This document shows, piece by piece, positions 1-64,000 of a stretch of DNA of 64,000 nt; position 1 is the stretch's first letter, and each line of letters begins with the position of its first letter. The notes under the pieces are model-generated. The model worked only from the letters and a program-made list of their open reading frames with translations. It was not told where the DNA came from and did not search any database. Source of the DNA: Arion vulgaris. Lineage: Eukaryota > Mollusca > Gastropoda > Stylommatophora > Arionidae. A program made the translations under genes and the position numbers. The stretch covers positions 61,248,152-61,312,151 of the forward strand of contig CM036755.1 of NCBI GenBank assembly GCA_020796225.1, written 5' to 3'.

Positions 1-60
1 AAGCTCACAAAGAGTGGTTAACTTCTTTGATAAGAAAGAAAGCGAAGAAACAACATAACG
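1..60 (+). repeat. SINE-A 3'-tail remnant
   Basis: The first bases contain CTCACAAAGAGTGGTTAAC, nearly the same as the 3' part of the SINE-A copies elsewhere in the window (ATCACAAAGAGTGGTTAAC), followed by a GAA-rich stretch. The element is cut by the window edge, so its length is unknown. Confidence 0.4.
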
Positions 61-222
61 ACTACCCACTCAGTAATAAAATTGTAAAATTTCCTTGGAG
101 TGGGATGACTTTTATATATGTTTGATAGAACACTGTAAGTTTCTATTAGCTCATAGTCATTTAATGATGACAAGTGTTAATGATATTGATAATACTCAGC
201 GTTAGCTTGTTAAGCTCAACAA
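61..222 (-). mobile_element. Diverged fragment of MITE-like repeat Q
   Basis: It shares ATATGTTTGATAGAACACTG and the following AT-rich body with the complement of the Q copies at 7412-7773 and 24993-25350. Both ends are eroded. It directly abuts LINE-D. Confidence 0.5.
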
Positions 223-914
223 TTTTGCTATCTTGGGTCCATGGTCACTGTCAGCCTTTCTCTTTATGAAGAAATCAGCGCTCGTTTAGGGAGTGCGGCT
301 ACTACATTCGGCAAACTATCAAAGCGAACGTGGACAACACAAAACTGACATTGCAGACGAAGATTAAAATATATCGAGCCTGTGTAATTAGTTCTTTACT
401 ATATGGCTCAGAAACATCGACATCCTACTCAAGATTCGAGAGGAGACTTAACATCTTTCACCTTCAATGTCTCCGCAAGATTATGAACATCATGTGGTTG
501 ACAAGATAACCAACTCTGCAGTACTGCAACGAGCAAATCTGCCTTCCATCATGGGCATGCTCAGCAGTAGACGACTAAGATGGTTGGGGCATGTGAGAAA
601 AATGGAAACTTGTCGCATACCAAAAACAAATGTTGTTCTGTGAACTTTCGGAGGGGAAGAGGCAGACCACTGCTCAGATATAAAGATGTCTGCAAAGCCT
701 CAATGAAAAACTTTTCTATAGATCCCAGCACATGGGAAAAACTAGCTGATGACAGAGTTGTGTGGAAAGCCAAATTGCGAAAGGGTGCAGAGTCTTTTGA
801 GAAGAGACTTCTGTATGATCTGAACGACAAGAGAGAAAAGCGAAAACTCAGAAGTTATCACAGTAAAACACTTGCCAATTGACCTTCTGTCAAGACGAAA
901 AAGGCCATATATAA
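223..914 (+). mobile_element. LINE-D fragment: reverse transcriptase C-terminal region and 3' end
   Basis: This is the 3' part of a non-LTR retrotransposon ORF2, beginning after the catalytic palm. Read across frameshifts it gives 'YGSETSTSYSRFERRLN' and 'GRPLLRYKDVCKAS', then 'DDRVVWKAKLRKGAESFEKR', which is the usual C-terminal region of animal LINE polymerases. The last 300 bases stay open for about 100 residues (580-882). The copy is frameshifted and dead. The same 3' end (CTTGCCAATTGACC, then AAGGCCATATATA) recurs in the copies at 23.1, 28.9 and 63.7 kb. Confidence 0.85.
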
Positions 915-1102
915 GTTAGGGTTCTCATACGTTTTAATTTGTTTCAGACATGTCATGATTTCACCAGTAAATCTGAGATTCCGCAAACAGTTTTGGAAAT
1001 CATAGACTTGTCCGCAATTTTACAGGTCAAGAGGAAATTAACACTCTGTCATCGACAGCATCTGGTAACTACGTGGTAACTGTGCAAAATTTGATTTTCT
1101 AA

Positions 1103-1358
1103 CTTGACACTCGAAACAGAATCTACAATCTTTGGACAAACTACTTAGATTGATAAGAGCAAACAAAACATTGATAGTTGGCTGTGGTATAACCCTACAT
1201 GAATGGAGTTGTTGGAATCGTCTGTGTATGTAAGAAAGCCAGGTATTCTTCCGTGTTGTGAAAAATGGTGAAAATCCATAATTCCTGGTGACTTATCGAA
1301 ACAGAATCTACAATCTTTGGATAAACTACTTAGATTGATAAAAGCAAACAAAGCATGA
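1103..1358 (+). repeat. Direct duplication of about 63 bp, copies 193 bp apart
   Basis: The stretch CGAAACAGAATCTACAATCT through TTAGATTGATAA and AGCAAACAAA occurs at about 1103-1170 and again at about 1296-1358 with only a few changes. No product is recognised. The hAT remnant lies just downstream, so the duplication may lie inside that decayed transposon. Confidence 0.65.
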
Positions 1359-1599
1359 ATGCACATTCGTGCGCTTTTCTCTTTCATATAAAGTGTTATT
1401 TTCCGCCTGTAGCAATCTATGTTTGTCGCGGCAAAATGTAGAACCTTCAATGAGATTTGTTGACTGACAAAGGTATGCATATAGATGATTCAAGGTGCTG
1501 TGACCTGTACTGCAATCTAGAAAAATGTGCATCCACCTATAGAAAGCAAATGATATCGCAACAAAATTGGTTTGACTATATTGAAAACTGTAGGAGTAG

Positions 1600-1751
1600 T
1601 GAAATGTAACTCTGAAATCGTGAATATAGCACAGTTCTTCCTTGCTATTTCAGCACACAATGAGTCGGCAGAAAGACTATTTTCTTTAATCCATGCCCAA
1701 TGGATCAGTGAGAGAAATCGTCTTAGTGTGGATTCGGTCTTTCACTTGTAG
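1600..1751 (+). pseudogene. hAT-type transposase C-terminal dimerisation remnant
   Basis: One frame reads 'AQFFLAISAHNESAERLFSL', then 'ISERNRLSVDSVFHL' and a stop. The 'SAERLFS' and 'RNRLS' motifs match the hAT C-terminal dimerisation domain (SNA..ERLFS...RNRL in the family). Only about 45 residues are readable. No zinc-finger (BED) domain or catalytic region is visible upstream, so this is a fossil. Identification rests on motif recognition only. Confidence 0.65.
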
Positions 1752-1815
1752 AATTTAATTTCAAATATTGGAGAAACACGTAAAAACAAAGTACTGTAAT
1801 TTTAACAGGTAAAAA

Positions 1816-1991
1816 AAATAATACCCAACGATGTTTCGATCAAAGGTCTTTATCAAGCAAAGGATTCACCAGAATGAGACAAATTCACTACTTAAACGGC
1901 AGACATAACATATACAATTAGATATGTTTTCCCTTCTGGCGTATCCTTTGCTTGATAAAGGCCATTTGATCGAAACAATGCTGTGTATTAT
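1816..1991. repeat. Inverted pair of Rep-K heads
   Basis: ATGTTTCGATCAAAGG with TTTATCAAGCAAAGGAT (about 1829-1867) is complementary to ATCCTTTGCTTGATAAAGG with TTTGATCGAAACAATG (about 1943-1980). The arms are about 45-50 bp, separated by about 75 bp. Each arm is the Rep-K head seen at 6.7, 45.4 and 48.7 kb, so two copies sit head to head and could form a large hairpin. Confidence 0.7.
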
Positions 1992-2340
1992 TATTGTTTT
2001 TGTACTTTTTATAACTACTGTACCATGTTTTTATGTGTTTCGCATTTGCTACACAGTTTGACTACAGTCTTCCATTATATCCATAATTTCAAACTTTACA
2101 CATGCTGCCAATTTTATGAACATTTGCTACACAGTTTGACTACAGTCTTCCATTATATCCATAATTTCAAACTTTACACAGTGACTAATTTTATCGAACA
2201 TTTTGCTACATTGTCAGTTTGACTACAGTCTTCCATTATATCCATAATTTCAAACTTTACACATGCTGCCAATTTTATGAACATTTGATGCAAAACATTC
2301 TAACAAAATTTACTATCATCGGAAAGATATACACAGAACA
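1938..2340 (+). repeat. Rep-K (Penelope-like) copy with 80-bp tandem triplication
   Basis: After the head TTGATAAAGGCCATTTGATC the Rep-K body follows (TTTTTGTACTTTTTATAACT, then ACGTGTTTCGC in other copies). The segment from GCTACACAGTTTGACTACAG to TTTATGAACATTT is then repeated three times with a period near 80-90 bp, up to about 2290. No protein is encoded. Confidence 0.6.
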
Positions 2341-2372
2341 CAATTTAAATAGTATTTAATGTTGGGAACGTC

Positions 2373-3087
2373 TGTGTGTTGAAGGTACCCTCCGCCTGTG
2401 TGTTGAAGGTACCCTCCGTCAGTGTGTTGAAGGTACCCTCCGTCAGTGTGTTGAAGGTACCCTCCGTCAGTGTGTTGAAGGTACCCTCCGTCAGTGTGTT
2501 GAAGGTACCCTCCGTCAGTGTGTTGAAGGTACCCTCCGCCTGTGTGTTGAAGGTACCCTCCGCCAGTGTGTTGAAGGTACCCTCCGCCTGTGTGTTGAAG
2601 GTACCCTCCGTCAGTGTGTTGAAGGTACCCTCCGTCAGTGTGTTGAAGGTACCCTCCGTCAGTGTGTTGAAGGTACCCTCCGCCTGTGTGTTGAAGGTAC
2701 CCTCCGTCAGTGTGTTGAAGGTACCCTCCGCCTGTGTGTTGAAGGTACCCTCCGCCTGTGTGTTGAAGGTACCCTCCGTCTGTGTGTTGAAGGTACCCTC
2801 CGCCTGTGTGTTGAAGGTACCCTCCGCCTGTGTGTTGAAGGTACCCTCCGTCTGTGTGTTGAAGGTACCCTCCGCCTGTGTGTTGAAGGTACCCTCCGCC
2901 TGTGTGTTGAAGGTACCCTCCGCCTGTGTGTTGAAGGTACCCTCCGCCTGTGTGTTGAAGGTACCCTCCGCCTGTGTGTTGAAGGTACCCTCCGCCTGTG
3001 TGTTGAAGGTACCCTCCGTCAGTGTGTTGAAGGTACCCTCCGTCAGTGTGTTGAAGGTACCCTCCGTCAGTGTGTTGAAGGTACCCT
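2373..3087. repeat. 24-bp minisatellite, about 29 copies
   Basis: The unit is GTGTTGAAGGTACCCTCCGY plus CWGT, with units differing mainly at YCTGTGT versus TCAGTGT. Because 24 is divisible by three, both strands stay open (VLKVPSAC-type repeats on plus, EGTFNTQA-type repeats on minus) without being genes. The Kpn-like GGTACC is palindromic in every unit. Upstream is the Rep-K body, downstream a SINE-A. Confidence 0.95.
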
Positions 3088-3325
3088 CAAGGGAAGCAAA
3101 GAATAGTAACACTGCTCCTGTAAATCATGTCGTAGGAGGGCAATGATGTAGGGGCCTAAAAAACTACCCTAGTAAATAAAAAGCGTTGTAGAAATCGGAT
3201 GTGCTGGCTTACTTGTAGGTGCATAACTGACACGACGTGCAATCGCTCTTAGACCCAGATCGCATACACATAAAAAAGAGTGGTTAACAAGTGGTTGATA
3301 TGGAGCTTTTGAATAAGAAGTAGAA
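3088..3325 (+). mobile_element. SINE-A copy, 5' truncated
   Basis: It matches the family over AGGGAAGCAAAGAATAGTAA, the core (mutated here to CATGTCGTAGGAGG), CCTAGTAAATAAAAAGCG, AATCGGATGTGCTGG and GTGGTTAACAAGTGG. It lacks the first 25 bases and joins the minisatellite at CCCTC, so the array may have grown into the insertion boundary. Confidence 0.85.
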
Positions 3326-3414
3326 TATTAGAAGAAATGTCTTTATTTCGGAAGATCAAAATATGGCAATCGTAGTTAAATTTAATTTGTAGCATAACAT
3401 GATTTTCTTATCGG

Positions 3415-3765
3415 AAGATAATCTCTTCTGTTCTGTAACAGTTTGATATTAAAGAGAGTTGACTATTAAAGAGAGTTGACTATTAAAGAGAGTTGACTAT
3501 TAAAGAGCATAAAAACATGGACAATTAAATAGTTCGGACACATCAACCGACATGAGTGCATCGAGAAAATAATTTTAGAGGGAATGGTGCCTGTAAGAAG
3601 AATGAGAGAAAGATCTAGAAGACGATGGGTGCAAGATGTCATTGACGATCTGAGAATGACTGCTACTGACACCGGCTAATTTGCACAGAACATAGAGTTT
3701 TTCATGACTGCTGTCATAGGAGCCAAGTTCCAGAAAGAACAAGCTACTTGATGATTATATCAGAA
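3415..3765 (+). mobile_element. LINE-G 3' fragment with a local 17-bp expansion
   Basis: The frame reads 'FGHINRHECIEKIILEG', then 'RRRWVQDVIDDLRMTATD', the conserved C-terminal region of LINE-G polymerases. Just upstream, AGAGAGTTGACTATTAA is repeated about four times (3453-3508), a local slippage expansion inside the former coding sequence. Stops and the loss of the catalytic domain show it is dead. Confidence 0.75.
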
Positions 3766-4049
3766 GTTTTTTGTTTGTTTTTAGAATGAGCTTATATTTA
3801 TCTACGCCAACTGGAATGCAGTGATCACGTGACATGAGCAGGAAGACTTCCGGGATTTTTCTACTAAGGCGCGTTTGTCTTATGTCTACATGAGGATGTG
3901 CGTGTACTCCTTGAAGACGTGCAAATTTGGAAATGAATCATTTGAAAAAGTAATCTTTCTGAAAGCTGTCTTATTTTTTTTTTATTCTCTAATCATGTTT
4001 TGCTTTACATTGTCAGGAAGAGAAGTACAATATTTCATGTTAACAAAAG

Positions 4050-4830
4050 AAAGGAAGGAAACACAATACATCATTGAATACATATACAATATTTGAAAGA
4101 ACCGAAAGGAAGGCAGGAAATACAAGACAACATTGAATATATAGACAATATTTGAAAGAACCGAAAGGAAGGCAGGCAATACAAACACAACATTGAATAT
4201 ATAGACAATATTTGAAGGAACCGAAAGGAAGGAAACACAAGACAACATTGAATATATAGAGTTATAGACAATATTTGAAGGAAACGAAAGAAAGAAAGGA
4301 AACACAAGGTAACATTGAATATATAGACATTATTTAAAATTATGGAAAGGAAGGAAGGAAACAAGAGACAACATTGAATATACGGACAATATTTCAAGTC
4401 AAAGAAAGGAAAGATGGAAACAAGAGACAACATTGAATATACTGACAATATTTCAAATCAAAGAAAGGAAGGAAGGAAACAAGAGACAACATTGAATATA
4501 CGGACAATATTTCAAGTCAAAGAAAGGAAGGAAGGAAACAAGAGACAACATTGAATATACGGACAATATTTCAAGTCAAAGAAAGGAAGAAAGGAAACAA
4601 GAGACAACATTGAATATACGGACAATATTTCAAGTCAAAGAAAGGAAGGAAGGAAACAAGAGACAACATTGAATATACGGACAATATTTCAAGTCAAAGA
4701 AAGGAAAGATGGAAACAAGAGACAACATTGAATATACGGACAATATTTCAAGTCAAAGAAAGGAAGGAAGGAAACAAGAGACAACATTGAATATACGGAC
4801 AATATTTCAAGTCAAAGAAAGGAAAGATGG
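4050..4830. repeat. 56-60-bp minisatellite, about 13 copies
   Basis: Units carry ACAACATTGAATATAYRGAC, then AATATTT and a purine-rich AAAGGAAGGAAGGAAAC segment. Early units have GAACCGAAAGG; later ones have CAAGTCAAAGAAAGG, so two subtypes form separate blocks. Long frames on the minus strand here are by-products of the repeat. The same unit reappears reversed at 62.0 kb. Confidence 0.92.
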
Positions 4831-5144
4831 AAAAGTTCTTGAAATATTTCTTTAAGTTTTTAATTAACTCTTCCATTTTGTAATTAAATTCGATTGCCCT
4901 TGAGAAACTGGGAATATATTTTACATGTCTTTATCTTAAGACATCTTTACTTAACTCCTTTATAAATGAGATGGCTTCATGACTCCGGAACTAGCCATAT
5001 TTATGTATTATTTATGCATTGAAATGGATATAATATATGTTTCATAATGTAAAACATATGATATTACCATAATAAATTGTTAAAAAAATATATTATTTAT
5101 TTTTAAGATGTCTAATCTCGTTGATTAAAGCTTGGCTTTTTTTG
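4831..5144. other. AT-rich stretch, nothing recognised
   Basis: Low-complexity AT-rich DNA follows the minisatellite. No open frame with family motifs and no repeat shared with the rest of the window was seen. Confidence 0.6.
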
Positions 5145-5330
5145 TTCTTCTTCTTCTGTGTTCGCTTGCTATGAATTCATGCGTAGTGAATCCTGGTATG
5201 GCGTATCTGACTGATTTTTGCGCGAAAGCCTACTTACCGTTTCTATGGTGCACCTAGCCATTCAGGCGAACCTTCTCCGACTTCAGTGGCAAGAGCATGC
5301 CTTTATTACACCGACATTTCCGATCGGCCG
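5145..5330 (-). mobile_element. Rep-O, GAAG-tailed short interspersed repeat
   Basis: It starts with CTTCTTCTTCTG and runs through GCTATGAATTCATGCGTAG, CTGATTTTTGCGCGAAAGCC and CTCCGACTTCAGTGG. The same order of blocks occurs at 49462-49600 and 33852-33990 on the same strand and at 34145-34262 reversed. Read from the other strand it ends in a GAAGAAG tail like SINE-A, -B and -C. No coding potential. Confidence 0.65.
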
Positions 5331-6073
5331 CCATTTTGGATAATCTCTGCAGACATGTTTTCACTTACTCTTGTCAAAAACCACACATTTTTTTTATAAA
5401 ATGGCATATTTTGACTAAGATTACTGTCCTAATGAAGACTATAAGCGTTAGTTTTTTATGGGCTGCTTACTAGACCAGTTTTGCAACATTTTCTCTTATT
5501 TATTTATTATTTCATTAATTGGTGTCTCCAAAATATGGAAATATTTAGAAGTTACAAATTTCTTGATTACTGCTTTATATATTGTCCAAACAACTTCATG
5601 TTTGGATATATTGTGTAAATATGAAGGTACTAAGTGACTGTGTTAACAGTTTTCACGACATATTTTATACTTATTTTTTTCCTTCTTTGTGACTGTATAA
5701 TTATTTGAAATTTGTAGGAAAATCTATTTTTAGCATCGTTAAAATTAGGTCAGTTAAATCACACATTACTTGAAACTGATGTTACAACGACATATCTTGA
5801 TAGTACAATCAATTAGCTTTCTAACCATATATAATAAGCCTATTTTCAATTCATGGAGTACATACGGATTCTAGTAATAGAGCAGGCCTTCAAAATAACA
5901 AAAAAACTTAAAAACCCATGAAAGTTTAAGAGTTAATATCGATTATTCTGAGATCTATCATCATTTTAAATATTGCTAATGTATTTATCTGTACCTCTAT
6001 CTCATTTAATTTCATTGAAGAGATGTTAATTGCACTGAAAGCCGATTGAGAAATGAAGACATCAGAAAGAAAT
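5331..6073. other. AT-rich stretch, nothing recognised
   Basis: About 740 bases of AT-rich sequence without a convincing frame, RNA gene or family match within this window. Confidence 0.6.
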
Positions 6074-6352
6074 TGGGTTATTGGTTATTGGTTACTAAAC
6101 TGACGTCATTGCACTCCGGGCAGACCCATAGGTGATCAGTCTCCCCCAACAGATATCGAAGAGTATGCATACTGATGGTTATCGTGGCTCGCTGATTAAA
6201 CACACTCCTCACTCTGCCCCTCAGGCATCCAGTTCTACTTATACAACGGGTAACTCCAAACCGCTTGATCGATTCAACATCTATGTTAGTGTCCTCATCC
6301 AACAGACACTCGGGAAAAGACCGAAGAACATCCCCCTTATTCATTTTCAACT
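6074..6352 (-). mobile_element. LINE-H C-terminal fragment (RNase H-bearing LINE)
   Basis: The frame reads 'NKGDVLRSFPECLLDEDTN', 'FNQRATITISMHTLRYLLG' and ends 'HLWVCPECNDVS'. The 11.2-11.8 kb copy places this block directly after an RNase H domain, so it is the C-terminal tail of that retrotransposon. The paired cysteines (CPEC) recall a half zinc knuckle. This copy is open for about 90 residues, the best preserved of the family here. Confidence 0.75.
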
Positions 6353-6359
6353 GCCAACA

Positions 6360-6655
6360 TAGATTGTAGATTACAAATTTGGTACAACATCAATGCTGAA
6401 ATTATCAAGAAACAACAAATTAAAGGATTTGGCCACATAAGCAGATTACCAACAGCCAGTGTAATGTTGCTCCGATACAATGGATACAAAGCAAAAGACT
6501 GGCCACGCAAAAGGTGGTCCTCAGAGATAACAGAGGCGATGAAAGACACTATTTATGAAGGGCACACAATGGCTCGTTCTAGAAATCTATTCTTATCCTG
6601 ACGCTGTGGGGCAAGACATGATTGGAAAAAAGAAAGAAAAGAAAGAAAGAAAGTT
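6360..6655 (+). mobile_element. LINE-R 3' fragment
   Basis: The frame gives 'KGFGHISRLPTASVMLLRYN', then 'WPRKRWSSEITEAMKDTIYE' and 'ARSRNLFLS' before a stop, followed by AAAGAAAG-type simple tail. Copies recur at 19.9, 54.9 and 57.5 kb. It abuts LINE-H tail to tail. The catalytic domain is absent. Confidence 0.75.
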
Positions 6656-6734
6656 AACTGAACGTGGAAGTTGTATCGCATATTTTTAAACATAGTGATA
6701 TTACTCATATCTGCAGTTGATTTCTTACCATTTT

Positions 6735-6845
6735 AATGATAAAGGTCTTTTGGTCGAAACGTTGCTGTATATCGTCACTGTTTCTGTATTTTGTAAAACT
6801 ACAGAGTACTTTGTTTTGACGTGTTTCGCGATTATTATTTTAACG
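6735..6845 (+). mobile_element. Rep-K copy with hammerhead-like motif
   Basis: It contains TGATAAAGGTCTTTTGGTCG, GAAACGTTGCTG and CGTCACTG, then TTTCTGTATTTTGTAAAACT and ACGTGTTTCGCG. The first block resembles the hammerhead core of Penelope-like elements, with GATAA where the active core has GATGA. No protein part is present. Confidence 0.65.
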
Positions 6846-7275
6846 GATGATAATTTATATCTAAAGTTGATATCTTCGTTTTATAATGGATGATAATATA
6901 GAGTTACAGTTGATTTCTGACCATTTTAACGGATAATAATTTATCTCTGCAGTTGATTTCTTACCATTTTAACGGATGATAATTTATAGCTATAGTTGAT
7001 TTTATACAATTTTAAAGGGATGATAATTTATAACTGCAGTTGATTTCTTACCATTTTAACGGAGGATAGTTTATCTCTGCAGCTGATTTCTGACTATTAT
7101 AACGAATGTAATGTATAGTTGCAATTGATTTCTTTGTTTCTTAACGAATGATAATTTATAGCTGCAATTGATTTCTTAGTTATTTAACGGATGATAATTT
7201 ATAGCTGCAGTTGATTTCTTAGTTTATTTTAAAGGATGATAATTTTAGCTACAGTTGAAGTCTCCGTTTTTAACG
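6846..7275. repeat. Degenerate 45-50-bp minisatellite
   Basis: About nine units contain ACGGATGATAATTTATAGC followed by TGCAGTTGATTTCTTA and a T-rich spacer. It begins at the end of Rep-K, so it probably grew from the Rep-K body. A related stretch reappears at about 7960-8020. Confidence 0.8.
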
Positions 7276-7299
7276 GGATGATAATTTATAACAAATCTC

Positions 7300-7960
7300 T
7301 AGTACCAGCTGTAATGAGAAGGAGAAGATGGAGATGTGTTGGACACACCTTGAGAAGAAATGATCAAAGAATACTAAACCAGGTATTGAAGTGGGATGCA
7401 AAAGGGTTCAAACAGATCCAAATATAAACTTGTGGGCATTCAGACTCAAGTAAGAATTATGGGAAATCAGACCTCAACTACACCACGTGACCTCGCATTC
7501 CAGTATTGGTGTATATAGACGAATTCATTTTAAAATCAACACAAAATGCTAAATTGAAGTTCTATTATATCACAAGTTAAGTTTAACAATAAGGAATATC
7601 AATATTATGAATATTTGTCAGCAATAAATAATCATAGACTCACAGAATTGAGTAACATTGCAAACTGGCTTGCAGTGTTCTATCAAACATATATACAATC
7701 CAGCCCCCTTCTCTGATCTAGGTCAGGGATTCCCCGGTCGGTTGTCTGGCCTAGTTATCTAGAGTTGGCTGTCGTTCAAGAAAGAAAGGACGCCTTAGGG
7801 AGACCCCGGAACGAACTTTGCTGAGAGAGGCAAGAAATATCGGTCTCAATTCGATGGAATATATTAAGCGAGTTGCCCAGGATGGATCGGTATGGAGAAA
7901 TTACTTGCAGGCCCTATGACGCGTATAACGGTACGAGAGAAATTAGTATTATTATAATTT
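7300..7960 (+). mobile_element. LINE-U 3' end split by MITE-like element Q
   Basis: The first part reads 'MRRRRWRCVGHTLRRNDQRI' and 'LNQVLKWDAKGF' (7308-7411). The second (7774-7960) continues with AGGGAGACCCCGGAACGAAC, 'ARNIGLNSMEYIKRVAQD' and 'SVWRNYLQAL', then a tail of ATT repeats. Removing 7412-7773 and one GTTCAA restores a continuous LINE C-terminus. Copies of the second part occur at 52.2 and 60.1 kb. Confidence 0.8.
7412..7773 (+). mobile_element. MITE-like element Q inserted in LINE-U
   Basis: This 362-bp element is bounded by GTTCAA on both sides (7406-7411, 7774-7779). It starts ACAGATCCAAATATAAAC and ends AGAGTTGGCTGTC, so its ends are imperfect inverted repeats of the form CAG..CCAACT. 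It shares its full length with 24993-25350, including CACGTGACCTCGCATTCCAG. It is non-coding. A solo LTR or a short hAT derivative remain alternatives. Confidence 0.7.
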
Positions 7961-8054
7961 GCAGCTGCAGTTAATTTCGTAGTTTTTAATGGATTATAAT
8001 GTATATATTTTGCTGATTTCCTAGTTTCCTTCATACAGTTCCTGTCTTTTATTT

Positions 8055-8430
8055 AATCTTCTTCTTCTTTTGTCGTCACACTGCTACCGGGTTGTTGTCC
8101 AGTGTCGTGGTTTTCTGTTTTTGTCTTGCGTTGTTCTGGTGGCTTGTGTGATTGTTATCTTTGCTCTTTCACAGAATTCTGCTACGTCATCTAACCATCT
8201 TTTCCGTGGTCTTCCTCTTGCCTTCTTTCCCGATGTTCTGTTGTAGAAGACTCTGTATACTGTGTTTGGATGCATTCTTATTGTGGCCAAACCACTTCAT
8301 TCTTTGTTTATCTATGTAATTCAAGCACGTTTTGTGCCAACTTTCTTTCTTATGCTGGTGTTGGTGATTCTGTTTTTTCTTGTGTTGTTGGTAACTTTTC
8401 GCAGGCAACGCATTTCACATGTATTTTATT
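8055..8430 (-). mobile_element. LINE-E 3' fragment with GAAG tail
   Basis: Two overlapping frames give 'RMKWFGHNKNASKHSIQSLL' and 'GRPRKRWLDDVAEFCERAKI', ending 'RKPRHWTTTR'. This is the C-terminal region of a LINE polymerase, and a frameshift separates the parts. On the minus strand the element ends CGACAAAAGAAGAAGAAG, the same tail style as the SINEs. A close copy is at 39.3-39.7 kb. Confidence 0.8.
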
Positions 8431-8756
8431 TACTAATCTACTGGAAAAAAAACCCACAAAATTCAAAAAAATGTTCACCATTTTTATTATTACATCGAAG
8501 ACTCTTGTCGGTGTTAATGAGTGCGTGCACTGTTGGTTGAACTTTCGTGTGTAAGACAGAGAGTAAAATAACCATATCTATTCACTTAAAGGTAATTATG
8601 TTGTACAAATTAATCAATATTTCTTTACCAGAGTCCGAGAAAATAATAAAGGGCCGTAACGAGTTTCAGAGTCTTGAAGGAAAGAAGTAAATTATCTTCA
8701 GTTCGTTCGATCTGCAGTTAACCGCTGCTGGAAATAGTTTTTGTAGGAAATATATA

Positions 8757-9585
8757 GAGGGTCTCTGTAGCGGAGAGGTTAGGTGCTCGCCATCTAGTGC
8801 CACAGGTAACGGGTTCGCTCCGTCGTGGAGAAATCTGGATATTTTTTCAGAGATGCCTGATCTCAGTGTACTATCGGAGTCGAACGATAAAGCTTAGGTC
8901 TCGTGTTAGATTTGAGCAAGTAAAATACACCTTGGCAGTTCAACAAAATTGATAAGAAACTGAACAGCTTTGAGAATAAATGTCTCCGAAAATTACTAAA
9001 AGTAAAATGGAGTGACTTCGTTTCGAACACCACAGTGAGAGATAGAACACAGCAACAACCCGTATCAAATATTATAAGGAAACGAAGGTGGAAATATTTA
9101 GGTCATGTTCTTAGATCAGACGAAAGGAAACTAAATCGACAAGTCCTTATCTGGTCACCAGTTGGGAAAAGAAAACGTGGAAGATATAAGACCACTCTTC
9201 GAAGAACAATCCTACAAGAAAGTAAACTATTGGAATGTAAAACCATACAAGATCTCCAACTGCTAGCAACGAACCGCATTACATGAAGATCTAAAACCTC
9301 TGCTCTATGTGCAGCCTTTAGCACGAAAAGAACAAATTAACTAACTAAGTTCAAAAGAGCAGGCTGGAAAGTTACTGCCGGGCAAAATTCATTAGAAGAA
9401 GATTAAACATAAAATCCCTACAAAATATCGTCACCACCTCCAAATTACATCGGGGACCGTCGCCAGTGCTTGGCAGCAAAGATCTTCATGTGCTAGAAAG
9501 AGATCGGAGCACACATGGTTACTCACCGAAGTGCAATGATAATGGTTATATCAATCAATCGATCAATGAAACGAAAATTCTATGA
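8757..9585 (+). mobile_element. tRNA-SINE S, split by a LINE-T insertion
   Basis: The head GTCTCTGTAGCGGAGAGG with GGGTTCGCTCC has the layout of pol III A and B boxes. The body has CTGATCTCAGTGTA, AGAGCAGGCTGGAAAG, AAATTACATCGGGGACC and AAAGAGATCGG, and the end is a TCAATCAATC simple repeat. Bases 8946-9343 are a foreign LINE fragment. The intact family is about 430-450 bp, long for a SINE. Confidence 0.8.
8946..9343 (+). mobile_element. LINE-T 3' fragment nested in SINE-S
   Basis: The frame reads 'KLNSFENKCLRKLLKVKWSD', 'RRWKYLGHVLRSDERKLN' and 'GKRKRGRYKTTLRRTILQ', followed by a stop and an AACTAACTAA tail. AGTTCAA stands on both sides (about 8938 and 9342), matching the uninterrupted SINE-S sequence CAGTTCAAAA. 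It is a 5'-truncated retrotransposed copy. Confidence 0.8.
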
Positions 9586-9604
9586 GAATGTGTGTTTAAA
9601 GGGT

Positions 9605-9850
9605 TTTAAAGCCGAAGGATTGACTTCATTGCACCAGGTTTTATCCCATATAGCTCGGTCCTCTCCGCAGAAATGGCACGCCACCTGCCGAGAGTATTGT
9701 ACAAAGCACGAACTTCCTTAGCTCCGGCAACAATCCTATGGGTCTCTGGAAAAAACTGCACTCGTGAACAGAAGGCCGCAGTGCGGATTCGAACCCACGA
9801 CCTTCGACTCGCAAGGCAAAGGGCTTAACCACTCAGCCACAGAGACCCCC
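9605..9850 (-). mobile_element. tRNA-SINE N (Ser/Leu-like head)
   Basis: On the minus strand it starts GTCTCTGTGGCTGAGTGGTT, with A box TGGCTGAGTGG and B box GGTTCGAATCC, then a tRNA-unrelated body (GAAGTTCGTGCTTTGTACAA, GTGGCGTGCCATTTCTGC) ending GGTGCAATGAAGTCAA. The head resembles a long-arm tRNA, but the body shows it is a SINE. Other copies: 11.9, 14.3, 48.9 and 62.6 kb. Confidence 0.82.
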
Positions 9851-9865
9851 TGACAGAGAATGTGT

Positions 9866-9884
9866 GTGTGTGTGTGGGGGTCTT
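9866..9884. repeat. Short GT microsatellite
   Basis: A run of GT dinucleotides followed by GGGG. Nothing else is notable. Confidence 0.8.
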
Positions 9885-10134
9885 ATTTCAACTACCCATA
9901 GTTAGGTCACTATCTTCTCTTTCTCTTCCATTTCTCTTTTGTATCCCCTTTGGGGTTCATTATATTGTAGATCAAGAGAACATCATCAGCAAATAGTTTG
10001 TCTTGGGTAGAGCTTTTCCACACTAACATCCTTTCGGAATTTCTTTTATTAATAGGACAGATGGCCTGTTTCTGCAGCCGTCGTGCTCAAATCATCAGTC
10101 ATTTCCGGAATCATCTTATCCATGGTCTTGTTCT

Positions 10135-10680
10135 TCTCCACTTTACCAGGATGCCTTCTTCCTTCTTCTTGTTCTTTTCCACTTTACCAGGATGCCTTCT
10201 CCCTTCTTCTTGTTCTTCTCCACTTTACCAGGATACCTTCTCCCTTCTTCTTGTTCTTTTCCACTTTACCAGGATACCTTCTCCCTTCTTCTTGTTCTTC
10301 TCCACTTTACCAGGATACCTTCTCCTTCTTCTTGTTCTTCTCCACTTTACCAGGATGCCTTCTTCCTTCTTCTTGTTCTTCTCCACTTTACCAGGATGCC
10401 TTCTTCCTTCTTCTTGTTCTTCTCCACTTTACCAGGATGCCTTCTTCCTTCTTCTTGTTCTTCTCCACTTTACCAGGATGCCTTCTTCCTTCTTCTTGTT
10501 CTTTTCCACTTTACCAGGATGCCTTCTTCCTTCTTCTTGTTCTTCTCCACTTTACCAGGATGCCTTCTTCCTTCTTCTTGTTCTTCTCCACTTTACCAGG
10601 ATGCCTTCTTCCTTCTTCTTGTTCTTCTCCACTTTACCAGGATGCCTTCTTCCTTCTTCTTGTTCTTTTCCACTTTACCG
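10135..10680. repeat. 41-bp minisatellite, about 13 copies
   Basis: The unit is CCACTTTACCAGGATGCCTT plus CTTCCTTCTTCTTGTTCTTCT. Because 41 is not a multiple of three and no unit carries a stop, all three plus frames stay open for about 200 residues. These are not genes. Units are nearly identical, so expansion is recent. Confidence 0.95.
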
Positions 10681-10689
10681 GATCGATTG

Positions 10690-11035
10690 TACATTATTTC
10701 AGTTATGCGTCTAAAAGTAGGACAGCACAACCGATTTCTGCGACGCTTTATATTTACTAGGTTAAGCCCCTTGTGAGTGCGGTTCAATTTCGCGGTCTGG
10801 CAGAAAAGCAACAGTTTCTCCAGATTTACAGTGTTCGTGGCACCGAACCGAAGGGTTACGATGTCCATGGCACAGAGCCGAAGAGCTGAAAAAGCTCCAG
10901 TGCTTCTGGATCGGAACAAAATATTACTAGGTTAGCTTTACTATGCCCCTACCTGTCTCCTCTTATGACATGTCATGTAGGTCATAGTGTTACTATTCTT
11001 TGTTTACCTTGAGGGCCTCCACAACACATGGGTAA
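10690..11035 (-). mobile_element. SINE-A copy split by SINE-M
   Basis: The minus-strand SINE-A blocks are CAGTTATGCGTCTAAAAGTA, CGATTTCTGCGACGCTTTAT, then after the insertion GCTTTACTATGCCCCTACCT, TCTTATGACATG and TTACTATTCTTTG. SINE-M occupies 10765-10923. Confidence 0.8.
10765..10923 (+). mobile_element. SINE-M copy, 5' truncated, with TSD
   Basis: It is flanked by TTACTAGGTTA at 10754-10764 and 10924-10934 (11 bp, exact). It lacks the A-box half but retains GTGAGTGCGGTTCAATTTCG, CCGAACCGAAGGGTTACGAT and CCAGTGCTTCTGGATCGGAA. The 5' truncation plus TSD indicates LINE-driven reverse transcription. Confidence 0.85.
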
Positions 11036-11229
11036 AGACTTCATATATAAATCTCAGTTGTACACTAGAAATGGTTCATACAAAACTATGCAATACATGC
11101 TTGAAGTACGTCTGGATCTTTAACTGCGAAGTTGATAATAAGCTGAGTTAGTGACATCGTGCTAGGGTTCTTTCGTGGTTCGACGCCAGTTTGAGCCAAA
11201 ATCTTTCGGTGTGCAGGGACTACAGGAAA

Positions 11230-11832
11230 GTCTGAGTATTTACTTGATGATCTACGCCGGAGAATTAATTTCACAGCTCCTGGATTTTACACTATACGTT
11301 ACAGCTGCCCTCCATTGGATCTCTGGGACTTCATTTACTGGGACCGCTGTTGTATCTGACTCTCAGTCGATGCTTCACAAGATCCAGAGGGCAGGTTTCG
11401 GTATGAGTGGATTTCGTCTATAGAAGTTTCTAACCTGCAGAGGCTTACATGAATATACTGTCCTGGGCATGCTGGTGTTTACGGTAATGAGAGAGCGGCC
11501 AGGCTTGCATCAACAGCATCGATTATTGGGGAGTTGAAGATGGATAAGGGGATATTCATCGGTCTCTACGCGACTGTCTGTTGGATGAGGACACTTAAAT
11601 CGATGTTGAATCCATCAAGCGGTTTTCGCGGTTTGGAGTTACCCGTTGTACAAGTCAAGCTTGAGAGGCAGAGTGAGAGGTGTGTTTAATCAGCGAGCCA
11701 CGGAAATCATCAGTATGCATACTCTTCGATATCTGTTGAGGGAGACTGAACACCTATGGGTCTGCCCGGAGTGCAATGACGTCAGTGTAGCAACCAATAA
11801 CACCAAATGGCTCAGTCCCTCTCGAAAGTAAT
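11230..11832 (+). mobile_element. LINE-H fragment: RNase H domain plus C-terminal tail
   Basis: The readable blocks are 'VVSDSQSMLHKIQR' (the D of an RNase H active site), 'YCPGHAGVYGNERAARLAS' (the H and E/D motifs of a LINE-type RNase H), 'LKMDKGDI' and 'DCLLDEDT', then 'GRVRGVFNQRATEIISMHTL' and 'HLWVCPECNDVS'. Frameshifts and stops divide it. RNase H at the C-terminus is a trait of I/R1-like LINE clades. Confidence 0.78.
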
Positions 11833-11867
11833 TGCACTATATCTGTAAATAGTAATGCACATAGCTC

Positions 11868-11990
11868 AAATTATCTTGCTCCGGCAATGGTCTTTCGAAT
11901 CTCTGAAAAGACATGACCAGAACGTTGCGGTCCGGATTTGACTTCATTAACTTCGGAACGGAAAGCAAGGCTTAACCATATTGATTTCCA
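11868..11990 (-). mobile_element. Diverged SINE-N head
   Basis: Blocks TTGCTCCGGCAATGGTCTTT, ACGTTGCGGTCCGGATTTGA and AAAGCAAGGCTTAACCAT match the minus-strand order of SINE-N at 9.7 kb. The B box is degraded. Confidence 0.5.
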
Positions 11991-12284
11991 CAAGTACATG
12001 TGAAGTCGGAGAAATGTTCGTTTGAATGGTAGAGAAACTGGTGATATGAATGAAAGCTTTCTTTGCAAAAACCAATCAGAGGCGACATATTATGCGATCG
12101 GGATATGATTTAATTCATAACTGTGAAAAAAATAAGTCTGATCATTCGCAATCATTGACACTGGTTTTGACATATGCAAGTCAAGTTCTGTCTAAAAACA
12201 TACAACTGATCTTCAGGTAAAAATATGTCGGGTCGTTCAATAAAGATAGTATCAATCACTTAGTCATTGTTGCAGACAAGGGAA
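11991..12284. other. No feature recognised
   Basis: AT-rich sequence between a SINE-N remnant and LINE-I. No frame or repeat could be supported. Confidence 0.5.
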
Positions 12285-12575
12285 CATTCCTCTTCTTCTT
12301 CTTCTTCTTCTTCATCCTTCGCCCCTTGGAAAGTATAGGTCCGCAAGCAAGGTCTTTCAAGCCTTCCTATCTAAGACCATCTTTTCCAGATCTCTCCACT
12401 CTCTCCTCATTTTCTTGCATTCCATCTTCATTTCCCGTCTCCCGGTGTTCCTGGATCTTCCCTTGCCCTTATAACTCTTGATGATCCATTGCAGGGCCTG
12501 TCTCGTGATGCTGTCGGGGGAGTCCTCAGTATGTATTATATCCATCGCCACCTTCTGCCCCTTATTTCTTGTTCC
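12285..12575 (-). mobile_element. LINE-I 3' fragment with GAAG tail
   Basis: The frame reads 'DSPDSITRQALQWIIKSYKG', 'RSRNTGRREMKMECKKMRRE' and 'WRDLEKMVLDRKA', the last about 60 residues of a LINE polymerase. On the minus strand the element then ends in a run of GAAGAAG. The relatives are at 35.1-36.1 and 46.6 kb. Confidence 0.72.
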
Positions 12576-12626
12576 ACCTGCCGTTGTTCCGCTCTATCCA
12601 ACAGCGCTTTGTAATCCTGACAAACA

Positions 12627-12828
12627 CCTGTCTGCCCAACCTGTTCGTAGTGCGTTGGACTACGGGTGACACGGTCCCTGTGAGTGCGGCTTCGATTCCG
12701 CGGGCTGGCAGAAAAGCCACAGATTCACCAGATTCACGGTGTTCGTGGCACCGAACCGAAGAGTTACGATGTCCACGGCACCGTGCCGAAGAGCTGAAAG
12801 CTCAAGTACTTCTGGATCGGTAAAAAGA
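12627..12828 (+). mobile_element. tRNA-SINE M, near full length
   Basis: The head CTGTTCGTAGTGCGTTGGAC has an A-box-like block, and TCGATTCCGCGG lies at the B-box position. The body has AGAAAAGCCACAGATTCACC, TTCGTGGCACCGAACCGAAG and ACTTCTGGATCGG, ending in a short A tail. AATCCTG appears just before and after the copy (12613, 12829) as a weak TSD candidate. Confidence 0.8.
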
Positions 12829-12984
12829 AATCCTGTCCTACCATCGCAGATAAAGTATCCTAGGCAGGCATCTATTGATGAATGTCTGGAGTTTGTTAGT
12901 GTTCCCCTTAGTTGTTCTACAGGTCTCCACTCCACAGGCACATTATATATAGACACAAAAATCTTCTCTATCCTAGAAACCATG

Positions 12985-13474
12985 CGGGAAGTAACTCACA
13001 TTAGTCACATTAATATATTATCATCTTTCTCATTTCCCCACCAGATCATGGTCACCGTTTCATTGTCGTCCCAACAAACAAAATGAGACCGGAAATTATG
13101 TTTACACTATCTCATAAATAAATATATCACCATTTTGAAGACGACAAAACACGTCGGCGACGAAAGTTTAACAGCCGGAGCAACTAAATCGGTACAACAA
13201 ATAAATAGGAAATAAATGGAACAGGATGTAATCACCTTATTAAATATTTGATGAAGAATAATTTCCTTATCTTTCTTTAGTAATATTGGAATAGCTGGAA
13301 AAATAGGTTATAAAATTCGAAATATTTTCTTATGCAAAGCCAGACGTGTTGATATAAATCGGAGGTCAATAATAAACTAGAAAAATTGTCTCAATGAAAC
13401 GAATTATTTGTTTTAATTTTTGTTTCGTGGCATACATTTCCATTGATTAGGAAAGTCATCATTTAAGCCGCCCA
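12985..13474. other. No feature recognised
   Basis: About 490 bases of AT-rich sequence. Short frames only. No family motif was seen. Confidence 0.5.
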
Positions 13475-14000
13475 CGTGTTGCCAGGGCTCTTAAGGGAGC
13501 AAAGAATAATAACACTGCGACCTACAAGGCATGCCCTAAGACGGCGTCTGAAGCAGGGCCTAGGAAAGCTAATCTAGTAAATAAAAAGTGTCGCAGAAAC
13601 CGAATGTGCTGGCCTACTTATAGGAATATAATTGGCACAACGAACAATCGATCTTAGACTCAGATTACGCCCGAGCGGTTACCGGAGCCCAAATTTGAGG
13701 TGTAAAGAATATAACCACTGTTACCTGCCACGCATGTCGTAAGAGGCGACTAAGGAGGTTTGGCTGAAATCGGATGCACGTGTCCTAAACATGTAGAAGT
13801 CAATGTGTTTAGGAGCCTACCAAACCAATGTGCAACGTATACATGTTCTTGGCAAATGTCAAACATATCACAAAGAGTGATTAAAATTGGCCGTAAAGAA
13901 CGAACGCAAAGAAGAAGGAAGGAAGGACTCAGATCACATACAAATCACAAAGAATGGTTTAACAAGTGGTCGATATGGAGCGTACAAAGAAGAAGATAAA
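13475..14000 (+). mobile_element. SINE-A copy split by SINE-B
   Basis: The 5' part (GTTGCCAGGGCTCTTAAGGG to TTAGACTCAGATTAC) ends at 13668. The 3' part resumes at 13926 with GACTCAGATCACATACAAAT and runs to GTCGATATGGAGCGTACAAA and a GAAGAAG tail. The gap holds a complete SINE-B. Confidence 0.88.
13669..13925 (+). mobile_element. SINE-B nested in SINE-A, with TSD
   Basis: It is flanked by GACTCAGATTAC (13657-13668) and GACTCAGATCAC (13926-13937), 11 of 12 matching. The copy spans the head GCCCGAGCGGTTACCGG, core CATGTCGTAAGAGGCGACTA, AACATGTAGAAGTCAATGTG and the end ATCACAAAGAGTGATTAAAA with a GAAGAAGG tail. Head bases CCGAGTGGTTA resemble the A box of Ser/Leu tRNAs, but no B box is evident. 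Confidence 0.88.
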
Positions 14001-14257
14001 GAAGAAGATCACTTTAGACCTTGCATATCTATTTACTATTGACTCTCTTTAGAATACTGCCTTCACTGATCGGGTAACATTCAGGAAAGGCGAGATCGTT
14101 GAAGGCAGAGGAAACAGATAGTGGATGGTCTGTCATCGTTGTTCTAGAAAAGATCGGTTGTTAGAACTAATAAACTAGACCAGGGAGAGAGTGTTGTGGA
14201 GAGACAAGATCCCTAAGCAGCAGGCATGTTACAGATTGCTTGAATAACGACAAAGTA
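14001..14257. other. Unassigned spacer
   Basis: No convincing motif. A short reading near 14090-14220 recalls LINE C-termini but is too weak to call. Confidence 0.4.
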
Positions 14258-14395
14258 TGAAATCATTGCACTAGGTTTTTATTATTTGGCTCCGTTCATC
14301 TTTGCAGAAACGGCAAGCAGATTTGAAAATAGTGTATAAAGTACACACTCCGCAGCTCCACCACACATCTTTGGGTTCTCTTAAAAGACATGTTT
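14258..14395 (-). mobile_element. SINE-N 3' part
   Basis: Blocks TCATTGCACTAGGTTTTTAT, ATTTGGCTCCG, GCAGAAACGGCAAGC and GTATAAAGTACACACTCCGC match the minus-strand order of SINE-N. The tRNA-like head is missing. Confidence 0.6.
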
Positions 14396-14439
14396 CATTC
14401 TTATTTCATATTCAAGTTTGTAGTGTAAAAAACTGACAT

Positions 14440-14795
14440 AAGTTTTCATTTCTTCATTCATATTATTCATACTTCATATCATGAAATGATGATTCTTATT
14501 CATTGAAATATTCTTTCTTATTCATATCATAGAATGATTGCTCATTTATTAAAATCATAGCAGAAATGATTGTTGCATTTTCACTTCACTATCATAGTAG
14601 AAATGATTGCTTGCATTTCCTTATTTCATAATCATAGCAGAAATGATTGCTGCATTCTTATTTCATAATCATAGCAGAAATGATTGCTGCATTCTTATTT
14701 CATAATCATAGCAGAAATGATTGCTGCATTCTTATTTCATAATCATAGCAGAAATGATTGCTGCATTCTTATTTCATAGTCATAGCAGAATGATT
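14440..14795. repeat. 37-bp minisatellite
   Basis: The regular part (about 14590-14790) repeats CATAATCATAGCAGAAATGA with TTGCTGCATTCTTATTT. Earlier units are irregular, suggesting decay from the left edge. Confidence 0.85.
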
Positions 14796-15118
14796 TCATT
14801 CTTATATTGACAAAATGCAGTCTGATTTCTCAATCCAATATCTTAACGCAATAACAAACATATAATAAACTGCGCTGATGTCATCCTATTGAATATTACA
14901 GGCGCCAGAGAACCTCTGTGATTTTCAGACAGTTTCCATTTTCACACATTAACAGTTCTTGGAATCGGCAATTGTTATAATATTTGCGTGTTCACTATCG
15001 TTATTTCTGTGGCGAAAACAAGAATGGAGATGAGTCATTGCAAATTCAAATAAGAATGAGAAAATGGTGGAAGGTGTTATCGAATATTTTTACGAGTTCA
15101 TATTATAACTACTAATTT

Positions 15119-15387
15119 CTTCTTCTTCTTCTTCGAACGCTCAATGTCGACAACTTGCTAACCATTCTTTCTTATTTGTATGTGATCTGAGCCTAAGAGC
15201 GATTGTTCGTTGTGACAGCTATGCGCCTACAAGTAGACCTGCACATCCCATTTCTGCGATGCGTTTTATTTATATTTACTACGGTAGCTTCTCTAGGCCC
15301 CTACATTAGTCCCTTTACAACATGCCTTGTAGGTCGCAGTGATACTATTCTTTGCTCCCCTTGCGAGCCCCGGCATCGTACAGGCGT
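15119..15387 (-). mobile_element. SINE-A, near full length
   Basis: It begins with the reversed tail CTTCTTCTTCTTCTTCGAAC and runs through TGTGATCTGAGCCTAAGAGC, ATGCGCCTACAAGTAGACCT, AACATGCCTTGTAGGTCGCA and TTTGCTCCCCTTGCGAGCCC. No protein is encoded. No TSD was found. Confidence 0.88.
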
Positions 15388-15929
15388 GCTGAAACAGCAT
15401 ATTCTAGTGTGGTTTTATTATAAGAATATGGCTTCAGAGTTTATTGTTTCAAATATTGCAGTAAAAAGTTGAGTGGGCATGGTGTATAACCAATTTCCTT
15501 ATTTTTCTTGCGCCATACATTTATCAATGTAGTTGACTTATTGATAACTGTTATCCGCCCACATAACATTTGTGTACGCAATGTTGAAGATAAAATCAAT
15601 AATTCCATCCAGAGGATAACATAATTACGTCATGAATCAGTTTAATGCGACAAACATATTTTAGTTTCAGAAACACGATGTTGTTTATGAGTCCGTCGTC
15701 TGTTGCCAGGGCTCTCAATCAGTGGCGTAGCCTGATAATGCGAGATATGTCTGCTGCTACTTAAAATGAATATGTGCCCCTATTATTTAACCTCTTTTCC
15801 CTTACCTCTTTTGAAAAGCCAACTATATTCAATTACGCACCGATAGTTATTGAACTAAGAAAAACATTTTTTTGAAATGGTACATACTTACCATTTACAT
15901 GTTTCACTTGAAGACCAGAACCATTATTC
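15388..15929. other. Spacer with a short SINE-A 5' scrap
   Basis: TGTTGCCAGGGCTCTCAA at about 15703-15720 matches only the first bases of SINE-A. The remainder is AT-rich and unassigned. Confidence 0.45.
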
Positions 15930-17605
15930 CTTCCTTTTGCAGAAACTTCTCTGTGACGGGATCATAAAATGTATTCTCAATTCTAACCTTACAGAAACTT
16001 CTCTGTGAAGGCATCGTAAAATGTATTCTCAATTCTAACCTTGCAGAAACTTCTCTGTGACGGATCATAAAATGTATTCTCAATTCTAACCTTGAAGAAA
16101 CTTCTCTGTGACGGCATCGTAAAATGTAGTCTCAATTCTAACCTTCAGAAACTTCTCTATGAAGACATCGTAAAATGTATTCTTCATTCTAACCTTGAAG
16201 AAACTTCTCTGTGACGGCATCGTAAAATGTAGTCTCAATTCTAACCTTGCAGAAACTTCTCTATGACGACATCGTAAAATGTATTCTTCATTCTAACCTT
16301 GCAGAAACTTCTCTGTGACGTCATCGTAAAATGTATTCTCAATTCTAACCTTGCAGAAACTTCTCTTGACGCATCGTAAAATGTATTCTCAATTCTAACC
16401 TTGCAGAAACTTCTCTGTGACGGCATTGTAAAATGTATTCTTAATTCTAACCTTGCAGAAACTTCTCTATGACGACATTGTAAAATGTATTCTTAATTCT
16501 AACCTTGCTCAAACTTCTCGTGACGCATTGTAAAATGTATTCTCAATTCTAACCTTGCAGAAACTTCTCTGTGACGGCATTGTAAAATGTATTCTTAATT
16601 CTAACCTTGCAGAAACTTCTCTGTGACGACATCGCAAAATGTATTCTTCATTCTAACCTTGCAGAAACTTCTCTGTGACGGCATTGTAAAATGTATTCTC
16701 AATTCTAACCTTGCAGAAACTTCTCTGTGACGGCATTGTAAAATGTATTCTCAATTCTAACCTTGCAGAAACTTCTCTGTGACGGCATTGTAAAATGTAT
16801 TCTCAATTCTAACCTTGCTCAAACTTCTCTGTGACGGCATTGTAAAATGTATTCTCAATTCTAACCTTGCAGAAACTTCTCTGTGACGGCATTGTAAAAT
16901 GTATTCTCAATTCTAACCTTGCTCAAACTTCTCTGTGACGGCATTGTAAAATGTATTCTTAATTCTAACCTTGCAGAAACTTCTCTATGACGACATTGTA
17001 AAATGTATTCTTAATTCTAACCTTGCTCAAACTTCTCTGTGACGGCATTGTAAAATGTATTCTCAATTCTAACCTTGCAGAAACTTCTCTGTGACGGCAT
17101 TGTAAAATGTATTCTCAATTCTAACCTTGCTCAAACTTCTCTGTGACGGCATTGTAAAATGTATTCTTAATTCTAACCTTGCAGAAACTTCTCTATGACG
17201 ACATTGTAAAATGTATTCTTAATTCTAACCTTGCTCAAACTTCTCTGTGACGGCATTGTAAAATGTATTCTTAATTCTAACCTTGCAGAAACTTCTCTGT
17301 GACGGCATTGTAAAATGTATTCTCAATTCTAACCTTGCAGAAACTTCTCTGTGACGACATCGTAAAATGTATTCTTCATTCTAACCTTGCAGAAACTTCT
17401 CTGTGACGGCATCGTAAAATGTATTCTTCATTCTAACCTTGCAGAAACTTCTCTGTGACGGCATTGTAAAATGTATTCTCAATTCTAACCTTGCAGAAAC
17501 TTCTCTGTGACGACATTGTAAAATGTATTCTCAATTCTAACCTTGCAGAAACTTCTCTGTGACGGCATTGTAAAATGTATTCTCAATTCTAACCTTGCTC
17601 AAAAG
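15930..17605. repeat. 52-bp minisatellite, about 32 copies, with 208-bp higher-order units
   Basis: The unit is CTTCTCTGTGACGGCATTGT, AAAATGTATTCTCAATTCTA, ACCTTGCAGAAA. Variant junctions (GCTCAAAC instead of GCAGAAAC) recur at about 16818, 16922, 17027, 17131 and 17235. Two consecutive four-unit blocks (about 16816-17023 and 17025-17231) look identical, so a 208-bp higher-order repeat is forming. The left edge is more degenerate. Confidence 0.95.
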
Positions 17606-17627
17606 TTCATATTCAGTAGACAAAATG

Positions 17628-17892
17628 CTCGCCTGTGTGTCGCCGGGGCCTTCAATGGGAACAAAAAATAATAACACTGCGACCTACAAGGCATGTCGTA
17701 AGAGGTGACTCAGGTAGGGGCATAGGGAAGCTACTCTAGTAAATAAAAAGCGTTACACAAATCGCATGTGCTGGTCTACTTGTAGGTGCATAACTGCCAC
17801 AACGTAAAATCGCCCTTGGACTCGGATTACATACAAATCGCAAAGAGTGGTTAAGATGTGGTCGATATTGAGCGTTTGAAGAAGAAGAAGTT
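17628..17892 (+). mobile_element. SINE-A, full length
   Basis: It spans GCCTGTGTGTCGCCGGGGCC, the core CATGTCGTAAGAGGTGACT, CTAGTAAATAAAAAGCG, ATCGCATGTGCTGGTCTACT, GTGGTTAAGATGTGGTCG and TTTGAAGAAGAAGAAG. It sits directly after the 52-bp array. Confidence 0.9.
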
Positions 17893-17894
17893 TA

Positions 17895-18200
17895 TGTGTC
17901 AATTTTCAGGTCTTAGTAGGATATCTATACTTTTTAAACATCTCTGTCCAGTGTGTTCTATAAATTTATCTGCAATACTCTATTTAAAACAATCCGTTTT
18001 TGTTTTGTAATGCTTGTGTCATTGTCCATGATTCACATGCGTGTGTTGCCCCAAGAAAAATGTATGTCCTTAGTTTAATTTTGGTTTCTTTTCTTGTGTC
18101 ATGCCTTAGTTTTTTTCATACTAACCGCCATCAGATAATCTATGTTTAGTCTCCTGATTTTTTTTTTACCATATCTGTTATTAAATATCTATTGTCTATT
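17895..18200 (-). mobile_element. Decayed LINE fragment
   Basis: One minus frame reads 'KIKLRTYIFLGATHACESWT' then 'MTQALQNKNGL', which resembles the post-palm 'YGSETWT' region of LINE-G-like polymerases. Stops are frequent, and the assignment is tentative. Confidence 0.45.
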
Positions 18201-18204
18201 CCCA

Positions 18205-18605
18205 TGTGTAAGATGTAGTTGGCTGTCCACTCTTGTCGTTAAGCGTATGGATGGGAGCTTTAATTTGCGTTCTAGGGCTAGATGAGACGCCTTTGTTGTA
18301 TTGTATCCGTGTTTATGTAGTGTGGTCTTGATATTGTCTATCCATATTTTTCTTGGTCTTCCCTTAGCTCTAGTACCTGATCTCTTTTTATTGTATGCTG
18401 TTATTTGTGATTGGTTGTATTTCATTCTCATTAAATGTTCAAACCACTGCATTTGTTGTCTTTCAATGTATTCGGTGCATGAAGTTATGCCCACTCTGCT
18501 TCTGATGCCCTCATTTCGTAGTCTATCTTTCCTGGTGACTCTCACTGCCTCAAGCATTTCATTTCACACATGGTGAGCTTTCTGTGATGTGTGGCTGTCA
18601 GAGAC
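18205..18605 (-). mobile_element. LINE-F 3' fragment
   Basis: An open frame of about 120 residues reads 'VTRKDRLRNEGIRSRVGITS', 'YIERQQMQWFEHLMRM', 'GTRAKGRPRKIWIDNIKTTL' and 'HKHGYNTTKASHLALERK'. This is the polymerase C-terminus, like 52.5 and 56.0 kb. No catalytic motif is present. Confidence 0.75.
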
Positions 18606-18689
18606 AAAGTTTGGCACTGGTAACAAAGTGTTTGTAGGAAAATACTTTTTATCATCTTTCTTTTCACTTCCACCTTGATCTTTGAGTGT

Positions 18690-19085
18690 TATATATCATC
18701 ATTATCATAATCAAGAAGCTTGTCCCTTCTGGAACTTGGCTCGCATGACATCAGCCCTGAAAAACAATCTATTTTGTACAAGATGCTCGGCGACGGCAAG
18801 GCACTCTCAGCTCGTTAATTACTGCCTGCGCTCAACCTCTATATCTTCCTCTCGATCTTCTTCCAGGCATTGTTCCTTCTAGAACTATTTTCTCCATGCA
18901 CATGTCGTTTAATGTGTCAGAAATATTTAATTTTCCTTGTTTCTATGTACTTTATTAATCCAACTGTCTGTAGTATCAAGCTGATCCAGAACAAAAGAAT
19001 TTATTCTCTTCTCTGCCCACGATATTCTAAGTACTCTTCTGTAACATTTGAGTTCTTAAATATGGAGCAAAGTTATTCGAAATGT
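18690..19085 (-). mobile_element. LINE-G fragment, heavily decayed
   Basis: Minus-strand blocks correspond to the LINE-G region from the 'CYRRVL.ISW' motif (about 19030) to the terminal 'GAKFQKGQA' motif (about 18720), with many frameshifts. Confidence 0.6.
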
Positions 19086-19110
19086 GTAATATTTGCAATA
19101 ACTTCATGAT

Positions 19111-19361
19111 CTTCTTCTTCTTTGCGTTCGTTCTTTACGACCAATTTTAATCACTCTTTGTGATATGTTTGATCTTTGCCAAGAACATTTATACGTTGCA
19201 CATTGGTTTGTAGGTCCCTAAACGCATAGACTTCTACACGTTTAGGACACATGCATTCGATTTCAGTCAAACCTCCTTAGTCGCCTCTTACGACATGCTT
19301 GGCAGGTAACAGTGGTTCTATTCTCTAACCCCAAATTTGGGCCCCTGGTAACCACTGGGCG
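19111..19361 (-). mobile_element. SINE-B, full length, exact TSD
   Basis: AACTTCATGAT flanks it at 19100-19110 and 19362-19372 (11 bp, exact). It runs from the reversed tail CTTCTTCTTCTTTGCGTTCG through TCGCCTCTTACGACATGC to CCCAAATTTGGGCCCC and CCACTGGGCG. At 251 bp it defines the full element. Confidence 0.93.
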
Positions 19362-19539
19362 AACTTCATGATATTATGATACATTATCTACACCTAAAAT
19401 CGTATGTATATGATTCATTGATACAGACAGAAATGAAGAAATCTTGATAAAGTTTCGAATGAGAAAGTTGTTAAATGAGATTAAAGGTACACTATTTTGT
19501 ACATTGCTGCATATTCTTTCCTCCTGTTAGGACCCCGGT

Positions 19540-19672
19540 AGTATACGTGCGGATCCCTACCTTAATCGCCTTTTATGACATGCCTTGTATGGCGCAGTGT
19601 TACAATTCTTTTCTTCCCTTTCGGGCGCAAGCAACACAGGGCGATGTCTACCTGCCAGGCATGTCGTAAGAG
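19540..19672 (-). mobile_element. SINE-A 5' fragment
   Basis: CCTACCTTAATCGCCTTTTA, TGACATGCCTTGTATGGCGC and AGTGTTACAATTCTTTTCTT match the minus-strand 5' half. A GGCATGTCGTAAGAGGTGTC block just after (19656) shows a second core on the plus strand. Confidence 0.55.
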
Positions 19673-19674
19673 GT

Positions 19675-19840
19675 GTCTAAGGGGGGTTGCTACGTGGGTC
19701 TGGCTACCTCACCCCGTAGAAAAATTAAACCAACATCTTCAACAAACATAGATAGTCAAGAGAGAGGAAGAGCTGAAGAAGTTTGTTGAAGACCTGTGCT
19801 CCGTTGGGAGTTGAAAGGTGAAGAAGATGTTGATCATACA
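19675..19840 (+). mobile_element. LINE-I 3' fragment, decayed
   Basis: CTACCTCACCCCGTAGAAA matches the LINE-I copy at 46.8 kb, and the end GTTGAAAGGTGAAGAAGATG resembles the LINE-I end at 36.06 kb. No readable frame is left. Confidence 0.45.
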
Positions 19841-19924
19841 TGATGATATTGCTGAAAACTGTAACGAAAGGAAATGTTATGCACAGCGATCCATTGGACG
19901 ACATTAATATAATTGGAGGAGAAT

Positions 19925-20100
19925 TAGTAAAGAAATAGACAACGACTGGCCGTGCAAAAGCTGAACCTCAGAGATAACAGAGGCGACGAAAGACACTGTT
20001 TATAAAGCGCACACAAATGCCCGTTCTAGAAATCTCTTCTAGTCCTGACGCTGTGAGGCAAAACAGGATTAGAGAAACAAAAAAAAAGAATAGACAGAGA
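19925..20100 (+). mobile_element. LINE-R 3' fragment
   Basis: AACCTCAGAGATAACAGAGG, CGACGAAAGACACTG and GCCCGTTCTAGAAATCTCTT give the 'SEITEATKDT' and 'ARSRNL' motifs of LINE-R, followed by an A-rich tail. Confidence 0.7.
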
Positions 20101-20770
20101 ACAGTCAACAATATCTACAATCGGGAAAACTGCAATAAAATGATATACCAGAGGCAAGAGGTAAAGTCGAGGGTAGACGAGACAGAGGAAGGCAGAGAGA
20201 GACAATTTTTTATAGCCTGACTTCATAGCACGGAAGAGCATTAACATCTGAGATGATAGCAAACACCAGAGACAGAGATATGTGGAGATCGCATACGCCA
20301 GCCGGCACGGCACCTGGTGATGATAACCAGTGGCGAAATTGTAAAACTCGTAGTAAGGTATTTTTACACAGTACAACGTCAGTATAATTCAAACTGTCAA
20401 CGGAAGAAAAACCTTTTAAGCAAAAACGTCGACTTCGATTGATTGTCTACATTTCTTAATTCTACATTGCTTCTAATTTGAATATATGGGTAGTTGAAAA
20501 GTGCTTTTTTTGCAACAGTAAACCGTGGGTTTGACAACAATAAATGCAATTCCATTTGTTTGTAAAATTGTGTTGAAGATTTGCGTTAGAATGCCTGAAA
20601 GCCATTTATATTAAAACTTGCTAAATTTAGATTTATGAGAGAAAATACAACCTTTGGCAGGCGTCTCTACGTCTGGGTATTTAACACTTAACAGGACTAA
20701 GACAAAGCTCTCTATGACGTCTGTTCTGTAGCTAGTAATCAATAAGAACATAGAATGATGAAATTGTCAC
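20101..20770. other. Mostly unassigned
   Basis: A LINE-like C-terminal scrap may be present at 20240-20345 (GGCACCTGGTGATGATAACC). The rest is AT-rich and without supported features. Confidence 0.4.
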
Positions 20771-20836
20771 TGTGTTGCCAGGGTCCGCTCGCAAGGGGAG
20801 CTAAGAATAGTAACACTGCGACCTACAAGACATGCT
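20771..20836 (+). mobile_element. SINE-A 5' fragment
   Basis: TGTTGCCAGGGTCC, AGAATAGTAACACTGCGACC and TACAAGACATG match the first 65 bases. The copy is 3'-truncated or broken. Confidence 0.7.
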
Positions 20837-20980
20837 CAAACGATCAGTTATATTTTGACTCCATATTTTCCGTGGCCCTAAGAAATGAATCCCTTGACCA
20901 AGTAAAGAAACATAAAAATGAGAATCTTTTTGACTAAGCTATCCTATTAGGCACTAAACCTAAAGGATAGTTACACCCAT

Positions 20981-21232
20981 CGCCCGAGTGGTTACCGGTG
21001 CCCAAATTTGGGGTGTAAAGAATAGAACCACTGTTACCTGCCACGCATGTCGTAAGAGACCACTAAGGAGGTTTGGCTGAAATCGGATGCATGTATCCTA
21101 AACATGTAGAAGTCTATGAGTTTAGGGGCCTACCAAACCAATGTGCAACGTATACACGTTCTTGGCAAAGATCAAACATATCACAAAGAGTGATTAAAAT
21201 TGGTTGTAAAGAACGAATGCATAAAAAGAAGA
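20981..21232 (+). mobile_element. SINE-B, full length, exact TSD
   Basis: AGTTACACCCAT flanks it at 20969-20980 and 21233-21244 (12 bp, exact). The head CGCCCGAGTGGTTACCGG starts right after the first TSD and the tail AAAAAGAAGA ends right before the second, fixing both element ends. Confidence 0.95.
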
Positions 21233-21317
21233 AGTTACACCCATGAGTGTTAATTGTTTCTTAATTAGCTTTAAATTAAAATGCTATACAGTATTCAAGA
21301 TAATGTTTTATTAAGTT

Positions 21318-21550
21318 ACACCTTGTTAAGTAGGCTAGCTCGCTCTTTATTAAAGTGGTCCAGGTTCAATTCCACCGTTCCGACCGTGACGGCTCTCAGA
21401 TCGACCCAGCCTCAATTGGGTACCAGGAAAAGTACTGACAAGTAACAGCAGCCGGCGTTATGTTGACCACATCACCCATCGTTTGCCCACAGTCAATGCA
21501 AATTACGGGTCTAACACCGTATTACCCTATATGCCACATGGTATAAAAGG
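21318..21550 (+). mobile_element. Candidate tRNA-headed SINE P
   Basis: TAGCTCGCTCTTTATTAAAG and GGTTCAATTCC are at A- and B-box spacing. A tRNA-unrelated body with CCCAGCCTCAATTGGGTACC follows. Only one copy is in the window, so the call rests on box layout. Confidence 0.5.
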
Positions 21551-21935
21551 TTTTCAAAAACAAGGAAAAAGTAGTCAAGTCGTTACATTTTAAAATAAAA
21601 TTATTTTAAAATTGTTTAGAATGAACATTTTGACAATTTAGGTCGTAATTTCCTGCCTTTTGGTCCATTTTTTGGTCCTGTAGATCCTTTGCTTTAACGA
21701 TGATCTTAACTTACAATCAGTTACTCAATCAGAATGTCTAGACCGAGATGTAATATTTATCTTTGCTCTATAGAGACTCATTACAGTTAATATGGTGGGT
21801 TGTATTTATCCTTGTATGTTGGTTTCCATTACCTCTAGTCCATGGGTTCTCAGTCTAAAAGACATTATTCACAGGGAGTTGTGAGGTTGTATCAAGGATG
21901 GCATGATATTTTACGAACATTTTGTAGATTGTTCA
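21551..21935. other. No feature recognised
   Basis: AT-rich unique-looking sequence before the 7-bp satellite. Confidence 0.45.
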
Positions 21936-22222
21936 TTGTGCATTGTGCATTGTGCATTGTTCATTGTCCATTGTGCATTGTGCATTGTTCATTGTGCATT
22001 GGCATTATTGTTCATTGTCATTGTCCTTTTTTGTCCATTGTGCATTGTTCATTGTCCATTATCCATTGTCATTGTCATTGTGCATTGTTCATTGTTCATT
22101 TTCCATTGTGCATTGTCCATTGTGCATTGTGCATTGTGCATTGTTCATTGTGCATTGTGCATTGTCCATTGTGCATTGTGCATTGTTCATTGTGCATTGT
22201 CCATTGTCCATTGTTAATTATT
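21936..22222. repeat. 7-bp satellite, about 40 units
   Basis: Units are CATTGTG, CATTGTT and CATTGTC. Seven is not a multiple of three, so all three plus frames are open and Cys/His-rich by chance. They are not metal-binding proteins. Confidence 0.95.
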
Positions 22223-22227
22223 CATTT

Positions 22228-22660
22228 GAGGATCATCTTCATCGCACATCAGACAGGTCCATAATTGCTCCAATCTTCTCCCAAACATGTATCTCAGTGT
22301 GTTTAGGCTAACATTTGAGGATCATCTTCATTGCACATCGGACAGGTCCATAATTGCTCCGATCTCCTCCCAATCATGTATCTCGGTGTGTTTAGGCTAA
22401 CAACTCTCGTTCTGTGTTGATTAATGTATCTACTCTTGTGGTTTTCCGTCTTGCCTCACCTATCGGTATGCATAACTTGCGCAACCGAGAGATAGAATAC
22501 CCTTTATCTTCGTCGTTTAAATCTTCAAAGCGTATGTTTTCTCTGACAGCGTTGATGATGTCGCTTCTGTCCATAGAAGACAATTTAATAGATTTTGTGT
22601 TGTAACAAGTTTGTATGTTAGCCTCGCAGGCCCAAACATTGGCGATGATTGACACTTTCG
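22228..22660 (-). mobile_element. LINE-H-like C-terminal fragment with 86-bp duplication
   Basis: An open frame of about 85 residues includes 'MDRSDIINAVRENIRFEDLN' and 'ISRLRKLCIPIGEARRKTTR'. It is followed by a segment whose other frame gives 'WTCPMCNEDDPQ', like 'WVCPECNDVS' of LINE-H. That last segment is tandemly duplicated (about 22228-22313 and 22314-22402). A second copy is at 30.7 kb. Confidence 0.6.
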
Positions 22661-22990
22661 GACGCGATTGTCCAACACGTGTAGGATGACGTCTTTGGCT
22701 AAGATCCTATAAAGTCCAATTAAAGAGCCGAAAATTGATCGTACGTGGGACAAGCCCATATGTCCCAAATGGTTGAGAATGGTCATAATCCGGAACGACC
22801 TCACATAGTCAGAAAGTATGCAAAGTGTAAATATGCTCTTAGACGAAGTTCTGAAAGCATAAATATACTGTGCAAAATGATCGTTAAAGAGGAATGAATA
22901 CACGAAGAATGGGAAGGTGTGAAGGACTGACTGTCAGCGAAACAGACTCAAAATATTGTCCGTAGGACAACATTTCGATGCCCTGCCTAC
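22661..22990 (-). other. Possible upstream continuation of the LINE-H-like element
   Basis: A minus frame of about 128 residues includes 'NHLGHMGLSHVRSI', which may be a decayed RNase H region, but no acidic active-site motifs are clear. Confidence 0.3.
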
Positions 22991-22994
22991 ACGT

Positions 22995-23095
22995 GTTTGA
23001 TAGGGCATACTAACCGAGGTGCAACGTTTAGTCGTTCTTGACTTCGGTCAAACATATCACAAAGAGTGATTAAATTGACCACAAAGAACGTTTAT
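22995..23095 (+). mobile_element. SINE-B 3' fragment
   Basis: GTGCAACGTTTAGTCGTTCT and CAAACATATCACAAAGAGTG then ATTAAATTGACC match the 3' part of SINE-B; the GAAG tail is gone. Confidence 0.7.
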
Positions 23096-23137
23096 AAACA
23101 GACAAACATGTATTAACTTGTTTTTCCAGTTGAACTG

Positions 23138-23745
23138 TATATATGGCCTTTGTCGTCTTTACAGACGGTCAGTTGGCAAGTGTTTTACTTTGACAAACAA
23201 GTTAATTGCATATCCTTTACAGGACTTTGCGAATCAACAACCGCTTTTACGCTGTTTGTGATTTTTCTAGGCATTATTACGTTCAGAGTTTGCCATTGCT
23301 TTCTGAACGGTTGGTGCGATCGTCCTTTTGTAAAATTCCACGCGAAACAATTTTCAACCAAACTGTCCGCAGTGTGATTCGAACTCAGAACGTCGGGTTT
23401 AATAGATTGAGTCCCTATCCCCTAAGCCACAGACGCTACCTTTAGTTTGACAACCTCTGAGTTTTCGCTTTTCTCACTTGTCTTTCAGCTCGTATATAAG
23501 TCTCTTCTCAAAAGAGTCTGCGCCCTTTCGCAAAATCGATTTCCACACAACTTTGTCATCAGCTAGTTTTTTCCATGTGCTGTGACCTATAGAAAAGTTC
23601 TTCATTGAGGCCTTGCAGACATCTTTATATCTGAGCAGTGGTCTGCCCTGGTGCCCACTCCGAAAGTTCACAGATTAACATTTGATTTGGTATGCAACAG
23701 GTTTCCAATCTTCTCACATACCCCAACTATTCTTTTCGTCCACTG
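23138..23745 (-). mobile_element. LINE-D 3' end split by SINE-J
   Basis: The terminal part (23138-23196) starts TATATATGGCCTTTGTCGTC. After the insertion the frame reads 'GRPLLRYKDVCKASMKNFSI' and 'DDKVVWKSILRKGADSFEKR' (23454-23671). The upstream polymerase part is missing. Confidence 0.85.
23197..23445 (-). mobile_element. tRNA-SINE J inserted in LINE-D, with short TSD
   Basis: TTTGACAA stands at 23189-23196 and 23446-23453. On the minus strand the head GCGTCTGTGGCTTAGGGGAT and B box GAGTTCGAATC precede the body with AGCAATGGCAAACTCTGAAC and the end CCTGTAAAGGAT. Same head type as 35.3 kb. Confidence 0.85.
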
Positions 23746-23787
23746 ATGAATTGCGTTTCAGTTATCAAAACTGTCATTCAAAATTTC

Positions 23788-24307
23788 CGCCCGAGTGGTT
23801 AACGGGCCCCAAATTTGAGGTGTAAAGAATAGAACCACTGTTACCTGCCACGCATGTTGTAAGAGGCGATTAAGGAGGTTTGCCTGAAATCGGATGCACG
23901 TGTCCGCTAGGCAATGCTAACCCGAAACAAATGCTTGCAGAAAACGGATGCACCAGGCCGTAAGGCGCATAACATGGTGCAATGACTCCTCACAATGAGG
24001 AATGGGATAACGGATTCTATGGTCGCCAATCTGCCTCGCAGATTTAGCTACGCAATAAGAATGTCAGACCTACCATCACGAGGGTGAACAAAACTTACTG
24101 CGGTAAGAGGTCGGCACAAACGGGAAGCAGAAATCATAGGAATTATATCCTACAGAAATGCTCCCAGTATGCAGACTTGAGAAGAAAGAGGTGGCTCACT
24201 TACACTAGCGTCCAAGACAAACTGTATGGCGTGACTGATAGTCTGAGACAAACGACTACCTTTATTAGAGAATCCGAGATCCCAATCTAGTGAGAACGTA
24301 GAAGAAG
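23788..24307 (+). mobile_element. SINE-C, full length (520 bp)
   Basis: The first 120 bases match SINE-B (head GCCCGAGTGGTTAACGG, core, CGGATGCACGTGTCC). The remaining 400 bases are unrelated to SINE-B: CAATGACTCCTCACAATGAG, GACCTACCATCACGAGGGTG, AGAAATCATAGGAATTATAT, AGAATCCGAGATCCCAATCT, then a GAAGAAG tail. TTCAAAATTTC (23777-23787) and TTCACAATTTC (24308-24318) form a TSD with one mismatch. Confidence 0.88.
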
Positions 24308-24431
24308 TTCACAATTTCGTTAACATATAACCATAGGTTTATATGTAATTTTTATTCATGCTGCCATGTTTCTTGACAGAAAGTATATTTGGTTATTGTT
24401 ACATTTCTCACTGCCATATTTATTTCGTTTA

Positions 24432-24985
24432 GGGGATCTCTGTAGCGTAGAGATTAGGTGATCATCTCTCGTTCCAGGTTCGCTCCCTCCTGGAGCCATC
24501 GGAATATTTGTCCAGAGATCCCTGATCTCAGTGTAGGTGAAATCGAGTTCCTAGTCCTATCGGAGACGGACGATGAAACGTAGGTCAGGTGTTGAATTTC
24601 AGCATGTAAAAGAACCCTTAGCAGTTCAAAATCGAGAAGAGCAGGCTGTAAAGCCGCTGCAGGGAAAAATTCATTAGTAGAGATGCGCAACGTATAAACA
24701 ATCTTGGCAAAGATCTCACATATCACAAAGAGTGATTAAAATTGACCGTAAAGCACGAACGTAAAGAAGAAGAAGAAGAGAAGAAGATTAGTAGAGATTA
24801 AAAATAAGATTCCTACAAAGATATTTTCACCATCTTCAAAATTACATCGGGGACCCTCGTTGGTGCTACGGAGCTTTTGCACTGCAGCTGAGATCTTCAT
24901 GTGTAAGAAAGAGATCGGTGCACACATGATAACTCACTCAAGTGCAATTATGATGGTCCTATCAATCAATCAATCAATCTATTCT
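24432..24985 (+). mobile_element. tRNA-SINE S split by a truncated SINE-B
   Basis: It starts GGGGATCTCTGTAGCGTAGA with AGGTTCGCTCC, and includes TGATCTCAGTGTAGGTGAAA, AGAAGAGCAGGCTG and AAAATTACATCGGGGACC. It ends in CAATCAATCAATCAATC. The 24685-24786 stretch is foreign. This copy is the best for the family's full length. Confidence 0.88.
24685..24786 (+). mobile_element. 5'-truncated SINE-B (102 bp) with exact TSD
   Basis: ATTAGTAGAGAT flanks it at 24673-24684 and 24787-24798 (12 bp, exact). Only the 3' third of SINE-B is present, from GCGCAACGTATAAACAATCT to the GAAGAAG tail. Confidence 0.93.
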
Positions 24986-24992
24986 GTTAAGC

Positions 24993-25350
24993 AACAGCCA
25001 GGCTCTAGCACAGTCCAGACAACTGGCCTCGTATTCCCTGACCTAGATAAGAAAAAGGATCTGGAAATTACAGATGTTTGATAGAGCACTGCACGCTTTT
25101 TTGCAATTTTACTCAATTCGATGAGTCTATGGTTATTTATTAGTGAAAAATATTCATAATATTGATATTCCTTTTGTTAAACTTAACTTGTTGCATAATA
25201 TGACTTCGAGTTAGCATTTTGTGTTGATTTTAAAATGAATTCGTCTATATACACCAATACTGGAATGCGAGGTCACGTGGTGTAGTTGGGGTCTGATTTC
25301 CTACAATTCTTACCTGAGCCCGAAGGCCCAGTAGTTTATAGTTGGCTCTG
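24993..25350 (-). mobile_element. MITE-like element Q, full length
   Basis: GTTAAGC lies at 24986-24992 and 25351-25357. Element ends are AACAGCCAGGCTCTAG and, on the other side, TATAGTTGGCTCTG, imperfect inverted repeats. The 358-bp body matches 7412-7773 in reverse orientation across its length, including TAAAATGAATTCGTCTATAT. Confidence 0.8.
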
Positions 25351-25357
25351 GTTAAGC

Positions 25358-25675
25358 TCAGCAGGTGATGCTTTATAATTTCTATCCTTTAGAAAATGAC
25401 CGTTTATTTAATGTTGTAAAAAAGGGGGAGCATGTTGGAGTCTTTCCTTATCTTCAAGAGAGATTGGGGCCCCAGCTGAAACAGATTGAGAATTACTGAT
25501 CTAGCTACTACATTTAAGATGAGAAATGATATAATTTTACCTGTCTGTTGCAAATAGAGAATCACCGCAGAAACCTTAAGAGAGTCACAGTAGTCACAGG
25601 CAAACATATCCTTGCCGAATACGTGGGGTAGATAAAGTACATATGGAACTGCGTGCATTCTGTGGCATTAAATTA
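25358..25675. other. No feature recognised
   Basis: Unassigned sequence between Q and SINE-C. It contains a minus-strand frame of about 84 residues without recognisable motifs. Confidence 0.45.
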
Positions 25676-25688
25676 AAAATCAATAAAC

Positions 25689-26360
25689 TTCTTTCTCACT
25701 ATTGTTGTCTATAAGACAGCATCGTCTCAGATTATCACCACGCCATACAGTTTGTTTTCTGCATTCTCACTGGATTGGGATTTCGGATTCTCTAATAAAG
25801 ACAGCCGTCTGTCTCAGATTATCAGCCACGCCATACAGTTTGTCTTCTGCGTTCTCACTAGATTGGGATTTCGGATTCTCTAATAACGGCAGCCGTCTGC
25901 CTCAGATTACCAACCAAGCCATACAGTTTGGCTTGGACGCTAGTGTAACTGGGCCACCTCTTTATTCTCAAGTCTGCATACTGAAAGCAGTTCTGTAGGA
26001 TATAATTCCTATGATCTCTGCTTCCCCGTTTGTGCCGACCTCTTCCCGCTGTAAGTTTTGGCCACCCTCGTGATGGTAGGTCTAACATTCTTACTGCATG
26101 GCTAAATCTCCGAGACAGATTGGCGACAGTAGAATCCGTTATCCCATTCCTCATTGTGAGGGGTCGTTGCATCATATTATGCGCCTTACAGCCTGGTGCA
26201 TCGGTTTTCTGCAAGCATTTGTTATGGGTTAGCATTCCCAGCTGACACGTGCATCCGATTTCAGCCAAACCTCCATAGTCGCATCTTACGACATGTGTGG
26301 CAGGTAACAGTAGTTCTATTCTTTACACCCCAAATTTGGGCCCCGGTAGCCACTCAGGCG
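25689..26360 (-). mobile_element. SINE-C with duplicated 3' segment, exact 13-bp TSD
   Basis: AAAATCAATAAAC flanks it at 25676-25688 and 26361-26373. The 5' end is the SINE-B-like head, followed by the SINE-C body in reverse (ATTCCTCATTGTGAGG, CACCCTCGTGATGGTAGGTC). Near its 3' end, a segment of about 95 bp (GATTGGGATTTCGGATTCTC to CACGCCATACAGTTTG) occurs in tandem, nearly three times, which explains its 672-bp length. Confidence 0.92.
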
Positions 26361-26533
26361 AAAATCAATAAACAAAATCCTGCAAAAAGTAAAATTCAAT
26401 TTCGTTTCTACATAAGAAGAAAATTGTTTCAAAAACGTAAACGGAAAAACGTTCAACCATATTAGGAACGATCGATTAGGAACCTAACATTTAGCCATGA
26501 CAAGCAAGTGTAAATATGATTTGTACCCGTACC

Positions 26534-26782
26534 AGGTTCGTCTTCTTTGCGTTCGTTCTTTACGACCAATTTTAATCACTCTTGTGATATGTTTGATCTT
26601 TGCTAAGAACGTGTATACGCTACATTAGTTTGGTAGGCCCCTAAACGTATAGACTTCTACACGTTTAGGACATGTGCATTCGATTTCATCCAAACCTCCT
26701 TATTGGCCTCTTACGTTATGCGTGGCAGGTAGCAGTGGTTCTATTCCTTACACCCCAAATTTGGGCCCCGTTAACCACTCGG
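26534..26782 (-). mobile_element. SINE-B, full length, TSD with one mismatch
   Basis: GTACCCGTACC (26523-26533) and GTGCCCGTACC (26783-26793) flank the copy. Internal order is as in the 19.1 kb copy. The core is mutated (TTGGCCTCTTACGTTATGC). Confidence 0.9.
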
Positions 26783-26949
26783 GTGCCCGTACCCGCAATT
26801 CTTGACACACCACTAATTGCTTCAATGAGGTACATTTAACTTGTGATATATCAACAAAGCCGGAAATTGACCTGGTATCATGAAAGGAGTCACTTGAGTT
26901 AGGAAGAGATATTCATTTTCCAACTGATTAAAACAATCTTAGTTTTTGA

Positions 26950-27548
26950 AAGTGTATTAATAGCCGTCTATCGCAAGCGATGATGACAACAGCCTCAGAC
27001 GTGTCCTGCTGCCCCTCTCTGGTGTGGAGTCCAATCTTCGAACATAATCCCGTACCAGAGGTTTGGGTTGGATATGTGGGCATTGTGTGTTTTGTCTTTT
27101 CGTGCAGCTCGTTTTCTCTGCTCGTCAACAGTACGACGATTCTCAGCTATGCGAGTTCCTCTTGTGTTGTTACAGCGTCACATTGCTCGATCTTGTGAGG
27201 GATTCCAAGCACATGGTCGTCTATATTGAAGCCTTTTAGAGACACTTTAAGAGAACACTTTAAGAGGGCACTTTAAGAGGACACCTTAAGAGGACACTTT
27301 AAGAGTGTCTTTAAAGCGTTTTTTCTGTCCACCAGCAGAACGTCTGCCCCCTTCAAGCTCGCCATACATCAATCGTTTTGGAATGCGTTTATCAGGCATC
27401 CGAACAACGTGACCGGCCCATCTCACTTGAGCCTTCTGCAACAGAGTGTTGACGCTTGTGATCTTTGCTCTTATGAGGACTTCGGTATCTGGAAATTTGT
27501 CCTGCCAGTTCATTTTTAGTTGTCTGCATAGGTTGTGAAGCATATACA
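26950..27548 (-). mobile_element. LINE-L 3' region
   Basis: The frame at 27286-27549 reads 'WQDKFPDTEVLIRAKI', 'QVRWAGHVVRMPDKRIPKRL' and 'GGQKKRFKDTLKVS', a typical post-palm LINE region. Downstream (26928-27128) lies a degraded zinc-finger-like tail ('SKIGLHTRE'). A 12-bp expansion (CTTTAAGAGGAC-type, 27240-27305) interrupts the middle. Confidence 0.8.
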
Positions 27549-28040
27549 TTTAATAAGACAGTGGAGAAACATATATGTGCTTTTAAATATAGTTGTTACA
27601 GAAGAGTGCTTCGTATATCATGGAGAGACTCAGTTGTTACAGAAGAGTGCTTCGTATATCATGGAGAGACTCAGTTTTACAGAAGAGTGCTTGTATATCA
27701 TGGAGAGACTCAGTCATTCTGTATATCATAGAGAGAGAAGAGAAGAAATAGATATGTCCATACATAACTCAAATCAAAGAAAACTGGCTGATGCTACAAA
27801 TAAGAAAGAGAAAATTGAGGTCTTTTTGGACATATAAAAAGACATGAATGGCTGGAGAAGACCATCATAGAAAGGGGCATGCTAGCAAAGAGGAGAAGAG
27901 GAAGACCACGGAGAAGATGGATTCAGGATGTAACTGATGGTTTGAGTATGATGACTGCAGAGACGGGGCATCTGGTCAATGAGAGAAACAAATTCCGAAG
28001 AGCTGTTAAAGTGGCAATGTTCTGTTCAGGACAAGCAATG
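27545..28040 (+). mobile_element. LINE-G fragment with 41-bp triplication
   Basis: The motif 'VTEECFVYHGETQLLQKS' comes from a segment (GTTACAGAAGAGTGCTTCGT, ATATCATGGAGAGACTCA) present three times at 27596-27714. The downstream frames give 'FGHIKRHEWLEKTIIERGM' and 'KRRRGRPRRRWIQDVTDGLS'. The fragment is 3'-complete to GGCAATGTTCTGTTCAGGA. Confidence 0.75.
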
Positions 28041-28048
28041 TGATGACA

Positions 28049-28049
<1 letters not shown>

Positions 28050-28080
<31 letters not shown>

Positions 28081-28090
28081 CAGTAGTAGC

Positions 28091-28122
<32 letters not shown>

Positions 28123-28240
28123 CAGTAATAGTAGTAGTAGTAGTAGCAGTAGTAGCAATAGTAGTAGTAGTTGTAGCAGTAGCAGTAGTAATAGCAGTAG
28201 CAGTAGTAGCAGTAGTAGTAGCAGTAGTAGTAATAAAATA
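28050..28240. repeat. Trinucleotide tract (AGT/AGC)n
   Basis: About 60 triplets of AGT with AGC and AAT variants. It makes poly-Ser or poly-Leu in open frames on both strands, with no protein significance. Confidence 0.95.
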
Positions 28241-28289
28241 GTGGTAGTAGCAGTCGTTGTTATCATTGTTGCTGCTGCTGTTTTACGGA

Positions 28290-28850
28290 TGTTACTGTCG
28301 AACTTATTTCTAGTGTTGTTATCGCCATCATTAGTGCTGCCGTCGTTATCGTCATCATTAGTGCTGCCTTCGTTATTGCCATCATTAGTGCTGCCTTCGT
28401 TATCGCCATCATTAGTGCTGCCTTCGTTATCGCCATCATTAGTGCTGCCGTCGTTATCGCCATCATTAGTGCTGCCGTCGTTATCGCCATCATTTGTGCT
28501 GCCTTCGTTATCGCCATCATTAGTGCTGCCTTCGTTATCGCCATCATTAGTGCTGCCTTCGTTATCGCTATCATTAGTTATGCCGTCGTTATCGCCATCA
28601 TTAGTGCTGCCTTCGTTATCGCCAACATTAGTGCTGCCGTCGTTATCGCCATCATTAGTGCTGCCGTCGTTATCGCCATCATTAGTGCTGCCGTCGTTAT
28701 CGCCATCATTAGTGCTGCCTTCGTTATCGCCAACATTAGTGCTGCCGTCGTTATCGCCATCATTAGTGCTGCCTTCGTTATCGCCAACATTAGTGCTGCC
28801 GTCGTTATCGCCATCATTAGTGCTGCCGTCGTTATCGCCATCATTAGTAT
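28290..28850. repeat. 27-bp minisatellite, left part (about 20 copies)
   Basis: The unit is ATTAGTGCTGCCTTCGTTAT plus CGCCATC. It is open on both strands (nine-residue NDGDNDGST-type repeats on minus). Together with the trinucleotide tract it makes a 287-residue minus frame that is an artefact of repeats. The array resumes at 29846. Confidence 0.95.
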
Positions 28851-29845
28851 AGTATATGGCCCTTTTCATCTTTACAGACGGTCAATAGGCAAGTGTTTTA
28901 CTGTGACAACTTCTGAGTTTTCGCTTTTCTCTCTTGTTGTTCAGCTCGTACATAAGTCTCTTCTCAAAAGACTCTGCGCCCTTCCGTAATTTGGCTTTCC
29001 ACACAACTCTGTCATCAGCTAGTCCCTCCCATGTGCTGGGATCTATAGAAAGTTTTTCATTGAGGTTTTGCAGACATCTTTATATCTGAGCAGTGGTCTG
29101 CCCTGGTGCCTCTTCCTCCGAAAGTTCACAGAACAACATTTGTTTTGGTATGCGATAAGTTTCCATTCTTCTCACATGTCCCAACCATCTTAGTCGTCTA
29201 CTGCTGAGCATGCCCATGATGGAAGGCAGATTTGCACGTTGTAGTACTTCAGTATTGGTTATCTTGTCGTACCACCTGATGTTCATAATCTTGCGGAGAC
29301 ATCGAAGGTGAAAGATGTTAAGTCTCCTCTCGTGTCTTGAGTAGGCTGTCCATGTTTCTGAGCCATATAGTAAAGAACTAATTACACAGGCTCGATATAT
29401 TTGAGTCTTCGTCTGCAATGTCAATTTTTGTTGTCCCACGCTCGCTTTGATAGTTTGCCGAATGTAGTAGCGGCACTCCCTATACGAGCGTTGATTTCCT
29501 CGTCAAGAGAAAGGCTGGCAGTGACCGTGGACCCAAGATAGCAGAATTTTTGCACTGGTGTTAGATGGTCGCCATTTAAAGTGATGTTTGATGTCTTACC
29601 TCCTGACATAATACAACTGTTTTGGAGACACTTATTGTCAGAGAAAAGAGGTCGCATGCCTTTGACAAATTATTAATTAGACTTTGCAGTGTGGTCTCAC
29701 TGTGGGCGACTAAGGCAGCATCGTCAGCGAAAAGGAGGTCCTTGAGAAGTATTTCCGTCGTTTTTGTCTTGGCTCTTAAGCGAGCCAAGTTAAACAGTGA
29801 ACCATCAGATCTAGTGCGGATGAAAACATCACCATCAGCGTCCCC
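28850..29845 (-). mobile_element. LINE-D copy, about 1 kb, inserted inside the 27-bp minisatellite
   Basis: Starting near 29845, the frames read 'IRTRSDGSLFNLARLRAKTK', 'LLFADDAALVAHSE' (RT palm motif with the FADD aspartates), 'KFCYLGSTVTASLSLDEEIN', 'YGSETWTAYSRHERRLNIFH' and 'RWLGHVRRMETYRIPKQMLF'. Three frames are needed, so at least two frameshifts exist. It is 5'-truncated, with its 3' end at 28850. Confidence 0.9.
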
Positions 29846-29896
29846 TTAGTGCTGCCTTCGTTATCGCCATCATTAGTGCTGCCTTCGTAATCGCCG
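29846..29896. repeat. 27-bp minisatellite, right part
   Basis: TTAGTGCTGCCTTCGTTATC and a second unit continue the array at 28290-28850. TTAGT at both junctions (28844-28848, 29846-29850) is compatible with a short TSD, but the repeat itself makes this uncertain. Confidence 0.9.
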
Positions 29897-30255
29897 TTGT
29901 TGATGTGGTTTTTTGAGATTTTTTAAAAAGTATTTATTAAGTTAAGTAATTTTGTGAAGTTTAAAGTTTATTGCTCGTTTCAGATCTACGTGTTGTGGGA
30001 TCACGAGAGAGAAAGAGATGGAGTTCTACATGTTGAAATCTAAAATTCAGAATGAAGTGATGCAAGCCTTCAAAAACACTAAAACTGAGAATTACAAAAA
30101 ACACCTTAGGGCAAATTGATTGACATGTATCGAATAATAAAGTTAGCAATACCATTTGTAAACAATACTGTCAAATATAATAAAAACAAAAATATAAAAA
30201 CAGTTTAAAACACTAGATAGTTCTTGCAAAATGTAGAGGCCATTTAACTCATAAA
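29897..30255. other. No feature recognised
   Basis: AT-rich spacer. A 64-residue minus frame has no motif. Confidence 0.45.
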
Positions 30256-30320
30256 CAATAAGGAAAGGTACGAAGTGCAATGATGATAGTCCTATCAATC
30301 AATCAATCACTCAGTCAATC
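30256..30320 (+). mobile_element. SINE-S 3'-terminal fragment
   Basis: GAAGTGCAATGATGATAGTC then CTATCAATCAATCAATC is the tail of SINE-S as at 24.9 kb. The rest is absent, consistent with strong 5' truncation. Confidence 0.7.
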
Positions 30321-30594
30321 AAACACTAATACCTTATCGGACGGTAGCTATACGTAGATCCCATACACACTTTGCCAAACTACGGTACAACAGTCTGTTT
30401 AGAAGGCCAAAACAAAATTAATTATGTTCACAAAAGCATGAACTCAGTGCATGTATATTTATTTACGCATTATTGCAATTAGATTATCGATTACGAAAGA
30501 ACACTGTTGATCTCCGGTCATCTGTCACCCTAAACAAATCTCAGTCTTAGCACTTTAACATCAAATATTTACAGTAACAAAAGTCGAGTATTCG

Positions 30595-30645
30595 ACCGTA
30601 GGTCTTTGTCAAGATCAACTGATTGACAGTTTGGGGAATTAATTT
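30595..30645 (-). mobile_element. Rep-K head fragment
   Basis: On the minus strand TTGACAAAGACCTACGGTCG preserves the stem-loop of the Rep-K head, with the following GAAAC changed to AATAC. Confidence 0.45.
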
Positions 30646-30699
30646 ACTGATAGCACTATCATCATTTCACCTCTATGAATAACCATGTTTACTGTAATC

Positions 30700-30885
30700 T
30701 ATTTCTGACACATAAAGATGTCAGCGACAGTGTACGATCTCTACATCGATATGCAAGGAGATTGATTAATCAACATCGAACTGGCGTGTTGGGCGCTGGA
30801 CGCTGCTGGATTTGCTGGGGCGGAGATTGGAGCACCTATGGACATATCCGGAGTGATATGATGATAGTCCTCATATAACTAATAA
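30700..30885 (+). mobile_element. LINE-H-like C-terminal fragment
   Basis: Coding remnants include 'RDWSTYGHIRSD'-like and 'HLWTYPECYDDSP'-like readings from GAGATTGGAGCACCTATGGA. The same order occurs in the 22.2-22.7 kb copy. Confidence 0.5.
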
Positions 30886-30889
30886 CTGA

Positions 30890-31350
30890 TAACTACTTGC
30901 TACTGCATAGTTTTACTGCAGTCTTTCCTGATTTAAATGTCTATTGTCATTGTTTTTGTAATTTGAAAACTACAGTACTTTGTTATTACGTGTTTCACAA
31001 GTCTTCCCGTACATCGATAACTTATTAGTTACATATAGTTACATAGCTTTACATAGTTTTACTTGCTAGCTACATTGTTTTACTTGCTAGCTACATAGTT
31101 TTACTTGCTAGCTTACATAGTTCTTACTTGCTAGCTACATTGTTTTACTTGCTAGCTACATAGTTTTACTTGCTAGCTACATTGTTTTACTTGCTAGCTA
31201 CATAGTTTTACTTGCTAGCTACATAGTTTTACTTGCTAGCTACATTGTTTTACTTGCTAGCTACATAGTTTTACTTGCTAGCTACATAGTTTTACTCTGT
31301 AGCTACATAGTTTTACTGCAGTCTTCCCTTACATCGATAACTTATTATTT
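30890..31350 (+). repeat. Rep-K body with 21-bp minisatellite
   Basis: TTTGTAATTTGAAAACTACA and ACTTTGTTATTACGTGTTTC are Rep-K. From 31020 to 31320 the unit ACATAGTTTTACTTGCTAGC plus T is repeated about 13 times. The array grew from the Rep-K sequence CATAGTTTTACTGCAGTC, which also closes it. Confidence 0.85.
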
Positions 31351-31584
31351 CAAATCCAATTAAGGTTACACTTTGCCTTGTATGGTCTCGCCCCGTGTAA
31401 CTATTGGTATCTTTATTTGATTGCATGATCTCATGTACCAGTAGAGCATTTTAAATGTCTGTCTTATCAAATGTTGATGTGACATGCCGTTCGTGTTTGT
31501 AATGGTAACAAGAAGTCAGGTTTCGATTTTGGAGAGAGAGAGCATGATTAATGGCTACCACATTTAAGGAAGACATCAAACGTG

Positions 31585-32045
31585 TAACATAGTAATAATA
31601 GCCATCCATCGCAAGCGATGATGACAAGAGCCTTAGACGTGTGCTGCTGCAATTCTCTGGTGTGTGCGAAGGTGACTGTAGAGTCCAATCCTATAACACA
31701 ATCCCATACCACAGGTGGTGCATACTTGATCAAGGTTAGACATGTGGGTGTGCGTGTTTTGTCTTTTCGTGAAGCTTATTTCCTCTGTGCTTCAACGGCA
31801 CGACGATTCTCAGATATGCGAGTTTTTCTTGTGTTGCCACACAGTGAAACATTTGACGATCGTGCGCCAGGGATTCCTTGCACGTGATGTCTATATTGAA
31901 GCACTTTAGAGACACTTCAAGTGTCTTTCAATCGTTTTTTCTGTCCACCAGATGAACGTCTGTCCCCTTCAAGCTAAACATACATTAACTGTTTCGGGAT
32001 GTGCTTATCAGGCATCCGAGCAACGTGGCCGGTCCATCATAGACG
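31585..32045 (-). mobile_element. LINE-L 3' region
   Basis: It aligns block by block with 26.95-27.5 kb: ATAGCCATCCATCGCAAGCG, ACAATCCCATACCACAGGTG, TTCTCAGATATGCGAG and GTCCACCAGATGAACGTC. Minus-strand frames retain pieces of the C-terminal tail only. It breaks at about 32040. Confidence 0.75.
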
Positions 32046-32589
32046 CGCAACATACTCACTCCGACACGTGGATGTATGAAGGAAAGCTAACAATACGGGA
32101 CTCCTTACAGGTCCGAAATTAGAAGGAGTCCGCTTTAAACAATTCTAAGAGAATCTATCATAATAAAGTATGTTCCCAGAAGCTGAAGCAATTCCAACTC
32201 CAGTAACATAAACTAAAGTTGTTGCAAATAAAAAGCTCGTAGGCTATTTGAATCTCGGCGGGACTGTGACAGTATGGCACTTATAAGCCACGAAGGTAGG
32301 TGGTGTTTGGAGAAAGATAACATCCAGCGTTTATTGCTGGTAATGGTTTCCTCTCATGGATGGTAGGCATGTGATCTCAATTGTAGAGACAAACGCTGCG
32401 ATCCTGACTAGCTTAGTCACTGCCCAGAAGGAAAGCAATGGCAAACTACATTCATATACTGTCAAGACAACCATGACAAACATGATACCTAAAACACAAA
32501 CATCTGAGGCTGAGTCGCCAGGCCAGGCAGACGAGAAACAAGAACTGAGGAAGAGTGCGTTACAAGAGATAATACCAGTAAACGTGATG
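32046..32589. other. Mostly unassigned
   Basis: No clear family assignment. ATCCTGACTAGCTTAGTC and the following region may be coding remnants of a LINE but no motif is decisive. Confidence 0.4.
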
Positions 32590-32805
32590 ACGACCTAACC
32601 CTGACTGTGTTACCAAGACTGTACCTGCCTGGAAGAAGAAGAAGAGGAAGATTTAGAAGACGGTGCGTGCAAGATGACATTGACGATCTGCGAATGACTG
32701 CTGCTGACGCTGGTCAACTTGAATAGAACAGAGAGTTTTTGAGGACTGCAATCATGGGAGCTAAGTTCCGGAAGGGACATTATACTTGATGAAGATGATG
32801 AGCTG
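32590..32805 (+). mobile_element. LINE-G 3' fragment
   Basis: Reads 'LYLPGRRRRGRFRRRCVQDD', 'IDDLRMTAADAGQLE', then 'GAKFRKGHYT', ending near CTTGATGAAGATGATG. Same C-terminal block as 3.6 kb. Confidence 0.7.
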
Positions 32806-33034
32806 GATCTCAGGCCAATGGCAAAACAGAGTTAAAGCATGCTCTTTAGAGTAGATCATACACATGATGCATTTAGGGGCTGAAAAGGAACCATCAGAGA
32901 TTGTTGTTCGTGCAATGCACATAAGAACAAAGTTAGAATAGGCTGTCAGATTTAAAAAAACGTAAGCATTTTCTTAAGACCAAATTTGTAAGATACGCCT
33001 TTCTTACATGTCGTAGGGATTTATAAACCTAATC

Positions 33035-33127
33035 ACGAAAATATTCATGTTCTCAGCGCAAACCACACATATCACAAAGAATGATTAACGTGGTTAAAAA
33101 AACAAACTCAAAGAAGAAGATGAAGAA
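33035..33127 (+). mobile_element. SINE-B 3' fragment
   Basis: CACATATCACAAAGAATGAT then AACGTGGTTAAAAAAACAAA and CTCAAAGAAGAAGATGAAG match the tail region of SINE-B. Confidence 0.6.
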
Positions 33128-33200
33128 CTGAGATATATGGAGATTAATTAACACTTCATGGTTAATTTCCTCACAGGCAGCAACTTAAATTAGCGTAAGC

Positions 33201-33390
33201 CCGCCTGCCCAGCGTGTTCGTAGCGCGTTGGACTATGGGTGACAAGTCCTCTGTGAGTGCGGGTTCAATTCCGCGGACTGACAGAAAAGCCACAGCTTCC
33301 CCAGATTTACGGTGTTCGTTGCACGGAACGGTTACGATGTCCCTGACACCGAGCCGAAGAGCTAAAAGCTCAAGTGCTTCTGGATTAAAA
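33201..33390 (+). mobile_element. tRNA-SINE M, full length
   Basis: CCGCCTGCCCAGCGTGTTCG, TAGCGCGTTGGACTATGGG (A box) and GGGTTCAATTCCGCGG (exact B box GGTTCAATTCC) are followed by the SINE-M body and CAAGTGCTTCTGGATT plus an A run. This is the clearest pol III promoter of the family. Confidence 0.88.
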
Positions 33391-33717
33391 AAATGTTTTT
33401 TAAATGTGCGTAAAGTAACTCACCCGCTCACATTTTCTTTCAAATATTGTTAAATTAATCTGCTCATACGTTCTACAATTCGCATCATTAATGCAATAGG
33501 TTTCTTCTAAGAAGTTTCTAAATTTAACAACACCTACGTAAACTACAATTCATTCCTAGCAATAATCTCAACTTACTCAAAAAAATTAATTAAAGAAGCT
33601 TTTGTAATACAAAGAAGTATATTATGAAATAATGTGTTAGACCTTCATTTTAATCATTTAACCAACGTCAAATAGCGACGTTTAATAAAAACAAAAATAT
33701 TATTTTACATTTTGTAT
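33391..33717. other. No feature recognised
   Basis: AT-rich spacer between SINE-M and SINE-J. Confidence 0.45.
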
Positions 33718-33850
33718 TGTGGTGAGGGCATGTAGCTTAAGAGGTAGTGATCTCGAACACAATCCAAGTGTACCTGATTCAAATTCCGTGGCGAAGCAAA
33801 TTTATTCGAGTGAAATATTAAGAATGGTAAAAATATTACCTCAACGTTCA
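33718..33850 (+). mobile_element. tRNA-SINE J, 3' truncated
   Basis: GGCATGTAGCTTAAGAGGTA (A box region) and ATTCAAATTCCGTGG (B box region) lead into AAGCAAATTTATTCGAGTGA and CAACGTTCAGAAATC. The conserved GGCAAACTACT segment is lost where Rep-O begins. Confidence 0.7.
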
Positions 33851-33851
33851 G

Positions 33852-33990
33852 AAATCTTCTTCTTCTTCTGCGTTCACCCGCTGTCAATTCAGAGGGGATT
33901 TAACTTTCTACCTGAGTTTTGCGTGAGGCCTGCTAACCCTTTAACCGATGTCCCTTGCTATGCGGTGAGACTTCGCCGTCTTCAGAGGTA
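33852..33990 (-). mobile_element. Rep-O copy
   Basis: CTTCTTCTTCTGCGTTCACC, CGCTGTCAATTCAGAGG and GAGTTTTGCGTGAGGCCTGC match the Rep-O copies at 5.15 and 49.46 kb. Confidence 0.65.
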
Positions 33991-34144
33991 CACGAAGTTT
34001 AGATCCTTCGAGGAGTCAAAGGCTCAAAAGTACCAATGGTACGAGGACTCAATGCAAGAGTTGCACGGACAACAGGTTTCCTGGAACGATCACACTTGGA
34101 GAATTTATGCTTCAGGTACCTCTGAAGTCGGCAAGACTGTCCGT

Positions 34145-34270
34145 ATGGTTGAGGGACACCTGTAAAAGTGTAATTTAGGCAAAAATCAGTCAAAAGCGCA
34201 ATACCAGGCGTCATGACTTTCGCCTGAATTAACAGCGGGCAATTGAGAAAAGAAGAAAGAAGATCATAGA
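34145..34270 (+). mobile_element. Rep-O copy, opposite orientation
   Basis: GGCAAAAATCAGTCAAAAGC, GCAATACCAGGCGTCATGAC and a GAAGAAAGAAGA tail are the reverse of the previous Rep-O. The two flank about 150 bp of unassigned sequence. Confidence 0.55.
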
Positions 34271-34655
34271 AAGTAGAAGAAGAAGAAGAAAGTATGATCG
34301 TTACAGGAAGCATGTTGCACACGAAACACTTGCCTTGAATCCTCGTACCATCGGTACTTTTACAGCCAGTGTTGATTAGTGAAGTTCGACTTATCTATCT
34401 GATTTCCTGCCTTTGGTGAGGTGCTCCGTACACATCGTATGATAAACACTCTTAAATGATCTTTTAATGCCGGATACTTGAGCGTGGATCTACGCCAATG
34501 AGCATTTACTACTTTGCAGACTGGGTGAGGTCGTTCCGGTTTAGGGCATTCACAACCTTCTAGGGCTAGTCATTGGAACGGTCATTTTTCGACTGTTTCT
34601 TTTATTCATTGCTCTTTAACCATCATTCACCGTATTCATTTTATGATCTTAGTCT
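34271..34655. other. No feature recognised
   Basis: Unassigned, with GAAG-rich patches near 34255-34290. Confidence 0.4.
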
Positions 34656-34657
34656 AA

Positions 34658-34885
34658 GGGTAGCGTCTGTAGCTCAAGCGGTAGTGAGCTCGATCACGAA
34701 CCCAAGCGTACCTGGTTCAAACCCCACGGTGGGCAAGTTTGGAAGCAAATTCGTTTCCGTGGGATTTTTACAAAAAGGTAAAATAGACCTCACCGTTCAG
34801 AAAGCAATGGCAAACTACTGAACATATAAGTGGTGCCTAGAAAATCGACAACTCGTTTACTGTGGTTGGTGTCCTGTAACGGATT
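34658..34885 (+). mobile_element. tRNA-SINE J, full length, second head type
   Basis: The head GCGTCTGTAGCTCAAGCGGT with B box TGGTTCAAACCCC differs from the 35.3 kb head, but both lead into the same body (AATTCGTTTCCGTGGGATTT, AAAGCAATGGCAAACTACTG) ending TGTCCTGTAACGGAT. A non-coding pol III-type SINE. Confidence 0.88.
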
Positions 34886-35104
34886 ATTATTTTTTTTGCA
34901 ATGTTGGTGTAAAATTTCACACTGCAAATTAGCTTCATGTTTAGGAAATTATAGTGTGTAATTGTAAGAGGCTGATCTTAATGAAATGCTAGGTGTGATT
35001 CTATCGATGTAGCACTCCTTTCTCACAGTAAACAACAAATGCAAGAGAAGACAACTAATCTAGAATCATGCAAGAGAAGACAACTAATCTAGAATCAATC
35101 TCAA

Positions 35105-36080
35105 AACTGGGTCTGACTATTCATGGGGAAAAGAAAAGTTCATGAGATTATATGCTAATTCCAGAGATCCGATCATATTGAGAGGAGCACTATTAAAAGA
35201 GGTGACACATTTACAAATCTGGGAAGTGTTATTAACTGTCAAGGTGGCACAGATAAAGATATTAGGATTAGAATACGAAAGGCAATATCAGCATTTGCGA
35301 TTCCCAAGAACATATGGGGTGGCGTCTGTGGTCTAGGGGATAGTGACTCGGTCTATCACCCTCGACGTTCTGAGTTCGAATCACGCTGCGGACAGTTTGG
35401 TTGTAAATTGGTTCGCGTGAATTTTTACAAAAGGACAATGGCACCACCAGTTCAGAAAGCAATGGCAAACTACTGAACGTAATAATACTAGCAAATCACA
35501 AAAGCGTTAAAAATCTGGGTTGTTTGGCAAATTCCGTAAAGGATATACAATTAATAAAGAATATATGAGCTCAAGAATGATCAGGAATAAATCTAAGATA
35601 ACGATTTTTAACCAAATATCAAGGATGTCCTTCTACATGTAGCAGAGACATGGAGAACAATTAAGTGGAACACCAAAAACTTTCAGACATTCATCAATAT
35701 ATGCCTACGCAGGATACTCCATCTGCGATAGAATGACAGGACCACAAATAGGGAAATGTGAGAAAGAGCGGGACAACAGCAAGTGGAACAAGATTTAAGG
35801 GGCAGAAGGTGGCTATGGATGCCCACAGACATGGACACACTGAGGAATCCTTTTGATAGCATCACGAAATAGGCCTTCTGATGGCATTCCTAGGCTAATA
35901 GAGGTAATGGAAGATCCAGGAACACCTGTGGACGGGATTTGGGAGAAGGAATTCAAGAAAATGGGAAAAGAGTGGAGAGATCTAGAAAAGATGAACTTGG
36001 ATAGGCGGGCTTGGAAGGCCTGGGTTGCAGGCCTATGTCTCCTAGATCATACAGGTGAAAGGTGAAGAAGAAGAAGGTGA
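35105..36080 (+). mobile_element. LINE-I fragment, about 0.97 kb, split by SINE-J
   Basis: Before the SINE the frames give 'NSRDPIILRGALLKEVTHL' and 'CQGGTDKDIRIRIRKAISAF'. After it come 'TFINICLRRILHLR', 'NREMWERAGQQQVEQDLRGR' and 'WRDLEKMNLDRRAWKAWVAG'. This covers the post-palm region to the C-terminus. The 3' end is GTGAAAGGTGAAGAAGAAGA. Multiple frameshifts show it is dead. A 28-bp duplication (GCAAGAGAAGACAACTAATC) sits at the 5' edge (35040-35095). Confidence 0.8.
35320..35478 (+). mobile_element. tRNA-SINE J inserted in LINE-I
   Basis: GGCGTCTGTGGTCTAGGGGA and GAGTTCGAATCACG are clear A- and B-box regions. The body includes AATTGGTTCGCGTGAATTTT and AAAGCAATGGCAAACTACTG, and it stops shortly after GAACGT. 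No clean TSD could be set. Confidence 0.85.
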
Positions 36081-36115
36081 AACTACGAAGAAGTATAGTT
36101 TTGTTGATGATGTTC

Positions 36116-36790
36116 ATAGATGAAAACTAGACTTCATACAGTTGTGTTGAAACAAAATATGAAAACTAGACTTCATACAGTTATGTTGAAACAAAATACG
36201 AAAACTAGACTTCATACAGTTGTGTTGAAACAAAATATGAAAACTAGACTTCATACAGTTGTGTTGAAACAAAATACGAAAACTAGACTTCATACAGTTG
36301 TGTTGAAACAAAATACGAAAACTAGACTTCATACAGTTGTGTTGAAACAAAATACGAAAACTAGACTTCATACAGTTGTGTTGAAACAAAATACGAAAAC
36401 TAGACTTCATACAGTTGTGTTGAAACAAAATATGAAAACTAGACTTCATACAGTTATGTTGAAACAAAATACGAAAAATAGACTTAATACAGTTGTGTTG
36501 AAACAAAATATGAAAACTAGACTTCATACAGTTATGTTGAAACAAAATACGAAAACTAGACTTCATACAGTTGTGTTGAAACAAAATACGAAAACTAGAC
36601 TTCATACAGTTATGTTGAAACAAAATACGAAAACTAGACTTCATACAGTTGTGTTGAAACAAAATACGAAAACTAGACTTCATACAGTTGTGTTGAAACA
36701 AAATATGAAAACTAGACTTCATACAGTTGTGTTGAAACAAAATATGAAAACTAGACTTCATACAGTTGTGTTGAAACAAAATACGAAAAT
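36116..36790. repeat. 39-bp minisatellite, 17 copies
   Basis: The unit is GAAAACTAGACTTCATACAG, TTGTGTTGAAACAAAATAC. With 39 divisible by three, both strands stay open (13-residue repeats). Units vary only at a TACG/TATG site and a TTGT/TTAT site, so homogenisation is recent. Confidence 0.95.
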
Positions 36791-36865
36791 ATTTTCAGAG
36801 CAACACTACTATAAATACTGGCTATTTATTCTTGTTCACTAAAGCCCAGTTATTGGCTTCCATGA

Positions 36866-36965
36866 GCATGAGATGGGGAAGATGAGACCATGAGTGGGAA
36901 GATGAGACCATGAGTGGAAAGATGAGACCATGAGTGGGAAGATGAGACCATAGTGGGAAGATGAA
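36866..36965. repeat. 20-bp minisatellite, about 5 copies
   Basis: AGATGAGACCATGAGTGGGA is repeated with small changes. Confidence 0.9.
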
Positions 36966-37565
36966 GAAAGATTAGGGGAAGTGAGATAGTTCAAAAATGT
37001 ATTTTCTTGTAGATTTCAGAATTCTAATTTTAACTTTTAGAATATTATTTGTGTATATAAACTACACAATTCTACTTCTATATTCAGTTTTATCAACAGA
37101 TTTGTATATAACTACAGCTTATTTATTCAGTTTCATCAACGAAGCAAATGGATTATTGATGAACATAATTGGTTCAATTGTTGAAAACTGGATCAATCTG
37201 CTAACAAATTTAACAGTAATAATCTAGAAATATCTGATCATTGATAGAAAGCAGAAAATTTCATACAAAGCCACTGATAGATTCCGCAATAGATTTCAGA
37301 TTTAGAAAATAAGAAAGTCATTTCCTATTCAGATGTCGAATAAAAAAAAGTTATATATTTTTTTTTAAAACGTGTTTATGAATTTTATCAAGCTTGAGAT
37401 CACCCGACCTTTACTTTGTTATTCGAGATGTAATTTATTTAATTTGATGGTAAGATATGTTAGAAAGCTAAATCTTGTGAACACGATATGTCATTATGCT
37501 TCCCTTAATAATGACCTGGACATGAGTTAAGAAATTCCTTTATCTTAGTTTAAATAATGACATCA
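36966..37565. other. AT-rich spacer, nothing recognised
   Basis: A 76-residue plus frame at 36997-37227 is hydrophobic and AT-driven. No gene is supported. Confidence 0.5.
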
Positions 37566-37832
37566 ACCGTGTGTTTCCGGAGCTCTCAAGGGGAGCAAAG
37601 AATAGTAGCACTGCGACCAACAAGGCATGTCTTAATAGACGACTGAGGTAGGGGCATAGGAAGCTACCCTAGTAAATAAAAATCGTCGCAGAAATCGTAT
37701 GTGCTGCCCTACTTGTAGGCGCATAAATGGCACAACGTACAATCGCTCTTAGGCTCAGATCACATACAAATCACAAAGTGTGGTTAACAAGTTGTCGATA
37801 TGGAGCGTTTGAAGAAGAAGACGAAGAAGAAT
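37566..37832 (+). mobile_element. SINE-A, full length
   Basis: It spans GTGTTTCCGGAGCTCTCAAG, GCATGTCTTAATAGACGACT, CCTAGTAAATAAAAATCGTC, CACATACAAATCACAAAGTG and TGGAGCGTTTGAAGAAGAAG. No TSD was found. Confidence 0.9.
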
Positions 37833-37909
37833 AAAAGACTGAAAGAATCAAACCTGTGCCATTCCCCTACTCAGCCAACTTGCTTCTGTATCTTCTTTGA
37901 ATGCTCTAT

Positions 37910-38095
37910 CCTTGTGGCTGGGAATTAAGATGTTCGTCTCTCGCTCCAAAAGCTCTTGGTTCGTTATCAGTATGAAATAAAATCTGGATATTTTCCAAGT
38001 TAAATTGCGTTCGTTTTCTCCTGTTTATCAACCAAGTTAATCACTCTCTGCCATCTGTGTTTTGTTTGCGCCAAGAAATTGGACGGATACATCGG
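37910..38095. mobile_element. Decayed SINE-S and SINE-B scraps
   Basis: TCGTCTCTCGCTCCAAAAGC and ATAAAATCTGGATATTTTCC recall the SINE-S head region. TTGCGTTCGTTTTCTCC with AACCAAGTTAATCACTCTCT recalls the reversed SINE-B tail. Both are weak. Confidence 0.35.
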
Positions 38096-38214
38096 AATGT
38101 CGGCAAAAGTGCGCATAATATTCAATAGGACAACAATTTGAACAGACGGGTAACTGTAAGGTTTTACCGTGGGCTCCGATAACATACTGCCGGCGGGCTC
38201 ATATAAAAATTCTA

Positions 38215-38740
38215 GGAGAAAAGACCACAACTGTCGCGTAATCATCACATTCCAGTGTTGTTGTATAAAACAATTCATTTTAAAAACAACATATGCTAAA
38301 TCAAGGTTATATTATGTAACAAGTTAATCAAGGTTATATTATGTAACAAGTTAAGTTTAAAGCTAAGAAATATCAGTATTATTAACACTTTTCATCAATA
38401 AACAACAATTAACTCTTAGAATTAACTAAAATTGTTAAAAAAGCGTACAGTGTTCTATTTTTTTTTCCCGATCCAGAAGCACTTGAGTTTTTCAGCTCTT
38501 CGGCTCGGTGCCATGGACATCGCAACCCTTCGGTTCGGTGCCACGAACACCGTAAATCTGGGGAGTCTGTGACTTTTTCTGTCATCCCGCGGAATTGAAC
38601 CCGCACACACGAGGGATAGTCACCCGTAGTCCAACGCGCTACGAACACGCTGGGCAGACGGGCACAGTGTTCTATAAAAACATATACAAGAACCAGCTTT
38701 CTTTAAACATGAAGTTTTCGATTTCCTGTCTGAGTTAATC
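38215..38740 (+). mobile_element. Element Q copy split by SINE-M
   Basis: Q blocks CATCACATTCCAGTGTTG, ACAATTCATTTTAAAAACAA, TTATGTAACAAGTTAA and AAAAAAGCGTACAGTGTTCT are followed, after SINE-M, by ATAAAAACATATACAAGAAC. A 29-bp stretch (AATCAAGGTTATATTATGTA) is tandemly duplicated at 38295-38352. The ends are eroded. Confidence 0.7.
38459..38663 (-). mobile_element. SINE-M, full length, exact TSD, in element Q
   Basis: ACAGTGTTCTAT flanks it at 38447-38458 and 38664-38675 (12 bp, exact). The poly-A tail appears as a T run at 38459-38467. The minus-strand head carries GCGTTGGACTACGGGTGAC and GGGTTCAATTCCGCGGG. Confidence 0.95.
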
Positions 38741-38744
38741 GGCT

Positions 38745-39200
38745 TTAAGTTGCCGGGGACCACGGGTTTTCATCATCATTACCAAATAGCTTGCCTGAGC
38801 TGGCCACCCCAACAGTCCTCCGAAATTTCTCTCTCTCATAGGCCAGATGTCTCGCCTCTGCTGCCGTCAAGTTCAAACCATCAGTTATATCCTGGATCCG
38901 TCTTCTCCGTGGTCTTGCTCTTTTCCTCTTTGACGGTATGTCTCCTTCCATGATGGTCTTCTCCAGACCTTCATGTCTTTTTATATGTTCAAAAGATCTC
39001 AATTTTCTCTTTCTTATTAGCAGTGTCAGCCAGTTTTTTTTTATTTTGATTTCTTTCTGGATAGATATATTTGTTCTCTTCTCTGTCCAAGAAATAAGGA
39101 AGACTCTTCTGTAACACTTATATTCGAAAGCACATACATGTTTTTCCACTTCATTATTAAATGTCCATGCTTCACACCCATAAGGAAAACCCAAGAGTAT
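38745..39200 (-). mobile_element. LINE-G 3' region, open for about 154 residues
   Basis: Reads 'GCEAWTFNNEVEKHVCAFEY', 'CYRRVFLISWTEKRTNISIQ', 'EHIKRHEGLEKTIMEGDIPS' and 'RRRRIQDITDGLNLTAAEAR', ending 'KFRRTVGVASSGKLF'. It lacks the RT palm, so it is a 5'-truncated copy, but it is little frameshifted and relatively young. Confidence 0.83.
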
Positions 39201-39204
39201 CTGT

Positions 39205-39335
39205 TTCAAACTCCGCGGTCAGTAATTTGAAAGCAAATTTGTTCCCGTGAATATTTACGAACGGTAAAAATAGACCTTACCTTTCAGAAATCAATGGAAA
39301 ACTACTTAAAGTAAAAGTGGTGTCTAGAGAATCAA
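39205..39335 (+). mobile_element. SINE-J, 5' truncated
   Basis: TTTCAAACTCCGCGGTCAGT, AAGCAAATTTGTTCCCGTGA and ATCAATGGAAAACTACTT match the SINE-J body. The A-box half is missing. LINE-E begins at its end. Confidence 0.7.
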
Positions 39336-39337
39336 CT

Positions 39338-39745
39338 TCTTCTTATTCTTCTTTTGTCGTCACACTGCTACCGGGTTGTTGCCCAGTGTCGTGGTTTTCT
39401 ATTTCTGTCTTGCGCTGTTCTGGTGGCTTGTGTGATTGTTATTTTTGCTCTTTGACATGATTTTGCTACACCATCTAACCATCTTTTCCGTGGTCTTCCT
39501 CTTGCCTTCTTTCCGATGTTCTGTTGTAGTAGACTGTATACTGTGGAGTTTGGATGAATTCTTATTAAGTGGCCAAACCACTTCATTCTTTGTTTCTCAA
39601 TGTAAATCAAGCAAGGTTCTGTGCCAGCTTTCTTTCTTATGCTGATGTTGGTGACTGTCTTTTCTGGTGTTGTTGGTAACTTTTCGCAGGCAACGCATTT
39701 CACATGTAGTTATTTTTGTGACTGCGCTTTGCTCATTGTCCAAGA
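39338..39745 (-). mobile_element. LINE-E 3' fragment with GAAG tail
   Basis: An open frame of about 111 residues reads 'CEKLPTTPEKTVTNISIRKK', 'YIEKQRMKWFGHLIRIHPNS', 'GKKARGRPRKRWLDGVAKSC' and 'QATRTAQDRNRKPRHWATTR'. Better preserved than the 8.1 kb copy, and it supplies the correct single frame. Minus-strand end: CAAAAGAAGAATAAGAAG. Confidence 0.83.
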
Positions 39746-40195
39746 GAAACAACAACTAGTTTAATGTAGTTGTTAATGACGTCCTGTAACAAGGATATAT
39801 CACAAATTTCATTGCAAAGCATAAGTATGCTAAATTGAAAGCCAAAACAAAACGAAAGACACATTAAATAAATCTTAGACACTGAGTAATTGAGAAAACT
39901 TCGTCACTTGTAGGAAAATAAGGCACTCAGCAAATATACTTACGAGTAGATTCCGAGACAACAGCCTAAAAAAATATCCCACAGAACAAAATACAACGGT
40001 AGTTCACAAGAGAAGTCCACACAGAAACCCAATAGATTCGATAGAGAAAAAGCTGTTTTTGTATTAATAATACCTGCACGAGGGAGACACATACAGTACC
40101 ATATACCATTTATGTAATCCGTAACCCTATCAGTCCATATTTATTTTATCTCCGGATGCATTTATATTCCTATGTTTACTAAATTAGCTAGTATC
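39746..40195. other. No clear feature
   Basis: AT-rich. GACGTCCTGTAACAAGGATA recalls the SINE-J end but is too short to call. Confidence 0.4.
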
Positions 40196-40735
40196 AAAAT
40201 AGCCATCCATCGCAAGCGATGATGACAAAAGTCTCAGACGTGTGCTGTTGCACCTAACTTGAATGTGCGGAGGTGAATGTAGAGTCCGATCCTAGAACAC
40301 AATCCCCTACCACAGGTGGGGCATATATGATGAAGGTCAGACATGTGGGTGTTGCGTGTTCTGTCTTTTCGCTCAGCTCGTTTTCTCTGTGCCTCAACGA
40401 CACGATAATTCTCAACTATGTGAGTTTCTCTTGTGTTGTTATAGCGCCACATTTGGCCATCTTACGCAAAGAATTCCTAGCACGCAGTATCTATATCGAA
40501 GCATTTCAGAGACACTTTAAGAGTGTCTTTAAAGCAGCTTTTTCGTTCTCCAGCAGAACGTCGGCCTTCTTCAAGTTCACTAGACATATACATTAATTGT
40601 TTTGGGATGCGTTTATGAGGCGCCCAAGCAACGTAACCGGCCTATCTCACTTGGGCCTTCTGCAACAGGGTTTGACGGTTGGGATCATTGCTCTTGTGAG
40701 GACTTCGCTATCTGGAATTTTTTCTTTTCTGCTAG
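40196..40735 (-). mobile_element. LINE-L 3' region with zinc-finger-like C-terminus
   Basis: The minus frame at 40234-40452 ends 'HICPTCGRGLCSRIGLYIHL', a C-x2-C...H motif typical of the C-terminal tail of some animal LINEs. Upstream, 'ELEEGRRSAG' and 'FKDTLKVSLKCFDI' are readable in other frames. It aligns with 26.95 and 31.6 kb. Confidence 0.8.
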
Positions 40736-40754
40736 TTTATTTTTAGTATTCGGC

Positions 40755-40828
40755 GTGTTTGGAAGTGGTTTGGAAGTGGTTTGGAAGTGGTTTGGAAGTG
40801 GTTTGGAAGTGGTTTGGAAGTGGTTTAG
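40755..40828. repeat. 11-bp minisatellite, about 7 copies
   Basis: GGAAGTGGTTT is repeated seven times at the end of the LINE-L fragment, giving spurious frames on both strands. Confidence 0.95.
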
Positions 40829-40963
40829 TTTTCTTTCGTGTCTGCTATACACTTGATATAATATGAACACTTGATAAGATGTCTAACACCGTTTGTATAC
40901 TCCTATATCTTGTAAGTTTCAAAGACTGTCGTGTTCACTGTCATTTCTGGTTAACCTCATTCC

Positions 40964-41237
40964 AAGAATTTCTAGTTTGAGAATACTAACACTGAAAGTC
41001 GATCTGTTCAATATTCAATCATATAATTATCATATTATTCCCTGTCTGTACTCCGAAATGTCAAAAAGTAGATTTTACAAAAATTACACGACAGTAAAAC
41101 AAGAATTTCTAGTTTGAGAATACTAACACTGAAAGTCGATCTGTTCAATATTCAATCATATAATTATCATATTATTCCCTGTCTGTACTCCGAAATGTCA
41201 AAAAGTAGATTTTACAAAAATTACACGACAGTAAAAG
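40964..41237. repeat. 137-bp tandem duplication, essentially identical
   Basis: AAGAATTTCTAGTTTGAGAA to TTACACGACAGTAAAA occurs at 40964-41100 and again at 41101-41237 without visible differences. No family or product was recognised. Confidence 0.93.
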
Positions 41238-41269
41238 TTATTTTATTCATTTACAGCAGCGTTTCCCGA

Positions 41270-41515
41270 AGTGGGCAGTGTGTCCTATCCTTTACAGGAC
41301 GTAGTCATCAACCACAGTAAACAAGTCGACGATTTTCTAGACACCACTTATACGTTCAGTAGCTTGCCATTGCTTTCTGAACGTGAGGTATATTTTTACA
41401 GTTCGTAAAAATTCAATGGAACTCATTTGCTTCCAAACTTGCCCGCGGTGGAGTTTGAACCAGGTACGCTTGGGTTGTGATCAAGCTCACTACCACTTAA
41501 GCTAGAGATGCTCAC
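41270..41515 (-). mobile_element. tRNA-SINE J, full length
   Basis: Minus-strand order: AGCATCTCTAGCTTAAGTGG, TGGTTCAAACTCCACCG, AAATGAGTTCCATTGAATTT, AAAGCAATGGCAAGCTACTG, then CCTGTAAAGGATAGG. Head type as at 34.7 kb. Confidence 0.85.
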
Positions 41516-41559
41516 TTCTTTATGTTATACATGTCCGAATTCTGGGCCCATTTTATTGG

Positions 41560-42745
41560 ATTTTTATTGGGTCCTATCCAAAAGTGCCACAATGGGTGGA
41601 ACCCTGTACTAGTGGATGTGAAAACCTGTAAAAATCTGAGTAAAATCGATCTTTCGAACGAGAGTGCTCGGAGTTTGTTTAAAGGGGTTTATTGTGCCAT
41701 ACGACGTTTAACTCTTTGTGGATCAAAAGTCATACTATGTGCCTTGGATTAGACACTTTTTACAAGGGGCCACCTTAAAGGGCGTTTTTTATTTGAAAAA
41801 CAAATGGTTAATAAAAACAAGGTTTTTGAGCTGGAACACTAAAAGTTAATAAAGGTTAACATCCTTTGGCGAAACTATAAAGCGGAGACTATACTTTGAT
41901 CTTAGCCAATAGACTGAGAAGTGACTTTTATTACAGCGCTCGACCAGGAAGTACCACAACGGTGGACCCAGTACTGAACATCGTAGCATCCTTTACGGAC
42001 GTAGTCATCAACCACATTAAACGAGTCGTTGATTTTCTAGGCACCACTCATACGTTAAGTAGTTTGCCATTGCTTTATGAATGGTACGGTCTTTTAACCT
42101 TTGTTGTAAAAATCCCAAAGAAACGAACTTGCTTCCAAACTTGCCCACCGTGGGGTTTGAACGAGGTACGCACGGGTTTGTGATCGAGCTCACTACCGCT
42201 TGAGCTACAGACACTCAGGAACCCAGGACTAGTGAACGTGAAAACGTGTAAAACTCCCAGTAAAATCTATCTTTCGAATGAGAGTGCTCGGAGTTTGTTT
42301 AAAGGAGTTTACTGTAACATTTTCGTTTAATAAAGTCCGTAATTAAGTGGAGACTACACTTCGACCTTAGTCAAATCCTGAGAAACGACTCGTTTAGCTC
42401 ATTTATTATATTATAGGTCTCATCCAGGAAGTGCCACAACGAGTGGACCCTATTAGTGAACGTAAAACGTGAAAACTCTTAGCGTCATCAATTTTTCGAA
42501 TGAGAGCGCTCGGAGTTTGTTTAAAGGGATTTAGTGTGCCACTTGGATCGTATTTTTTAATTATTGTTGTGCACTTACAGTTTAGTGTCGCAGAGGGTGA
42601 AACCCAGTCACGTTTTAAACTCGGAAAACCCCGAGCGTCGTCAATCTTTCGAGCGAGAGCTGCTCGGAATTTAAATTTTATTTAGTTGCCTATTGACTCT
42701 ACAGTTTGATCTTAGCCCAAAAGACTGTGAAACTACTTTTTTTAA
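41560..42745 (-). repeat. Tandem repeat with U2 snRNA-like head, three units
   Basis: Three minus-strand heads match the first 40 or so bases of U2 snRNA: near 41890-41932 (ATTGGCTAAGATCAAAGTAT), 42350-42393 (TTTGACTAAGGTCGAAGTGT) and 42690-42735 (TTTTGGGCTAAGATCAAACT). After each head the U2 similarity ends, and an unrelated body follows, containing ACAAACTCCGAGCACTCTC, TTCGAAAGAT and CACTTCCTGGAT blocks. No unit contains the U2 Sm site or 3' stem-loops, so none is a functional U2 gene. Confidence 0.65.
41976..42220 (-). mobile_element. SINE-J inserted in the U2-headed repeat
   Basis: ACCCAGTACT (41966-41975) and ACCCAGGACT (42221-42230) flank it. The minus-strand head GTGTCTGTAGCTCAAGCGGT and TCAAACCCCACGGTGGGC precede the usual body. 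The insertion interrupts the second unit body. Confidence 0.83.
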
Positions 42746-42794
42746 CTCTTGGTAATTTTGTACTATGTAAAGTTTAGTTTATCCATTTCCTCTG

Positions 42795-43375
42795 CTCTAT
42801 TGGCAGATGTATAACAGAAATTAAAAAGAGAATAGGAATGGTCAAAACTAATTTCAATAGTATGAGAAAGTTACTGACATCCAAACAAATTACAAACAGG
42901 CTAAAAATGAGAATGATCAAATGCTATATATATCCTATATTAATGTATGGCTCGTAAACATGGACAATGAACAAGCACTTAGAAGATAGAATTGATGCAT
43001 TTGAGATGTGGATATATAGAAGAATAGGCAGAGTTTCATGGACAGAGAAACAGAGAAATAAACAAGTATTAGGAAAACTAGGCATGAAGAAACAATTATT
43101 AAGAGAAATAAAATTCAGACAAGTAAAGTATTTTGGGCACATAAAAAGACATGACACCATGATAAAATATTTACTAGAGGGGAAAGTTGAGGGGAAGAGC
43201 AAGAGGAAGACCGAGAGATAAGTGGGAGGAAACTTTAAGAAATGGACAGGTTACAGTCTGGCAGTGTGCAACATCAAGGCGAAAGACAGAGGATGCTGGA
43301 GATTCATTTCAGCCAACCTTCGATGTGGAGACGGCACCTGATGATGATGATTGCATCCCATGTTGCTGAGGAACT
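42795..43375 (+). mobile_element. LINE-G 3' region, long readable copy
   Basis: A nearly continuous frame reads 'CITEIKKRIGMVKTNFNSMR', 'LKMRMIKCYIYPILMYGS', one stop, then 'TWTMNKHLEDRIDAFEMWIY', 'RRIGRVSWTEKQRNKQVLGK' and 'KYFGHIKRHDTMIKYLLEGK'. A frameshift near 43205 leads to 'RARGRPRDKWEETL' and 'NLRCGDGT'. It covers the thumb to the C-terminus, without the palm. Confidence 0.83.
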
Positions 43376-43561
43376 CCATTATTCGATTTTTGATTTTCTG
43401 TATATCCCAATATATTATTTCCAGCGAAACGGACAGATTCATTAGGAATGAAAGCTGTCTTTACTGTCTGTAATATCTTCTTTTATAGCAGTGCAAAACC
43501 GTGAGGAGGGGATAGGACATGATCCTGAGAAATTTGTTGGCCGCATGGCTTGTGCAGTCTT

Positions 43562-43822
43562 AGTCGCTTGTGTGTTGCCTGGATCCGTAGCAAGGAATCG
43601 TAACATTGCGACCTACAAGACATATCATATGTGACAACTTTATAGGGAACTATGGAGGCTACCTTAGTAAATAAAAAGCGTCGCAGAAATCGGATGTGCT
43701 GGCCTACTTTTAGTCGCATAACTGGCACAACTTACAATCGCTCTTAGACTCGGATTACATACATATCACAAAGAATAGTTAACAAGTGGTCGATATGGAG
43801 CGTTGGAAGAAGAGGAAGAAAA
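43562..43822 (+). mobile_element. SINE-A, full length
   Basis: GCTTGTGTGTTGCCTGGATC, CGACCTACAAGACATATCAT, TTAGTAAATAAAAAGCGTCG and GTGGTCGATATGGAGCGTTG are in order. The core is decayed (ATATCATATGTGACAAC). Confidence 0.88.
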
Positions 43823-44418
43823 AGAACGGTATAGATCAAGGGAAATATGAGACTGTGGAATGTAATGGCCGTATGGCTAGAGCAATCACCGCAAAACTGT
43901 TCAGGTTAAGATTTTATTTTATACCCCGAAAGAAAAAACTCCTTGTCTTTATCGTCGATTGAAGCTTCATAGACCTAACAAAATCGGTCAATAAATTCAA
44001 TTTATAATGTATAACGCAATCAATACTTCAAGTGCAAATTCTTCAACAATTCCAGTCATGATTGGCATGGTTCGTATGTAGGATATCTTCCTTTCAATCT
44101 AGTTGCCAAGAAGAATGTGGTAAACTATGTTATGTCTACAATGTTAAGTGAAAATAGAACTGGTTCTCACAACGAATGTGTCAAGATCTGTCTCAATTAG
44201 TACTCCAGACTTCATGTCCATTACTGAATGTCTCGGTAAATTAGAGAAATCAATGCAGATACACGAAGACAGTATTACAGAAATCAGCAATAAAATTATT
44301 GTTGAAAAATAGTGAGTGTGAAAAAGTGTTATTTGAATGTTGAAATATGTTTGGAAAAATGCCACATTCCACTCAATTTTTAAAAGCGGAAAAGACCAAA
44401 AAAGGATCCACAGAGCTA
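43823..44418. other. No feature recognised
   Basis: AT-rich. The 44160-44235 stretch (GGTTCTCACAACGAATGTGT) recurs at 45175-45245, a direct repeat of about 70 bp, 1 kb apart. Confidence 0.5.
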
Positions 44419-44419
44419 C

Positions 44420-44905
44420 AGATTGAACAGATATCGAAGAGTATGCATACTGATGGTTTCCGTTGCTCACTGTTTAAACACACTCACCACTCTCTCTCGT
44501 AGGCACCCAGTTCTACTCGTACAACGGGAAACTCTAAACTGCTTAAATCGCTGGATAGATTTAACATATATTTTAGTGTCTTCATCTAACAGGCAGTCGC
44601 GAAGAGACCAATGAACATCCCCCTTATCCAGCTTCTACTCCCTAACAATCGATGATGTTGATGCAATCCTGTCCGCTCTCTAATTGCCGCAAACACCCAC
44701 ATGCCTAGGACAGTAGATCTACGTAAGACTCTAGAGGTTAGAAGCTACTTTAGACGACATTTCCTCATACTTAAACCTATCCTTTTTGGATCTTGGAAAG
44801 TATCGACTGCGAGTCAGATACAACAGCTGCCCCAGTAAACGGAGTCCCATATAGCCAATGGAGGGATGCAGTAAAGGTTTCATCCTCCATCTCATACTGG
44901 AAGTA
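44420..44905 (-). mobile_element. LINE-H fragment: RNase H and tail, reverse orientation
   Basis: Reversed blocks match 11.2-11.8 kb: AGATATCGAAGAGTATGCAT, CACTCTCTCTCGTAGGCACC, ATCCAGCTTCTACTCCCTAA, then TGCCGCAAACACCCACATGC (RNase H 'GHVGVCGN' region) and ATCGACTGCGAGTCAGATAC ('SDSQSI'). Several frameshifts. Confidence 0.7.
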
Positions 44906-44964
44906 ATTTTAGTGTTTCTAGCGAGTAAATCATTAATGTGTTACAAAAATTATTCTTCTCCCTA

Positions 44965-45035
44965 CGTCTCTAGCTAGGCATCGGTCCACAACCAAGGCCT
45001 TCCAAGTCCGCCTATCCAAGGCCATCAAGAAACAG
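44965..45035 (-). mobile_element. LINE-I scrap
   Basis: TAGGCATCGGTCCACAACCA and AGGCCTTCCAAGTCCGCCTA match the minus-strand LINE-I end at 46.6 kb ('LDRRAWKAL'). Confidence 0.6.
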
Positions 45036-45234
45036 AAATTTAAAAGTCTTTCGGTGAGCGCTCGTCAACGATGTACCAGAAACAGAAATCAAAAAGCGCT
45101 TAGGCAGAAGCGCTTACATATTGGTGTATAAATCGTATACATCAACATCGGAATAACATTGACCAATATAGAACTGGTTCTCACAACGAATGTGTCAAGA
45201 TCTGTCTCAATTAGTACTCCAGAATGTATGTCCA

Positions 45235-45365
45235 TTACTGAATGTCACGTTGCTGTTTATCGTCACTGTTTCTGTATTTTGTAAAACTATAGTACTTTGT
45301 TTGTACGTGTTTCGCTATTTACCAAGTTTTACTGCAGTCTTCCCCTTATTTCGATATTCGTCGCC
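45235..45365 (+). mobile_element. Rep-K copy, first of two
   Basis: CACGTTGCTGTTTATCGTCA, TTCTGTATTTTGTAAAACTA, ACGTGTTTCGCTATTTACCA and AGTTTTACTGCAGTCTTCCC. The hammerhead-like head is lost. Confidence 0.65.
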
Positions 45366-45439
45366 ATATTGCTGCAACTCTTCGTTGTGACGTAGTAGGT
45401 AAGATTTGTTTCATTTTAATTTGTCACTCCTGTTTGTTC

Positions 45440-45595
45440 GTTTGCTTGATAAAAGCCTTGTTGGTCGAAACGTTGCTGTTTATCGTCACTGTTTCTGTAT
45501 TTTATAAAACTATAGTACTTTGTTTGTACGTGTTTCGCTATTTACCAAGTTTTACTGCAGTCTTCCCCCTATTTCAATATAGAAAATCGTTGCGT
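45440..45595 (+). mobile_element. Rep-K copy with hammerhead-like head
   Basis: TTTGCTTGATAAAAGCCTTG, TTGGTCGAAACGTTGCTG and TATCGTCACTG, then the same body as the previous copy. The two bodies are nearly identical, so this pair is a local duplication. Confidence 0.7.
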
Positions 45596-46080
45596 AAATA
45601 CTTTAAGTTATTGAATGATTCAAATTGTAATTTTTTTATTTCGCTGCTTATGTCGCCCCCTTATGGTCTGCCTGATGCGGCCGCCTCTCTGTAGCATGGC
45701 ACGGCACGGACATAAGAACACTTAATAAATGAGATGCAGAAAGCAAAGAAATACAGAACAAGCTGAACAATTCTACGTACCTTTATTCATCATTTCATTC
45801 AATATTTGTTAGTACTCAGATCAAGCTTTACAACGATATATAACATGATTTGGTTTATTCAACTCCATATATTTGTATCTCGGGACCAAACAAAGACAAT
45901 TGTAGACATTTTCTATAAAGAATTTTCAGAGGGTAGTGTCGTTCAAAAATAATTTTGAAGCATATTTCGTGATCACAAATAAAAACTCTTTGCGTAATTC
46001 GATTGAAGATATGCAATACTAAAAATCTGAATCTTAAAAATCAGAATCTGAAAAATCGATATCTGGAGGCTAAATGACCC
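45596..46080. other. No feature recognised
   Basis: AT-rich. Short AAAATCTGAATCT-like repeats at 46020-46060. Confidence 0.45.
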
Positions 46081-46084
46081 GATC

Positions 46085-46200
46085 GTCTGTAGAGTGGTGC
46101 CTTAATAAGAGTATCTCTGTAGCGTGGTGCCTTAATAAGAGTATCTCTGTAGTACCTTATAAAGCCTAGAAGTGCTAATAAGAGTATCTCTGTAGTGTGG
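46085..46200. repeat. Irregular 30-50-bp repeat
   Basis: AAGAGTATCTCTGTAG occurs three times, with TGGTGCCTTAAT between units. Confidence 0.75.
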
Positions 46201-46364
46201 AGGTACGGTACACCGGTGATCCAAATATTTCTTATTAAAAACCAGTATTTTAAATAAAAAATACAGCATTAACAATACATTTCTAAAGAAAATACAGAAC
46301 GATGTGCGAAAATACAACGATTTGTTTGACGAAGCAATTTTGCATTCAAATTAGGAACACTGAC

Positions 46365-46470
46365 CTCAGGCGTGATGCCAGAGATTTCAATGGGAGCCAA
46401 GAATATTAACATTGCGATCTAAAATGCCTGTCGTACGAGGTGACTGAGGTATTGGCATAGATAAGCCCAC
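46365..46470 (+). mobile_element. SINE-A 5' fragment
   Basis: GGCGTGATGCCAGAGATTTC, GAGCCAAGAATATTAACATT and CCTGTCGTACGAGGTGACTG match the 5' third. Confidence 0.68.
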
Positions 46471-46599
46471 CAGGCGATGTCAACACATCAAGTGTGCTCT
46501 AAACTAACTCATAATCGTTGATGTTTAGTTGGATTTCATAGTCGAAGTTTTTTATCAGCAATTTCCGTGCCGAGTCTGACAAAAGTCGGGTATTGTACA

Positions 46600-46822
46600 G
46601 CAACTTCTTCACTCATCGACCCTAGTGAGGCATAGGTCCCCAACCAAGGCATTCCAAGCCCGCCTATCCAAGGCCATCTTTTCCAGATCTCTCCACTCTC
46701 TCCACATTTCCTCCTTGTTGGGTTCTTCTTCTTCCATGGGGGATGGGGGTAAGGGGGTTGAATTTTCCTGGTTGTTGTTTCTGTAGACATCTAGTGCTTT
46801 CTGCGGGGTGGGGTAGCTAGTT
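46600..46822 (-). mobile_element. LINE-I 3' fragment
   Basis: Frames read 'PYPHPPWKKKNPTRRKCGE', 'SGEIWKRWPWIGGLGMPW' or, in the correct frame, 'MWREWRDLEKMALDRRAW' and 'NALVGDLCLTRVDE'. It matches 36.0 and 12.4 kb. A run of G/C (about 46738-46752) interrupts it. Confidence 0.72.
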
Positions 46823-46917
46823 CCACGACCAACCTCCTTAGTCATCTCTTACGACATGTGTGGCAGGTAACAGTGGTTCTATTTTTACACCCCAATTTGG
46901 GCCCCGTAACCAGTAGG
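46823..46917 (-). mobile_element. SINE-B/C head fragment
   Basis: CCAACCTCCTTAGTCATCTC, TTACGACATGTGTGGCAGGT and CCCCAATTTGGGCCCCGTAA are the minus-strand head and core. Without the 3' body it cannot be assigned to B or C. Confidence 0.78.
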
Positions 46918-47036
46918 GAGATTATACAGTAACTGTTCTAACGAAATTTACACATGAACAAATTTCAACAAGCTATTCACTATCATAAAGATTACATAGG
47001 GTACTTCGCAGATAATATAATCTTTGTCAAGTACTT

Positions 47037-47298
47037 TCGCCTGTGTGATGCCGGGGCCCGCAAAGGAAGCAAAGAATAGTACCACTGCAACCTATAATGC
47101 ATGTCGTAAGAGGCGGCTAATGTATGCCCTAGGGATGATAAAAAGTAAATAAAAAGTAGCGCAAAAGTCGGATGTGCTGGCCTACTTGTAGGCGCATAAC
47201 TGGCACAACGTACAATCACTCTTAGGCTCAGATCACATACAAATCACACAGAGTGGTTGACAAGTGGTCAATATGGAGCGTGTGAAGAAGAAGAAGAA
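47037..47298 (+). mobile_element. SINE-A, full length, TSD with one mismatch
   Basis: GTCAAGTACTT (47026-47036) and GTCAGGTACTT (47299-47309) flank it. The element runs from CGCCTGTGTGATGCCGGGGC to the tail GAAGAAGAAGAA. This defines the SINE-A ends. Confidence 0.92.
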
Positions 47299-47309
47299 GT
47301 CAGGTACTT

Positions 47310-48272
47310 CTAATATCGTATTATGTAAGAAAGAGATAAGAACAAACATAAATATTCACTGAAGCTCATTCATGATTGTTCAATCAATCAATCAATCAAA
47401 GAGATAAAGCAGAACAATGTATTCATTACAGCTCAGTCCTTCTGCTGTTATTGTCTATCAACACGGCTTTTGTTATCAGCTTAGCTGTAAATGGATTCAA
47501 TGATTCGGCTCTAACAACAAATTAATCTCGGGAAGAAAATCTGTTAATATAATTAAAATGACAACACTGTTTTGAAGTAATCGCATTTTCCTCCCTTAAT
47601 CTAACACCTCAAAAAAAAAAATTGGGTAAAGATTGAAAATGCGGAAATGTGTTATAGCCAGTTTTTGCTTATAAAGTATTAACAGCATTTTATCATTAAA
47701 CAGTATAAAGAAATCTGGCCAGCAATGGCGGAATGCGGAAGGGCCACTCAGAATCAGGACTGTTTGATTCTGGACACGACTTTGCTAGCGCATTTCCACC
47801 ATGTTTGGTTGGGTAGTTTAGATTGCCGAGCTACTGAGTTAGTGCCTGAGCAACGATGTGAGCTAAGAATGTTACATGGAATGCTTTTTGCTGTGTCAAC
47901 CATGCATTTGTTGTGATTGTGATGGCGGACAGCGGTTGTGACGAACCAATTCATTCTGCAGTATGCAGTGTTTTGCGTATGCAGAAAGTTGGATTTTGGC
48001 GTGATTGATGTTCCCTTTGACATGAATTGCAATTCAAGTGATGAACAGTTTTGCGTTGACACTTTAGCGACGGCCATATGCATTTATGCGGTGAAGGTTG
48101 CTTTTATGTGGCGGTACACGGCTGTTTCATTCTGTAATTAGTTCACAGGAGAAAGTTGTTAGCATTTGTGTGATTATCATTGGCACAGGAACGGAGCAGT
48201 TATGGGGTGACACGTTGCAGTGAAATTTGAACCGTAAATATGAACTATGAACAGCATAACCAAGAAACATAT
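47310..48272. other. Unassigned, less AT-rich in the middle
   Basis: Frames of 63-109 residues on both strands at 47725-48140 overlap each other and show no family motif. A CAATCAATCAATC simple repeat at 47380 may be a SINE-S tail. I do not support a gene here. Confidence 0.4.
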
Positions 48273-48540
48273 GTACTTCTTTGAACGCTCCATATCGACC
48301 ACTTGTTAGCCCCTCTTTGTGATTTGTATATGATCTGAGAATAAGAGTGATTGTACGAGTATGTTGTGCCAGTTATGCGCCTACAAGTAGGCCATCACAT
48401 CCGATTTCTACAACGCTTTTTATATACAAGTACTAGGGTAGCTTTCCTAGGTCCCTACATTAATCACCTCTTACGACATGCCTTGAAGGTCGCAGTGTTA
48501 CTATTCTTTGCTCCCATTGTGGGCTCTGGCAACACCCGAG
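48273..48540 (-). mobile_element. SINE-A, full length
   Basis: CTTTGAACGCTCCATATCGA, TATGCGCCTACAAGTAGGCC, CATCCGATTTCTACAACGC, CACCTCTTACGACATGCCTT and TACTATTCTTTGCTCCCATT in minus-strand order. Confidence 0.9.
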
Positions 48541-48714
48541 CACAAAATACAGTATGATTCCATACATAAGTAATTGACATTTCATGTTTACAATAAAGCA
48601 CTTAGAATATTTTTGGTGAATCCTTGATATTGCAACTATCAATATCTTATATTATCTCAGATTTTAGGACCGTTAGCATGTTTCTGTCGTAGTCTTTGTT
48701 TATTGTGCTGTGAA

Positions 48715-48885
48715 ATTCGTCACTCCTATTGTATCGTTCGCTAGATAAAGGCCTTTTGGTCGAAACGTAGCTGTGAATTGTTATTGATTTTTTTTATTTT
48801 GTAAAACTACAATACTTTGTTATTATGTATTTCGCCATTGCTACATAGTTTTACTACAGTCTTCCCTTATATCGACAATACACAG
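48715..48885 (+). mobile_element. Rep-K copy
   Basis: TAGATAAAGGCCTTTTGGTC, GAAACGTAGCTG, then GTAAAACTACAATACTTTGT and TACATAGTTTTACTACAGTC. The head is close to the 6.7 and 45.4 kb copies. Confidence 0.7.
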
Positions 48886-48944
48886 TGCAATTGCAACAAG
48901 CTTAGCACTCAGTTGTAATTAAACTAGTCTAAAGGAGAAGATTT

Positions 48945-49155
48945 GCCTTCATTGCCCCCGGTTTCTATATGGCACAGTCCCTGTCAGCAGAGATGACATC
49001 CTATCTGTCGAGAGCATTTCACAGGGCACGAAATCCTTAGCTTCGTCAACAATCCTAGGGATTTCATGAAAAATTGCACACGTGTCTCTGCCCGGATTCG
49101 AATCCACAACCTTCAGTACGACAGGTAAACGACCCACTTCGCTATTGAGACCTCC
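48945..49155 (-). mobile_element. SINE-N
   Basis: GCCTTCATTGCCCCCGGTTT, GATGACATCCTATCTGTCGA, CCGGATTCGAATCCACAACC (B box complement) and TTCGCTATTGAGACC (head). The A box is altered. Confidence 0.75.
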
Positions 49156-49461
49156 AGATTTCTAATAAGTAAGCGTTAAAATCCATTTTAATGTCAGAAG
49201 GATATTATAAAATAATGTGTTAGTTCCGTACTGTATTCTTTGAATGACAACACACAATGAACGATTGAAGAAAGACAGGTATATACACTATTAAATAAGT
49301 AATGAACAATTAATGATTAAATAGAAAAATAAATAGCACTCAACGTTTCAACCGTTTGCCTTTATCAAGCTATCAAATATAGAAAGAATACTTAATAAAC
49401 TAAAACATAATTTTAACTAGCGATGTCAAGAAATTAATACTGGCTTCTTACATTTCTTCTG
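49156..49461. other. AT-rich spacer with a Rep-K scrap
   Basis: CAACGTTTCAACCGTTTGCC then TTTATCAAGC at 49340-49372 is the reversed Rep-K head. The remainder is unassigned. Confidence 0.5.
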
Positions 49462-49600
49462 TATTCGTCCGCTATGAGTTCAGGCGTAGTCTGGGCGCCT
49501 GGTATTGCGCTTCTCACTGATTTTTGCGTGAAGGCATGCTTTCCTTATTAACAGTGTCACCAGCCATAACGGTGCGCCCTCTCCGATTTCAAAGGTATTA
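49462..49600 (-). mobile_element. Rep-O copy
   Basis: CTTCTGTATTCGTCCGCTAT, GAGTTCAGGCGTAG, CTGATTTTTGCGTGAAGGCA and CTCTCCGATTTCAAAGG match 5.15 kb. Confidence 0.68.
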
Positions 49601-50018
49601 AGATAATAGCATAAGGCCCTGTCTCCAAGCATGTTTTATCTCAAAGCAAAGTCTTATAAAGTGATAGAATAGGCAGGAAATACATGGTGTTCAACTTAAA
49701 AGCAGCCTGTGAATGGAACTAATCTGACATATATGTATGGAAATGAGAAGGTTCAGTTATGACATAGTATAGGTCAAGGTTGTGTGATGGTGTGTAATTG
49801 TAGTGCGGAAAGGGGCGATGAACAAATGTGACGAAGGACAAGCTAGTCAGAACCGGTTTAAATAGTAAATAGACGAGATGCAATGCGTACATGGCAAATT
49901 TATATTTATCACTGGGGCTGCTTTTAAGTTGAACACCCTGTACTAAAGCTAGTGAGCTTCCGATTGGCTAGTCAATCCATTTACTCAGTATTACCGCATT
50001 ATCCCCACTGTTTTCTCC
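49601..50018. other. No feature recognised
   Basis: Unassigned. A phrase TTTAAGTTGAACACC near 49925 and its complement GTGTTCAACTTAAA near 49690 form an inverted repeat about 240 bp apart, possibly the ends of an unidentified insert. Confidence 0.4.
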
Positions 50019-50031
50019 AGATCTGATCTGA

Positions 50032-50296
50032 TCTCGCCTGTGTGTTGCCGGGCCCGCACGGGGTGCAAAGAATAGTAACACTGCAACCTACAAGGCATGT
50101 CGTAAGAGGCGACTGGTGTAGGGGCCTAGGGAAGCAACCCTAGTAAATAAAAAGCGTTGCAGAAATCGGATGTGCTGGCCTACTTATTGGCGCATAACTG
50201 GAGCAACGTAAATCGCTCTTATTCTCAGATCATATACAAATCACAAAGAGGGTTTAACAAGTTGTCATTTGGAGCGCTCGACGAAGAAGAAGAAGA
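50032..50296 (+). mobile_element. SINE-A, full length, TSD with one mismatch
   Basis: AGATCTGATCTGA (50019-50031) and AGATCCGATCTGA (50297-50309) flank it. The body includes the core CATGTCGTAAGAGGCGACTG and tail GACGAAGAAGAAGAAG. Confidence 0.92.
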
Positions 50297-50309
50297 AGAT
50301 CCGATCTGA

Positions 50310-50649
50310 CCACCTCAGATTTGTAGATTTTCGTATATCGAAGCAGCAATACACAATGAATGACTAGTGACTATCACATCAGCAGTATGTAACTTATCAG
50401 TATTTCTCCGGTACCCATGTGTTGCTTGGTCGATCTAACAGCCTTGACAGTCAGGAAATAATCCCACTCCATCTTGGGGAATTTAGTTTTGGAATTCTTC
50501 GTCGACGATTCAATTACACTACTCTGAATTCTATCTTGAGTCTTACCCAGCCAATAGTCAATTAAAATGGTCAGCTCCTGGCCAGATTGATAGTCAGTAA
50601 TAATATCCAATTTCAACCAACAATCAGTCTAATATAATTGTCTTTAAAA
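50310..50649. other. No feature recognised
   Basis: An 80-residue minus frame (50374-50616) has no recognised motif. Confidence 0.4.
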
Positions 50650-50722
50650 CTTCCTCTTCTTCTTTTGTCGTCACACTACTACCTGGTTATTGCCCAGTGT
50701 CGTGATTTTCTGTTTTTGTACT
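50650..50722 (-). mobile_element. LINE-E 3'-terminal scrap
   Basis: CTTCTTCTTTTGTCGTCACA, CTACCTGGTTATTGCCCAGT and GTCGTGATTTTCTGTTTTTG are the last 70 bases of LINE-E, a severely 5'-truncated copy. Confidence 0.75.
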
Positions 50723-50772
50723 ACATTTAAACACAAGTACAAAAAAGAAAAATTAAGATTATTGATCTTTTG

Positions 50773-50896
50773 GGTGTCTCTGTGAAGTAGAGGGTATGTG
50801 CTAACCTCTCGTGTAAAAAGGGATTCGGTTCGCTCCCTCGTAGAGCTATAGTAATATTTTTTCAGAGATATATGATCTTAGTGTAGGTGAGATCTC

Positions 50897-50936
<40 letters not shown>

Positions 50937-52222
50937 CGATCGTTCTTTTCGGCTATATTTATCATTCTAATTGTGATATATACACAGCCTTTGCCAAGAA
51001 CGTTTGTTTTACGTCACAACGTTTAGTACCACTTTGAGCTCTAGTGCTGATCCTTCGGTGAAGTGTTCAATTTCAATCAGCGTTTACTGGGCTCGTTCTC
51101 CGTTAGCCTTTTGCTGTCCACAGCCAAACCCACAAGGCAGCAGGTAGCTATTTTCTTTTAGGGTAGCGACACTTACACGACCTGCCCTCCTGGGTTGATG
51201 AATGCCATCTGCCAAGCTAACCCGTATTTTTATGGACTACTTGTTTTGTCTACCGTCCAGTTTTGTGAACGATTTACTCCGTAGACCTTTGATTGTCCCC
51301 AATCAAAGTACAAGGCAGCAGTAGTTCCCTGCGAGTGAAAACAAGCACTAGCTTCAACCTCTGCTGGGCCCTCCAGTCTTTTACACACCTGGGTGGTCCG
51401 CTCACCATCACATCTGCCAGCCACGACTGCCTCGACAGCCTCGTCTGTCTCGCCATCTGCGCCGTGCGTCTGTCCATCGTTAGGCCCACCCGTACATCGT
51501 CTACATACGTGCTCGCTCTGCCCTGGTGCCTGGCTCACCATCTCCGTCAGTTCTCAACGTGCTCACATTTGCTGCTAGGCAATCCGAAGCTTGGTCTTAA
51601 CTCGGGCCTCCACCCCTGAGATGGAGGTCCGAATTTTGCCCTATGTGGGACCAAGTCTCCTCGCCGGATGCACCTCTTATCCCATGTGTCTATTTGATGC
51701 CACCCCGAGTGGGCTCCGAGTTTCACCCCATGTTGGCAGACGACTCTTCTCGGATGTACCCTCATCCCTTGATGTCTATCCGTACACCTTTTGCCATCGG
51801 CCAGGAGAGACGAGCATTAATAGTCACTCTGGGATTCCGCTCGTCTGTGTTGGGAGTAGATACCATCTAACTTGACTACCTCTGCATCTCTATCTACAAC
51901 AGGGTAGATCTCCCTCGATCCCTGCCCTCTTACCCAGACCGGAACCAATGTCTGTTACCAGGGTCACCACGAGGAGGTATGGCAGGGTCTTGATTAGTGC
52001 CAGCTAACTAATCCTAGCGCATCGTTGTCCCCAAGCGCCTATGACCCCATAGGTGAGATCGAGTTTCTTGTTCTATCGGAGACAGACGATAAAACGTAGG
52101 TCCCGTGTTCAAGTTGAGCTCGTCAAAGAGAAAACTTGGCACTTCAAAAAAATCAAGAAGAGCAGGCTGGAAAGCCGCTGTCCGGGAAAAAAACACATTA
52201 GAAAAAGGTTTAAAATAAAATA
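50773..52222 (+). mobile_element. tRNA-SINE S split by a 1.15-kb insertion
   Basis: The 5' part (50773-50894) has TCTCTGTGAAGTAGAGGGTA, GGTTCGCTCCCTCG and GATCTTAGTGTAGGTGAGAT. The 3' part resumes at 52050 with AGGTGAGATCGAGTTTCTTG, then TATCGGAGACAGACGATAAA and AGAAGAGCAGGCTGGAAAGC. The order equals that of the 24.4 kb copy when 50895-52049 is removed. Confidence 0.85.
50895..52049 (-). mobile_element. GC-rich 1.15-kb non-autonomous retroelement with SINE-B-like tail
   Basis: TAGGTGAGATC flanks it exactly at 50884-50894 and 52050-52060. On the minus strand it begins GGGGTCATAGGCGCTTGGGG, continues through about 1 kb of GC-rich sequence, and ends with the SINE-B 3' region (AACGTTCTTGGCAAAGGCTG, TATATCACAATTAGAATGAT) plus a GA run. 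It has internal diverged duplications (ACAAGGCAGCAG at 51135 and 51310; CGGATGCACCTCTTATCC versus CGGATGTACCCTCATCCC). Frames of 70-110 residues overlap on both strands with no motif. Confidence 0.75.
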
Positions 52223-52224
52223 AC

Positions 52225-52440
52225 TGGTATGCAAAGGTTTAAGACAGAGAAGACTCCATAAGGAGACCCTGAAACGAGCTTTGCTGAGAGATATAGATAT
52301 AGAAATATAGAGATATAGAGATATAGAAAAATATAGACCTCAATTCCATGGAAGAGATTAAGCGAGTTGATCAGGATATAGCGGTGTGGAGAGATTACGT
52401 TCATGTCATATGTAACGTATAACAACAGTACGAGAGGAAT
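52225..52440 (+). mobile_element. LINE-U 3' end
   Basis: GGAGACCCTGAAACGAGCTT, ATTCCATGGAAGAGATTAAG, TAGCGGTGTGGAGAGATTAC and CAGTACGAGAGGAATTATTA match 7.8-7.96 kb. A GATATAGA microsatellite expanded at 52283-52335. Confidence 0.78.
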
Positions 52441-52451
52441 TATTATTATTA

Positions 52452-53519
52452 TCTTATCTTATTTTATCTTAACCACATTTGCCGTGAAGCGCCGTGGGAA
52501 GAGTTGGTTTCCTATCTTGTGCCAGGTGTGTTGCGCTTGACGTTGTCAGTCCATGCTTTCGCAGGGACTCTGAGATGTTATCTATCCATCGTGTTCTTGG
52601 TCTGCCTCGTGCTTTTCGCCCTGAGTGTCGATTATTATAGGCACGTGATGGTAGTAAATGTGGTTCCGTTCTCATTAGATGACCGAACCACTTTGCTTCT
52701 CGATGTTACTGTATGCATGGTATAGTACCAACGATGCTTCTGATATTCTCGTTTCTCACTCTATCTCGCCTTGTAACGTTGACAGCTTTTCGTAGACATC
52801 TCATTTCACATGTTGTAATCTTTCTTTCTTGTGTCTTAGTCAGGGGCCATGTTTAGCACTGATAGCAGAGAGTTGGAATAAATATGCAGTTTATCAGTTG
52901 TCGTTTGACTGTCATGTTAATGCTTGGATGTTTTAATAGTGGTGACAGTTGGTATGTCACTGCATTTGCCTTCTGGCATCTAGTCTCGATTTCTCTGTCC
53001 ATCTTTCCATCTGCTCTGAATATACTCCCGAGATATTTGAATTCTGGAATCTGCTGTATTTTGACATTATTCACGTGTATATTTAGTTGATCTACTTATT
53101 GTCATGACTTCTGTTTTGGAGGTATTAATTTTCATGTCATATTTTTCGCATGTCGATTGCAGTGCATTTACATGTTGTTGAAGTTTGTGTTCGTTGTTGT
53201 AAATTATACTCTGATCATCTGCAAAGAGTAGTTCGTTGATTAAATTGTAGTTATTATCGAGGTTGTTATCTGTCTTGGTTTCTTGCGTTATCCTGTCTAT
53301 GTATATATTGAAAAGTATAGGCGAAAGCACACATCCCTGCCCTACTCCTGATGATAATTCAAATTCGTTTGTCAGGCCCTCACTTGTTCGTACTAGGCTT
53401 GAGCATTTTTGGTATAGCACTCTAATATTGTCTAATAGTTGGTCCTGAATTCCATATTCACTTAGTATGGCCCATAGTTTGTTTCTGTTTATTCTATCAA
53501 AGGCTTTTTCTTGGTCTAT
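52452..53519 (-). mobile_element. LINE-F copy, 5' truncated, with 15-bp TSD
   Basis: Starting at 53519 it reads 'IDQEKAFDRINRNKLWAILS', 'LSSGVGQGCVLSPILFNIYI', 'LINELLFADDQSIIYNNE' (palm FADD), then 'IPEFKYLGSIFRADGKMDRE' after a frameshift near 53070, and 'GRPRTRWIDNISESLRKHGL' at the end. GAATTATTATTATTA flanks it (52437-52451, 53520-53534). The 3' tail is TAAGATAAAATAAGATAAGA. This is the longest RT stretch in the window. Confidence 0.9.
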
Positions 53520-53534
53520 GAATTATTATTATTA

Positions 53535-53890
53535 AATACGAATTAAGAGCTTCGAAGAAAAAACCCAATCTACCAAACACTGGTTTCGAACCAAAACCTT
53601 ACTTCTTAATACACGCATTGCCTAGCCCTGCAGACGAGCTTTTTATGAGCACAATCAGCTAGGTCACAAAGAATGTCGTCATAGATGCATTTCTACGTTT
53701 TCAGTCAGGTCATTAGGTTGATCACGGTCATCGCTGCCGTGTACATTTCACTTTTCATTATATCAAAACAACTCTTACGCTTACAAATGATTCTTTATTT
53801 CGCTTCAATTATTTGTCAATGAGAGTGTGTGATATTGACATATGTCATCTGGTTTTTTTTTATATCCTTGTCTAGCTTCAGTATTCTTCT
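53535..53890. other. No feature recognised
   Basis: AT-rich unassigned sequence. Confidence 0.45.
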
Positions 53891-53975
53891 TTTCTTCTTC
53901 TGCGTTCTTACTAGATTGGGATTTCGGATTCTCTAATAAAGGCAGACGTCTGCCTCAGATTATCAGCCACGGGCG
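53891..53975 (-). mobile_element. SINE-C 3'-terminal fragment
   Basis: CTTCTTCTGCGTTCTTACTA, GATTGGGATTTCGGATTCTC and TCAGATTATCAGCCACG equal the 3' end of the SINE-C copies at 24.3 and 25.8 kb. An 85-bp 5'-truncated copy. Confidence 0.85.
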
Positions 53976-53994
53976 AGCTTCAATATTAATTGTA

Positions 53995-54705
53995 CGGTTG
54001 GCTATCTACATGTTATTTTGACATGTCTAAGTTATCAAATTCCTACATGTTATTGTGACATGTCTAAGTTACCAAATTCCTACATGATATTTTGACATGT
54101 CTAAGTTATCAAATTCCTACATGTTATTGTGACATGTCTAAGTTATCAAATTCCTACATGTTATTGTGACATGTCTAAGTTATCAAATTCCTACATGTTA
54201 TTGTGACATGTCTAAGTTATCAAATTCCTACATGTTATTGTGACATGTCTAAGTTATCAAATTCCTACATGTTATTGTGACATGTCTAAGTTCCAAATTC
54301 CTACATGTTATTGTGACATGTCTAAGTTATCAAATTCCTACATGTTATTGTGACATGTCTAAGTTATCAAATTCCTACATGTTATTGTGACATGTCTAAG
54401 TTCCAAATTCCTACATGTTATTGTGACATGTCTAAGTTATCAAATTCCTACATGTTATTGTGACATGTCTAAGTTCCAAATTCCTACATGTTATTGTGAC
54501 ATGTCTAAGTTACCAAATTCCTACCTGTTATTGTGACATGTCTAAGTTATCAAATTCCTACATGTTATTGTGACATGTCTAAGTTACCAAATTCCTACAT
54601 GTTATTGTGACATGTCTAAGTTATTAAATTCCTACATGTTATTGTGACATGTCTAAGTTATCAAATTCCTACATGTTATTGTGAAATGTCTAAGTTACTA
54701 AATTC
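53995..54705. repeat. 37-bp minisatellite, about 19 copies, palindromic core
   Basis: The unit is CAAATTCCTACATGTTATTG, TGACATGTCTAAGTTAT. ACATGT occurs twice, inverted around TATTGTG, so each unit can fold into a short hairpin. Several units lack two bases (AAGTTCCAAATT). Confidence 0.95.
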
Positions 54706-54859
54706 TGTTAAAAGGATTATCCAATACAATTTTCTTGTAAATTGTGTGTTTCTCAAGTATTGCATTACATTTAAAATATGGCTCAGTCGAAGTGTTTATT
54801 TTTTCTTCTAATGTCATTGTTCTTTTTATATTGTTGTATCTTCTACTTTCTACTTTAAT
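54706..54859. other. Spacer
   Basis: AT-rich, nothing recognised. Confidence 0.5.
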
Positions 54860-55150
54860 CTTGTTTTGACTGAGTCAGGATTAGAAGAGATTTCTAGAAA
54901 GTGCTTTTGTGCGCTATTCATAAAAAATAATTTTTTTGGTCGCCTCTGTTATCTCTTAGAATGACCTTTCACGTAATCTCTGATGACCACCTTTTGCGTG
55001 AAAGGCCTTTTGATTTTTATCCTTTATGTCGGAGTATCATTGCTCTTCGATTCACACTGTCTGCTGGTAATCTGCTTATTTGGTCGAACCATTTAATTTG
55101 TTGTTTCTTGATGAAGTTATGTACTGATGTTGTATTAGCATTACTATAAT
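54860..55150 (-). mobile_element. LINE-R 3' fragment
   Basis: Reversed blocks GGATTAGAAGAGATTTCTAG, TCGCCTCTGTTATCTCTTAG, CTTTATGTCGGAGTATCATT and TGGTCGAACCATTTAATTTG encode 'IKWFDQISRLPADSV' and 'SEIT..' motifs of LINE-R. Confidence 0.72.
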
Positions 55151-55495
55151 GTGGTTTCTTTTCCGAATCTGCTGACATAGTTATTAATTCATTCTGGGAT
55201 TCTGCTCCCGATCTACTTTCTCTTTGCTGAAGTCAGATAATGACGATGATAAAAATAAAGTCTTTGCTCACTTCGTCAGTGTTTTCTTGGATTCTGATGA
55301 TATCAGATTTATAATTGATAGCAAATTAGTTTACTTATTATGTCGTGTTTTTTTTTTTTGGCGGGGACTGTTTTTCCTACGTCTGAGACTCGTGTTCTGT
55401 AATTTAATATTTGAGAAAAAGTATTTCAAAATATTTAATTTGTTTTCAAGATGGTTTTGTTAATTTCTTTTCTAAATATTATATATGTTTATCCT
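55151..55495. other. No feature recognised
   Basis: AT-rich, with a T run at 55351-55360. Confidence 0.45.
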
Positions 55496-55496
55496 C

Positions 55497-55755
55497 CAGT
55501 GTGGTGACGAAAGGGAAGCAAAGAATAGTACCACTGTATGTCGTATGTGTACAAGGCACGACGTAAGAAGCTACTGATGTGGGACCTAGGAAGTTACCTA
55601 GTAAATAAAAAGCATCGCAGAAAGCGGATGTGCTGACCTAATTGTAGACGCATAACTGGCACAAGGTACAATGACTCTTAGGCTCAGATCACATACAAAT
55701 CACACAAAGAAGTGAACAAGTAGTCGATAGGAAGCGTTAAAAGAAGAAGACTATA
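55497..55755 (+). mobile_element. SINE-A, near full length
   Basis: CAGTGTGGTGACGAAAGGGA (same 5' variant as the 63.1 kb copy), GCAAAGAATAGTACCACTG, CTAGTAAATAAAAAGCATCG and CACATACAAATCACACAAAG. A 10-base insertion (GTATGTCGTA) precedes the core. Confidence 0.85.
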
Positions 55756-55954
55756 GGTTTATCATGTTTTTAACTTACAGACATTGATTTCAAGCCTTAT
55801 TCTAAATTTGTTTTCTTGTTCATCAATTTTGTTGGTCACATAAAGGGACTGTGCTATAATGTTGGTTTTATGTTCTCTTGACTTTGTTATTAATTCTGTA
55901 CGTTATGCCATGTTTTCACTTGGTTTATACTTTACTTCTTCTCTTCCACCATTT

Positions 55955-56712
55955 ACCTCTTTATATAAGTGTTAGGGAGGAAACATAGCTATTTATGTGT
56001 GCTTGTTTTAAGACATTTTGTAAGCTGATTTTCATTTTCGTAAGTCTGTTCTTGATGCCTTCGCTCCATTTTTTGCGTGGTCTTCTTCTTTCTTTATACT
56101 CGTTATACTTTTCTGTGTGGCTCTCGGTCGTAGGCGATACCAGGGCATTCTTGTCAGATGCCCAAGCCATTTAATATGTTGTTCTTTTATGAATTCCATG
56201 ACTGGTTTCACACCCAGTCTTCTTCTGATTTCTTCATTTCTAATTTTGTCTCTTATTGTCACACCTGCAGCTCTTCTAAGACACCTCAACTCTGTTGTTA
56301 TGATTTTCCGCTCATTGGCTGCTGTTATTGTCCATGTTTGACACTGGTAACATAGTGTTGGACAGAAAATCGTTCTTATGAGATTTGCTTTAGTTGTTAG
56401 CGGTATCTCTTTATGTGACAACAGTGGTGTTAACTGTCCCAGTACTTGGTTAGCTTTTGTGCAACGATTGCTGATTTCGCTATCGATACTTCCATCTGCT
56501 GTGAAAATTGCTCCTAAGTATTTGGCCTCAATGGTTTATTTTATGTCTACGTTCTGGAGTTTTATTGTAAGGTTTTCTGGTTGTCTACTTATTGCCATTG
56601 TCTCTGTCTTTATTATATTTATTTTCATGTTGTACTCCTCACCCTTGATGTTAGCTAAGCTCAAATGGTTATGGAGAGATTCTTCGTTTTCTGCTATCAT
56701 TACTTGGTGAAT
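55955..56712 (-). mobile_element. LINE-F copy, RT post-palm to C-terminus
   Basis: From 56712 it reads 'EEYNMKINIIKTETMAISRQ', 'IEAKYLGAIFTADGSIDSEI' and 'LLSHKEIPLTTKANLIRTIF', then in one frame 'LCYQCQTWTITAANERKIIT', 'IRDKIRNEEIRRRLGVKPVM' and 'QHIKWLGHLTRM'. A frameshift near 56100 leads to 'RRPRKKWSEGIKNRLTKMKI'. It diverges strongly from 52.5-53.5 kb, so the family holds old subfamilies. Confidence 0.82.
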
Positions 56713-57224
56713 ACAATGGTAGATTTTCAGTGCTACATAGAACCAATACTGACATACAGATGCGAGAAGTCATGGACATTGAACACACCAATCGAAATAT
56801 CTCTGAGGGCCACAGAGGTGTGGTTTTACAGACGAATGATGCGAATCCCATGGACTGCTGAAATAACTAATGGTGAGGTGTTGAATGAGATCAAGATACA
56901 GAAATGTGGTTTTACAGATGAATGATGCCCGTCTGCCCAGCGTGTTCGTAGCACGTTGGACTACGGTGACTATCCCTCTGTGTGTGCGTGTTCAATTCAG
57001 CGGGATGGCAGAAAAAGCCCCAGATTCCCCAGATTTACGGTGTTCGTGGCACCGAACCGAAGGTTACGATGTCCATGGCACCGAGCCGAAGAGCTGAAAA
57101 GCTCAAGTGCTTCTGGATCGGAAAAAAAACATACAAAAAAAACAGATGAATGATGCGAATCTCATGAACTGCTAAAATAACTAATGTTGAGATGTTGAAT
57201 GAGATCAAAACACAGCAGATGTCT
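56713..57224 (+). mobile_element. LINE fragment with local duplication, split by SINE-M
   Basis: The frame reads 'IEPILTYRCEKSWTLNTPIE', 'LRATEVWFYRRMMRIPWTAE' and 'ITNGEVLNEIK'. The segment from ACAGATGAATGATGCGAATC to GTTGAATGAGATCAA occurs again after the SINE, a tandem duplication of about 75 bp that predates the SINE insertion. Confidence 0.75.
56928..57141 (+). mobile_element. SINE-M, full length, exact 14-bp TSD
   Basis: ACAGATGAATGATG flanks it at 56914-56927 and 57142-57155. Head CCCGTCTGCCCAGCGTGTTC, A-box region TAGCACGTTGGACTACGG, B-box region GTTCAATTCAG (one base off), and an A-rich tail. Confidence 0.95.
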
Positions 57225-57275
57225 TCTTCTCAAGGTATGTCCAACATATCTCCATCTTCTCCTTCTTATAACAGT
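57225..57275 (-). mobile_element. LINE-U scrap
   Basis: TCTCAAGGTATGTCCAACAT and CTCCATCTTCTCCTTCTTAT are the complement of the 'RRRRWRYVGHTLR' region of LINE-U at 7.3 kb. Confidence 0.6.
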
Positions 57276-57499
57276 TGTTACTAATGGTTGACCAGATATT
57301 TATGTGATTACCTTGCATTATGATGTAGGCTAAATCATGAGAAAATCATAAAGCAGGTGTATCCTGATTCACTACCGGGTTTTTTCGCCTCTGGACGGAA
57401 TTACTTTTCTAGCTTCAAAATATTGCACACACACTTTAGCTAAACTAAAATATTGTGTCTAAATATGATTTAAAGTTGAACTTATTATATATATCAAAT
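57276..57499. other. Spacer
   Basis: AT-rich, nothing recognised. Confidence 0.45.
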
Positions 57500-57778
57500 T
57501 AAAGATAAATGAATCTTTCTTTCTTTCTTTCTCGAATCCTGTATGCCTCACAGCGTCAGGTCAGAAGAGATTTCTAAAACGGGCCCTAGTATGCGCTTCG
57601 TAGATAGTCTCTTTCGTCGCCTCTGTTATCTCTGAGGTCCATCTTTTGCGTGGCCAGCCTTTGCTTTGTACCCATTGTATCGGAGCAGCATTGCTCTTTG
57701 GGGTGCACTGTCTGATGGTAATCTGCTTACGTGGCCGAACCATTTAATTTGTTGTTTCTTGATGAAGTCTAGTACTGA
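57500..57778 (-). mobile_element. LINE-R 3' fragment
   Basis: The minus frame reads 'GWPRKRWTSEITEATKETIY' and 'ARFRNLF', preceded by 'KQITIRQCTPKSNAAPIQWV'. A TTTCTTTCTTTCTTTC run at 57515 is the reversed tail. Best preserved LINE-R here. Confidence 0.8.
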
Positions 57779-59085
57779 TGAATGTACTTTCATAAAATAT
57801 TATTGTAGCCGAAAATATAATGTGTTTACTATGCATACAAAATATTAACATGAATTCAAAAAAACTAATTGAAATTGTGAGAATAAAAATCCAACTTGCC
57901 AAGGGCCTTGATGAACAATATGTTGAATAAATCAGTCTAATTGCTCTCTTTATATAGGTAATACATTTATGAATACACAAACATTAAGAAAATAGTGACG
58001 GAATGTATGGTTTATTAACTGTTCACAAACTAGCATCATGACCATTCATATAAATTGCTAATTTTTTATGGTCACATGGTATCCTAGAATGACTGGCAAA
58101 CTCTGTTTCACTTCTACTTCTAGCATAAGCCACGATGTTTTGTATTTGCTATCGTTTATACTTCACTTTTACGTAGTTTCCGATTAATATAAAGCTCTAA
58201 TCGGAACGAAAAGTAATAAAAACGTAAACTAAATAGTAAGCTTCCATACGATGAGATATATTGACACTTGAGTGTCGCTTGGTACTGAATCAGCTAACCG
58301 TCGTTCAGCTTGAATGATATCCCAGACCCGTCACACAGATACTTCAGTCGAAATCTGAATATGTCAACCAGGTCGATCTCTATCACCACTGTTCGAATAT
58401 AACCGTCATGACTCTTTATCTTGTGACTTGTTATAATAGGCTTCTCATTTTTCTTGTACTCCATGTTATTACGAATCAGGAAATATAGAGAAAAACACAA
58501 GATTAGTCAAATATTGTCAACATACATGAAAATACAGCGAAAACATAAGATTATTTAAATTTTCTTTGATGCCAACAAAAGCATACCTATTTAATATTCA
58601 ATTGATAATACATCTCTAATTGGAAGATATAACTATAAGATAGTAATTAGGTATCCATTCTGTCAATATAATATCAATTAAAGTCACGAATCTCTTTCTT
58701 TCAAAAACCGTGCGCTTCAATTATAGTTATTACGTTGAGCGTCCGTGATTATTCTGTCAAACAACGTCATTCAGAGAATGTATCTACTAAGTTGTACATC
58801 GTTTTAACAGCTGCAACCACAGACAGCAGAATTTCCATCTAAATATATTTGGCAGTACTCTGCCACTCCCTCCAAAAAACCAAAAACAACAGCTTAACAT
58901 CAACACGGTGATCTTCATTGGTGCTATCTTCGATCAAAGCCATCATTTTCCCCTCTGCCCGTGTAGGTTAAACTGTTTATGTTGTATATCGACAATATCT
59001 CCTGTTATACATAAACATTACGCTCGATATGTATACTACTTAACCATACCTGTACCAAGTATCAACAATCAGGAGACTCGCGTTA
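57779..59085. other. Longest stretch without repeats recognised here
   Basis: About 1.3 kb of AT-rich sequence with no SINE, LINE or minisatellite. It contains one candidate exon-like frame (58294-58500), described separately. Confidence 0.5.
58294..58500 (-). CDS. Weak candidate exon of an unknown gene
   Basis: A minus frame reads 'MEYKKNEKPIITSHKIKSHD', 'GYIRTVVIEIDLVDIFRFRL' and 'KYLCDGSGISFKLNDG' before a stop. It is not repeated elsewhere in the window, lies in the only repeat-poor stretch and has less AT-biased composition than its flanks. Upstream is a pyrimidine-rich stretch (TTTTTCTCTATATTTCCTGA) that could precede a splice acceptor. No domain is recognised. It could equally be a chance frame. 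Confidence 0.2.
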   Translation of the reverse strand: MCFSLYFLIRNNMEYKKNEKPIITSHKIKSHDGYIRTVVIEIDLVDIFRFRLKYLCDGSGISFKLNDG

Positions 59086-59094
59086 ATGTGCGCG

Positions 59095-59466
59095 GTTCAC
59101 ATACGGAGACCCATGTATTAATCGTGGCTCCCATACGGAGACCCATGTGTAGGCGGGGCTCTAATTAACAGGCTCCAAATAGGAGACCCGTGTATTACAG
59201 CGCGACTCCAAATAGGGAGACCCGTGTATTACAGCGCGACTCCAAATAGGGAGACCCGTGTATTACAACGCGACTCCAAATAGGGAGACCCGTGTATTGA
59301 AGTCAGCGCGACTCCAAATAGGGAGACCCGTGTATTACAGCGCGACTCAATAAGGAGACCGTGTATTACAACGCGACTCCAAATAGGGAGACCCGTGTAT
59401 TACAACGCGACTCCAAATAGGGAGACCCGTGTATTACAACGCGACTCCAAATAGGGAGACCCGTGT
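59095..59466. repeat. 34-bp minisatellite, about 11 copies
   Basis: The unit is GCGACTCCAAATAGGGAGAC, CCGTGTATTACAAC. The left units are diverged (ATACGGAGACCCATGTATTA), the rest nearly identical. Confidence 0.93.
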
Positions 59467-59654
59467 TCAATTCACAGAAAGATCAAGGATTTTTTTCTGT
59501 TGTGGCATAAATGAAAAATCCTAACCTGAACAGGTTCGCGGCGACTGTACTTGTCATGAGGCCATTAAATTCTTCAGACTAACGTTCTACCTGTCCTACA
59601 TCCGCCTAAACAAAAGCGGTACTACAGACAGTAACCACAGTTAACCAGTTTACC

Positions 59655-59935
59655 ACAGTCTTATATCGTTTTGTGCCGTACCTTCTCACTGTCTCTAGTA
59701 CTTTACATACATGTTTTGTGCCGTACCTTCTCACTGTCTCTAGTACTTTACATACATGTTTTGTGCCAACCTTCTACTGTCTCTAGTCTTTATATCATGT
59801 TTTGTGCCGTACCTTCTCACTGTCTCTAGTACTTTACATACATGTTTTGTGCGTACATTCTCTGTCTCTAGATATTTACAACATGTTTTGTGCACCTTAC
59901 GCTCTAGTACTTACATACATGTTTTGCCAGAATCG
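59655..59935. repeat. 45-bp minisatellite, about 6 copies
   Basis: The unit is TTTTGTGCCGTACCTTCTCA, CTGTCTCTAGTACTTTACAT, ACATG. Right-hand units carry deletions. Confidence 0.92.
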
Positions 59936-59949
59936 TTTGTGATAGTTTC

Positions 59950-60025
59950 ACAACAGAAGATAAGCATGATAAGCAACAGAAGATAAGCATGATAAGCAAC
60001 AGAAGATAAGCATGATAAGAATAGA
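59950..60025. repeat. 23-bp repeat, three copies
   Basis: ACAGAAGATAAGCATGATAA plus GCA is repeated three times. A polymorphic-looking short array. Confidence 0.92.
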
Positions 60026-60059
60026 AACTTTGAATTTGTGTGAGTTTGGCAATAAATAA

Positions 60060-60258
60060 TAATAAATAATTGCTCTCGTACCGTTATACGTTACATAGGT
60101 CCTGCACGTAATTTCTTCATACCGCTTTATCCTAGGCAATTCGCCCAATCTCCTCCATAGAACTGAGAGCGATATTTCTTGCCTCTCTCAGCAAAGTTCG
60201 TTTTAAGGTCTCCCTATGTTTTCATCTCTTTCTTGAACCCTTTGCATCCCATTTAAAT
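60060..60258 (-). mobile_element. LINE-U 3' end
   Basis: Minus-strand blocks: TGGGATGCAAAGGGTTCAAG, GGGAGACCTTAAAACGAACT, GAGAGGCAAGAAATATCGCT and GAAATTACGTGCAGGACCTA, ending in AATTATTTATTATT. Same as 7.8 and 52.2 kb. Confidence 0.8.
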
Positions 60259-60261
60259 ATA

Positions 60262-60424
60262 AGTAAGCTAATCTAGTAAATAAAACGCATCGCAGAAATC
60301 GTATAAGCTAGCCTACTTGTAGGCGCATAACTATCATGACGTACAATCGCTCTTAGGCTCAGATAACATACAAATCACACAGAGTGGTAAACAAGTGGTC
60401 GATGTGGGGCGTTGGAAAAAAAAG
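60262..60424 (+). mobile_element. SINE-A 3' half
   Basis: From TAATCTAGTAAATAAAACGC through GCCTACTTGTAGGCGCATAA to GGTCGATGTGGGGCGTTGGA. It joins LINE-U directly and is 5'-truncated. An A run replaces the GAAG tail. Confidence 0.83.
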
Positions 60425-60665
60425 AATGCAAATGCTACAGAAGAGTACTTAGAATATCATTCACAGAGCAAAGAACAATTTTTTTTCTGTTCTGCAACAG
60501 CTTGATATTAGAGAGAGTTGGCTATTAAGAGCATAACATCAGGAAAAGTAATATTTTGGACACATCAAACGACATGAGTGCATAGAGAAGATAATTATGA
60601 AGGGAATTGTGCCTGGAGGAAGAATGAGAGGAAGACCGAGAAGATGATGTGTGCAAAATTTGATA
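60425..60665 (+). mobile_element. LINE-G 3' fragment
   Basis: ATGCTACAGAAGAGTACTTA ('CYRRVL'), TTTGGACACATCAAACGACA ('FGHIKRH') and GAATGAGAGGAAGACCGAGA ('MRGRPR') are in LINE-G order. Several indels. Confidence 0.7.
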
Positions 60666-61070
60666 GACCATCATCATTGCACTTCAGTGAGTAAACATGT
60701 GTGCTCTGATCTCTTTCTTACACAGGAAGATCTCAGCGATAGTGCAGAACTCAGTAGCACCAACAAAGTGTCCCCGATGTAATTTTGAAGATGGTGAAGA
60801 TATTTTTAGGAATTTTATTGTAACAATTTCAAATAAATTTGTCCCAGGCAGCGCTTTCAGCCTGCTCTTCTCAATTTTGAACTAAGGGTTCTTTACTTCA
60901 AAATTGAACATGGGATCTACGATTTATCGTCCGTTTAAGATACGACTAGGAACTTGATCTCACTACACTGAGATCAGGTTCTCTGGAAAATATCCAGGTG
61001 TCTTTACGATTGAGCGAACCTGGTATCTTTGGTAAGAGCGACAAGCACCTAACCACTACGCCAAGCTGAA
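60665..61070 (-). mobile_element. tRNA-SINE S, near full length
   Basis: The reversed order TCATTGCACTTCAGTGAGTA, CTGATCTCTTTCTTACAC, AGCCTGCTCTTCTCAATTTT, CACTGAGATCAGGTTCTCTG and GAGCGAACCTGGTATC covers the body and the head to the A box region. Without insertions it is about 400 bp. Confidence 0.83.
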
Positions 61071-61221
61071 CTGTCAGTGACTTCCAGCTAGCGTCAGGGT
61101 CAGCGTTAAATTGCTTCAGCTTCCAGTGGCGGCACCTGAAACAAACGTCTACCAAGAAGTGTGACAAAGTTTGTGAGATCAAAGAAGCACTAACCTGGCA
61201 CCAAAAACTGCTATACTGAAG
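61071..61221. other. Spacer
   Basis: No feature recognised. Confidence 0.45.
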
Positions 61222-61640
61222 TCAGATGTCATCATCAAATGCGTATCCTGGAGCAGAACTTTGCCACCCAACAGTCCTTCGCAAGTTCTCTTTCCAAGCC
61301 AGATAGCCAGCTGCAGCCGTCATGCTCAAACCATCTGTTACATCCTGAATCCGTCTTCTCGTGGTCTTTTCTTCCCTCGTTGCTGGAATGCCTCTTTCCA
61401 TGATGGTCTTCTCCAGCCCTTCATGTCTCTTTATATGTCCAAAATACTTGAAATTTCTCATTATGATTTGTAGCATCAGTCAGTATTCTTTGATTTTGAG
61501 TTCTTTCTGCATAGATCTATTTGTTCTCTTATCTGTCCATAATGTACGAAGCACTTTTCTGTAACATATTCAAAAGCAGATGTATGTTTTTTTCCACTGC
61601 CTTGTTAAATGCCAATGCTTCACACCTCAAATGTACGTTA
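61222..61640 (-). mobile_element. LINE-G 3' region
   Basis: The minus frame reads 'LQIIMRNFKYFGHIKRHEGL', 'EKTIMERGIPATREEKTTRR' and 'RIQDVTDGLSMTAAAGYLAW'. Upstream 'CYRKVLRTLWTDKRTNRSM' is readable in another frame. Matches 38.7-39.2 kb. Confidence 0.78.
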
Positions 61641-62014
61641 AAGACATACTCAGATACAACAGCTCGCTCTTAAAACTTCGACACAAATAATTTATTTCTC
61701 CTGAGTACATCTTGCTATAACTAGCGGGAGTATGAGAACGAAAAGGTGAGGAATAAGTGCAAGTGTATGATCCTTTCACGACAGATCTGTCGAAGGTAGA
61801 AGGTGTACTTTTGGAACAAGTGTTGGGTGTTAATAATAAAATGGACTTGGTTGTGATTTGTTTATTTCAATGGTAGAGTGGGAAGAAAGAGGACATCAGA
61901 TACAAATAAAATGTATAGAGATGTACAGCGCCATTAGTGCAGGATGGAATAGTAACGATGAAAAACGTATAAATGTTTTTGTATCAGTAAGGGCGTCTAG
62001 TATTTTCCTTCTTT
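61641..62014. other. No feature recognised
   Basis: Unassigned sequence. Confidence 0.45.
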
Positions 62015-62172
62015 CTTTCTGCGCTTGAAATATTGTCTATATATTCAATGTTGTCTCTTGTATCCTTCTTTTCGTTCGCTTGAAATATTATATATATATT
62101 CAATGTTGTCTCTTGTATCCTTCTTTTCGTTCTTGAAATATTGTCTATATATTCAATGTTGTCTCTTGTATG
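62015..62172. repeat. 56-58-bp minisatellite, three copies, reverse of the 4-kb array
   Basis: GAAATATTGTCTATATATTC, AATGTTGTCTCTTGTATCC and TTCTTTTCGTTC are the complement of the unit at 4050-4830. Confidence 0.9.
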
Positions 62173-62637
62173 AACTTACTGTCTTTTGTAGCTCACACAG
62201 AGGTCCATGTAGTTTTCTGTCAGTGTTGTTTCGTTAGGCCAGTGAGTTTGCCTCAGTGTATCATATTCGAGGCAGTCTTGAAGTATGTGCTCTGCAGTCT
62301 GGTGTGCCTGTACACATGGCTGAATTGCCAATCTTTAATTTTGTATAGATGTCGATTGTGTCCTGTTCTAAGGAACAGCATGACAACTTGTTCCAATCTG
62401 CTCATATTATAGTAGTTGGCTGTGTTGGTATTTGTGGCTTTCTGACTGATTTAATCATCCTTTTCTGTTGGTGGTAGGTAACTGGCACATCCGGTTGCTC
62501 TCCTGTTGTTCCATATCCTGGTATTCAGTGTCTAATAATTAACACTAATTTCAACGTAGTATACATATTAAACAAACATGGTACAAATGGAACAAGATAG
62601 AACAAGCATCCCTTATCAATTCCATAATTATTTTTTA
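62173..62637 (-). mobile_element. LINE-H-like scrap and unassigned sequence
   Basis: CAGTGTATCATATTCGAGGC, AGTCTTGAAGTATGTGCTCT and CATGGCTGAATTGCCAATC recall, on the minus strand, a coding tail ('HVYRHTRLQSTYFKTA'-like), possibly of a LINE. Not decisive. Confidence 0.3.
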
Positions 62638-62878
62638 GGGTTCTCTGTCCCTAAGAGACTATGCGTTGCCTCAGGCTCCGAAAATCGTGGGTTCGAATCG
62701 AGATAGTGCTGTTCTGTTCCCGATTGCATTTTATCATGAGAGCCCAAAGATTGTTGCCAGTACTTCGAAGTTCGTGCTTTGTACAATATTCTCTGCAGCT
62801 GGCGTGCTATTTCAGCTAAGGGGGACCAAGCTATAAGGACTAAAAATTCGGTGCAATGAAGTCAAATTATTTCGACGG
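62638..62878 (+). mobile_element. SINE-N
   Basis: GGGTTCTCTGTCCCTAAGAG, GTGGGTTCGAATCGAGA (B box), then TTGTTGCCAGTACTTCGAAG, TTCGTGCTTTGTACAATATT and TCGGTGCAATGAAGTCAAAT. The A box is weakened. Confidence 0.8.
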
Positions 62879-62923
62879 TAGACCTGTTTTTTTATCTTCA
62901 TTTTCGTAAAGCAAAATCAAAAT

Positions 62924-63188
62924 CTTCTTCTTCTTCAAACGCTACATATTGACCACTTGTCATCCACTCTGTGGGATTTGTATGTGATCTGAGCCTAAGA
63001 GCGATTGTACGTTATGCCAGTTATGCACCTACAAGTAGGCCAGCACATCCGATTTCTGCGGTGCTTTTTATTTACACGGGTAGCATACCTAGGACCTACA
63101 TTAGTCGCCTCTTACGATACGCATTGTAGGTTGCAGTGGTACTATTCTTTGCTTCCCTTGCGGGCCCCGCTACCACACTGACGAAAAT
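62924..63188 (-). mobile_element. SINE-A, full length, TSD with one mismatch
   Basis: AAAATCAAAAT (62913-62923) and AAAATTAAAAT (63189-63199) flank it. It runs from CTTCTTCTTCTTCAAACGCT through TCGCCTCTTACGATACGCAT to GGGCCCCGCTACCACACTGA. The AT-rich TSD is less specific than others. Confidence 0.9.
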
Positions 63189-63222
63189 AAAATTAAAATA
63201 TCACACACTAGCTATTCTAACA

Positions 63223-63400
63223 TTGGTTTTGGTTATTGGTTACTAAACTGACGTCATTGCACTCTGGGCAGACACTAGTTGCTCAGTCTCCCAACAGATA
63301 TCGAAGTATGCATACTGATGGTTCCTGTGGCTCGCTGATTAAACACACCTCTCACTCTGCCTCTCAGGCATCAGTTCGACTTGAACAACGGGTATATTCC
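63223..63400 (-). mobile_element. LINE-H C-terminal fragment
   Basis: GGTTACTAAACTGACGTCAT, TGCACTCTGGGCAGAC, AGTATGCATACTGATGGTTC and CTCTCAGGCATCAGTTCGAC equal the 6.1 kb copy with small deletions. Confidence 0.75.
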
Positions 63401-63659
63401 TAACATCTGTATTGATAATGTACACAGGGCCGATCATTATGATTCCAACAGTAGAAAAGACAAACAATAACAGTAAAAACAACAGAAACAAAGATACACC
63501 ATAAAATTAATAAAATAAACTGATAGTAAAACTGGAACTAATATCTATCTTGACGTGACAAAGATCTACAATAAATGCGAACAAAAACAAGAACAGAGAA
63601 TGGATTATTTTCAAAACTACTGTGCAGGAGATATAATAATGCGCCATGCTGAAACAGAA
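63401..63659. other. Spacer
   Basis: AT-rich, nothing recognised. Confidence 0.5.
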
Positions 63660-64000
63660 CAATATATGTGGCCTTTGTCGTCTTTACAGAAGGTCAATTG
63701 GCAAGTGTTTTACTGTGACAACTTCTGAGTTTTCGCTTTTTCTCTTGTCGTTCAGCTCATACATAAGTCTCTTCTCAAAAGACTCTGCACCCTTTTGTAA
63801 TTTGGCTTTCCATACAACTCTGTCATCAGCTAGTCTTTCCCATGTGCTGGGACCTATAGAAAAGTTTTTCTTTGAGGCTTTGCAGACATCTTTATATCTG
63901 AGCAGTGGTCTGCCCTGGTGCCTCTTTTCCTCCGAAAGTTCACAGAACAACATTTGTTTTGGTATGCGATAAGTTTCCATTCTTCTCACATGCCCCAACC
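63660..64000 (-). mobile_element. LINE-D 3' end, cut by window edge
   Basis: The minus frame, open for more than 104 residues, reads 'GHVRRMETYRIPKQMLFCEL', 'RPLLRYKDVCKASKKNFSIG' and 'ADDRVVWKAKLQKGAESFEK'. The 3' end AAGGCCACATATATT is preserved. It may continue upstream beyond 64000. Confidence 0.87.

Follow-up and report, generated by a model that had tools for sequence, protein, structure and literature searches.

A dispersed family of non-autonomous retroelements with a predicted HDV-like ribozyme at the 5′ end in the gastropod Arion vulgaris

The window analysed here, a stretch of 64,000 nucleotides from the Arion vulgaris genome (GenBank assembly GCA_020796225.1, contig CM036755.1, positions 61,248,152 to 61,312,151), contains an element on the minus strand that splits a copy of SINE-S (Table 1). 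An 11-nt direct repeat, TAGGTGAGATC, bounds positions 50895-52049, and its two copies are identical at 11 of 11 positions. The unoccupied target can be seen elsewhere in the window, where one uninterrupted SINE-S copy aligns with both flanks: the left flank matches 24428-24544 at 71% and the right flank matches 24534-24669 at 81%. These two alignments overlap by 11 nt, the length of the target-site duplication (TSD). A second SINE-S copy, at 8750-8957, covers the insertion site less exactly. An initial sequence-only reading of this DNA had proposed a TSD on both sides of the insert, at the point where SINE-S is interrupted, and the repeat and the empty site bear this out.

That reading also described the insert as GC-rich, unlike its surroundings, and as carrying diverged internal duplications, and both descriptions stand. 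The bin 51001-52000 has a GC content of 0.522, the highest of the 64 1-kb bins in the window (≤0.468 in the other 63). The duplications recur in other genomic copies, where element positions 283-339 cross-match 354-422, and 729-773 cross-match 907-952, at 68-85%. The longest stop-to-stop frame inside the element is 108 aa, and the two longest ORFs on its (minus) strand have no Pfam family match. Pfam RVT_1 falls in a different ORF, at 53070-53522. The window also contains large, well-conserved minisatellites at 2372-3088 (24 nt), 15937-17598 (52 nt), 28318-28848 (27 nt), 36122-36789 (39 nt) and 54006-54705 (37 nt).

Table 1. Features of the element, its predicted 5′ ribozyme and its target in the window.
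Feature	Position	Strand	Basis or detail
Whole element (family A)	50895..52048	-	TSD, empty site, genomic copies, head alignment; 5′ end (probable) at 52048
Target-site duplication, copy 1 (TAGGTGAGATC)	50884..50894	.	repeat comparison
Target-site duplication, copy 2 (TAGGTGAGATC)	52050..52060	.	repeat comparison
Target: left portion of split SINE-S copy	50768..50894	+	alignment to uninterrupted SINE-S
Target: right portion of split SINE-S copy	52050..52191	+	alignment to uninterrupted SINE-S
Uninterrupted SINE-S copy, empty site for comparison	24428..24669	+	alignment with both flanks
HDV-like ribozyme (predicted)	51920..52048	-	descriptor, Rfam, 57-head alignment
Ribozyme P1	52048-52043 with 51965-51960	-	GGGGTC/GACCCT, opens with G.U wobble
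Two hairpins in the long J1/2 strand	51992..52039 (52039-52016, 52013-51992)	-	89.7% and 93.4% of cells paired
Ribozyme P2	51987-51981 with 51926-51920	-	CCCTGCC/GGCAGGG
Ribozyme P3	51978-51976 with 51968-51966	-	ACC/GGT
Ribozyme L3	51975-51969	-	TCCTCGT, drz-agam-1-like, enclosed by P3
Ribozyme P1.1	from GG at 51959-51958	-	
Ribozyme P4	51954-51950 with 51939-51935	-	CAGAC/GTCTG; J4/2 next
J4/2 catalytic position	51933	-	G in window copy, C in 51/57 heads
Two diverged copies of GC-rich unit (51767-51711, 51696-51628)	51628..51767	-	cross-matches; unit present in families B and C too
Diverged duplication (51321-51277, 51143-51098)	51098..51321	-	cross-matches; 9-bp hairpin in upstream copy
3′ stem-loop, common to SINE-B and SINE-S	50941..51002	-	helices 51002-50996/50947-50941 and 50989-50984/50956-50951
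(GA)n 3′ tail	50895..50934	-	

At its minus-strand 3′ end the element is 71-76% identical to SINE-B copies across 66-70 nt and then runs into (GA)n, as first read. The predicted 3′ stem-loop is unusually stable (fold z = -4.07), and the SINE-B tail, which is ~25% different in sequence, has the same architecture (z = -3.47). In an alignment of eight tails from the window, the eighth being the piece at 33042-33107, kept as a tail and not as a LINE, 92.2% of the cells in the two main helices are paired, compared with 31-49% when the partners are slid. Five pairs are changed on both sides, a number reached by 4 of 500 shuffles, and the covariation score is reached by none. The predicted stem-loop pairing is conserved between the element’s 3′ end and the SINE tails. 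An exact 32-mer of this tail (A-type, after the family of the window element) occurs 84 + 88 times (172) in the genome; the control occurs 0 + 0 times. A SINE-S copy at 24683-24807 terminates in a SINE-B-class tail, a case of one tail serving two SINEs whose 5′ parts differ. Sequence words of cephalopod SINEs had no match in the window.

The genome assembly comprises 1.52 Gb in 3227 contigs. A search with the insert (query of 1144 bases) gave 57 rows from the 40 scored of 12,394 first-look candidates. Near-full-length rows number 18, counting that of the window itself, and 17 of them extend to query base 1143 or 1144, and thus to within one base of 52049. The proposal that the insert is a non-autonomous retroelement, which would fall if no other copies had the same two ends, is strengthened by this multi-copy occurrence with fixed ends. 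For comparison of copies, 39 stretches with flanks were taken from the genome, and a further search used the 145-nt 5′ head alone (3391 first-look candidates, 40 of them scored). The TSD search covered 43 copies in which the 5′ end could be recognised: 28 chosen by place and 15 from the head search, including the window copy. Heads joined to family C (below) and those whose 5′ start is damaged, L023 for instance, had been excluded in advance. The tail was also recognised in 37 of the 43, and these were scored, with L014, L016 and L020 among them representing one insertion copied by segmental duplication. An exact TSD of at least 10 nt occurs in 13 of the 37 copies versus 3 of 1332 permuted-flank pairs, and one of at least 8 nt in 15 copies versus 27 of 1332; the other 22 copies lack an exact TSD of at least 8 nt. 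Where present, the TSDs are 9-15 nt long. Numerous copies are 5′-truncated. All three hallmarks of target-primed reverse transcription that we tested (TSD, 3′ tail and 5′-truncated copies) occur in the family, and the TSDs and truncations are the marks that such a process would be expected to leave. A tandem segmental duplication at G000:C2:76771716-76792362 holds three family-A copies ~10 kb apart with a common 5′ flank.

The 5′ end of the element, which the sequence-only reading did not recognise as such, is predicted to be an HDV-like ribozyme that would be capable, in its intact form, of self-cleavage. P1 of the predicted ribozyme sits at the insertion boundary, and the helices follow the canonical order of the nested double pseudoknot (P1, P1.1, P2, P3, P4). 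A descriptor with a 7-bp P1, written after the candidate had been seen, found a single match on the two strands of the window, with P1 running from 52049 at the insertion boundary. In 30 random 64-kb sequences the same descriptor gave a mean of 0 matches at the composition of the window and 0.1 at the composition of the element. A second descriptor, laxer in P1, P2 and L3, gave 1 match elsewhere in the window; with P1 at position 2 and zero mismatches, it fits only 25 of 57 aligned heads.

Rfam searches of the element with E up to 10 returned two matches, the better being to drz-agam-1 at 17.6 bits, below the gathering score. We extended the Rfam test to sister heads at 12 loci, from a total of 59 heads (the 57 aligned plus L093 and L094). 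In 9 of the 12, drz-agam-1 matches at the head, 8 of these matches being below gathering, and 3 loci have no match. L093 alone exceeds the threshold (39.4 bits versus a gathering score of 37, E = 1.4e-4), and through it the family matches a curated covariance model, RF01787. HDV-like ribozymes at heads account for 14 of the 19 Rfam rows listed for these 12 loci; the other 5 are weak and lie elsewhere. Rfam gathering scores overlook most such heads, with 0 matches at that score in the whole window and 1 of the 12 sister heads above it. Minimum-energy folding, a method that cannot model pseudoknots, gave no unusual stability for the 5′-most 150 nt (z = 0.47).

Across the 57 aligned heads, which include the near-identical pairs L075/L076, L078/L079 and L080/L081 and the triplicated L014/L016/L020, the catalytic letter of J4/2 is C in 51, T in 4 (3 of which are the triplicated insertion), A in 1 and G in 1, the window copy. 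Given this G, which sets it apart from its family, the window copy probably cannot self-cleave and would be an inactive ribozyme. The first P1 pair is G.U in 54 of 57 heads, and the three P3 positions pair in 53 of 56, 56 of 57 and 55 of 57. In P2, one pair occurs as G-C in 39 heads and as A-T in 13. In an alignment of 37 heads (A2, with a 5′ misalignment in the L094 row), 92.6% of 1283 cells are paired versus 23.5-42.6% with the partners slid. Doubly changed cells number 16, compared with 8.0 in shuffled alignments and a count reached in 0 of 500 shuffles, 13 of the 16 coming from the P2 pair just mentioned. Covariation score and percentage of paired cells exceed shuffled values only slightly (reached by 19 and 17 of 500), pairs changed on both sides are not above them (4 versus a mean of 3.9), and pair types are below (30 versus 33.2). 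Covariation within the family is thus thin, and the case for the predicted ribozyme lies in a known fold with the active site in the right place, more than in covariation. In 17 full-length A copies, conservation is only a little higher in the ribozyme core (0.878) than across the remainder of the element (0.847). Genome-wide, a pattern of the core plus GGCTAAG occurs 640 + 741 times, giving 1381 exact cores that include fragments such as those of family D (below); the reversed pattern occurs 0 + 0 times.

The available text of PMC4908430 places the cut of HDV-like ribozymes at the first base of P1. The cut site predicted on this basis, the first P1 nucleotide, coincides with the insertion boundary. 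Element position 1 is T in 28 of the 57 heads, A in 11, C in 10 and G in 8, and position 2 is G in 55. Furthermore, of the 15 copies whose TSD is at least 8 nt long, 11 have position 1 within it. This variation and TSD sharing fit an RNA that starts at position 2, the first base of P1. The sequence-only reading had placed the bounds of the insert at 50895 and 52049. Both ends hold, except that 52049 itself is probably a -1 nucleotide, derived from the target or added, and the element proper would start at 52048. The 11-nt TSD of the window copy does not include 52049. Junction microhomology of such a kind is discussed for R2 in the accessible part of PMC3774820.

We read 30 head loci with 1.5-kb flanks, including the window copy and two places fetched before, and these reveal at least three arrangements downstream of the head. 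The window element typifies family A. In family B (L029, L031, L032, L034, L036 and partly L073) the middle is longer and the tail is as in A. Family C (L062, L065, L075, L076, L080, L081, L084, and L066 with a nested LINE) is ~1.8-1.9 kb long, and its 3′ end has no BLAST match to A and then passes into an AAG-type run. GC-rich repeat units are present in all three. We also observed 5′-truncated C-type pieces at window positions 34056-34263 and elsewhere, and an apparent hybrid at window positions 22631-23090 that combines a C-type body with a SINE-B/A-class tail. In a fourth group, family D (L092 and L095-L097), a head fragment without the 5′ strand of P1 lies within a repeated element that is 91-95% alike at four loci (G000:C1); L095 begins with TCAGTGGCGGCTCGTGG, which is hAT-like. 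The host element looks like a hAT-type DNA transposon. The family D core recurs among the places listed for the core plus GGCTAAG pattern.

The ribozyme head may be a mobile 5′ cassette that has been joined to at least two unrelated 3′ ends (A/B and C), probably by template jumps in the course of reverse transcription, a reading that we put forward tentatively and hold at slightly under an even chance. If it is right, different LINE machineries would be parasitised by elements with only a self-cutting head in common, which would have originated by capture of a ribozyme and not by internal deletion of one LINE. A fragment of the head would also have moved into an apparent DNA transposon.

The sequence-only reading offered, as one possibility, an internally deleted relative of the retrotransposon that had supplied the 3′ end of SINE-B, and suggested seeking a longer relative with reverse transcriptase (RT) between the GC-rich 5′ part and the tail. 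In the loci read, no RT was found between the head and an A- or C-type tail, the nested LINE of L066/L088 aside; these loci are a small number of the best-scoring among 3391 head and 4605 tail first-look candidates, so the absence is weak evidence. What survives of that picture is a non-autonomous element with fixed ends and a SINE-class tail; its descent from a LINE gained no RT-bearing copy in those loci. L066 was considered as a relative combining ribozyme, RT and RNase H, and was set aside, as L088 shows the RT stretch interrupting family C, which resumes after an overlap of ~10 nt. The interrupting sequence (L088, 755-2165) is a 5′-truncated LINE nested in family C, with RNase H (PF00075, E = 1.6e-13), an RT-like part recognised by eye, and an (ACTGAA)n end. 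LINE pieces also occur close to heads or tails at L027, L050, L053, L080 and L089, and their position and inspection of the sequence place them on the opposite strand or beyond the bounds of the element. L098, also a LINE copy, matches none of families A, B and C; on its other strand it carries a SINE-class tail piece (453-507).

Two LINE ORF ends in the window, at 32600-32800 (+) and 38748-39218 (-), are each followed by a tail-like piece, and were considered as the donor of the tail. This candidate was rejected, as the LINE stops before the tail. Of 2594 candidates, 40 places were scored, and in 39 of them, all but the window’s own, the match is confined to the query between position 27 and, at most, position 215 of 511. 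This puts the end of the LINE near 32800 and makes the tail piece an independent insertion. We assume the rejected LINE at 32600-32800 to be RTE-like. Positions 32600-32805 and 38748-39218 are the ends of a very abundant GAT-tailed LINE, whose C-terminal 157 aa gave 197,296 first-look candidates.

So, what kind of element is this? Very probably, the answer is a non-autonomous, SIDE-type (short internally deleted element) non-LTR retroelement, whose RNA would be released by its ribozyme and copied by the RT of a LINE. A transcript would pass through the element on the minus strand of the window, and the HDV-like ribozyme would cut 5′ of the first G of P1 (52048), freeing an RNA whose 5′ end is exactly defined. 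Some LINE may then supply an RT that recognises the 3′ stem-loop and (GA)n and, by target-primed reverse transcription, would copy this RNA at a nicked target site, leaving the TSD. A predicted 5′ ribozyme and a LINE-type 3′ end, without a long ORF, are the features of a SIDE, and the dispersed family appears to work like one; strict membership would need the parent LINE. Such a parent could still be in the genome, with the elements representing the degenerate 5′ and 3′ remains of one autonomous LINE that has the same head and tail. We regard this as evenly balanced. The head and tail resemble the 5′ and 3′ ends of LINEs, and the ribozyme SIDEs in the available portions of PMC3414825 and PMC4035085 descend from a LINE with the same 5′ end; the lack of RT between head and tail in the loci read, a small sample and weak evidence, speaks against it, and the one apparent relative (L066/L088) is a nested insertion.

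A relic ribozyme that now serves another role, for example as promoter or translation start, in an element that moves without self-cleavage, appears unlikely. Such a history would be in keeping with the slight excess of conservation in the core, and Pr77 of trypanosomatids is described, in the literature available in part, as both ribozyme and promoter. However, the catalytic C, the G.U wobble, P1.1 and P3 are kept across heads of A, B and C, and position 1 is shared with the target in most copies with a TSD, as expected if the RNA starts at G2. We consider it most improbable that the element is an ordinary long SINE, with a Pol III head (tRNA-, 5S- or 7SL-type) on a LINE tail. It does have the tail class of SINE-B and SINE-S, but neither of its Rfam matches (E up to 10) is to tRNA, 5S or 7SL, and its 5′ end fits a ribozyme. 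ARAGORN found no tRNA in the whole window, which says little, as the degenerate heads of SINE-B and SINE-S were missed as well. Finally, the absence of Pfam matches in the two longest element-strand ORFs would suit a host gene fragment or a chance GC-rich insertion with coincidental repeats, but the many copies with both ends and the TSDs in excess of the permuted control leave practically no room for either.

The SIDE-type retroelement that we favour shares parts with several known systems. SINE-B and SINE-S of the window have the same class of 3′ stem-loop, but with other, shorter 5′ parts (tRNA-like by eye), AAG-type tails and ~25% tail divergence. The drz-Agam ribozymes come from Anopheles, where they occur at the 5′ ends of RTE elements. 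The head resembles drz-agam-1 (RF01787) in its P3-L3-P3′ (ACC TCCTCGT GGT) and, in sister copies, in a CTAA-type J4/2, whereas its J1/2 is longer. RTE is cited among the clades with cleavage at the 5′ junction in the accessible part of PMC3774820.

Ribozyme-headed non-autonomous elements are already known, in the sources available in part, from Drosophila rDNA and from trypanosomatids. Among the titles and abstract openings surveyed, which took in few subscription papers, none concerns HDV-like ribozymes heading such dispersed animal elements, and the word ribozyme occurs 0 times in the available text of a gastropod non-LTR survey (PMC11203168). Like NARTc, RIME and SIDER of trypanosomatids, as presented in the accessible text of PMC4035085, the Arion elements are short, non-autonomous and dispersed, with a (here predicted) 5′ HDV-like ribozyme. 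The trypanosomatid ribozymes tested there are 78-126 nt long and the partner is of the L1Tc/ingi clade, whereas here J1/2 alone is ~55 nt and contains two hairpins. According to the available portions of PMC3414825, Drosophila R2 SIDEs and R2/R1 hybrid SIDEs have a 5′ HDV-like ribozyme, and the hybrids combine the R2 ribozyme with R1 3′ sequences and have TSDs. The Arion elements resemble the former in joining a 5′ HDV-like ribozyme to a LINE-type 3′ end, and the hybrids in placing one head on different 3′ ends, A/B and C. The R2/R1 SIDEs, as described there, lie in 28S rDNA and use known R2 or R1 machinery, whereas the Arion elements are dispersed at unrelated sites, with 1381 cores and no partner in the loci read. 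Several families with a common head but different tails, dispersed through a 1.5-Gb genome, provide a large natural sample for how a ribozyme may set the 5′ ends of retroelements and decay after insertion, and for the exchange of heads and tails between LINE systems.
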